Part shown: positions 1 to 35,598 of the stretch, in pieces
Position numbering within the stretch: the first letter of the stretch is position 1
Layout of the letters: each line of letters opens with the position of its first letter
Source: Deltaproteobacteria bacterium
Lineage (GTDB): Bacteria > Myxococcota > Myxococcia > Myxococcales > SZAS-1
Assembly: GCA_018266075.1 (NCBI GenBank)
Contig: JAFEBB010000077.1
Location: 1 to 35,598, forward strand
Direction of reading: 5' to 3'
Length of the DNA stretch: 35,598 nt
Notes under the pieces: generated by a model
The model's input: only the letters and a program-made list of their open reading frames with translations
What the model was told of the DNA's origin: nothing
Database searches by the model: none
Program-made: the position numbers and the translations under genes

Positions 1-49
1 CGCTCGGCTACAGTCACTCTCTGTCAACACCGCTTACCCGGACAGGCTC

Positions 50-2191
50 CTAGCGCGCTTGTCCGGTTTGTCCGGGCGTGCCGCCGAGCGTGACCCAGCC
101 GTGCGTCGCGGACGCGGTGTCGGGCACGTCGTAGGCCTCGAGCGTGGGCACGCCCGACACCATCCGCGCCACGTACCAGCGGTTCGTTCCCAGGGCGCTG
201 CCGCCGAGCCACGACGTATAGCCCGCATCCGGGAACGCGCACGCGTAGAGCTGATCGCCCGCGGCGTCGTAGGAGACGAGCGCGTCGAACGGCGGGAGCT
301 GCGCGGCCTCGGCGTCCTCGTAGACCGGGTAGTTGCCGGTGGCGAGGAGCACGTTGTCGCGATCGGTGAGCATCGGCTGCGTGGCGCCCTCGTAGCTCCA
401 GCCGGCGTCGCCCGTGTCCCAGAGGACGTCGCCGGTCGACGGTACGAAAGCCACCAGCAGCGGGCCACCGCACGGCCCCGCGAAGTCGCCGCGACACGCG
501 TACGTCCCGCCCACCAGGTAGCCGATGTTCGCATCGCCGACAGGCGCGCTTCCCATGCCGCCGTACCAGTCGCCGGTGGTCGCGCCCGGGCCAATCGGCG
601 TCGTGCCGCCGTCGGGCCAGGCCAGGTACGTGGTGTCGTACGACGACAGCGTGAGCGCGCCGTCGACAATCGAGCCGGCGGTGTAGCCAGGAGAGTCGCG
701 GACCTCGACGATGGTTCCCGTGCGGTCGAGGCCGATCACCTGCTGCACCCAGCCCGAGTCGGGGAGCTCGAAGGTTCCCGCCATCCAGGTCTTGCCGAAG
801 CCATCGACGATCAGGCCGCTGCCGGTGCCGAAGAGCGTCACCGCGCCGCGCAAGTCGCCGCCGTCGACGTCGAGCATGGCCAGCGCGGCGATGCTCTGCG
901 AGGTCGCCGGATCGTCGAGGGTGAACCGCACCGCCAGCGTGTCCGCGTCGACCTCCGCCATTCCCGTAACCGAGCCTGTAGCACTCGGCCCGCCGTCGTC
1001 GGGCGGCGGGAGGAGCCGCGTGACGAGCTGCTCCTCCCACAAGAGCGCGCCGTCGCGCTGGGCGCGCAGCTGCACGCGGCCGTCGCTGAGGGTGATGACC
1101 AGATGCCCGCGGCTGGCGATGACGCCGGAGCTCGCGCCCCAGGGCTGGCCGTAGAAGTAGCCGTCGAGCGGCTGGCGATAGCGGAAATAACCCTCGTGCG
1201 TGGTCGACACCAGGTCGCAGCCGCCGTCGGTCGTGGCGTGGCACTCGACCCAGTAGAGATCTTCGCTGTCGTCGAGCGTGCCCGGGAAGGTGAGCGAGTC
1301 GCCGGTCGTCGGCGAGTACGTCCACGCGGGCGTGAGCTCGCCCTGCGCGGGCTGGACGCAGGTGTGGCTGTGACACGTGCCGCCTTGCTGGCACGGCGTC
1401 GCGGCGGCGCAGGGCGCGCCCTCGGGCACGGACACTTCCTGGCAGCTGCCCATCAAGCACACGTGCGCGGTGTCGCAGTTGGCGCTGCCGCAGGGCGTGC
1501 CGTCGGGCGCGTCGGTGACGCCGCAGCCCGAGCCGGGATCGCACGTGGCGACCTTGCAGGGCGCGGTGGGCGCGGGGCAGTTGCTGGAGATGTCCACGTG
1601 CACGCAGCCTTGGGTCGCGTCGCAGGCGTCGGCGGTGCAGGCGTTGCCGTCGTCGCAGCTGCGAACTTCACCGAGGCACTGGCCGCTTCGACATTGGCCG
1701 TTCGCGATGCAGGTGCCCGCGCTGCAGCTCGCGCCATCGTCGAGCGTGCCGTCCACGCAGGTGTTCGACTCGGGATCGAAGGTCACCGTGTGGCACGCGC
1801 CCGGCGTCGCGCAGTGTGTGGGCGTGAGGCCGATGCCCGACAGCGCGACGGTGAGCGTCTGCCCGTCGGCGGTGAGGGTGAACGTGCCTGTGGCGTCGCC
1901 GGCCGTGGTCGGATTGAAGCTCACGGTGATGGGCGTCGACGCGCCGCCCGCGAGGTGCACGTTCGAGTCGGCCGTGAACGGCCCGGTGATGACGATGGTC
2001 GCGTCATGCGGGCTCGCGCCCTGGTTGGCGACGTTCAGCGGCGAGGCGCGCGGATGGCCGATGACCGTCGGCCGGAAGTTGAGCGTGGCGGGCGCGGTGA
2101 GCGCGCCGTCGGCCGAGCCGAGCTTGAGCTCGCCGCAGGCGCAGAGCGCCACGAGCGCCAGCCAGGCCGCGCCGATTCGGATTTCGCGCAT
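50..2191 (-). CDS. Cys-rich lipoprotein with Ig-like domain and PQQ-like propeller
   Basis: A 713-residue predicted lipoprotein. The N-terminus (MREIRIG, hydrophobic stretch, then LCAC-G) is a lipoprotein signal with the lipid-accepting Cys near residue 19. I chose the ATG at 2189-2191 because the signal peptide starts there and an AGGGGAG-like ribosome site precedes it; an in-frame start 24 codons upstream would bury the signal. Residues about 35-115 resemble the ASPM-SPD-2-Hydin/choice-of-anchor Ig-like fold (NVANQGASPHDATIVITGPF, then SFNPTTAGDATGTFTLTADG). Residues about 125-270 are a Cys-rich block of the kind frequent in myxobacterial surface proteins (CDDGNACTADACD, GTPCGSANCD). The remainder looks like a PQQ-type beta-propeller (GDVLWDTGDAGW). 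The likely location is the outer membrane or cell surface. The ligand is unknown; no catalytic motif is visible. Confidence 0.85.
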   Translation of the reverse strand: MREIRIGAAWLALVALCACGELKLGSADGALTAPATLNFRPTVIGHPRASPLNVANQGASPHDATIVITGPFTADSNVHLAGGASTPITVSFNPTTAGDATGTFTLTADGQTLTVALSGIGLTPTHCATPGACHTVTFDPESNTCVDGTLDDGASCSAGTCIANGQCRSGQCLGEVRSCDDGNACTADACDATQGCVHVDISSNCPAPTAPCKVATCDPGSGCGVTDAPDGTPCGSANCDTAHVCLMGSCQEVSVPEGAPCAAATPCQQGGTCHSHTCVQPAQGELTPAWTYSPTTGDSLTFPGTLDDSEDLYWVECHATTDGGCDLVSTTHEGYFRYRQPLDGYFYGQPWGASSGVIASRGHLVITLSDGRVQLRAQRDGALLWEEQLVTRLLPPPDDGGPSATGSVTGMAEVDADTLAVRFTLDDPATSQSIAALAMLDVDGGDLRGAVTLFGTGSGLIVDGFGKTWMAGTFELPDSGWVQQVIGLDRTGTIVEVRDSPGYTAGSIVDGALTLSSYDTTYLAWPDGGTTPIGPGATTGDWYGGMGSAPVGDANIGYLVGGTYACRGDFAGPCGGPLLVAFVPSTGDVLWDTGDAGWSYEGATQPMLTDRDNVLLATGNYPVYEDAEAAQLPPFDALVSYDAAGDQLYACAFPDAGYTSWLGGSALGTNRWYVARMVSGVPTLEAYDVPDTASATHGWVTLGGTPGQTGQAR

Positions 2192-2309
2192 ACGTCTCCC
2201 CTCGAGTCCGGGGTCGACGAAGCAAGGCGGGTGCCGCGCGCGAAGCCGCGGCGTGGAGCGCACTTGCGCGACTCGAGGATTCGCGACTTCAGAAATCCGC
2301 GGCGGAATC

Positions 2310-2600
2310 TCAGGGCGACGGGATCAGCACCCGCGGCTCCTCATCGGCGTGCAGCACGACCGTGTCGCCAGCCTTGAAGCGCTTCGCGTCCGCGCGATTG
2401 GCAAAGCTGAAGACGTAGAGGTCGACGCGCGGCTGGCCCTGGGCATCGAGCGCTCGCGGCTGGGCGACATGGGGCTTGATCTCGGCGTCGCCCAGTCGCG
2501 CGCCGGGAGCGAGGCGGAAGCGATTGCGCTTGAGCTCGCGGCAAATCACGTACCCGGCCTTCGGTTCCACAAATTCAATTTGGAACGGAAATTCAGCCAC
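2310..2600 (-). CDS. Small hypothetical protein (96 aa)
   Basis: A 96-residue protein on the reverse strand starting at GTG (2598-2600), preceded by GGAGG four bases upstream. It begins VAEFPFQIEFVEPKAGYVIC and ends with an ordered stretch, FKAGDTVVLHADEEPRVLIP. The alternating hydrophobic pattern suggests a small beta-rich fold, and the VDLYVFSFANRADAKRFKAGD segment reads like real protein. I do not recognise a family. It lies divergent from the macroglobulin operon and upstream of the Cys-rich lipoprotein gene, with 118 bases between. The open frame continues far upstream across the macroglobulin gene, but that part is antisense shadow; the ribosome site and the intergenic position argue for this short gene. 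The start could also be the GTG ten codons later. Confidence 0.6.
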   Translation of the reverse strand: MAEFPFQIEFVEPKAGYVICRELKRNRFRLAPGARLGDAEIKPHVAQPRALDAQGQPRVDLYVFSFANRADAKRFKAGDTVVLHADEEPRVLIPSP

Positions 2601-2726
2601 ACGGCCTCCGGCACCCTGCCCGAATTCTACGGCGCCCGGGTCGCCCCTGCAGTCAGAACCTTTTTGGGCTCGGCTCGTTCCAATGGGGGAGTGGCTCTGC
2701 CAACATCCCGCCCGGGGAATCCAACC

Positions 2727-5700
2727 ATGACCAAGCCACGTCGGCCCTGGCGGTACGTGCTGCTCGCGTTCGCCGTCTCCGGGGCAATCTTCATGCTCAC
2801 CCGACCGGTCTGTTGGTCGGCCTGGCTGCTCCACGGCGTGATGGCCCGCCAGTGCCCCGACGGCGACTTCCGCCAGACGCTCTGGGCCAACGCCAACGGC
2901 ATCCATCGCGGCGGCGAGGGCTGGGTCTACGCGGGCGCCGTGGCGCACTACGCGGTCGCGCGGAGCCAGTACGATCGAACCGGTGTGGTTCGGCGGGTGA
3001 CGGCGGACGTCTCGCTCGTCGACGCCAAGGGCAACGCGACGCCGCTCGAGTCCGCGAAGGCCTGGATCAACGACGACGGCACCCTGCGCGCGCCCTTCAA
3101 GTTCCCCAACGTGCCCGACGGCGACTACCAGCTGCGCGTGCACGAGCGCACCTCGCTGGGCGAAGGCAGCGTCGATGTGCCGCTCGCGCTCTACGCGCCC
3201 GCGAAGGTGCACGTGATCACCGACCGACCGCTGTACCAGCCGGGCGACGTCATCAAGTTCCGCGCGGTGGCGCTGCGCGCGCGCGACCTGGTGCCGCTCG
3301 ACGGCCGGCCGGGGCACTGGGAGGTGCGCGATCCGAACGGCGAGCTCGTGCTCGAGGAGAAGGCGAACGCGGGCCAGTGGGGCGTGGTCGCAGGCACGTT
3401 CCCGCTGGACTCGGGCGCGCCGCAGGGCGAGTGGCACGTGGCCTGGGTTTCGGGCGACGCGCGCGACGACGTCAGCATCAAGGTTCAGCCGTTCGTGCTG
3501 CCGCGCTTCCGCGTGGAGGCCAATGCGACGAAGCCGTTCTACCGCGCGCACGAGAAGCCCGAGGTGAAGGGCCGCGTCGTCTACAGCTCCGGCGCGCCGG
3601 TGGCAGGTGCGACGCTGGAGATCAGCTGGAACGTCGGTGGCAACTGGCCGCCGCCGACGGATTGGCTCACCAAGACGCTCCCGCAGCACGCGACGGCTGA
3701 CAAAGACGGCACGTTCGACTTGAAGCTGCCCGAGATCCCCGGCGACCTGCAGGGCCAGGCGCCGCTGGTGGCGCGCATCGCCGCGACGGACGCCTCGGGT
3801 GATCGCGTGGAGGGCTCGGCCAGCGCGCTGCTCTCCGAGGACGCCATCCAGGTGAGCACCGTGACCGAGCTCGCCGACGGGCTCGTCGAGGGCTTCAACA
3901 ACCGGCTCTTCCTGCGCGCCTCGACGGCCTCGGGCGCGGTGCTGCCGGGTGTGGAGCTGCTCGTGAAGCGCGCCTGGGACAGCGAGGACCCGGGCGTGAA
4001 GGCCATGACCGACGAGGACGGCGTGGCGCAGCTGCAGATCGATCCCGGCTCGCCGGTGAACGTGGTCATCCCGCCGCCGCCGTACCGGCCGCCGCCGCCG
4101 CAGCCTGCGGTGTCCCTCCAGGAGACCGAGGACTTGCTCCGCGACGACGAGGTGCCGCTGGTGGATCAGGAGGCGATCGAGCGCATCGTGCCCGAGCTGG
4201 CGCTGTGTGCGCGCTTCGCGAACGGCGGCGCCGACGCTCAGGTGGGCCTGGAAATCGACTCCAGTGGCGCCATCCGCGGCCACGGCGCGAACTTCGACTC
4301 GCTCTCGGACTGCGCGGCGGCGGCGCTCGCGTCGAAGCGGCTGCCCGCGGGCAAGCCGCGCCTCTACCGCCTGGACCTCGACTTCTCCGACCACGCGCTC
4401 GCGCAGGTGGGCGTGAGCGCCGAGGGCGTGCCGGGCTCGCCCGACGTGCTTCAGCAGGCGCTCACGGTGGCCGTCGACAACGCGCGGAGCTGTCTGCCTC
4501 GACGCACCGCGAGCGGCGGGAGTGTGGAGCTCATCGGAACCTGGCACAGCGCGAAGGCCGCGAAGCTCGGGACGGTGACCTGGTCGGCCGAGGGCGAGGG
4601 GAAGTCCCTGCAGCCGTGTCTGCAGTCGAAGGCGGCCACCTTTGCGCTCCCGAAGGAGAACCTGCAGGACTACGTGGGCGTGGTGAAGGCGGAGATTTCC
4701 CCCTCGGAAGAGGACGAGGTCTCGCAGCCGCAGGCGACCACCATGCTCGGCTACGAGCTCCGCATCACCGCCAGGCAGAAGGGCAAGGAGATCGGCGCGA
4801 CCACGATTCGCATCAAGCCGGGCAACGTGCCGCCGCTGCGTTTGCGCGCCACGCCGGTGCTCGCGAGCGCGGGTGGGCCGCTGGACATCGAGCTCTTGCG
4901 AGGTCCGAACTACGAAGGCGACGTGCCTGAGGAGGCGTACCTGCTCTCGGATCGCGGCGGCGACCCGGTGAAGGTCAAGGTCGATCGCGAGGCGCGCACG
5001 GCTCACTTCCAGCTCCCGCCGAATGCCGCGGGCTGGTTCACGGTGAGTGCGGGTGGCGCGCAGGCGCTCGTGTATGTGCGCAGCCAGCAGGCGCTCGCGG
5101 TGGCGCTCAAGACCGAGCGCGAGCGCTACGCGCCGGGCCAGAAGGCGAAGCTCGCTGTGCGGACCATGGTGGGTGGCACGGGCACGCAGGCGGCGGTCGG
5201 ACTCTTCGGCGTCGACGAGAGCCTGGCGCAGCTCGTGTCGCTGCCGGGCCCGGACGACATGGCGCGCGTGCATCAGAAAGTGCAGATGACCTCGCCCGCC
5301 TTCGGCACGCTCGACGGCGAGGCGCTCACGCTCGGTCGCATCCGCGGCGCGAACGCGGCCATGGCCACGGTGCTGCGCGTGAACGCGATGCCCACGGCCG
5401 CCGAGCTCGACGGCGTCTTCGCCGGCAACAGCGCGACCACGTTCGATCCCAACGGCGAGCTGACCGATCGCTTCTACGACATCCTCGGCGAGCTGCACGC
5501 GCAGGCCCGCGAGTGGGAGGCGAGCGCGCCGCAGGGCGAGAAGATGCACCCGCCGGGCATGGCCGCGCTGTGGCGCAAGGCGCTGGATGCCGTCGAGGCA
5601 CGTCACGGAAATGTGAAGGATGCGTACGGCCGGCGCTTGCGGCTCTCGCAGCTTCCGTCGGACCTGCTCGCGCTCACGGATCCGCGGCAGGTGATCATCC

Positions 5701-5765
5701 AGGGAACGCGGTTGCCGGAAGACGTCGAGAGCTGGTCGGCGTACGTCGCGAAGGAGAAGCCATGA
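2727..5765 (+). CDS. Alpha-2-macroglobulin family protein, N-terminal half (MG domains to bait-region domain)
   Basis: A 1012-residue protein starting at ATG 2727 after a GGGGA site. Residues about 9-27 form a membrane anchor (YVLLAFAVSGAIFML) with no lipobox. An MG2-type domain begins near residue 160 (ITDRPLYQPGDVIKFRAVAL), followed by further macroglobulin-like domains. A Pro-rich linker near 449-460 leads into an insert of about 200 residues with paired Cys (LCARFANGG...SDCAAAAL; ARSCLP...QPCLQ) that resembles AgmX/PglI-type modules. A bait-region domain lies near 787-850 (ERERYAPGQKAKLAVRT, then LFGVDESLAQL). The chain ends before the A2M/thioester part, which the next gene supplies; stop and start overlap as ATGA. 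Bacterial macroglobulins are periplasmic protease traps. Here the two halves probably assemble non-covalently, which is inference. Confidence 0.88.
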   Translation: MTKPRRPWRYVLLAFAVSGAIFMLTRPVCWSAWLLHGVMARQCPDGDFRQTLWANANGIHRGGEGWVYAGAVAHYAVARSQYDRTGVVRRVTADVSLVDAKGNATPLESAKAWINDDGTLRAPFKFPNVPDGDYQLRVHERTSLGEGSVDVPLALYAPAKVHVITDRPLYQPGDVIKFRAVALRARDLVPLDGRPGHWEVRDPNGELVLEEKANAGQWGVVAGTFPLDSGAPQGEWHVAWVSGDARDDVSIKVQPFVLPRFRVEANATKPFYRAHEKPEVKGRVVYSSGAPVAGATLEISWNVGGNWPPPTDWLTKTLPQHATADKDGTFDLKLPEIPGDLQGQAPLVARIAATDASGDRVEGSASALLSEDAIQVSTVTELADGLVEGFNNRLFLRASTASGAVLPGVELLVKRAWDSEDPGVKAMTDEDGVAQLQIDPGSPVNVVIPPPPYRPPPPQPAVSLQETEDLLRDDEVPLVDQEAIERIVPELALCARFANGGADAQVGLEIDSSGAIRGHGANFDSLSDCAAAALASKRLPAGKPRLYRLDLDFSDHALAQVGVSAEGVPGSPDVLQQALTVAVDNARSCLPRRTASGGSVELIGTWHSAKAAKLGTVTWSAEGEGKSLQPCLQSKAATFALPKENLQDYVGVVKAEISPSEEDEVSQPQATTMLGYELRITARQKGKEIGATTIRIKPGNVPPLRLRATPVLASAGGPLDIELLRGPNYEGDVPEEAYLLSDRGGDPVKVKVDREARTAHFQLPPNAAGWFTVSAGGAQALVYVRSQQALAVALKTERERYAPGQKAKLAVRTMVGGTGTQAAVGLFGVDESLAQLVSLPGPDDMARVHQKVQMTSPAFGTLDGEALTLGRIRGANAAMATVLRVNAMPTAAELDGVFAGNSATTFDPNGELTDRFYDILGELHAQAREWEASAPQGEKMHPPGMAALWRKALDAVEARHGNVKDAYGRRLRLSQLPSDLLALTDPRQVIIQGTRLPEDVESWSAYVAKEKP

Positions 5766-8176
5766 AGACGCGAATCGTTGCCGCGCTCAGCGCGCTCTCG
5801 CTGATCTCGTGCGACCAGGCCCGGAGCACGTTCGGCGCATCGGTGGACGCGCTCTCGGGAGAGGAAGACAAGAAGGCCGAGCGGCCGATGGACGAGCCCG
5901 CTGCGCCACCCGCAACGGCCGCACCCAAGGGTGCGCCACACCGGTCGGTCAGCTCCTTCGGCGCGGCCCAGGCCAAGGACGGCGACGACGACGTCATCTC
6001 AGCGAACGGCAAGGCCAAGACAGAGAGCGACTTCGATCAGCTCCTTGGCGGGGCCGGCGGCGGCGAAGGTCGAATCGAACAGCTCCGCCAGCGCCGGCAG
6101 CAGACCATCCAGGTCATCAAGGGCACCAAGGACGCGAAGGAAGCCGAGAACGAGGAGTCCCTCGCCGAGGCACCGACGCGCTCGTGGTTCCCGGAGTCGT
6201 TCCTCTTCGAGCCGCTGGTCGTCACCAATTCGCAAGGCGAGGCCTCGCTCGACATCCCCGTGCCGGATCGGCTGACGAGCTGGCGCATCCTCGCGCTGGC
6301 GCACTCGCGCGAGGGCTCGCAGGCCGGCGCGGTCACGAGTTTCCTGGGCACGCTGCCTGCATACGTTGATCCCGTGGTGCCGCCGTTCCTCATCGCGGGC
6401 GACGTGGTGAAGCTGCCCATTCAGCTCGTGAACACGACCGAGCAGAACATCGCGCTCACGCTCAAGACCGACGCGGTCGGCGGCGTGCTCACGGGCGCGA
6501 ACGCGAAGGAGAACGTGCCCGCGGGTGGCAGCAAGGTCGACTACGCGGAGCTCAAGACCGACAAGCCGGGCAACGTGTCCCTGCACGCGACCTTCGGCGA
6601 CGCAGACGCCATCGCACGTAACATTCCGGTTTACCCGTCGGGTCGGCCGGTGATGGAGCTGCGCGGCGGCACGCTCGCGGCCCCGCGCACGATGGAGATC
6701 GCCAGCGCGCCGGATCTGCTGCCCGACTCCACGCGCGTGCGGCTGATGGTTTTCCCTGGCGCGCTCGGCCTGCTGCGCTCGGAGCTGACCGCGGCGAGCT
6801 CGCGGGGCGGCGCCGCGGCGGATGGCTACGCGCTGCTGCTCGCGGGGCGCGCGCCTTCGCTCCTGCAGTCGCTCGGCGACGAGCCGAACCCGGAGGCGCT
6901 CCGGAATCTGGCCATCGTCTCCAGCCAGCGCGTGCTCCGCGACGCGCGCACGCCCGACGTCTCGACCGCGGCCTCGCTTGCGGAGGCGGCGCTCGCGCAC
7001 CCCGATAACCCGGTGCTGTCGCGGCTGGGCGAGCGGCTGGTGGCGCAGGTGGCGCAGTCGCAGCGGCCCGATGGCACGTTCCAGGGTGGAGCGGGCTGGA
7101 CGCTGCAGCGCCTGCTGGTCACAACTGCGCAGTGCGTGCAGGTCGTCGCTGCGGATGCAGGCACGACTGCGTCCAAGCAGCGCGCGGCCGCGGTGACGCT
7201 CAAGGCCCAGGGTGCGTTCGAGCGCAACCTGGAGCACATCAACGACGGCTACACGGCCGCGGCGGTGCTCGCGAGCGGCGCCGTTCCCGACAGCGTGAAG
7301 CCGCGGCTGCGCGCCAAGGTCCGCGCGGGCGTGGTCACGCGTCCCGACGGCTCGCGCGTGCTCGAGGTGGGCAAGAACGTGCAGCGTCCGGATGGCAATC
7401 CGCCCTCGCAGATGGAGGCCACCGCGCTCGCGGCCCTCGCGCTCGACGGCGATCCCGAGGCGCCCTGGCGCGCGGATCTGGGCAGCGCGCTGCTCGGCAA
7501 CTACAGCCCCGGCTCCGGCTGGGGCGACGGCGAGACCAACCTCGTCGCGCTGCGCGCGGTGCTCGCGCTGTTCAACCAGCCGCTGCCCGCCGAGGTGAAC
7601 GTCGCGCTCACCATGGACGGCAAGCCCGTCGCCCAAGGCTCGATGAAGGGCAAGGCGCTGCGCGACGTGCTCGCCCTCGACGCCGATCTCGCCAACGCCT
7701 CGGGCACGCACAGCTTCGCGGTCACGGCCACGCCGGCGGTGCCGGGCCTCGGCTTCTCGCTGGTGATGACGGGCTACGTGCCCTGGAAACCGGAGTCGAT
7801 GAACCAGGGGCTGGAGCTCGCCATCAAGCAGCCGTCGGATGGGAAGGTGGGTCAGCCGATGGAGGTGGAGGTCACTGCCGCGGCGCCGGCGAACGTGCCC
7901 GTGCGCATTCGCCATGCGCTGCCCGCGGGCGTCGACGCCGACACGCGCTCGCTCGACGCGCTCGTCACCAGCGGCGCCATCACCGCGTTCCACACCGAGC
8001 CCGGCGCGGTGGTGCTCGAGGTGCCCGCGCGGCCGGCGAACACGCCGTTCCGCGCGAGCTACCGCGTGATTCCCACGCTGGCGGGCACGCTGCACGCGGG
8101 GGCCTCGACGATCGAGGCCACCACGCGCAGCAACGCGAGCTATCACTTGCCGCCGACGGCCTGGGCCGTTCGCTAG
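5762..8176 (+). CDS. Alpha-2-macroglobulin family lipoprotein, C-terminal half (A2M and thioester-like domains)
   Basis: An 804-residue lipoprotein: MKTRIVAALSALSLISC with the acceptor Cys17 followed by Asp18, a +2 residue that in E. coli favours inner-membrane retention. Residues 20-135 are a charged, low-complexity linker with a short coiled-coil-like stretch (RIEQLRQRRQQTIQVIK). The A2M domain starts near 141 (RSWFPESFLFEPLVV, LDIPVPDRLTSWRILALAHS). The thioester-domain region begins near 331, but the usual Cys-x-Glu-Gln is absent: the equivalent stretch reads ELTAASSRGGAAADGYALLL. The helical toroid continues (QRPDGTFQGGAGW), followed by the receptor-binding-like C-terminus. It starts within the stop codon of the first half (ATGA), so the two are probably translationally coupled. 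Without a thioester, any trapping would be non-covalent, as in the thioester-less bacterial type. Confidence 0.9.
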   Translation: MKTRIVAALSALSLISCDQARSTFGASVDALSGEEDKKAERPMDEPAAPPATAAPKGAPHRSVSSFGAAQAKDGDDDVISANGKAKTESDFDQLLGGAGGGEGRIEQLRQRRQQTIQVIKGTKDAKEAENEESLAEAPTRSWFPESFLFEPLVVTNSQGEASLDIPVPDRLTSWRILALAHSREGSQAGAVTSFLGTLPAYVDPVVPPFLIAGDVVKLPIQLVNTTEQNIALTLKTDAVGGVLTGANAKENVPAGGSKVDYAELKTDKPGNVSLHATFGDADAIARNIPVYPSGRPVMELRGGTLAAPRTMEIASAPDLLPDSTRVRLMVFPGALGLLRSELTAASSRGGAAADGYALLLAGRAPSLLQSLGDEPNPEALRNLAIVSSQRVLRDARTPDVSTAASLAEAALAHPDNPVLSRLGERLVAQVAQSQRPDGTFQGGAGWTLQRLLVTTAQCVQVVAADAGTTASKQRAAAVTLKAQGAFERNLEHINDGYTAAAVLASGAVPDSVKPRLRAKVRAGVVTRPDGSRVLEVGKNVQRPDGNPPSQMEATALAALALDGDPEAPWRADLGSALLGNYSPGSGWGDGETNLVALRAVLALFNQPLPAEVNVALTMDGKPVAQGSMKGKALRDVLALDADLANASGTHSFAVTATPAVPGLGFSLVMTGYVPWKPESMNQGLELAIKQPSDGKVGQPMEVEVTAAAPANVPVRIRHALPAGVDADTRSLDALVTSGAITAFHTEPGAVVLEVPARPANTPFRASYRVIPTLAGTLHAGASTIEATTRSNASYHLPPTAWAVR

Positions 8177-10851
8177 CGCCGACGACGCAGCAGCACGAAG
8201 GCCGCGAAGAGCAACCCGAGCGGCGCCTCGAAGCTGGCGTCGCTCGCGCCGCAGCCGCAGCCCGACTTGCCGCTGCTGCCGGTGCTGCCCGTCGAGCCGG
8301 ACGCGGCCGCGCTGGTCGTCGTGCCTGCGCCGCTGGTGGTCGTCGCGCCGGTGGTGCCCGTCGTCGACGTGCCCGTGCTGCTGGCCGAGCCGGTGCTGCT
8401 GCCCGAGCTCGTCGTCGTCGTGCTCGAGCCCGTGCTGCCGCTGGAGCTGGTCGTGGTGGTGCTGCTGGGCGCGACGCAGCGGCCGCTGGCGGTGTCGCAG
8501 GTGTCCTGGAAGTCGCCGAAGTTGCAGTCCTCGTCGGTACGGCACGAGGGCAGGCACACGCCGCTGTCGCCGTTGTTGAAGTCGTTGCAGACTTGGTTGT
8601 CATCGCAGGGGCCGTTGCTGGCCATGCTGCAGCTGCGGAAGCAGAGCTGGAACGCGCCGTCGCAGGTGCTGCCGGGCGGGCACGAGCAGGCCACCGTCGA
8701 GGGATCGCAGCCGGCGGAGCAGTAGCCGTCGGGCAGGTTCACGCCGGGTGAAGGATCCGGCGGGTAGCAGAACTCCAGCGTGCCGCACTGGGTGTCGTCG
8801 GTGCACGGGTCGCCGATGGGGCCGGCGTCGCGCACTTCGGCGCAGGTGTGCATGCACGGGTCGCAGACCTGGCCGCTGGCGCAATCGGAGCTCTGGTTGC
8901 AGCCGGGCACGCACGTCGACGTCGTGGCGCTGCAGTAGTTGCCGCTGGGGCAGGTGTTCGCGCCGCTCGGGTTGCAGGCAACGGTGCACGCCGACGGGCC
9001 CTCGGTGAGGGTGGTGCACACCGCGCCGCCGTCGCAGGCGAGGATGGCGCAGGCGTCGAAGGCTGCGCGCGGTCCGCCGTCGAGCACGCCCACGCCGCCG
9101 TCGTATTCGCCCGGGTTGAAGCTGCCCGCGTCGCCCGCGTAGCCGCCGCCGTCGAAGAGCGGGCCGGAGGTGTTCGTCGACGTGCCGCTGCCGGCGCACG
9201 CGGGCCAGGCCTGCGCGAGCTGGGCGAGATCGAGCGAGCCCCAGCCGGTGGCGTCGTCGAAGCCCACCCGCGAGGACGGACCGGTGACGCCGTTCTGGGT
9301 GAGGTCGCCGGTGGTGATGTCGTGGAAGACGGCCGCGTGCGTCCCGCTGGCGCCGAGCCGATAGAGCTCGAACTGCGGCGCGCCGATGCGACAGCCGCCG
9401 ATGAAGTCGTTGATCAGCGCGAAGGCGCCTGCCGCCATGGGCGCGGCGTCGCTGGTGCCGCCCGAGGCCTCGAGGCTCCCGGGGCTGAAGTCGTCGACCA
9501 CCACGCCGACCTGCGGATCGGCCAGCAGCGAGAAGTCCGGGACCTCGCGATATATCGATTGCGTGCCGCTGCCCGTCTGGTAGCTGGGCTGGCCGAAGAT
9601 GATGCTCAGGCCGCCGCCGCCGGCGCCGTTGTTGCCGCCGCTGTTCCAGGGCGTCTCCGCGGCCCAGGCGGCGATGGCGTCGTGCGAGTCGAAGGGCGCC
9701 TGCGTCGTCGTGCCGCCCACCGAGACCATGTACGGGAGCGAGCCCGGGTAGTCGACCGCGGGGCCGTCGCCGCCGCCGCCGTCCGCGAGGATGGGGCCGG
9801 TGCCGCAGTCGTCGGCGCCGTTGTCACCCGAGGCCGCGAACCAGCTGATGCCCTCGGCCGAGCCCTGGGCCACGATGTCCGAGAGCGTGTAGACCTCGTC
9901 CGCGTAGAAGTAGAGCTCGTCGGGCTCGCAGCTGCCGTAGCTCGTGGAGACCGCGGTCACGGTGTAGTCCACGTTGGCGAAGTAGCCCATGCCCTGCAGG
10001 AACATGGTGTCCGACGGCCCGAGCACCATGGTGATCTTCTGCTCCAGCGGCGCGGCCACCGCGCTCATCTCCGCGTCGAGCTCGAGCTCGCCCTTGTCGC
10101 CCTGGTTGTCGGGCTGGCTGCCCTGGAGCCCGAGGTTCACCAGCTCGAAGGTCACCGGCGAGTCGGCCACGCTCCGGTAGAAGTAGTCGAGGTCGGCCGG
10201 ATCGGGCAGGTCCGCGGTATCCGGAATCGGGCCCACCACGCCCACGCGCGAGAGCTGACCCGCGAAGCCCTGCTGGTGCAGCGGAATCGCGTCGTAGAAG
10301 CGGCGCAGGTCCTGCGGGCCGAAGGCGTCGTACTGCGGCAAGGCCATGCGGCGCTTGAAGCGCGAGCGCGTGTCGAGGCCGGAGAGGCTCTGCACCTTCG
10401 ACGCGAGCGCGCTGGGCAGCGTGGGCTTGCCCTGGAAGGTGCGGAAGCGCTGGCCCGAGGCCGTGCGCACGTCCCACAGCGTCACGCCCAGGAGCTGCTC
10501 GACCTCGCTCACCGTGCCCGTCGCGTGCAGCAGCAGCCGGCTTGGATAGCGGGTCACCTCGAGTCCGGTCTTCGCGAGCGCGCGCGCGGCCGCGTCGTAC
10601 GCGGGCTGGGAAAGACCGAAGCGCGCACCGAACTCGGTCGGTGTCAGCCAGCGGCGGAAGGTCGGCGACTTGGGGTCGTGCTGCGCGGCGATGAGCGCGT
10701 CGAGGCCCGCGTGATCCACGAGCGTGAGGCCAACCATCAGGCTCGCTTGCGCCGTCGGCGACGCGCGCTCCAGCGTCGCGCCCGGCGGCACCGGCTGCGC
10801 GGTGGGCAGGCCAGCGATGGCCGCGGTGAGGAGCAGGGCAGGGACGAGCAT
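8173..10851 (-). CDS. S53 (sedolisin/kumamolisin) serine peptidase with Cys-rich region and MYXO-CTERM-like tail
   Basis: An 892-residue secreted peptidase. A pro-kumamolisin activation domain (residues about 30-170; SPTFRRWLTPTEFGARFGLS) precedes the catalytic domain. The sedolisin Glu/Asp pair is in GELELDAEMSAV (about E255 and D259), an SGDNG segment lies near 340, and the nucleophile Ser is in SGGTSDAAPMAAG. After the protease come about 200 residues rich in Cys, then a Ser/Thr/Gly linker, then GCGCGASDASFEAPLGLLFAAFVLLRRRR read in parts: Cys pair, hydrophobic stretch, four Arg. This is a MYXO-CTERM sorting signal, so surface anchoring is expected. The start is uncertain: ATG 10851 opens a signal peptide (MLVPALLLTAAIAG), while a GTG at 10914 would add 21 residues. 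Neither has a strong ribosome site. The family cleaves proteins at acidic pH. Confidence 0.92.
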   Translation of the reverse strand: MLVPALLLTAAIAGLPTAQPVPPGATLERASPTAQASLMVGLTLVDHAGLDALIAAQHDPKSPTFRRWLTPTEFGARFGLSQPAYDAAARALAKTGLEVTRYPSRLLLHATGTVSEVEQLLGVTLWDVRTASGQRFRTFQGKPTLPSALASKVQSLSGLDTRSRFKRRMALPQYDAFGPQDLRRFYDAIPLHQQGFAGQLSRVGVVGPIPDTADLPDPADLDYFYRSVADSPVTFELVNLGLQGSQPDNQGDKGELELDAEMSAVAAPLEQKITMVLGPSDTMFLQGMGYFANVDYTVTAVSTSYGSCEPDELYFYADEVYTLSDIVAQGSAEGISWFAASGDNGADDCGTGPILADGGGGDGPAVDYPGSLPYMVSVGGTTTQAPFDSHDAIAAWAAETPWNSGGNNGAGGGGLSIIFGQPSYQTGSGTQSIYREVPDFSLLADPQVGVVVDDFSPGSLEASGGTSDAAPMAAGAFALINDFIGGCRIGAPQFELYRLGASGTHAAVFHDITTGDLTQNGVTGPSSRVGFDDATGWGSLDLAQLAQAWPACAGSGTSTNTSGPLFDGGGYAGDAGSFNPGEYDGGVGVLDGGPRAAFDACAILACDGGAVCTTLTEGPSACTVACNPSGANTCPSGNYCSATTSTCVPGCNQSSDCASGQVCDPCMHTCAEVRDAGPIGDPCTDDTQCGTLEFCYPPDPSPGVNLPDGYCSAGCDPSTVACSCPPGSTCDGAFQLCFRSCSMASNGPCDDNQVCNDFNNGDSGVCLPSCRTDEDCNFGDFQDTCDTASGRCVAPSSTTTTSSSGSTGSSTTTTSSGSSTGSASSTGTSTTGTTGATTTSGAGTTTSAAASGSTGSTGSSGKSGCGCGASDASFEAPLGLLFAAFVLLRRRR

Positions 10852-10935
10852 GCGAAGGTCCGTTTCTGGAAGCACGGACTCTAGACGCTGCCGCAGCGCG
10901 CTGGCGAGCGTCACCTCGTGCTAGACCGACCTTGC

Positions 10936-11292
10936 ATGCCCAAGGACGACGAGAAGCCGTTCAACAACCCTTTCGCGAAGCTTTCGGCCCAGCGCGACGC
11001 GCTCCCGAGCGGGCCTGCGCAGCCGCTGGTCGTGCCGCTCGACGAGAAGAAGGGGCCCGCGCGTGCGGTGCTGCGTCGCGAGCGCAAGGGCCACGGCGGC
11101 AAGGAAGTCACGCGCGTGGAGAAGCTTGGGCTGAACGCGCGCGAGCTCGAGGAGTGGTGCAAGGCGCTCAAGCGCGAGCTCGGCGCGGGCGGGCTCGTCG
11201 AGGGCGAGGACCTGGTGTTTCAGGGCGATCAGCGCGAGCGGCTCGAGAAGCTGCTTCAGAAGCGCGGCGTGCGGCAGATCGTGCAGGGCTGA
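10936..11292 (+). CDS. SUI1/eIF1-like translation factor (YciH family)
   Basis: A 118-residue protein. The first 45 residues are charged and probably disordered (MPKDDEKPFNNPFAKLSAQR). The SUI1 domain follows (EVTRVEKLGLNARELEEWCK, ELGAGGLVEGEDLVFQGDQR, LQKRGVRQIVQG) and keeps the GGxV...QGD signature of eIF1 and YciH. Bacterial YciH-type proteins bind the 30S subunit and affect start-codon fidelity in vitro. The ATG at 10936 was preferred over an in-frame GTG six codons upstream because family members start close to the charged segment; no good ribosome site precedes either. Its TGA directly abuts the stop of the convergent sirtuin gene (TGATCA, 11290-11295). It is divergent from the peptidase gene with under 90 bases between starts. 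Confidence 0.9.
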   Translation: MPKDDEKPFNNPFAKLSAQRDALPSGPAQPLVVPLDEKKGPARAVLRRERKGHGGKEVTRVEKLGLNARELEEWCKALKRELGAGGLVEGEDLVFQGDQRERLEKLLQKRGVRQIVQG

Positions 11293-12132
11293 TCAGCCGA
11301 GCGCGCGCGCCAGCTCGGGCAGCACCTCGCCCGCGCGCGCGTCGAGTCGCAGGTTCGCGTGAGCGTCCCCGCGAGACTCGCCCAGGTTCACGAGCGCAAT
11401 CGGCATTCCGCGCTCGGTAGCGCGCAGCACGAAGCGATACCCGCTGAAGACCGCCAGCGACGACCCGACCACGAGCAGCGCCTCCGACGCGTCCAGCAGC
11501 GCGAAGCTGTGCTCGACCTTCTCGCGCGGCACCGAGTCGCCAAAGAAGACGACGTCCGGCTTGAGCACGCCGCCACACGCCAGACACGCGGGCACCACGA
11601 AGCTCGCGATGGCGTCGCGCGAGAGCTCGGCGTCGCCATCGGGCGCGAGCTCCACGGGCTGGCGGTCGAAGTTCGGGTTCGCGTCGAGGATTCGGCCTTG
11701 AAGCTCCGAGCGCGGCTCGACGGCGCCGCACTGCAGACACCGCGCCTCGTGCAGCGCGCCGTGCAGCTCCACGACCCCCGTGCTCCCCGCCGCCTGGTGC
11801 AAGCGATCCACGTTCTGCGTGAGCAGCGCACTCACTGAACCCATCGATTGAAGCTGCGCGAGCGCGCGATGTCCGTCGTTCGGCCGCGCCTCGGCGAACC
11901 GCGGCCAACCGAGCGCCGAGCGCGCCCAGTAGCGCTGCCGCGCCGCCGCCGAGGTCACGAACTCACGATGCTGGATGGGATTTCGCGCGCGCTTGCGCGT
12001 CTCGGGCCCGCGGTAATCGGGGATGCCGCTCTCGGTGGAGCAGCCCGCGCCGGTGAGCACCAGCGTGCGCTTGCCGCGCAGGAGCTCCGCCAGCGGCGCG
12101 ACATCGACCGTGGAGAGCGGCGCGGAGAGCAT
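11293..12132 (-). CDS. Class II Sir2-family NAD-dependent protein deacylase (sirtuin)
   Basis: A 279-residue sirtuin. The Rossmann signature GAGCSTESGIPDYRG lies near residues 28-42, the NAD/acetyl-lysine motif is TQNVDRLHQAAG, and the catalytic His sits in ELHGALHEARC. A zinc site is formed by CLQC and CLACGG, followed by LKPDVVFFGDSVP and GSSLAVFSG. The STESGIPDYRG form and the LKPDVVFFGE/D-type motif place it in the SIRT4-like class II. The reaction would be NAD-dependent removal of acyl groups from lysines. It follows the trehalase-like gene by 9 bases on the same strand, so the two are probably cotranscribed. ATG 12132 is preferred; a TTG two codons upstream is possible. Substrates cannot be read from the sequence. 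Confidence 0.93.
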   Translation of the reverse strand: MLSAPLSTVDVAPLAELLRGKRTLVLTGAGCSTESGIPDYRGPETRKRARNPIQHREFVTSAAARQRYWARSALGWPRFAEARPNDGHRALAQLQSMGSVSALLTQNVDRLHQAAGSTGVVELHGALHEARCLQCGAVEPRSELQGRILDANPNFDRQPVELAPDGDAELSRDAIASFVVPACLACGGVLKPDVVFFGDSVPREKVEHSFALLDASEALLVVGSSLAVFSGYRFVLRATERGMPIALVNLGESRGDAHANLRLDARAGEVLPELARALG

Positions 12133-12141
12133 CCCCAAGTT

Positions 12142-13971
12142 CTACAAGCCGAGGGCTGCCGGCCGCACGCCCTTCTCGAGCGCCGCGCGCAGGTTGTCCT
12201 CGAGCCCGCTGAGGAGCAGCGGCACCGCGGCGTTGCTCCAGCCGAAGCCCATGCCGCGGCTCTCTTCCTCGGCGAGGTACACGCCCAGGTCGTTGCCCTG
12301 GTTGTGGTACTCGCTCGCGTCCACCAGGTGCGAGGCCAGGGCCACGTTGTACTTCTCCTTGATCGTGCCGTTCCGCTCCCCGGCGATGCGCAGCACCATG
12401 TGCAGCCAGCGGTAGGCGATCTTGTCGGCCAGCGCGTGGAAGCCGTAGCGCCGCAAGCCTTCGACGGCGATGACTTGAAGGGGCGCCCAGCCCACCGGCC
12501 AATCCCACTGGAAGCGCTCGCGGGGCGCGCCCTGACGCGAGGCCGGCGAGCTCGTGGCCAAGCCGCCCGGCTCGAGGAAGCGGTCCACCAGCTCTGCCAC
12601 GCGCGCCGCCTGCTGGCCCGAGGCCATGCCCACCCAGAGCGGGAAGAACGTGGCCAGCGACTCGTAGTGCGCGCGCCGTCCGGTCGTCAGGTTCCAGTCG
12701 AAGTACAGGCCGCGCTGCTCGTCCCACAGGTAGCGGTCGACGATCTCCCGTCGCGCCTTGGCACGCCGATCCCAGCGCGCGGCGCGGGCGCTCTTCGCAC
12801 CCTCGATGCGCCGGTACATCGACGCCAGGTCGCGCTCTTGCCGATACAACAGCGCGTTCAGGCACACCGGCGCGTGCTCGTGCGCCAGCTCGCCGAAGCG
12901 GTGCGTGAGGTCCCAGCCGCTCTCGCGCTGGGCGCGGTCGTTGGCCCAGAAGCTCGGGGTCTGCGGGTGGCACGCGTAGAAGTCCGGGTTCACCTCGGGG
13001 CACGGGCCGCCGGCCTCGTCGTGGTAGCGGCTGAGCCCAATCGACGTGATCCGTGGCGCGCGGCTCCACAAGTGCTCGCTCGTCGTCTCCGCGGCGCGCG
13101 CACAGCGGCGCAGGAAGTTCAGCGCCTCGGGATCGCCCTGGCGCTCGAGCTCCTCGAACACCTCGCGCGCGAGCGGCGTCAGGAACGGCGGCTGGGTGCG
13201 CGAGAGGTGGTAGCTGCGGTTGGTGTTGGCGATCTTGCCGAAGTGGCGGATCTGGTAGGTGAGGTTCTCGGCCACGTCGCGGGCCATGTCCACGTAGCCA
13301 GCGCTGATGGCGCCGCGGGCCTGGAAGTAGCAATCCCAGCCGTACATCTCGGTGAACATGCCGCCGGGCACGAGGTACGGCTTGGGCAGGTAGCAGATGC
13401 CCGCGTCCTTCGACATCTGCTGCTGCCACGCGCGCCCGCGCTTGCGCGGGAAGGGCACAATCACGATCTCGCTGCGCCGCTTGGCCTGCCGGCGCAGCCG
13501 GGCGATCGCGCTCTCGTCGCCCTCGGGGACGTAGATGTAGTACCGGCCGTCGGAGGCGCGGAGGATGCCCTCGTCGATGGCGTGGCAGAGGTCGTCCACG
13601 TTGTCGGCGCGCCGCACCAGCCCGCGCCACGTGTAGGCCACGTAGTTCAGCATGCGGTCGAGCCGCGTGGGCGCGAGCGCCGCCAGGGGCAGGAGCGCGT
13701 GGTCGGGGTTGCCGCGGCGAATCTCGCGGCCCAGCAACGCCGCCAGCCCGCTCAGCCGCTCGGCGCCCGAGAGGCGGAGCTCCAGGCCGGGCGCGAGCTC
13801 GAGGTTGATCGACTTCACCCGCGAGCGGCGCAGGTCATCGACGGTGATCTTGCCGTCGCGCCCGACGTCGACCTGGCGCAGCAGCATGGACAGCAGCTCC
13901 CGGGGCTTCACGGCAAAGCGGCCGCTGGTCTCCAGGCGGGGTTCGGGGAGGGCGTGGGGCGGAGGCGACAA
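12142..13971 (-). CDS. Neutral-trehalase-like GH37 glycoside hydrolase with N-terminal EF-hand-like loop
   Basis: A 609-residue GH37 protein. Trehalase signature 1 appears as PGGMFTEMYGWDCY (near residue 200) and signature 2 as QWDWPVGWAP (near 487). ESGWDLTHRF matches the ESGWDxSxRF region that carries the catalytic Asp, and NGTIKEKYN the region with the partner Glu. There is no signal peptide, so the enzyme is likely cytoplasmic, hydrolysing trehalose to two glucoses. Residues 35-46 (DVGRDGKITVDD) form an EF-hand-like 12-residue loop just before the catalytic part. This is the position of the Ca-binding segment in fungal neutral trehalase Nth1. The start is taken as TTG 13971, since no good ATG exists before residue 30; a GTG at codon 21 is an alternative. 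It heads a probable operon with the sirtuin. Confidence 0.88.
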   Translation of the reverse strand: MSPPPHALPEPRLETSGRFAVKPRELLSMLLRQVDVGRDGKITVDDLRRSRVKSINLELAPGLELRLSGAERLSGLAALLGREIRRGNPDHALLPLAALAPTRLDRMLNYVAYTWRGLVRRADNVDDLCHAIDEGILRASDGRYYIYVPEGDESAIARLRRQAKRRSEIVIVPFPRKRGRAWQQQMSKDAGICYLPKPYLVPGGMFTEMYGWDCYFQARGAISAGYVDMARDVAENLTYQIRHFGKIANTNRSYHLSRTQPPFLTPLAREVFEELERQGDPEALNFLRRCARAAETTSEHLWSRAPRITSIGLSRYHDEAGGPCPEVNPDFYACHPQTPSFWANDRAQRESGWDLTHRFGELAHEHAPVCLNALLYRQERDLASMYRRIEGAKSARAARWDRRAKARREIVDRYLWDEQRGLYFDWNLTTGRRAHYESLATFFPLWVGMASGQQAARVAELVDRFLEPGGLATSSPASRQGAPRERFQWDWPVGWAPLQVIAVEGLRRYGFHALADKIAYRWLHMVLRIAGERNGTIKEKYNVALASHLVDASEYHNQGNDLGVYLAEEESRGMGFGWSNAAVPLLLSGLEDNLRAALEKGVRPAALGL

Positions 13972-14044
13972 CGGTAGTTCCCGGTGAGGTAACGGTCGAA
14001 CGCGCGCGAAAGCGCCGCTCTTCCCACTCCGGGATCGGTCGCGG

Positions 14045-14512
14045 TTAGCGCTTCGCCAAGGCGAGGATGGCCCTCCATTCGGCCTGCGTCACCGGCATCA
14101 CCGAGAGCCGGTTCCCCTGCTTGAGGAGCTGCATGCCAGCGAGCTTGCGCTCTTTGCGCAGGCGCTCGAGGGGCACGATGGCCGGGAACGTGGCCGTCCA
14201 GCGCAGCTCCACCGAGCTCCAGCGCGGATCGGCCTTCGTGGCCTTGGCGTCGTAATAGTCGGACTTCTTGTCGAGCGCCGTGAGGTCCGGGAAGGCCTCG
14301 CGCGCCACCTCGGCGGTGCCGGCCACGCCGATCGCGTCGGAGCTCGAGTGGTACACGAGCACACCGTCGCCCTGCTTCATGGCCCGCAGGTAATTGCGCG
14401 CCAGGTAGTTGCGCACGCCCTCCCAGCCGGTGGTCTGGCCCTTGGCCTTCTCCAGATCGTGGATGGAGAACACGTCCGGTTCGGTCTTCACGAGCCAGTA
14501 CTGGGTCGACAT
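14045..14512 (-). CDS. EVE-domain protein
   Basis: A 155-residue single-domain protein spanning the whole EVE fold: it opens with YWLVKTEPDVFSIHDLEKAK, continues with WEGVRNYLARNYLRAMKQGD and VLVYHSSSDAIGVAGTAEVAREAFPD, and ends LKQGNRLSVMPVTQAEWRAI. EVE domains, related to PUA and YTH folds, recognise modified bases in DNA or RNA; THYN1 is the eukaryotic relative. ATG 14512 is preceded by GGA eight bases away. It is a stand-alone version without a nuclease partner. Its start faces the G-rich heptamer array at 14545-14599 and the divergent PHP gene. The GC-rich surroundings and modification enzymes elsewhere in the window do not identify its target base. Confidence 0.93.
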   Translation of the reverse strand: MSTQYWLVKTEPDVFSIHDLEKAKGQTTGWEGVRNYLARNYLRAMKQGDGVLVYHSSSDAIGVAGTAEVAREAFPDLTALDKKSDYYDAKATKADPRWSSVELRWTATFPAIVPLERLRKERKLAGMQLLKQGNRLSVMPVTQAEWRAILALAKR

Positions 14513-14544
14513 GGAAGTCCTAAAGGCTCAGGGCGCAAAGCTCT

Positions 14545-14599
14545 GGGGCTGGGGGCTGGGGGCTGGGGGCTGGGGGCTGGGGGCTGGGGGCTGGGGGCT
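14545..14599 (+). repeat. Tandem heptamer array (GGGGGCT), seven perfect copies plus a partial
   Basis: Seven perfect head-to-tail copies of GGGGGCT occupy 14551-14599, preceded by a copy one G short (14545-14550). Runs of five G separated by two bases can form stacked G-quadruplexes on the + strand (a general property of G-runs). Copy number at such short repeats is prone to slippage. The array lies 32 bases upstream of the EVE start on the other strand and 135 bases upstream of the PHP start. Confidence 0.95.
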
Positions 14600-14656
14600 G
14601 GCCGGAGAGCGAATAGAGCAGGAACGAGAAGATTGGGAATGAGATTGTGCGAGTCG

Positions 14657-14674
14657 TTCGCATTCAACTGCGAA
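14657..14674. repeat. Inverted repeat TTCGCA-N6-TGCGAA, possible operator
   Basis: Perfect 6-base arms around a 6-base spacer, inside the A/T-richer part of the EVE-PHP intergenic region. Size and position fit a dimeric repressor site, but no cognate regulator is identified. Confidence 0.4.
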
Positions 14675-14704
14675 TTCATCTGGGCTAGTCTGCGCCCGCC
14701 TAGT

Positions 14705-14722
14705 CCCCAGCCCCCCAGCCCC
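14705..14722 (+). repeat. C-rich block complementary to the heptamer array
   Basis: The sequence CCCCAGCCCCCCAGCCCC is complementary to the upstream G-rich heptamers except for one extra C. It ends 11 bases before the PHP start codon, where a ribosome-binding site would normally lie. A transcript carrying both elements could pair over this region, or the free array could fold as a quadruplex. Confidence 0.8.
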
Positions 14723-14733
14723 AAGTCCCCAAC

Positions 14734-15534
14734 ATGCTCATCGACCTGCACGTTCACTCGCGCGCCACCGCCGGCTGCGAGCTCGACGCCGCCAAGGTGC
14801 TCGCCAAGGCCGAGCAGCTCGGCCTCGACGCCGTGGCCTTCACCGACTTGAACTCGCTCTCTGCGGCGAAGGAGCTCCTGGCCGCCGGGCAGGGCAAGGG
14901 CGTGAAGGTCTTCGTGGGCGTGGAGCTCTCGACCGACCACGGCCACTACCTGGCCTTCTTCCCCGAGCCCACCAACGTGCCCGAGCCGGCGCAGCTCTTC
15001 GGCGACTCGAGCAAGGGCTGGCCGGCGCGCGAGGTGCTCGAGAAGGTGGCGTCGCTGGGCGGCGTGGCCATCGCCGCGCACCCCTACGACCGCGACGTGG
15101 AGCGCCCCAGCGGCGACTACATCTTCACCCTCAAGGATCGCCTGGTGGCCATCGAGGGCCTGAACGGGCGCCGCAAGCCGGGCGTGAACGACCTCGCCGT
15201 GGAGGCCAGCGAGCACATGGCGCTGCCCTGCGTGGGCGGCTCGGGCGCGTCGACGATGCTCGACGAGGTGGGCAAGGCCGCCACCTGGTTCAAGGAGAAG
15301 GTCTCGACGCACGCCGAGCTGGTGGCCGCGCTCAAGGGCGGGCAGTACTTCCCGGTCGGCGCGGGCCGACCGCCGCCGCTCTCGGAGCTGGCGCGGGCGC
15401 CCAAGAACACCGGCGAGCGGTTCGACCGTGGCGATCGAGGTGATCGCGGCGGACGCGATCGCGATCGGCGCGGGGGCCGCGGCGGCGGCCGCGATCGTCG
15501 CGGTGGCCGTGGCGGCGGCCGCGACCGGCGCTAG
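14734..15534 (+). CDS. PHP-domain putative metal-dependent phosphoesterase with RGG-rich tail
   Basis: A 266-residue protein. The PHP fold covers residues 1-225: LIDLHVHSRAT (HxH motif), AFTDLNSLS, VGVELST and IAAHPYDRD. The second motif, normally TDHD or similar, reads TDLN, so one usual metal-ligand His is missing; activity may be altered. From about residue 228 the chain becomes an Arg/Gly/Asp tail with two copies of DRRGGRGGGR and a closing DRR, typical of RGG-box nucleic-acid-binding segments. The start ATG 14734 has no ribosome site in its C-rich leader. PHP proteins of this size hydrolyse phosphoesters such as histidinol phosphate or nucleotides. The tail suggests a nucleic-acid partner (inference). 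It is convergent with the zinc-ribbon gene. Confidence 0.88.
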   Translation: MLIDLHVHSRATAGCELDAAKVLAKAEQLGLDAVAFTDLNSLSAAKELLAAGQGKGVKVFVGVELSTDHGHYLAFFPEPTNVPEPAQLFGDSSKGWPAREVLEKVASLGGVAIAAHPYDRDVERPSGDYIFTLKDRLVAIEGLNGRRKPGVNDLAVEASEHMALPCVGGSGASTMLDEVGKAATWFKEKVSTHAELVAALKGGQYFPVGAGRPPPLSELARAPKNTGERFDRGDRGDRGGRDRDRRGGRGGGRDRRGGRGGGRDRR

Positions 15535-15541
15535 TTCAGCA

Positions 15542-15553
15542 ATATCTAGATAT
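15542..15553. repeat. AT-rich 12-base perfect palindrome between convergent genes
   Basis: ATATCTAGATAT is a perfect palindrome in the 25-base gap between the PHP stop (15534) and the stop of the reverse-strand zinc-ribbon gene (15560). It is strikingly A/T-rich for this region. It has no loop and no T-run, so it is not a standard terminator. Confidence 0.7.
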
Positions 15554-15559
15554 GTCGAT

Positions 15560-15967
15560 TTAGCCTGCGTCGGATCCGGCGTCGCGTCCTGCGTCGGAAC
15601 CGCCGTCGCCATCTCCGCCATCCGTGGGTGCGCCGGCGTCGAGATCGACCTCGCCGCCGTCGGGCCAGCACGGGTAGAGCCCGCCATCGGGCCAGGGGCA
15701 GTACTGGTAGTACTGGACGTTCCCCGAGTCGAGGCCGGTGCTGCCGATGCCGCCGCCCGTGCCTTCACCGCAGGCGCCGTTGGCTCCCGCGCAGGGCACG
15801 CCGTAGCAGGCCATGAGCGTCACCGCGGCCACGCCCGAGCCGGCCGCCGCCGCGATGCCTTTCGCCCATCGCAGCGCCACCGGCGTCACCGAGCGCTGGC
15901 AGTTCGGACAGCGCTCTGCGCTTCGCGGGAGCAGCCCCTGGCAGCCGCCGCAGATCTCCAGAGCCAT
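15560..15967 (-). CDS. Zinc-ribbon membrane protein with Asp/Gly-rich tail
   Basis: A 135-residue protein with a strong ribosome site (GGAGGG, six bases before ATG). Residues 1-25 form a short zinc ribbon (EICGGCQGLLPRSAERCPNC). Residues about 33-52 are one membrane segment (WAKGIAAAAGSGVAAVTLMA) ending near CYGVPCAGANGACG. The remaining 80 residues are low complexity, with paired WPDGG motifs and an Asp/Gly-rich end (DGGDGDGGSDAGRDAGSDAG). The ribbon should face the cytoplasm and the acidic tail the periplasm. I do not recognise a family; similar zinc-ribbon/hydrophobic/acidic proteins occur in Myxococcota, but their role is not known to me. It is convergent with the PHP gene. Confidence 0.8.
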   Translation of the reverse strand: MALEICGGCQGLLPRSAERCPNCQRSVTPVALRWAKGIAAAAGSGVAAVTLMACYGVPCAGANGACGEGTGGGIGSTGLDSGNVQYYQYCPWPDGGLYPCWPDGGEVDLDAGAPTDGGDGDGGSDAGRDAGSDAG

Positions 15968-16086
15968 GGTGCACCCTCCGTGGCGACCCTCAGCGAACCG
16001 CGTGCCGAGCGCCCAAGTGCGCAGAATCGCACCGGCGTGCGCGGCCCGCGCGACGGCTCAGTATGACAACTTTGTCTGGGCCCTGC

Positions 16087-16827
16087 TCAGGAGCCCGAGG
16101 CAGGCGTCGTCGCGGGCGCAGCGCCCGTGTCCACCGCGGAGACCTTGCCGTCGGAGAGCGTGACCTTGCGCTTGCCGCCGCTGTAGGTCCACACCTCGGC
16201 GCGGTTGCCGCCCTTGAGGTCGATGCTCTTGTGCTCCGGGATGCCCCAGGCCATCTCCACGGCCTCCGCATCCATGTCGCGAACCACCTGCTTCTGGGAG
16301 ATGGCCGCGCGGATCTCGTCGGCGTAGGCGTTCAGTCGCGGCGAGGGATCCTCCGCCGTGAGCAGCCGATCCAGCGCGGTGAGGAACTGGTCGTGGCTCT
16401 TGAGGTCCGAGCGCAGGACGAGGATCGCCGGCCGATCTCCCGACTCGCCCTCCACGTGCAAATACACCCAGGGGTTGTAGCGCGGCGTGTACGGCATGCG
16501 TCCGGCGACGACCATTCCCGTGGGCAGCTCCACCTTGGTGATGGTCACCTTGCGGCCAGCAGGGACGATGCCCTTGGCCGGCGGCGCGGGGACCACTTCG
16601 CCGTGCGCGTCGGTGAAGAGCTGCAGCTCCTGGGGTGGCTGGGCGGAGACCAGCTCCTTGCTGTCGTCGCTCCAGAACGGCCCCTCGTAGAGGCTCACCC
16701 GCAGAAAGCGCGAGCGGCCGTTGAGCTCGTTCTCGAGCTTGGCGCGGTCGTCGTCGGGGATGGGCGTGGCCGAGGCGCAGCCCACGAGGGCGACGGCGGC
16801 GATGGCGGCGGCGATGAAAGAGCGCAT
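16087..16827 (-). CDS. Putative lipoprotein with SmpA/BamE-like C-terminal segment
   Basis: A 246-residue lipoprotein: MRSFIAAAIAAVALVGC-AS, acceptor Cys17. No clear domain in the first 165 residues, which are beta-rich (RKVTITKVELPTGMVVAGRM). The final part, VEMAWGIPEHKSIDLKGGNR then AEVWTYSGGKRKVTLSDGKV, resembles the helix-to-strand repeat of SmpA/OmlA (BamE-like) small lipoproteins, where a 'W/G-x-P' turn precedes a Trp-Tyr strand. The similarity is short, so function is open. It is divergent from the lipoprotein at 16912 with 84 bases between starts, which must hold both promoters. Confidence 0.85.
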   Translation of the reverse strand: MRSFIAAAIAAVALVGCASATPIPDDDRAKLENELNGRSRFLRVSLYEGPFWSDDSKELVSAQPPQELQLFTDAHGEVVPAPPAKGIVPAGRKVTITKVELPTGMVVAGRMPYTPRYNPWVYLHVEGESGDRPAILVLRSDLKSHDQFLTALDRLLTAEDPSPRLNAYADEIRAAISQKQVVRDMDAEAVEMAWGIPEHKSIDLKGGNRAEVWTYSGGKRKVTLSDGKVSAVDTGAAPATTPASGS

Positions 16828-16911
16828 GGGCGTTGGCTAGCACGCACAACCGGTGACCTCAACGTCGATTCCCTGCTTGCAGCCCCGCTCGACGATGGCC
16901 ACGCATTCACG

Positions 16912-17271
16912 ATGCGGTGGCTCCTCTGTGCAGCGCTGTTGGTTTGTGGCTGCTCTCGAAACGAGAGGCCCGGCTCGACCGCCGGCGAGTCGGTGCCGCG
17001 GCCGCAGGTGATCATCGACAACGCCGTCCCCAATGACATGCCGCCGGCGGTGCCGCCCATCCCACCGACGTCGCGCTCGCCGCAGAACATGGGCTTCGAC
17101 GCGGGCCAGGCGCCTCCCCAGCTGTGGATCACGCCGCTCGCACCGCCGAAGAAACCCACGCGGCTCACGCCGACCGAAGGTGTGGTCGACGCAGGCTTCT
17201 TCGAAGTGCCCGCACCGCCGCACCAGGACCCGATTCCCCCGCCCCAGGGCGGTGTCAGCCCGCAGCAGTAG
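16912..17271 (+). CDS. Small Pro-rich lipoprotein
   Basis: A 119-residue lipoprotein (MRWLLCAALLVCGC-SRNERP). The mature part is Pro-rich (NDMPPAVPPIPPTSRSP, PAPPHQDPIPPPQGG) and largely disordered, with no recognisable domain. I set the start at ATG 16912 because the lipoprotein signal begins there; the frame is open upstream but has no signal or ribosome site. It lies 22 bases before yraN and could be cotranscribed with yraN and rsmI. Function unknown. Confidence 0.75.
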   Translation: MRWLLCAALLVCGCSRNERPGSTAGESVPRPQVIIDNAVPNDMPPAVPPIPPTSRSPQNMGFDAGQAPPQLWITPLAPPKKPTRLTPTEGVVDAGFFEVPAPPHQDPIPPPQGGVSPQQ

Positions 17272-17293
17272 GGTGACACGCGGGGGTGAGCAC

Positions 17294-17665
17294 ATGGATT
17301 CGATGACGATGGACGTGCGCCGCAAGGCGCGCGGCCGCGCGGGTGAGTCTTCCGCGGCGGAGTTCTTGGAAGCGCAGGGTTACCGCATCGTGGCGCGCAA
17401 CCACCACTCGCGCGCGGGCGAGGTGGATCTCATCGCCGAGAGGGGCGAGCTCTTGTGCTTCGTGGAGGTGCGGGCGCGGGCAGGCTCGGCCATCGCCGCG
17501 CCGGAGGCCACGGTCACGCGCGGCAAGCAGCGCAAGGTGGTGCTCGCCGCGCTCGACTACGTGCAGCGGCACGAGCTCACCGAGCGCGCCATCCGCTTCG
17601 ACGTGGTGGCCATCCTGGGCGATGACATCCTGCACATCGAGAACGCCTTCGACGCCGGCATGTGA
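17294..17665 (+). CDS. yraN: YraN/UPF0102 family nuclease-fold protein
   Basis: A 123-residue UPF0102 protein. Conserved motifs: RGRAGESSAAEFLEAQGYRI, then ARNHHSRAGEVDLIAERGE with the GEVDLI acid core, and CFVEVRARAG (the VEVK-like strand). GKQRKVVLAALDYV follows. The fold is that of Holliday-junction-resolvase-like endonucleases with an E-D-ExK-type centre; here the last motif reads EVR rather than EVK. The biological role of the family is unsettled. ATG 17294 follows a GGTGAG-like site; two further Met codons lie three and five codons downstream. It directly precedes rsmI, a pairing seen in many bacteria. Confidence 0.92.
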   Translation: MDSMTMDVRRKARGRAGESSAAEFLEAQGYRIVARNHHSRAGEVDLIAERGELLCFVEVRARAGSAIAAPEATVTRGKQRKVVLAALDYVQRHELTERAIRFDVVAILGDDILHIENAFDAGM

Positions 17666-17684
17666 GGTTGTGCTACGGAGGGGC

Positions 17685-18527
17685 ATGGCCGGCACCCTCT
17701 TCGTCGTCGCGACACCGATCGGCAACCTGGGCGACATCACCGAGCGCGCCATCGAGGTGCTCCGCGCCGTGCCCCACGTGGCCGCCGAGGACACCCGCCG
17801 TGCTCGCGTGCTGCTCGATCACCTTGGCGTCGGCACCAAGCCGCAGAGCCTGCCCGCCTTCGACGAGCGTGGCCGCGCGGATTCGGTGCTCGCGCCCGTG
17901 GTGGCCGGCGAGGACCTGGCGCTCGTGACCGACGCCGGCACGCCCGCGATCTCCGATCCCGGCGGCGCGCTCGTGGCCCGCGCGGTGGAGCTCGGCCTGA
18001 ACGTGGTGCCCATTCCGGGCGCGTGCGCAGCCGTGGCGGCGGTGAGCGTGGCCGCGCTGCCCACGGACCGCTTCGTCTTCATCGGCTTCTTGCCGCGAAA
18101 GGGGCAGGGCCGGGCGCGCTTGCTCGAGCAGCTCCGGACGCTGCCCATGGCCGTGGTGCTCTACGAGTCGCCGCATCGGATCGCCGAGACCTGCGCAGAT
18201 CTTGCCGAGGTCTGGGGCGATCGCCGCGCGGTGGTGGCCCGCGAGCTCACCAAGCTGCACGAGGAGCTGCTGCGCGGGACGCTCTCCGAGCTCGCGTCGC
18301 GGCTGGGGCAGGGCGAGGTGAAGGGCGAGATCGTGCTGGTCGTCGAAGGCGCGCCCGAGGCCGCCGAGGAAGCGCTCACGCCCGAGGCGCTCGAGGCCGA
18401 GATTCGCCGGCAGCTCGCCGCGGGCGACAAGCCCATCAAGGAGATCGCGCGCACGCTCGCCGAGGCGCTGGGGCGCCCGCGAAAAGAGATCTACGAGCTC
18501 GCTTTGAAGCTGGCCGGAAAGTCCTAG
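17685..18527 (+). CDS. rsmI: 16S rRNA (cytidine-1402 2'-O)-methyltransferase RsmI
   Basis: A 280-residue SAM-dependent methyltransferase of the tetrapyrrole-methylase fold. Motifs in order: LFVVATPIGNLGDITERAIE, AAEDTRRARVLLDHL, LVTDAGTPAISDPG (SAM-binding loop), VPIPGACAAVAAVSVA, FIGFLPRKGQGR, YESPHRIAETCADL, ARELTKLHEEL, then a C-terminal helical domain (EIARTLAEALGRPRKEIYELAL). Family members methylate the 2'-OH of C1402 in 16S rRNA, supporting decoding accuracy. ATG 17685 has a strong GGAGGGG site. The gap from yraN is 19 bases, so they are probably cotranscribed. Confidence 0.97.
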   Translation: MAGTLFVVATPIGNLGDITERAIEVLRAVPHVAAEDTRRARVLLDHLGVGTKPQSLPAFDERGRADSVLAPVVAGEDLALVTDAGTPAISDPGGALVARAVELGLNVVPIPGACAAVAAVSVAALPTDRFVFIGFLPRKGQGRARLLEQLRTLPMAVVLYESPHRIAETCADLAEVWGDRRAVVARELTKLHEELLRGTLSELASRLGQGEVKGEIVLVVEGAPEAAEEALTPEALEAEIRRQLAAGDKPIKEIARTLAEALGRPRKEIYELALKLAGKS

Positions 18528-18544
18528 CCAGAGCTTGGAGACCC

Positions 18545-18564
18545 CGCCGGCACCTCAGCCGGCG
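18545..18564 (+). terminator. Possible hairpin between rsmI and the convergent barrel gene
   Basis: CGCCGGC, six bases, GCCGGCG can form a 7-bp stem in the 74-base gap between convergent stops; a third GCCGGC follows at 18567-18572. No T-run follows on either strand, so intrinsic termination is not assured. Confidence 0.35.
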
Positions 18565-18601
18565 CAGCCGGCGAGCGCGGAGGCCGGGTCGAGAAGCGCG
18601 G

Positions 18602-19891
18602 TTAGAACGTCAGGACGCCGGTCGCCGAGAAGTAGAAGTCGTTGACCTGGCTGATGCGGAAGCGGCGGCCCACCGAGTCCCACCGGAAGTCGTAGCTCGG
18701 GTTGAGCTCGCCGGTGTTGTCGGGCGTGGCCGTGGTCGCGGGGAGGTCCACGCGGCCGTTGCCGTTGAGGTCGTTGCCCACGTTCTCGTTGGTGAGGAAG
18801 TGATCGGTGTCGTGGAAGTAGCTCGCCGCCAGACGCAGCTCCACGTACTGGGCCGCGCGCGCGTTGATGCCCAGCGTGCCGCCCATGTGGAAGTACTGCT
18901 CGGTGAAGAGCAGCTTGCCGAGCTGGTCGCTCATCTCGTTGTAGTAGCGGCCCTCGGAGACGAACTGGCCCGTGCCGCGCAGATCGACGACCAGCGACTG
19001 GTGCTTGCTCGGCTCGTCGTACGCGTAGAGCTCCACGCCCATGATCAGCGTGCCGTAGTAGGGCGGCTGCTCGCCGGTGTCCTGGCGCGACCAGGTCGAG
19101 GCCGCGTCGCCGCCGCCGGGGCAGTTCTCGGGGAACGCCAGCGTCGAGGGGTGGTCGCAGTTCGAGTAGAAGCCGCCCAGGATGCGCGGCAGCGACGCCG
19201 AGAACTGGAGATAGGGGTCCACGTATCCCACGCGCTTGCTCATCGACATGTACGGCGTGAACCGCTGCACCTTGTCGCCCACCGCGCCCGGGCTGGTGGG
19301 CGAGGTGTTCAGCGCCGGGTCGATCGCGTCGGCGAGGGGGAAGGTGTAGTCGAAGCCGATGACCCAGGTCGGCTTGGTGTCGTCGCGCTTCTCGCTGAGC
19401 ACCGCGAACGCCGTGCCCACCGTCAGATTACCCACGCCCGAGCGGTGCACCTCGGCGTTCGGGTTGTAGAACGCGCCCGCATTGGCGCAGTCGTAGCCTC
19501 CGCGCGCGGTGACGCAGTTGTTGAAGACGGTGGAGGAGCCGTTGTCGGTGATCGACGGGTACCCGTAGTTGCGCGTCCAGCCCAGGATGATGGGCAGCGT
19601 GGCGTGGATCTCCAGGTCGTGCCAGATGCCAACGGCCAAACGGATGGGCAGGGTCTGCGTCACCTCGGTGAGCCGGAGCTCCGCCACGTCGATGATGTCG
19701 CCCGACTGGTGGTTCTCGCGGTTGATGAGGGCGCGGTGCTGGACGCGGTCGTAGCCCACCTGCAGGTCGATCCCGAGCGGGAACGAGGCGTTGTCCTCGA
19801 AGCCCGTGGCAACCCGGGTGATCTCGGCGCCATAAGCGGGAAGTGTCGCGGTGAGGACGACGGCGGCTGCCGCGTACGCCAGACCCTTCAT
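18602..19891 (-). CDS. Putative outer-membrane beta-barrel protein
   Basis: A 429-residue protein with a signal peptide (MKGLAYAAAAVVLTATLPAYGAE). The mature chain has many amphipathic strands and ends in an aromatic residue (FYFSATGVLTF), the usual outer-membrane barrel C-terminus. Segments such as LPIRLAVGIWHDLEIHATLP and NLTVGTAFAVLSEKRDD read like transporter-type barrels used as porins. ATG 19891 is chosen over the adjacent GTG because GGAGG is four bases before the ATG. It lies downstream of the sigma-54 activator on the same strand, but a 131-base gap with its own promoter-like elements separates them. Cargo unknown. Confidence 0.85.
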   Translation of the reverse strand: MKGLAYAAAAVVLTATLPAYGAEITRVATGFEDNASFPLGIDLQVGYDRVQHRALINRENHQSGDIIDVAELRLTEVTQTLPIRLAVGIWHDLEIHATLPIILGWTRNYGYPSITDNGSSTVFNNCVTARGGYDCANAGAFYNPNAEVHRSGVGNLTVGTAFAVLSEKRDDTKPTWVIGFDYTFPLADAIDPALNTSPTSPGAVGDKVQRFTPYMSMSKRVGYVDPYLQFSASLPRILGGFYSNCDHPSTLAFPENCPGGGDAASTWSRQDTGEQPPYYGTLIMGVELYAYDEPSKHQSLVVDLRGTGQFVSEGRYYNEMSDQLGKLLFTEQYFHMGGTLGINARAAQYVELRLAASYFHDTDHFLTNENVGNDLNGNGRVDLPATTATPDNTGELNPSYDFRWDSVGRRFRISQVNDFYFSATGVLTF

Positions 19892-19934
19892 CACCCCTCC
19901 AAGATGCGCGCGATTCCAGGCACCTGAGCGCGCT

Positions 19935-19948
19935 TCGGCACGTGCCGA
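19935..19948. promoter_or_regulatory. 14-base palindrome, candidate operator of the barrel gene
   Basis: TCGGCACGTGCCGA is a perfect palindrome 43 bases upstream of the barrel ATG, at the expected transcription start just after the -10 element of the promoter at 19948-19977. The placement fits a repressor site; the regulator is unknown. Confidence 0.5.
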
Positions 19949-19977
19949 CGCTAGGCCGCTGCGTCCGAAGGTGTCAA
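19948..19977 (-). promoter_or_regulatory. Sigma-70-like promoter of the barrel gene
   Basis: On the reverse strand a perfect TTGACA (19972-19977) is followed after 18 bases by TAGCGT (19948-19953), a weak -10. An 8-base direct repeat, TCAAGAAT twice on the + strand (19974-19989), overlaps the -35 and could bind an additional regulator. Confidence 0.5.
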
Positions 19978-20022
19978 GAATTCAAGAATGTTGGCCACAT
20001 CGGAATCGTGTGGCGCGAATTG

Positions 20023-21555
<1,533 letters not shown>

Positions 21556-21628
21556 CGGCGCCAAAGGGGTATCACCAGCGGCCGCGGGGGACAACGCGAA
21601 GTGCGGCGACCGGATGAGGCCAATGGGT

Positions 21629-21648
21629 GCCTTCGGTTTCACAAACTC
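21629..21648. repeat. 20-base motif shared with 2557-2576
   Basis: GCCTTCGGTTTCACAAACTC here matches GCCTTCGGTTCCACAAATTC at 2557-2576 at 18 of 20 positions, in the same orientation. On the reverse strand both read as a Phe-Val-x-Pro-Lys-Ala peptide. It may be a dispersed element, a decayed duplicate or chance. Confidence 0.4.
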
Positions 21649-21790
21649 GCGGTCAGGCGCGTGAACAAAGGGAGACATCGCCCCCTGCGTCTTGACGGCT
21701 GCAACCGAAGAGACTTCTACTCGTCAGTGCGGAAGAGAAATCGGGGCGCAACCGGAAAGGCCCACCGCGGGGGCAGGGCCGGAGGCGCGG

Positions 21791-22117
21791 ATGGGCGCAG
21801 AGCGAAGACGGCACGTGCGCGTGCCGTACAGCCAGCGCGGGTGGTTCGAGGCGGGGGCCATCACCCTCTACGCCGCTGTGGGCAACATCTCCGAAGGCGG
21901 CGTCTTCGTCCGCACCCACGCGCCGCTCGCGCGCGGGACGCTGGCCATGGTGCGCCTGCCCGTCGGCAACGGCGGCGAGATCGAGGCCGAGGCCGAGGTC
22001 ATGTGGGAGTCGAGCGGGAGCCAGGGCCCCGCGGGCATGGGCCTGCGCTTCAAGACCATGGACGACCAGGGGCGCGAGCGCCTCACCGCCTTCCTGAAAG
22101 ACCGCGGCGAAGGCTGA
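21791..22117 (+). CDS. PilZ-domain cyclic di-GMP receptor protein
   Basis: A 108-residue single PilZ domain. The RxxxR-type motif is in AERRRHVRVPYSQRG (residues 3-17), and the second motif is NISEGGVFV, matching the (D/N)xSxxG signature. The end reads AGMGLRFKTMDDQGRERLTA. Such stand-alone PilZ proteins are numerous in myxobacteria and bind c-di-GMP to influence motility, development or secretion. ATG 21791 has a perfect GGAGG five bases upstream. It is divergent from the NtrC-type regulator and 45 bases ahead of the metallophosphoesterase gene. The GGDEF protein encoded at 28865 is a possible source of its ligand, though not adjacent. Confidence 0.94.
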   Translation: MGAERRRHVRVPYSQRGWFEAGAITLYAAVGNISEGGVFVRTHAPLARGTLAMVRLPVGNGGEIEAEAEVMWESSGSQGPAGMGLRFKTMDDQGRERLTAFLKDRGEG

Positions 22118-22162
22118 GAGCCCGACCGATCCAGCCGGATTTCGGCTAGACTCGGAGCTCCC

Positions 22163-22894
22163 ATGCGAATCGCGATCATCAGCGACGTGCACTCCAACAT
22201 CGAGGCCCTCACCGAGGTGATGGCCGCCATCGAGAAGCTCCGCATCGATCGGCTGGTGTGCCTCGGCGACGTGGTGGGCTACGGCGCCTCGCCCAATCCC
22301 TGCTGCGACATCGTCCGCGAGCGCGCCGAGGTCACGCTGCTCGGCAACCACGACGCCGCCGTCGCCGGGCGCATGGACTACAGCTTCTATTACGACGCCG
22401 CCCGCCACGCCCTCGACTGGAGCGCGGGCCAGGTCACCGACGGCAACCTCAGCTGGCTCAAGGGCCTGCCCTACACCTACCGCATTGGCGAGGTGGGCTT
22501 CTGCCACGGCTCGCCCATCGATCCGCGCGCCTACGAGTACATCTTCGCCCTGGAGCAGGCCCGCGAGCTCGCGCCGCTCGTCGGCGACCTTCCCGAGGTC
22601 ACGTTCATCGGCCACTCGCACCTGTGCCGCGCGTTCGCCTTGGGCAACGGCGAGGTGAGCGACGTGGTGGCCCAGCGCTTCCGCCTGCGCCGCGGCTACA
22701 AGTACATCATCAGCGTGGGCTCGGTGGGCCAGCCGCGCGACTACGACAACCGCAGCTGCTTCGCCGTCTACGACACCGATCTCCGCGAGGTGGAGTACCA
22801 CCGCGTGGAGTACGACATCGAGAGCTCCGCCCAGAAGATCTTCGACGCCGAGCTGGCGTTGAACTTTGGCAAGCGCCTCTTCCTCGGCGTCTGA
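22163..22894 (+). CDS. Metallophosphoesterase (calcineurin-like, YfcE/MJ0936 type)
   Basis: A 243-residue phosphoesterase with all metal motifs: ISDVHSNIEAL (D and H), CLGDVVGYG, LLGNHDAAV, CHGSPIDPR and IGHSHLCRAF. ISVGSVGQPRDYDNRSCFAVYD is the typical C-terminal strand segment of the YfcE-like group, whose members hydrolyse phosphodiesters or phosphoproteins with two metals. There is no signal peptide, so it acts in the cytoplasm. GGAG lies seven bases before ATG 22163. It may be cotranscribed with the PilZ gene upstream. Substrate not predictable. Confidence 0.93.
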   Translation: MRIAIISDVHSNIEALTEVMAAIEKLRIDRLVCLGDVVGYGASPNPCCDIVRERAEVTLLGNHDAAVAGRMDYSFYYDAARHALDWSAGQVTDGNLSWLKGLPYTYRIGEVGFCHGSPIDPRAYEYIFALEQARELAPLVGDLPEVTFIGHSHLCRAFALGNGEVSDVVAQRFRLRRGYKYIISVGSVGQPRDYDNRSCFAVYDTDLREVEYHRVEYDIESSAQKIFDAELALNFGKRLFLGV

Positions 22895-22978
22895 CCGCGG
22901 CCCGTGCGCCGGGCGAAATTCGACCTTTTTTCGAGCTGTGGCAGGCTTTGGCCCAGACCTCGTCGCTTTGGAGTCGGC

Positions 22979-23830
22979 ATGACACGCTTCCGTCTGGCCA
23001 TCGCCGCCATCGCCGCCGCGCTGGCCCTGGGCTGCACCAGGGGCGCCGCGAACGGCCCGCCCTCGCCCCAGTTCAAGCAGGCCAAGGACGCCTACCTGGC
23101 GATGCTCAACAAGGACGGGCCCGTCGACATCTACACCGACCCGGGTTTGTCCAAGGTCACCGACCTGCTCGCGCAGGTCCCCGGTGACTCGGTGGACCAC
23201 GACGCCGCGGCCAAGCTCCAGTCGGACATCGCGGCGGGCATCGTCGACGCGCAGAAGGCGGCGGAGGCGCGCAAGCAGGCCGCCGACGACGCGGCCAAGA
23301 CGCCCTCCGGCCCCACCATCGCGCTCAAGGACATCCCCGTGCCGCCGCAGCCGCCGCCCCCGCCGGCGCCGGACGCCGGCCCGCCGCCGGACGTCGGGCC
23401 CAAGGCGGACATGACCCAGGCGGACTTCCTGTCGAGGTACGGCACCTGCTTCGAGAAGCAGTCGTCGTACACCGACGACAAGAACAACCAGGGCGAGGTG
23501 TACGGCGTGAACACGCTCTGCGGGCCCAAGTACCCCGCGTTCGCCGAGCAATTGGTGCTGGTCTCGGGCGGCAAGGTGGCGGGCATCGTGCCCAAGAGCT
23601 CGATCGTCTCCACCCAGAAGCTCACCATGACGAGCGCCCAGACCCAGACGCCGCAGCAGCCTCCGCCTCCGGCGCCGAAGCCGGCCCAGCCGCAGGAGGC
23701 CGCGCCGCCGCCGCCGCAGAACCCGAACACGGTCGATCAGCGTGTGGCTGTGCCGGATTCGCAGCTGAAGGCGCCGACGAACCAGAACAGCGACCTCGAC
23801 GCCCGGACCAAGATGCCCGGCCAGCAGTAG
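22979..23830 (+). CDS. Pro-rich putative lipoprotein
   Basis: A 283-residue lipoprotein: MTRFRLAIAAIAAALALGC-TRGA. After the anchor comes an Ala/Lys-rich helix with DAAAKLQSDIAAGIVDAQKAAEARK, a Pro-rich hinge (PPQPPPPPAPDAGPPP), and a compact part of about 80 residues containing two Cys (RYGTCFEKQSSYTDDKN, GVNTLCGPKYPAFAEQLVLV). A disordered Pro/Gln-rich tail follows. The compact part may be disulfide-bonded. No family recognised. GGAG is five bases ahead of ATG 22979; a T-run at 22926-22931 lies in the preceding gap. Confidence 0.82.
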   Translation: MTRFRLAIAAIAAALALGCTRGAANGPPSPQFKQAKDAYLAMLNKDGPVDIYTDPGLSKVTDLLAQVPGDSVDHDAAAKLQSDIAAGIVDAQKAAEARKQAADDAAKTPSGPTIALKDIPVPPQPPPPPAPDAGPPPDVGPKADMTQADFLSRYGTCFEKQSSYTDDKNNQGEVYGVNTLCGPKYPAFAEQLVLVSGGKVAGIVPKSSIVSTQKLTMTSAQTQTPQQPPPPAPKPAQPQEAAPPPPQNPNTVDQRVAVPDSQLKAPTNQNSDLDARTKMPGQQ

Positions 23831-23881
23831 CCCGGAGAGCGACTGGACGAACCGGGTCGGTCGCGCTACGGAAGCGGAACC

Positions 23882-24724
23882 TTGAACGACCGCACCTTCA
23901 TCACCCTCATGAAGCTCGTGCCCAAGGCCTCGCTCTCGAGGCTGGTGGGCGTGGCCACGCGCTTGCCCGCGCCGCCGGTGCTGCACCAGGCGGCCGCGCA
24001 GCTCTTCGCGCGCGCCTACCGGGTGGACCTCGACGAGGCCGAGCGGCCCATCTCCGGGTTCCGCACGTTCGGCGACTTCTTCACGCGCAGGCTCCGTCCC
24101 GGCTCGCGGCCCGTGGCGCCCGGTGACGACGTCGTGGTCTCGCCCGTGGACGGCGTGGTGAGCGAGTGCGGCCTCTCGACCGAGGGCCGGCTGCTGCAGG
24201 CGAAGGGCATGGACTACACGCTCGCGGCGCTGCTCGGGGATCCCGAGCGGGCCGAGGTCTTCGCCGGCGGCCCCTGGTGCACGATCTACCTGGCCCCGCG
24301 CGACTACCACCGCATCCACGCGCCGCTCGGCGGCACCATCACCGGGTACGCGTACGTGCCGGGCAAGTTCTGGCCGGTGAACCCCTCGTCGGTGCGCACC
24401 GTGCCGAATCTCTTCGCTGCCAACGAGCGGCTGGTGAGCTTCCTCTCGACGCCGCTGGGGCAGGTGGCGGTGGTGAAGGTCGGCGCCACGTGCGTGGGCC
24501 GCATCCGCGCGACGTATGACGACGTGGTCACCCACCGCGGCGACCGCGCCCGCGAGAAGCGCTACGCCGCGCCCATGCCCGTGGAGAAGGGCGGCGAGCT
24601 GGGCGTGTTCGAGATGGGCTCCACCGTCATCCTCTGCTTCGAGCCGGGCAAGGTGAAGCTCGACGCGAGCGTCCAGCCGGGCGCGGTCTTGCGCATGGGC
24701 CAGGCCATCGGCGGGGCGGCATGA
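23882..24724 (+). CDS. psd: Phosphatidylserine decarboxylase proenzyme
   Basis: A 280-residue PSD of the prokaryotic type I. It makes phosphatidylethanolamine from phosphatidylserine at the inner membrane. Conserved features are GFRTFGDFFTRRLRPGSRPV, Asp90 in VSPVDGVVSECG, His143 and His146 in DYHRIHAPLGG, and the self-cleavage site Gly246-Ser247 in VFEMGSTVILCFEPGKVKL. Cleavage gives the large beta chain and a short alpha chain with an N-terminal pyruvoyl group. The start is TTG 23882 (LNDRTFIT), preceded by GGAAGCGGA; the first in-frame ATG is at codon 10 and would remove family-conserved N-terminal sequence. Its stop overlaps the start of the next gene (ATGA). Confidence 0.95.
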   Translation: MNDRTFITLMKLVPKASLSRLVGVATRLPAPPVLHQAAAQLFARAYRVDLDEAERPISGFRTFGDFFTRRLRPGSRPVAPGDDVVVSPVDGVVSECGLSTEGRLLQAKGMDYTLAALLGDPERAEVFAGGPWCTIYLAPRDYHRIHAPLGGTITGYAYVPGKFWPVNPSSVRTVPNLFAANERLVSFLSTPLGQVAVVKVGATCVGRIRATYDDVVTHRGDRAREKRYAAPMPVEKGGELGVFEMGSTVILCFEPGKVKLDASVQPGAVLRMGQAIGGAA

Positions 24725-25110
24725 AGCACGCGCTCGCGATCAGCGTTGCCGTGCTTGCGCTGGCGGGGTGCGACGGCAGTCCACCGCCTGGACGCCAGGT
24801 GTCGGTCTCGGCCACGGGCATGACCTACGAGGCCCAGCCCCAGAGCTTCGACGGCACCGACAAGCTCACCTGGGACGTCGACGTCGAGTCGGCCTACGTG
24901 CGCTACGACGGCACCGCGCTCACCCAGGGCACGGTGCAGGTGACCTTCCTCGACGCCGCCGGGGCAGTCGTCCTCCACACGTCGATCGCCGCCGGACCCG
25001 CGCCCGCGAGCGGCCCCACCAACCAGGGCAAGCCCGGCCCGTGGACGGTGCGCCTCGACTACAGCAATGCCTCGGGAACCGTGGCCTTCAGCGCCGCGCC
25101 CGCACACTGA
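24721..25110 (+). CDS. Small putative lipoprotein
   Basis: A 129-residue lipoprotein (MKHALAISVAVLALAGC-DGSPPP), translationally coupled to the decarboxylase gene by ATGA. The mature part is all-beta in pattern: LTWDVDVESAYVRYDGTALT, TVQVTFLDAAGAVVLHTSI, WTVRLDYSNASGTVAFS. This is consistent with one Ig-like or beta-sandwich domain. No family assigned. A gap of 106 bases separates it from the thioredoxin gene. Confidence 0.82.
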   Translation: MKHALAISVAVLALAGCDGSPPPGRQVSVSATGMTYEAQPQSFDGTDKLTWDVDVESAYVRYDGTALTQGTVQVTFLDAAGAVVLHTSIAAGPAPASGPTNQGKPGPWTVRLDYSNASGTVAFSAAPAH

Positions 25111-25216
25111 GCGGGCCCCGTCGGACCGGCGCGCATCGCCATCGGCAACCGTGTTCGGTTGCGATAGGCTGTGGCCACTTCATCGCGCGTCGCGCGAGCG
25201 GTTCGAGGGAGCACGC

Positions 25217-25870
25217 ATGAACTGGGTCATTCTGGCAGCGGCGGTCTCGGCGGCTTCGCCTGCGCCGGCGCCCAAGGCCGATGCCAAGGCTGACGCCAAG
25301 GTCGCTGCCGCGGCGCCCGACGCCCACGCGCCCGCAGCCGCCGAGCCTGCGGCCGATGTCGATCCGGATCTCCCCAAGGCCGGCGACGCGGTGCTCGGCT
25401 TCCGCTTGCGCGCGCTCAACCCGGACATGAACGGGCAGTTCGTGGGCATCGACACGCTCGTCGGCTCCGACCGCGACGACGACAAAAGCAAGCTGCTGGT
25501 GCTCTCGTTCATGGCCAGCTACTGCAAGCCCTGCAAGAAGGAGATGCCGTACCTCCAGAAGCTCTACGCCAAGTACAAGGACAAGGGCCTGCGCGTGCTC
25601 ATGGTCGCCGTCGACACCGACGAGGCCGGCCAGAACGCGGTCTCGGAGCTGGTGAAGACGAACGGCGTCACCTTCCCGGTGCTCAAAGACATCGGCGGGC
25701 TCACCAGCCGGCGCTACCTCGGCTCGCGCACGCCGCTGCCCTCGATGTTCATCGTGACCGCCGACGGCAACATCCAGTCGGTGAAGCGCGGCTACAACGA
25801 GCAGGCCAGCCAGGCGCTCCTGGCCGACGTGCAGAAGGCGCTGGGTGTCCCGGCCGAGGAGATCAAGTGA
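25217..25870 (+). CDS. TlpA/ResA-like thioredoxin-fold protein
   Basis: A 217-residue exported thiol-disulfide protein. A short signal sequence (MNWVILAAAVSAASPA) leads into an Ala/Lys/Pro linker (residues 17-50). The redoxin domain follows: VLGFRLRALNPDMNGQFV, LLVLSFMASYCKPCKKEMPY with CxxC as CKPC, LRVLMVAVDTDEAGQNAVSE, and the cis-Pro segment TPLPSMFIVTADGNIQS. TlpA/ResA relatives reduce disulfides in cytochrome c maturation or in periplasmic proteins; the partner is unknown here. GAGGGAG precedes ATG 25217. Its end overlaps the next gene as GTGA. Confidence 0.92.
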   Translation: MNWVILAAAVSAASPAPAPKADAKADAKVAAAAPDAHAPAAAEPAADVDPDLPKAGDAVLGFRLRALNPDMNGQFVGIDTLVGSDRDDDKSKLLVLSFMASYCKPCKKEMPYLQKLYAKYKDKGLRVLMVAVDTDEAGQNAVSELVKTNGVTFPVLKDIGGLTSRRYLGSRTPLPSMFIVTADGNIQSVKRGYNEQASQALLADVQKALGVPAEEIK

Positions 25871-26343
25871 AGCGCGCGCTCGTCGCTCTGGCTCTCGCGC
25901 TCGCAGGCTGTGCCCACGGCGGCATGACCACCACGGGCAGCGTGAAGATTCCCGCGCAGCCGCACGCGCCGCTCGGGCTCGACGGCCCCAAGGGCCTCGA
26001 CGATCAGCAGCAGTCGATTCTGGAGAGCGCGCTCTGCCAGGCGATGGTGGAGGTGAACCACGGCGACGTGGATTGCCCCAGCGCGCGCCTCGCCGCGCTC
26101 GATCTCGCCCGGAGCCGCGCGCTGATGACCGGCGGCGAAGCCCCCAGCGCGGACATGGCCACCGCGCGGACGCCACACCACGTTCTCGCCGAGGTGACCA
26201 GGTCGGGCGCGGACTTCGTCCTCAAGCTGACCTACTTCGACGCGCTCGACGGCCAGCCCAAGGCGAGCGCGCAGCTCACCCAGGGCTCGTTCGACGATCT
26301 CGTGATCAAGGCGCCGGACGCGGCGAAGGCGCTCTTGCAGTGA
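25867..26343 (+). CDS. Small putative lipoprotein
   Basis: A 158-residue lipoprotein starting at GTG inside the stop of the thioredoxin gene (GTGA). The signal is MKRALVALALALAGC-AHGG. The mature part has a helix (QQQSILESALCQAMVEVNHG) and strands (HHVLAEVTRSGADFVLKLTYFD) in a compact arrangement; two Cys (ALCQ, VDCPS) could form a disulfide, perhaps with help from the neighbouring thioredoxin (inference). No family recognised. It overlaps miaA by GTGA. Confidence 0.82.
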   Translation: MKRALVALALALAGCAHGGMTTTGSVKIPAQPHAPLGLDGPKGLDDQQQSILESALCQAMVEVNHGDVDCPSARLAALDLARSRALMTGGEAPSADMATARTPHHVLAEVTRSGADFVLKLTYFDALDGQPKASAQLTQGSFDDLVIKAPDAAKALLQ

Positions 26344-27284
26344 CCGGCGGCGCGCCTTCGGGGCCGCGGCTGATCGTGGTCGCGGGGCCGACGGCGTCGG
26401 GGAAGTCGGCGCTTGCTGCGGCCCTGGCCCTGGCGCTCGGCGGCGAGGTGGTCTCCGCCGACTCCCAGCAGGTGTACCAGGGCTTCGACATCGGCACGGC
26501 CAAGCCGACGCCCGACGAGCTCGCGCTCGCGCCGCACCATCTGATTTCGATCCTCGACGCGCGCGAGGCGCGCATGGACGCCGCGCGCTACGCCGATCGC
26601 GCCGACGCCGCCATTCGCGAGATCGCCGCGCGCGATCACGTCGCGATTGTCGCAGGTGGCACCGGGCTCTACCTGCGCGCGCTGCTGCACGGCGTGATGG
26701 ACGCGCCCGGCCGCGATCAGGCGTTCCGCGACGCGCTCCGCATTCGTGCAGCGGAAGTCGGCTGGCCCGCGCTGCACGCCGAGCTCGCCGAAAAAGATCC
26801 TGAGGCGGCTGCGGCGATCACCCCGCAGGACCGCGTGCGCATCGAGCGGGCGCTGGAGCTCATCGCGACGACGGGACAGCGCGCGTCGGAGCTGCGCAAG
26901 GCGCACGGCTTTCTGCCCGCGCGCTACGAGTTCCTCGGGCTGCGGCTGGAGCTTCCGCGCGAAGAGCTCTACGCGCGCATCGACGCACGCACCCAGGCGA
27001 TGTTCGACGGCGGGCTCGTCGAAGAAACGGAGCGGCTGTTGTCGCAAGGCCTGGACGACGCGCCGCCGATGGCGAGCATCGGCTACCTGCAGGCGCGAGC
27101 GGTGCTTCGCGGCGAGCTCACCCGCGAGCAGGCCGTCGCAGATACCGCGCAGCAGACGCGCAAGTACGCCAAGCGGCAGCTCACGTGGTTCAAGAAGGAG
27201 CCGGGCTTTCGCGCCATCGCGGCGCCCGATGCAGAGGGGCTCGCGCGCTTGATCGACGAAGCGCACGCGTTTCTTCGGCGCTAG
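26340..27284 (+). CDS. miaA: tRNA dimethylallyltransferase MiaA
   Basis: A 314-residue enzyme that transfers a dimethylallyl group from DMAPP to N6 of A37 in tRNAs reading codons that begin with U. The P-loop is GPTASGKS (16-23). SADSQQVYQGFDIGTAKP carries the catalytic Asp and the DSxQVY motif. HHLISILD, VAGGTGLYLRALLHG, DRVRIERALELIATTG and TRKYAKRQLTWFKKE complete the signature. Start is GTG 26340, overlapping the preceding stop (GTGA), with no closer alternative that keeps the P-loop strand. Its natural substrates would include the tRNA-Leu(CAA) and tRNA-Tyr encoded in this window. It ends in a CTAG shared with the convergent flavoprotein-receiver gene. Confidence 0.97.
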   Translation: MTGGAPSGPRLIVVAGPTASGKSALAAALALALGGEVVSADSQQVYQGFDIGTAKPTPDELALAPHHLISILDAREARMDAARYADRADAAIREIAARDHVAIVAGGTGLYLRALLHGVMDAPGRDQAFRDALRIRAAEVGWPALHAELAEKDPEAAAAITPQDRVRIERALELIATTGQRASELRKAHGFLPARYEFLGLRLELPREELYARIDARTQAMFDGGLVEETERLLSQGLDDAPPMASIGYLQARAVLRGELTREQAVADTAQQTRKYAKRQLTWFKKEPGFRAIAAPDAEGLARLIDEAHAFLRR

Positions 27285-28852
27285 AGCGCGCGCAGGCCCT
27301 CGAGCCGACGCGCCAGCGCTTCGAGGTCCACGGGCTTGGCGAAGAAGCCGTCGGCGCCGGCAGAGAGCGCGGCTCGGCGATCGCTCGCGCGCGTCAGCCC
27401 CGAGACCACGAAGATCGGCGTGTGCCGGGTGGTCGGGTGATTGCGCAGCGCGCGGCAGAGGCGAAGGCCGTCGACCCAATCGAGCACCACGTCGAGCAGC
27501 ACCGCGCGGGGCGGCTCTTCGGCGGCGGCGGCGAGCAGGTCGAGCTCGTCGGCGAGGGCGCGCACCGGCAGCGAGCGCGCGGTGAGGAACTCGCAGAGCA
27601 GCGCGCGCTGTGCGGGATCGTCGTCGACCACGTAGACCGGACGCCGCGCCGGAAGCTTCGGCGGCAGCCCGGGACCTTGCTCGTGCCAGAGCCGCCGGAA
27701 CGGTCCCCACAGCGAGGGCCCCCAGAGGTGCGCGCGCGCCTCGTGCCCCGGCGGACCGAGCCCGAGGATGAAGCCGCCGTTCGCACCGCTCGCGCCCGCG
27801 CGTCCAAGCGCGGCGGGCCCACCTGGGCCCGCTCGAAGAAGTCGGCGCACGGCCACCACCGCGTCGTGCGCGTCGGCGCGCGGACCTGCCAGCAGCGAAG
27901 CGGCCCGCAGCGGCAGATCTTCCATCGCGGCCGCGCTCTCGAGAACAGCGTGGGCCGCGCGCTGGCCCTGCTCGAGCGCTGGCCCGAGCGGATCCAGCGG
28001 CGAAGCGGCGTACGCGTCGGCGACGTGCAGCACGTGCGGTTCGGCCGTCCACGAGGTCTTGCCCCAGCCCAACCGCACCGCCGCGAGCTCGGCGATCTCC
28101 AGGCCCGCGGGCAACGCGCCCTGTCGACGCAGCTCGGCCATTGCGAGGGCCAGCTGGCTCGCGCCCGGCCGCGCTCCCCAGGCCGTGATGTGCAGCGAGC
28201 TCGTGGACGGCACGGCGAGGAGCAGGTCCACGCCCTGGCACGGCCGCACGAAGAGCCGGATGAAGGTCCCCAGCTCCACGCACGCTCGCGACGAGGCAAA
28301 GAGCCGCGCGCGCACCGCATCGCGCGCCGACGCGTCTCGTCCCGGGAGCGGCCGGGTGGCGCAGAGCAGCTGGGCGCGCTCCGGTCCGCCGCCCGCGAGG
28401 AGCGCGAGGTGATCGCCGCGCACCTCGACGGCGTCCACGGGCCGGCCCACCAACCGCGCGCCCCGCAGCGCAGCCGCCTGCTGCAGGAGTCGATCGAGCA
28501 GCACGGAGCCGGCTGCTTGCGCGGGCCAGCCGTCGATCACCAGCGCGTTCGCGGGCGGGATGGGCAAGAGCTCCGAGCGTCCGGCGGACCAAATGAGGAT
28601 CCCGCGCAGCTCCAGCGCGGCGAGCTCCGGCGGAATGACCACCCCGAGCGAGGCGAGCCGATGTCGCGCGAGCGGTCCGAGCACGGCGGGCGGCTGGGCG
28701 GAGAGCTGTTCGGGGCCGTCGTAGAGCCGCACCGAGGGCCGGAGCCCGCGCAGCTGCGCGCCGCCGAGGAGCCCGATGGCGAAGGCGCTCGCCGCCGGCC
28801 CGCCGCCGCTGACCGCGACCTCCGCACCTGCTTCCAACGGCCGGCCGCCCAT
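27281..28852 (-). CDS. Flavoprotein-like (geranylgeranyl-reductase fold) protein fused to a receiver domain
   Basis: A 523-residue fusion. Residues 10-45 form an FAD-binding beta-alpha-beta (EVAVSGGGPAASAFAIGLL, then VRLYDG). Next come LLDRLLQQAAALRGARLVGR, typical of the aromatic-hydroxylase/geranylgeranyl-reductase superfamily, and VLHVADAYAASPLDPLGPAL (277-293), the second FAD motif with Ala instead of the usual Gly before Asp. Residues 405-520 are a complete receiver domain: VYVVDDDPAQ, phosphoacceptor Asp454 (AVLLDVVLDWVDGL), VVSG and Lys506 (FFAKPVDL). Between them lies a linker with GPSLWGPFRRLWHEQG. ATG 28852 is 12 bases after the hybrid kinase stop, with GGAG nine bases upstream. Phosphorylation might gate flavin or substrate binding (inference); the flavin part could instead be a non-catalytic sensor. 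Confidence 0.87.
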   Translation of the reverse strand: MGGRPLEAGAEVAVSGGGPAASAFAIGLLGGAQLRGLRPSVRLYDGPEQLSAQPPAVLGPLARHRLASLGVVIPPELAALELRGILIWSAGRSELLPIPPANALVIDGWPAQAAGSVLLDRLLQQAAALRGARLVGRPVDAVEVRGDHLALLAGGGPERAQLLCATRPLPGRDASARDAVRARLFASSRACVELGTFIRLFVRPCQGVDLLLAVPSTSSLHITAWGARPGASQLALAMAELRRQGALPAGLEIAELAAVRLGWGKTSWTAEPHVLHVADAYAASPLDPLGPALEQGQRAAHAVLESAAAMEDLPLRAASLLAGPRADAHDAVVAVRRLLRAGPGGPAALGRAGASGANGGFILGLGPPGHEARAHLWGPSLWGPFRRLWHEQGPGLPPKLPARRPVYVVDDDPAQRALLCEFLTARSLPVRALADELDLLAAAAEEPPRAVLLDVVLDWVDGLRLCRALRNHPTTRHTPIFVVSGLTRASDRRAALSAGADGFFAKPVDLEALARRLEGLRAL

Positions 28853-28864
28853 GAGGCCACTCCG

Positions 28865-31327
28865 TCAGGCGGGCATCGCGTTGGCCGCGCCGTCCGCCGC
28901 ATCGACGCCCGCCACGCAGACCCGGTCGCGCCCCGCGCGCTTGGCGGCGTAGAGCGCTTCGTCGGCGCCGCGCAGCGCCTCCTCGGGCCCGGTCACGCCG
29001 TCCGCCGGCAGCGCGCACACCCCGAAGCTCGCGTGCAGCGACACGCGCTCGCCGCCATGGGGCAGCCGCAGCTGGCCCAGCCCCGCACGCACGCGCTCGG
29101 CGAAGATCGCGGCCTCCTCCGCGCGGGTGTGGGGCAGGAGCACCACGAACTCGTCGCCGCCGAAGCGTGCGGCGAAGTCCGAGCCGCGCAGGTTGGAGCG
29201 CACGTGATCCGCCAGCGCGACGATGGCGCGGTTGCCGGCCTCGTGCCCGTGGGCGTCGTTGAGCTGCTTGAGCCGGTCGAGGTCGATCATCACCGCCGAG
29301 AGCGGCGTGTGGTACCGCGCAGCGCGCTTGAGCTCCTCGTCGAGGCGGGTTCGGAAGGCGCCGTAGTTGGGCAGCCCGGTGAGCGCGTCGACCTGGGCCA
29401 GCGCCGCCGCCGCCCGCCGCTGCCGCGTGGCCTCCAGCGCCTTCTCCACCCGCGCCAAGAGCTCGCGCGGCGAGAACGGCTTCACCAGGTAGTCCGCGGC
29501 GCCCAGGCCGAGCACGCGCAGCTTCACCTGCTCGTCGCCCGAGCCCGAGAGGAAGATGACCGGCGTCTCCACCGTGCGCGGATCGCGGCGGAGATCCTCG
29601 AGCGCGGCGAAGCCGTCGAGCCGGGGCATGAAGAGATCCATGAGCACCACGTCGGGCCGCTCGGTGCGCGCGAGCCGCACGCCGTCTTCTCCGTCCTCGG
29701 CGCAGATGACCTCGAAGCGATCGCGCATGAGCTCCAGCGTCACCTCGCGCACGTCGCGGTCGTCCTCCACCACGAGCACGCGCGGCCGCTCGGTGGTCGC
29801 CTCCACGTCGCGCTCGCCGCCACGCAGCGGCAAGCGAATCGTGAAGCGCGTGCCTTGGCCGAGCGCGCTCTGGACGCTGATTGTCCCGCCGTGAAGCCGC
29901 AGCACCTCGCGCGCCCACGACAGCCCCAGGCCCACGCCGCCGCCGCCCACCGCGCGCCCGCTGCGGCCGCGTCGGTAGCGCTGGAAGAGGTGCGGCAGCT
30001 CGTCGGGCGCGATGCCCGGGCCGTTGTCGGCGATGACCACGGTGGTGCCGAGCGCGTCCTGCTTGAGGTCGAGCACCACCTGGCCGCCTGCAGGCGTGTA
30101 CTTCACGGCGTTGGCGAGCAGGTTGCCCACCGCTTCGCGCAGCCGGGGCGCATCGACCTCGATGGGCTGAGGGCCCTGGAGCAGCCCCTCGGCGATGAGC
30201 TCCACGCCCCGGGCTTGCGCGGCCGGCAGCGCCGCTTCGACACACTCCGCGAGCAGCACCGCGGGGTCGGTCGACACGCGCTGCAGCTCGAGCGTCCCCG
30301 TCTCCAGGGCGCGCTGGGCGAGGAGGCTGTGGATGAGCTCCTCCATCGTCCGCGCCTGGCGCAGCATGGCATCCACCGAGGCGCGCGCCGGCACCGGCAG
30401 CGCCCCGCGCGCGCCCGCACCGAGCAAGGTCGCGTGGCTGAGCAGCGCCGTGAGCGGGCTTCGCAGGTCGTGAACGCAGACGGCGAGGAACTCGTCCTTG
30501 GCGTGGTTCAGCTCGCGCAGCCGGCGGTTGGATTCGAGCAGATCGCGGAAGCGTCCGAGGAACGCCTCCTCCAGCGACACCGCGCCGCGCACCGCATTTC
30601 CCAGCGCGGGCCCGAGCGCGCCGAAGGCCTCGAGGTGCGCGGGCGTGGGCAGCTCGCCGAGCGTGGCCACCACGGCGCCGAGCGACTCGCCGTCGTGGTA
30701 CAGCCCGAGCACCGCCACGGCCTCCGCGCCATTCAGCCGACGGACGATCGCCGGCGGTGCTTCCACGCCAGCCGTGAAGATGCGGACGCCTGGAGGACCC
30801 AGCGCCACCTTGGGAAGCTCGGGGTCGGGCTCGTTGGACTCGATGGCACGTCCACCGGCGCGCACGAAGCAGCGCTGACCGCCGCGCCCGCCCAAAACCA
30901 CCAGCTCGACAGCTCGTGCTGCCAGCGTGCGCTCGGCCTCGGCCAGGGCCAGCTCCGCCGCGATCGGCAAGGGAATGGCGCCGCCGGAGGTCGCTCTTCC
31001 GCGCTGGAGCCGCGCGCGCACGCGGGCCAACAGCTCGGCCGGTGTCGAGGCGTACTCGTCGGCGCCTTCTTGCAGCCAACGCGCGCCCAGCTCGGGCTCA
31101 TCGGCGAGCACGGCCACGAACGGGCTTCGACCGCGGTTGCCCTCGGTGGCGTCGAGCCGCGCGAACGTCGCCTGCGGCCCGGCGCGCGCCGCATCCACCA
31201 GCGCCAGACACGGCGCGTGCGGCCCGTCCGACGCGAGCGCGTGGCCGTCGGCGCAAAGCGCGTCCACCACCGGCCGAAGGCGGGCGCTCTCTGCGGGCAG
31301 CCAGATCACCAGCTCCTGCTCTCCCAC
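28865..31327 (-). CDS. Hybrid histidine kinase with receiver and GGDEF diguanylate cyclase domains
   Basis: An 820-residue cytoplasmic signalling protein with no membrane segment. Order: degenerate receiver-like region (1-110), GAF-like region (about 122-265), HisKA with phosphorylatable His286 (AVCVHDLRSPLTALL), HATPase with N box NLLANAVKY, DNGPGIA and GVGLGL (up to about 500). A receiver follows with Asp564 (VVLMDLFMPRLDG) and Lys616, then GGDEF (645-800) with the intact active site FGGDEF (723-727) and an inhibitory-site-type RGSD at 714-717. It should autophosphorylate, transfer to Asp564 and control c-di-GMP synthesis with product feedback. GTG 31327 is chosen because GGAGG lies four bases ahead; the frame is open 46 codons further. 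The downstream flavoprotein-receiver is a probable second phosphorylation target. Confidence 0.94.
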   Translation of the reverse strand: MGEQELVIWLPAESARLRPVVDALCADGHALASDGPHAPCLALVDAARAGPQATFARLDATEGNRGRSPFVAVLADEPELGARWLQEGADEYASTPAELLARVRARLQRGRATSGGAIPLPIAAELALAEAERTLAARAVELVVLGGRGGQRCFVRAGGRAIESNEPDPELPKVALGPPGVRIFTAGVEAPPAIVRRLNGAEAVAVLGLYHDGESLGAVVATLGELPTPAHLEAFGALGPALGNAVRGAVSLEEAFLGRFRDLLESNRRLRELNHAKDEFLAVCVHDLRSPLTALLSHATLLGAGARGALPVPARASVDAMLRQARTMEELIHSLLAQRALETGTLELQRVSTDPAVLLAECVEAALPAAQARGVELIAEGLLQGPQPIEVDAPRLREAVGNLLANAVKYTPAGGQVVLDLKQDALGTTVVIADNGPGIAPDELPHLFQRYRRGRSGRAVGGGGVGLGLSWAREVLRLHGGTISVQSALGQGTRFTIRLPLRGGERDVEATTERPRVLVVEDDRDVREVTLELMRDRFEVICAEDGEDGVRLARTERPDVVLMDLFMPRLDGFAALEDLRRDPRTVETPVIFLSGSGDEQVKLRVLGLGAADYLVKPFSPRELLARVEKALEATRQRRAAAALAQVDALTGLPNYGAFRTRLDEELKRAARYHTPLSAVMIDLDRLKQLNDAHGHEAGNRAIVALADHVRSNLRGSDFAARFGGDEFVVLLPHTRAEEAAIFAERVRAGLGQLRLPHGGERVSLHASFGVCALPADGVTGPEEALRGADEALYAAKRAGRDRVCVAGVDAADGAANAMPA

Positions 31328-31582
31328 GCCGCCTCCGCGGGCCTGCGAATCCCGACCGAGCAAGCTAGGACGCCCGCGCGCGAAGAGAAGTGCCCCGTCC
31401 GCAGGATGTGGCGAGCAACGCGCGTGCCCGGGCGGCCGATTCGGCGCTGGCGTCGCGCACGTCACGACGCGCGTGCCGGAAAGCGCGCACTGCCGCCGCA
31501 GAAGAAGCTTCGACCCGCGAAGGAATTGCGGCGCGCCACGCGAGCGCGCGACAGCCCTTCGCGAAATTTTCGGTGGGCTGGT
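31328..31582. other. Intergenic region upstream of the hybrid kinase gene
   Basis: The longest gap in the window (255 bases), lying between the TPR gene and the kinase gene, both on the reverse strand. It should hold the kinase promoter, but I see no convincing -35/-10 pair. A hairpin at 31552-31580 lies next to the TPR stop. A forward open frame covering part of it has Arg/Ala-rich shadow-like composition and is not called. Confidence 0.5.
31552..31580 (-). terminator. Possible hairpin after the TPR gene
   Basis: CAGCCC and GGGCTG form 6-bp arms around 17 bases, which include a nested CGAAA/TTTCG pairing. It starts two bases beyond the TPR stop on the reverse strand. No T-run follows, so it may be an mRNA 3'-end stabiliser rather than an intrinsic terminator. 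Confidence 0.3.
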
Positions 31583-32320
31583 CTAGCGCCGGCGGTAGCG
31601 CTGGAAGCGAACCTGCGGCATGGCTGTCGGCGGCTGCTCGAGGCCGAACTGCCACCAGTTGGGCGTGAAGGGATCCATCTTCAAGCGCTTGCCGTTCTGG
31701 AGCTGGTTCTGGAGCTTCTTGAGCTTCTCGTCCGAGGGATTCTCGGCGACGGCGCGGCCCGCTGCGGCCACGGCGGCGTCGTGCTGCTTGGTGTTCTCGA
31801 GGCACCAGCAGTACGCGGCCCAGGCCATCGACTCCTTCTTGCCGCCGCCGCTGACGGCCTCTTCGAAGGCCTTGGCCATCGGCTCCGTCTCCTTGGCCAT
31901 GTAGTGGATGCAGCCGAGGTACGTCTTGGCCATCCAGTTGCGGCTGATCGCGCCGGCGAGGTGGGGCTTGGCCGCGGCGTAGTCGCCCTTCATGTACTGG
32001 AGCATTCCCACGTTGGCCTGGATCTCCGAGCCAATGAAGAACTGCCAGCTCGAGAGCTTGAGCGCGCTCTCGAAGATCTTGATGGCCTTGTCGAGGGCGC
32101 CGTTGCGCTCCTTCTCGGTGCGGATGCCCTGGAGCACGGCCTGGGCTTGCTCGGCGATGGCTTGCACTTGAGACGCGATGCGGCGTGCGAGCAAGAGGTA
32201 GACGGCCACCATCACCAGCGAGCCGGGGAGCACGCAGGCGATCCAGCCGAAGCCGAAGATGGCGTGCAGGAGCACCGTCACCAGCGCGCCCGCGACGACG
32301 GAGAGGATGAGGTTGATCAT
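31583..32320 (-). CDS. Membrane-anchored TPR-like protein
   Basis: A 245-residue protein. Two closely spaced membrane segments occupy residues about 3-45 (LILSVVAGALVTVLLHAIFG, then ACVLPGSLVMVAVYLLLAR). The rest is helical with TPR-like repeats: LDKAIKIFESALKLSSWQF, QANVGMLQYMKGDYAAAKPH, MAKTYLGCIHYMAKETEPMA, ESMAWAAYCWCLENTKQHDA. TPR arrays bind protein partners; none is suggested by context. The end is basic (QVRFQRYRRR). No ribosome site is visible before ATG 32320 (the leader is C-rich). It is divergent from tRNA-Leu. Confidence 0.87.
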   Translation of the reverse strand: MINLILSVVAGALVTVLLHAIFGFGWIACVLPGSLVMVAVYLLLARRIASQVQAIAEQAQAVLQGIRTEKERNGALDKAIKIFESALKLSSWQFFIGSEIQANVGMLQYMKGDYAAAKPHLAGAISRNWMAKTYLGCIHYMAKETEPMAKAFEEAVSGGGKKESMAWAAYCWCLENTKQHDAAVAAAGRAVAENPSDEKLKKLQNQLQNGKRLKMDPFTPNWWQFGLEQPPTAMPQVRFQRYRRR

Positions 32321-32410
32321 GAAGATCGAGGGGGAAAAGCGGCGCTTCTATGTCACACGGGCCGGCCGCTCGCAACGCGTCAGCGAGGCCGAGCGCCGCG
32401 CGTCGAACGC

Positions 32411-32440
32411 TTGCGTGCCGCGCAAGGAGCGCGGTACATC
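32411..32440 (+). promoter_or_regulatory. Candidate promoter of tRNA-Leu
   Basis: TTGCGT (32411-32416), 18 bases, TACATC (32435-32440), ending 9 bases before the mature tRNA 5' end. Matches are partial, but the placement is good and no better pair is seen. Confidence 0.4.
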
Positions 32441-32449
32441 GTGCGCGCT

Positions 32450-32534
32450 GGCCCTCTGGCGGAATTGGTAGACGCAGCGGACTCAAAATCCGCCGCCCCC
32501 TAAAGGCGTCCCGGTTCGAGTCCGGGGTGGGCCA
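32450..32534 (+). tRNA. tRNA-Leu(CAA)
   Basis: An 85-base type II tRNA. The acceptor 5' strand is GGCCCTC and the 3' strand GTGGGCC, with discriminator A; position 6 pairs T with T (U6-U67 mismatch). The anticodon stem GCGGA/TCCGC encloses loop CTCAAAA with anticodon CAA, reading UUG. There is a long variable arm, and the T arm is CCCGG-TTCGAGT-CCGGG. The 3' CCA is not encoded. It lies 15 bases before rsmB on the same strand. Confidence 0.95.
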
Positions 32535-32549
32535 CTCCCTTCAAATCCG

Positions 32550-33839
32550 ATGGCAACCAAGAAGGCCATCCGAGCCGCGTTGGTCTCGCTCGACGCGCTC
32601 GCGCAAGGCGAGCCGCTCCGGCTCGCGGTTTCCCAGGGGCTGCGCTCGGAGTCGGACCTCGGGCCGAAGGAGCGGCGCTGGGCGGCGTCGGCGGCGCGCG
32701 AGGTGTGTCGCGATTTGCGGCGGCTCGACGCGTTCCTCGCGCAAGCCGGGCTCGCCCTGCGCACGCTCATTCCCCAGGACAAGAGCCTCGCGCGGCTGCT
32801 CGCGGTTCGGCTGCGCGTCCACGGCGATGATCCGAAGGTCGCGCTGCGAGAGCTGGCGCTGCCCGGGCCGCGCCGGCCGAGATCGATCAGCGATGCGCAG
32901 CTCGCCGATGTCGCTTCGAAGATGCCCGCGGAGCTCGAGCTCCCGGAGGATCCGATCGCGCGTCGAGCGCTGCAGTTCTCGTATCCCGATTGGATCTTGC
33001 AGGAGCTGGCCGACGCGATTCCGCAGGGTGAGCTCGACCCGTGGCTCGATGCGAACGCCGCGGCGCCAGGGCTCGACCTGCGCGTGAACCTCGCGCGCGC
33101 CAAGCCGGACGACGTGCGCGCCGAGCTCGAGAAAGCAGGATTTGCGATCGAGCAGGGCCGCTTCTTGCCCGAAGCGCTGCGCTGCGAGGACCGGGCGGCG
33201 CTCTTCGATACTTCCGCGTTCAAGCAAGGCCGCATCGACGTCCAGGATGAAGCGAGCCAGCTCATCGTGCGGCTCTGCGGCGTTTCACCGGGAGTGAAGT
33301 CGCTGGATTTCTGTGCGGGCGCCGGTGGCAAGTCGCTCGCGCTGGCGGCGCTCGGCGCGCGCGTGACCGCGACCGACGGCATAGCCGCGCGGCTCAAGCC
33401 GCTGCGCGAGCGTCGCAAGCGCGCGGGCGCGCACATCGAGATCGTCGACCGGGCGGAGGGCGAGTTCGAGGTCGTGCTCGTCGACGCGCCGTGCTCGGGA
33501 TTGGGCGCGCTCGCGCGCGAGCCGGACGGGAAGTGGCGGCTCGCGAAGGACGCGCTCGCGGCCCTGCCCGACAAGCAGCTGGCGATCCTCGAGCAGGCGA
33601 GCACGCACGTCGCGAAGGGCGGGCGGCTCGTGTACGCCACCTGCTCGCCGCTGCCCGAGGAGGACGAGCGCGTGGTCGAGCGGTTCCTCGCGAAGCATCC
33701 GGATTTCTCTCAGCTCCCGCCCGCGCGCACGCTCGGCGAGGCATTGGCCAACCGGCTCGGCGCCGAGCAGGCGATGCGGCTCTGGGCCCATCGGCATGGG
33801 ACCGGCTCGTTCTTCGCGGCGCTGCTCGCGCGCCGCTGA
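32550..33839 (+). CDS. rsmB: 16S rRNA (cytosine-967 C5)-methyltransferase RsmB
   Basis: A 429-residue m5C methyltransferase. Residues 1-135 are a NusB-like helical RNA-binding domain (KKAIRAALVSLDALAQGE, LGPKERRWAASAAREVCRDL). The Rossmann part follows: GRIDVQDEASQLIVRLCGV, SAM loop LDFCAGAGGKSLALAALG, TDGIAARLKPLRERRKRAG. The two family Cys are in VLVDAPCSGLGALAREPD and LVYATCSPLPEEDERVV. The product methylates C967 of 16S rRNA. ATG 32550 follows the tRNA-Leu 3' end by only 15 bases, with no ribosome-site-like sequence between, so tRNA processing would leave a very short leader. The family usually shows the NusB-fused form, as here. Confidence 0.95.
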   Translation: MATKKAIRAALVSLDALAQGEPLRLAVSQGLRSESDLGPKERRWAASAAREVCRDLRRLDAFLAQAGLALRTLIPQDKSLARLLAVRLRVHGDDPKVALRELALPGPRRPRSISDAQLADVASKMPAELELPEDPIARRALQFSYPDWILQELADAIPQGELDPWLDANAAAPGLDLRVNLARAKPDDVRAELEKAGFAIEQGRFLPEALRCEDRAALFDTSAFKQGRIDVQDEASQLIVRLCGVSPGVKSLDFCAGAGGKSLALAALGARVTATDGIAARLKPLRERRKRAGAHIEIVDRAEGEFEVVLVDAPCSGLGALAREPDGKWRLAKDALAALPDKQLAILEQASTHVAKGGRLVYATCSPLPEEDERVVERFLAKHPDFSQLPPARTLGEALANRLGAEQAMRLWAHRHGTGSFFAALLARR

Positions 33840-33885
33840 TCGCGTGCACACGGTAGCTCCGGACGTTTGATTCGGAGGCGTGTGC

Positions 33886-35055
33886 ATGGAGATCGAGCGC
33901 GAGCTGCGGAGCCTGGCGGAGTCGGGGAACTGGGGCGGGCAGGTGGTAAGCGTCTACGCAGACGCGCGCTGGCGTGATGAATCCCAGCGCGAGCGGCTGC
34001 GGCTGTTCTGGGAGCAGGCGCGCGAGCGGGCCAAGAAGGACGGCATCGACGAGAAGCTGCTCCTGCCCATCGACCAGCGCATCGCGAGCATGCTGCGCAA
34101 CGGCCCGGGCGAGCGCGCGCTGGCCATGTTCAGCGGGCCCGGCCGCTTCGTGACCGTGGGCTTGCCTGCGGGCGCGGGCCTGCACGCGAGCTGGTCGGAT
34201 CGGCCGTCGCTCTTGCCGCTCGCCGACGCCACCTCGCGCACCGAGCGCGCGCTGGTGGCCGTGGTGAGCGCCAAGGGGTCGCGCATCTACGACCTCGTGG
34301 GCCAGCACGTGCTCTCGCGCGTGGTGCTCGAGCACGGCGAGTTCCCCGGCCGGCACGCGCAGGGCGGCTTCTCGAACTCGCACCTGCAGCACCACATCGA
34401 GGCCCACCTGCGCTGGAGCCTCGACGACGTGGCCCAGGCGCTGGTGCAGGCCTTCGATCGCGAGCCGTGTCGGGTGTTCGTGTGTGGCACGCCGCAGGTG
34501 GGCGCGATGTTCAAGGACATCCTGCCCGTGCGCGTGAAGTCGCGGGCGACCACGCTCGAGTACCTCGGCGGCGATCCCGGCCGCGAGCAGCAGGAGGTGC
34601 TGGAGCGCATCGGCGCGCGGCTCGAGCAGGAGCGCATCGCCGAGGATCTGCGGCTCGAGGAGCTGGTGTGGCAGGAGTCGCAGGGCGGCGGTGTGGGGGC
34701 GCTCGGGGCGCAGGACGTGCTGCTGGCGCTGCAGGAGGGCAGGGTGCACGAGCTCTTGATGAAGGAGGGCTTCGCCTGCTCGGGCGCCGAGTGCACGCGC
34801 TGCGGCGCGCTCGACGTGAAGCGCTTCACCTCCTGCAGCTACTGCGGCGGCGAGGTGCGCGCGGGCAGCCTGGTGGAGGCCATCGTAGCCAAGGCCATCT
34901 CCGGCGGGGCGAGGGTGCGCCTGGTTCCTGATCAGCCGCGCAACGCACGCGTGGGCGGAATCGCCGCGCTGCTCCGGCCCGGGCGCGGCGCGACCTGGCC
35001 CGACGCCGGCGCCGTGAGCCGCACCGAGGACTTCACCGTCGGGAAACGCCTCTAG
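33886..35055 (+). CDS. baeRF/Vms1-like release-factor-family protein with C-terminal zinc ribbon
   Basis: A 389-residue protein related to archaeo-eukaryotic release factors (baeRF/VLRF1 group). An N-terminal domain (WGGQVVSVYADARWRDESQR, GPGRFVTVGLPAGAGLHASW) precedes an eRF1 domain 2-like part. That part has SAKGSRIYDLVGQHVLSRVV and RHAQGGFSNSHLQHHIEAHL near residue 154, the place of the GGQ-like catalytic loop, which here has Gly-Gly-Phe-Ser. A domain 3-like part follows (VFVCGTPQVGAMFKDILP, LGAQDVLLALQEGRVHELL). A four-Cys zinc ribbon lies near 302-325 (CTRCGALDVKRFTSCSYCGG). Relatives hydrolyse peptidyl-tRNA during ribosome rescue; activity here is inferred. ATG 33886 was chosen over a GTG six bases upstream because GGAGG lies seven bases before the ATG. 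Confidence 0.85.
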   Translation: MEIERELRSLAESGNWGGQVVSVYADARWRDESQRERLRLFWEQARERAKKDGIDEKLLLPIDQRIASMLRNGPGERALAMFSGPGRFVTVGLPAGAGLHASWSDRPSLLPLADATSRTERALVAVVSAKGSRIYDLVGQHVLSRVVLEHGEFPGRHAQGGFSNSHLQHHIEAHLRWSLDDVAQALVQAFDREPCRVFVCGTPQVGAMFKDILPVRVKSRATTLEYLGGDPGREQQEVLERIGARLEQERIAEDLRLEELVWQESQGGGVGALGAQDVLLALQEGRVHELLMKEGFACSGAECTRCGALDVKRFTSCSYCGGEVRAGSLVEAIVAKAISGGARVRLVPDQPRNARVGGIAALLRPGRGATWPDAGAVSRTEDFTVGKRL

Positions 35056-35091
35056 GCCGCGTCAGCACACCGGCGACCGGGGCAATATCCC

Positions 35092-35120
35092 TTGACTTCA
35101 TTCGGGCGAGCTTCTAAAAG
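35092..35120 (+). promoter_or_regulatory. Promoter of the tRNA-tuf operon
   Basis: TTGACT (35092-35097), 17 bases, TAAAAG (35115-35120), followed by a G/C-rich discriminator CCCGACC. The near-consensus -35, 17-base spacer and G/C discriminator are typical of growth-rate-controlled, stringently repressed stable-RNA promoters. The first tRNA starts about 33 bases downstream of the -10. Confidence 0.75.
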
Positions 35121-35153
35121 CCCGACCGAAATTTGGGTCATTTGCCAAAGGTT

Positions 35154-35226
35154 GTCGGCGTAGCTCAGTTGGCAGAGCAGCTGACTTGTAATCAGCAGGT
35201 CGCGAGTTCGATTCTCGCCGCCGGCT
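35154..35226 (+). tRNA. tRNA-Thr(TGT)
   Basis: A 73-base tRNA. The acceptor GTCGGCG pairs with CGCCGGC (one G-U), with discriminator T. The anticodon arm GCTGA-CTTGTAA-TCAGC gives TGT, reading ACA. The T arm is GCGAG-TTCGATT-CTCGC. CCA is not encoded. It is first in the tRNA-tuf operon, equivalent to thrU of E. coli. Confidence 0.96.
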
Positions 35227-35243
35227 CAGTTTGAAGGCATCCC

Positions 35244-35330
35244 GGAGGGGTGCCCGAGCGGCCAAAGGGAGCAGACTGTAAATCTGCCGGCTCTACGCCT
35301 TCGGTGGTTCGAATCCACCCCCCTCCACCA
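35244..35330 (+). tRNA. tRNA-Tyr(GTA)
   Basis: An 87-base type II tRNA including an encoded CCA (35328-35330). The acceptor GGAGGGG pairs with CCCCTCC, discriminator A. The anticodon arm GCAGA-CTGTAAA-TCTGC gives GTA. A long variable arm is present. It is second in the operon, equivalent to tyrU. Confidence 0.96.
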
Positions 35331-35352
35331 CCGTAACGAGGAGCAGCACTTC

Positions 35353-35428
35353 GCGGGAATAGCTCAGCTGGTAGAGCGTCAGCCTTCCAAGCTGAATGTC
35401 GCGGGTTCGAATCCCGTTTCCCGCTCCA
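35353..35428 (+). tRNA. tRNA-Gly(TCC)
   Basis: A 76-base tRNA including encoded CCA (35426-35428). The acceptor GCGGGAA pairs with TTCCCGC, discriminator T. The anticodon arm TCAGC-CTTCCAA-GCTGA gives TCC, reading GGA. It is third in the operon, equivalent to glyT. Confidence 0.96.
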
Positions 35429-35436
35429 CACCGAAC

Positions 35437-35509
35437 GCCCTCTTAGCTCAGTTGGCAGAGCGCATCCTTGGTAAGGATGAGGTCTCCAGTTCAATCCTGG
35501 AAGAGGGCT
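35437..35509 (+). tRNA. tRNA-Thr(GGT)
   Basis: A 73-base tRNA. The acceptor GCCCTCT pairs with AGAGGGC, discriminator T. The anticodon arm CATCC-TTGGTAA-GGATG gives GGT, reading ACC. CCA is not encoded. It is fourth in the operon, equivalent to thrT, and 34 bases before tuf. Confidence 0.96.
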
Positions 35510-35543
35510 TCAGCAGCACCACCTGAGAGACGGAGAAGGCGCC

Positions 35544-35598
35544 ATGGCCAAGGAGAAGTTCGACCGGAAGAAGCCGCACGTGAACGTGGGCACCATCG
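35544..35598 (+). CDS. tuf: Elongation factor Tu, first 18 codons (cut by window end)
   Basis: ATG 35544 opens MAKEKFDRKKPHVNVGTI, the invariant beginning of bacterial EF-Tu, just before its first GTP-binding loop. A GGAGAAGG ribosome site lies upstream. The rest is outside the window. EF-Tu brings aminoacyl-tRNA to the ribosome. The position behind Thr-Tyr-Gly-Thr tRNAs matches tufB of E. coli. Confidence 0.95.
   Translation, partial: MAKEKFDRKKPHVNVGTI

Follow-up and report, generated by a model that had tools for sequence, protein, structure and literature searches.

A kinase-bearing counterpart of the dmxB-MXAN_3734 gene pair and the predicted flavoprotein fold of its response regulator

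The locus and its two genes

The window, i.e. the whole stretch of 35,598 nucleotides analysed here (contig JAFEBB010000077.1), carries two neighbouring genes on the minus strand. The upstream gene encodes a hybrid kinase/diguanylate cyclase and the downstream gene a fusion of a domain with a predicted flavoprotein fold to a C-terminal receiver. The genes and their parts are as follows.

28865-31327, minus strand: hybrid kinase/cyclase gene, DmxB-type, 820 aa, GTG start
30533-31327, minus strand: N-terminal region, aa 1-265, possible sensor, no Pfam family above cut-off
30317-30502, minus strand: HisKA, aa 276-337, with His286 (Pfam PF00512, E 9.3e-10)
29822-30154, minus strand: HATPase_c, aa 392-502, kinase catalytic domain (Pfam PF02518, E 5.5e-29)
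29444-29779, minus strand: Response_reg, aa 517-628, phosphoacceptor D564 (Pfam PF00072, E 8.6e-26)
28922-29398, minus strand: GGDEF diguanylate cyclase domain, aa 644-802 (Pfam PF00990, E 9.9e-43)
28853-28864, minus strand: intergenic gap of 12 bases, with a GGAG ribosome-binding site ahead of the fusion ATG
27281-28852, minus strand: MXAN_3734-type fusion gene, 523 aa, GR2 flavoprotein-fold domain (predicted) plus receiver, ATG start
27680-28852, minus strand: GR2/PHBH-type flavoprotein-fold domain, aa ~1-391, from an AlphaFold model and a profile match to geranylgeranyl reductases
28790-28807, minus strand: dinucleotide-binding motif GGGPAA, aa 16-21, GxGxxA here and GxGxxG in relatives
27302-27637, minus strand: receiver, aa 406-517, with D454, S484 and K506 (Pfam PF00072, E 1e-19)

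An earlier, sequence-only reading had placed the two genes on one strand 12 bases apart, and the gap indeed counts exactly 12 bases. The reading frame of the hybrid kinase opens at 31465; the GTG start is the one given in that reading. A search of 27200-31600 gave no sigma-70-like promoter, and the terminator-like sites stay within what chance would produce. The same reading had called the first protein a kinase-receiver-GGDEF hybrid from motifs, and Pfam recovers HisKA, HATPase_c, receiver and GGDEF in this order behind the N-terminal region. Hereby, H286 is present in HisKA, the dimerisation/phosphoacceptor domain, and the receiver is the equivalent of the DmxB receiver, with D564 corresponding to D60. 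The GGDEF motif at residue 723 and the I-site RGSD at residue 714 are both intact. We also considered a pseudo-receiver at the kinase N-terminus, an idea that arose from the tail GADEY...LLARVRARL and a similar-looking extension in locus L047 of lineage f6. It was rejected, as BLAST gave E 0.11 over 14 residues and Pfam lent no support. The receiver of the fusion protein is complete, as had been claimed, with the acidic pair D410-D412, D454, S484 and K506 intact, and the aligned family members retain its catalytic residues. Response_reg is the only Pfam match of the window fusion; its N-terminal domain has no Pfam match at all and none among the 25 NCBIfam families listed.

Orthology and distribution of the pair

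DmxB (MXAN_3735), with the published residues D60, R210ESD and G219GDEF, is a diguanylate cyclase essential for fruiting-body development in Myxococcus xanthus; a D60N variant works in this organism, and the response regulator encoded downstream of dmxB, MXAN_3734, is dispensable for development under the tested conditions (PMC4877007). According to RNA-seq, dmxB and MXAN_3734 form a two-gene operon; the product of the latter is described as a protein of 577 aa with a C-terminal receiver and a remainder without known domains (PMC8844925). In M. xanthus AM003 (locus L060), the upstream gene encodes D60, R210ESD and G219GDEF, an exact match to DmxB, and the MXAN_3734-type protein has the same 577 aa. 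Moreover, the flanks of the window pair, namely miaA, a TPR gene and the one at 32550, find their equivalents next to the pair in Myxococcaceae. Because the residues of the M. xanthus locus match and gene order and flanks are syntenic, we identify the unit with the known dmxB-MXAN_3734 locus; judged by sequence, the window pair is its ortholog in another family of the same order. The arrangement had been taken for an undescribed system, which does not hold for the operon (PMC4877007, PMC8844925); the flavoprotein fold of its second protein had gone unrecognised there.

To trace the unit further, 195 Myxococcota genomes from 90 genera were scanned. The N-terminal domain of the fusion occurs in 81 of these genomes and 22 of the genera, a few matches being weak or stand-alone, and its loci include Myxococcus, Corallococcus, Pyxidicoccus, Archangium, Hyalangium and Citreicoccus. 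When the window sequence alone served as query, the genome scan returned no relatives; the family alignment was needed to find them. The two genes are adjacent in four lineages (f1, f3, f6 and f9), in line with the co-conservation that the sequence-only reading had suggested searching for. Every retrieved locus with upstream sequence in the Myxococcaceae (f3) encodes a REC-GGDEF protein together with the flavoprotein-receiver, as does f6, and in these two lineages, which account for almost all of the genomes found, the unit lacks a kinase. A kinase belongs to the unit only in the window and in one other lineage, f9, where loci L109 and L111 pair an HK-REC-GGDEF protein with the flavoprotein-receiver and HisKA is the sole kinase remnant in L110. 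Since L109 and L111, which come from another family, keep the pair and share none of the other flanking genes with the window or the Myxococcaceae, general conservation of gene order cannot be what keeps the two genes together, and chance co-location was rejected. The trees of both genes group f9 and f3 members and are compatible with gain as well as loss of the kinase. In f2 the flavoprotein-receiver is kept and the adjacent DmxB-type cyclase is absent. No close DmxB cyclase was found elsewhere in the f2 genomes, their best two-domain matches being 30-38% identical to DmxB as compared to 46-81% for orthologs.

Fold, motifs and selection in the N-terminal domain

Over the whole protein, the window fusion is 33-40% identical to other members of the MXAN_3734 family, and a single-sequence search with it reaches E 5e-32 to a protein of genome G050. 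Its N-terminal domain matches the family HMM with E 9.8e-132, the window itself being one row of that model. The N-terminal domains of relatives show weak matches to DAO, NAD_binding_9 and GG-red-SF, the last in 3 of 11 family domains with a best E of 2.1e-4, and they stay under the curated NCBIfam cut-off for geranylgeranyl reductase (TIGR02032, 158.8 bits). A direct PDB sequence search with the domain profile yielded only marginal flavoprotein matches and an unrelated sugar-binding protein. The AlphaFold model of the window fusion, computed from 27 family sequences, has a mean pLDDT of 76. Its residues 8-391 match GR2/PHBH-type flavoproteins (5bul, Z 28.9), among them the geranylgeranyl-reductase-like 3oz2 (Z 28.7, 349 residues, 3.5 A, 13% identity), with Foldseek E values down to 7e-16, which makes the predicted structure unambiguous. 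The model of the M. xanthus ortholog is better (pLDDT 82, pTM 0.78) and returns 3oz2 as top match (E 1.1e-17, Z 28.6), the two models being not fully independent as most of their alignment is in common. A profile-profile comparison with geranylgeranyl reductases, represented by 18 canonical proteins of this type taken from relatives, reaches E 3.6e-16 across 317 columns, with a probability of 98.7. According to the models and this comparison, the N-terminal domain shares common ancestry and the predicted GR2 flavoprotein fold with geranylgeranyl reductases, which agrees with the FAD-type fold proposed from the letters. A fold match alone does not establish flavin binding. That an assembly or sequencing error, or a chimera, had joined two separate genes, a caveat of the sequence-only reading, is excluded because the same fusion recurs in dozens of genomes.

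To evaluate the active site, motifs were surveyed in 19 diverse members of the MXAN_3734-type family. The GxGxxG loop is kept in 18 of them, the window having GxGxxA. Both the reductase CGEG/CGxG loop after strand 2 and the Asp of the DG motif (AADG..SP.R) are absent from all 19. The Asp of the GD motif, which in the reductases contacts FAD, is kept in the window alone (VADA, D279), f9 having Glu and the others Pro, Ala, Ser or Thr, and an acid ends strand 2 (Asp/Glu) in 8 of the 19 members, window included (D45). As D279 and D45 are kept, the window protein may still bind FAD. In these sequences, the motif losses speak against a functional reductase, for the Myxococcaceae more strongly than for the window, and the redox or lipid-modifying second output that had been proposed for the kinase finds no backing in them. 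Among close relatives dN/dS is 0.08-0.22 for the N-terminal domain and 0-0.15 for the receiver, i.e. both are under purifying selection and the N-terminal domain shows no decay. Its conserved residues include R63, R65, D107, R183 and R199.

Proposed wiring, alternatives and known systems

We give a probability of about 0.5 to the reading that the unit in the window is the dmxB-MXAN_3734 operon and that its second protein is a phosphorylation-switched pseudo-enzyme, acting as partner or modulator in the c-di-GMP pathway. Hereby, the built-in kinase, retained or gained in this lineage's cyclase, would most likely pass phosphate from H286 to D564 of its own receiver, and phosphorylation of D564 would control c-di-GMP synthesis by the GGDEF domain, by analogy with other REC-GGDEF cyclases. 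The N-terminal domain of the fusion would have descended from a geranylgeranyl-reductase-like flavoenzyme, keeping the fold and the nucleotide loop. As it has lost its catalytic loop along with the majority of the motifs that contact flavin, it is most likely a pseudo-enzyme, which would bind a ligand (probably nucleotide-like) or a protein and be switched by phosphorylation of D454. The fusion may in turn modulate or partner the cyclase within the same c-di-GMP pathway. Since f2 keeps the flavoprotein-receiver without the cyclase, the fusion cannot act only through a DmxB-type cyclase. Likewise, as deletion of MXAN_3734 causes no developmental phenotype and D60N works, the partner is dispensable in M. 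xanthus and so is phosphorylation; if DmxB were independent of phosphorylation in this species, that would suit a lineage whose unit has no kinase.

The sequence-only reading had proposed that one kinase drives two outputs. In known kinase-regulator complexes the first helix of the receiver faces the kinase. Kinase-facing residues common to both receivers, which could have hinted at one kinase, were not found: the first helices of the two receivers differ within each pair, an observation that is only suggestive. The proposal is weakened by these helices together with the kinase-less units of f3 and f6 and the cyclase-less f2, so that one kinase with two outputs is possible in the window lineage but is not a conserved wiring.

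Several other readings of the fusion were weighed against the pseudo-enzyme. If the N-terminal domain were a working FAD reductase or monooxygenase gated by receiver phosphorylation, the kinase would have c-di-GMP and a redox or lipid modification as its outputs. The flavoenzyme fold, the GxGxxG/A loop present in all members and the D45 and D279 of the window speak for such an enzyme. We nevertheless regard it as improbable, because the CGEG loop and the DG-motif Asp are missing throughout the survey, 18 of 19 members have P, A, S, T or E where the GD-motif Asp would be, and the units of f3 and f6 lack a kinase. A non-catalytic redox or flavin sensor, whose ligand state alters the receiver and feeds back on cyclase or kinase, would accommodate the conserved nucleotide loop, the loss of catalytic motifs and the strong purifying selection, and c-di-GMP proteins with flavin-based redox sensing through PAS domains are known (PMC8846402). 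The flavin-contact motifs, however, are eroded in most members, and our literature search, which covered few subscription journals, returned no relevant response regulator joined to a geranylgeranyl-reductase or FAD domain, nor any receiver-coupled sensor with this fold. We thus rate the sensor as unlikely too, if slightly less so than the working enzyme.

A further alternative leaves the fold aside and takes the two genes as neighbours that are expressed together and do separate jobs; the flavoprotein-receiver would then answer a different kinase and pathway. The f2 genomes, the unlike first helices and the lack of a developmental defect upon MXAN_3734 deletion (PMC4877007) speak for this reading. 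The pair is, however, adjacent in f1, f3, f6 and f9, also in places where none of the surrounding genes is the same, and three f3 genomes are without both genes, which makes separate jobs about as doubtful as a working FAD enzyme. The narrower proposal that the GR2 fold and the receiver form a phosphorylation-coupled flavin/redox switch, which senses a redox ligand and tunes DmxB, is equally speculative; if true, it would provide a direct redox input to myxobacterial multicellular development and a new class of response regulator.

Compared to the known dmxB-MXAN_3734 operon, what is new here is the GR2 fold predicted for the MXAN_3734-type domain and the hybrid kinase arrangement, which is unreported for DmxB in the literature found. 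Fruiting and sporulation of M. xanthus depend on c-di-GMP made by DmxB. To our knowledge, the receiver of DmxB has no known kinase, and the fused kinase of the window could point the way to a separate one, if DmxB has it. With the GR2 fold for the operon partner and a kinase built into the cyclase, the role of MXAN_3734 and the control of DmxB become testable.

Hybrid kinases and REC-GGDEF cyclases such as LvrA, DgcR and PleD-type proteins have their domain classes in common with the window hybrid, whereas its matches lie far under the curated cut-offs of those families; pairing with a flavoprotein-receiver is, as far as we know, not a described feature of these proteins. The GR2 flavoproteins (Ta0516, 3OZ2; TIGR02032) resemble the N-terminal domain of the fusion in predicted whole-domain fold and in profile, but the window protein is devoid of the CGEG loop and the DG-motif Asp and has a receiver fused on. 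Closer still is MXAN_3734, which has the same two-domain order and operon place and ~39% overall identity to the window protein; M. xanthus-type members differ by Ser and Pro in place of D45 and D279 and by GxGxxG instead of GxGxxA. DmxB itself likewise lies directly upstream of an MXAN_3734-type gene with the TPR gene and miaA nearby, and the REC-GGDEF part of the window protein is 50% identical to it, with the phosphoacceptor Asp, GGDEF and RxxD I-site kept. While DmxB consists of REC-GGDEF alone, the window protein adds 500 N-terminal residues (the unassigned region and the HisKA-HATPase kinase), and with this kinase ahead of the receiver we class it, like those of L109 and L111, as a kinase-bearing variant and ortholog of DmxB.

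Receiver signature of the flavoprotein fusion

The fused receivers are marked by a family signature, DVVLxWxDG, which is nearly invariant in the Myxococcota families f1, f2 and f3 (the last being Myxococcaceae) and the Trp of which lies in a loop where Pro is usual. In the window it is located as follows:

27467-27493, minus strand: DVVLxWxDG signature, following the phosphoacceptor Asp

A Myxococcus-like f3 copy of the whole locus is present in BNCN01000013.1, titled Comamonas sp. KCTC 72670, a label which appears to be wrong.

Variation in the cyclase partner

In f2 genomes (loci L045, L046 and L043/L117) the flavoprotein-receiver is retained, while the adjacent DmxB-type cyclase is absent; according to its record title, at least one such genome (L076) originates from a gut sample (sheep colon). 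Two cyclase proteins of other families:

L110 (one f9 genome), 7728-8981, minus strand: DmxB-type protein with HisKA, including its His, and no HATPase_c
L047 (f6), 8970-10289, minus strand: REC-GGDEF protein with an N-terminal extension of 130 residues (1-130)

Provided that the assembly is correct, the former represents a clean internal deletion of the kinase core. Residues 1-130 of the latter have no Pfam match and look like a degenerate receiver.

tRNA genes and a stand-alone flavoprotein

The window additionally contains tRNA genes:

32450-32535: tRNA-Leu
35154-35509: four clustered tRNA genes (Thr, Tyr, Gly, Thr)

Outside the fusion, a weak relative of the N-terminal flavoprotein domain was found in an f5 genome:

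L119, 6390-7766: stand-alone flavoprotein of 458 aa, no receiver

Both the CGG loop and the GD motif are retained in this protein.
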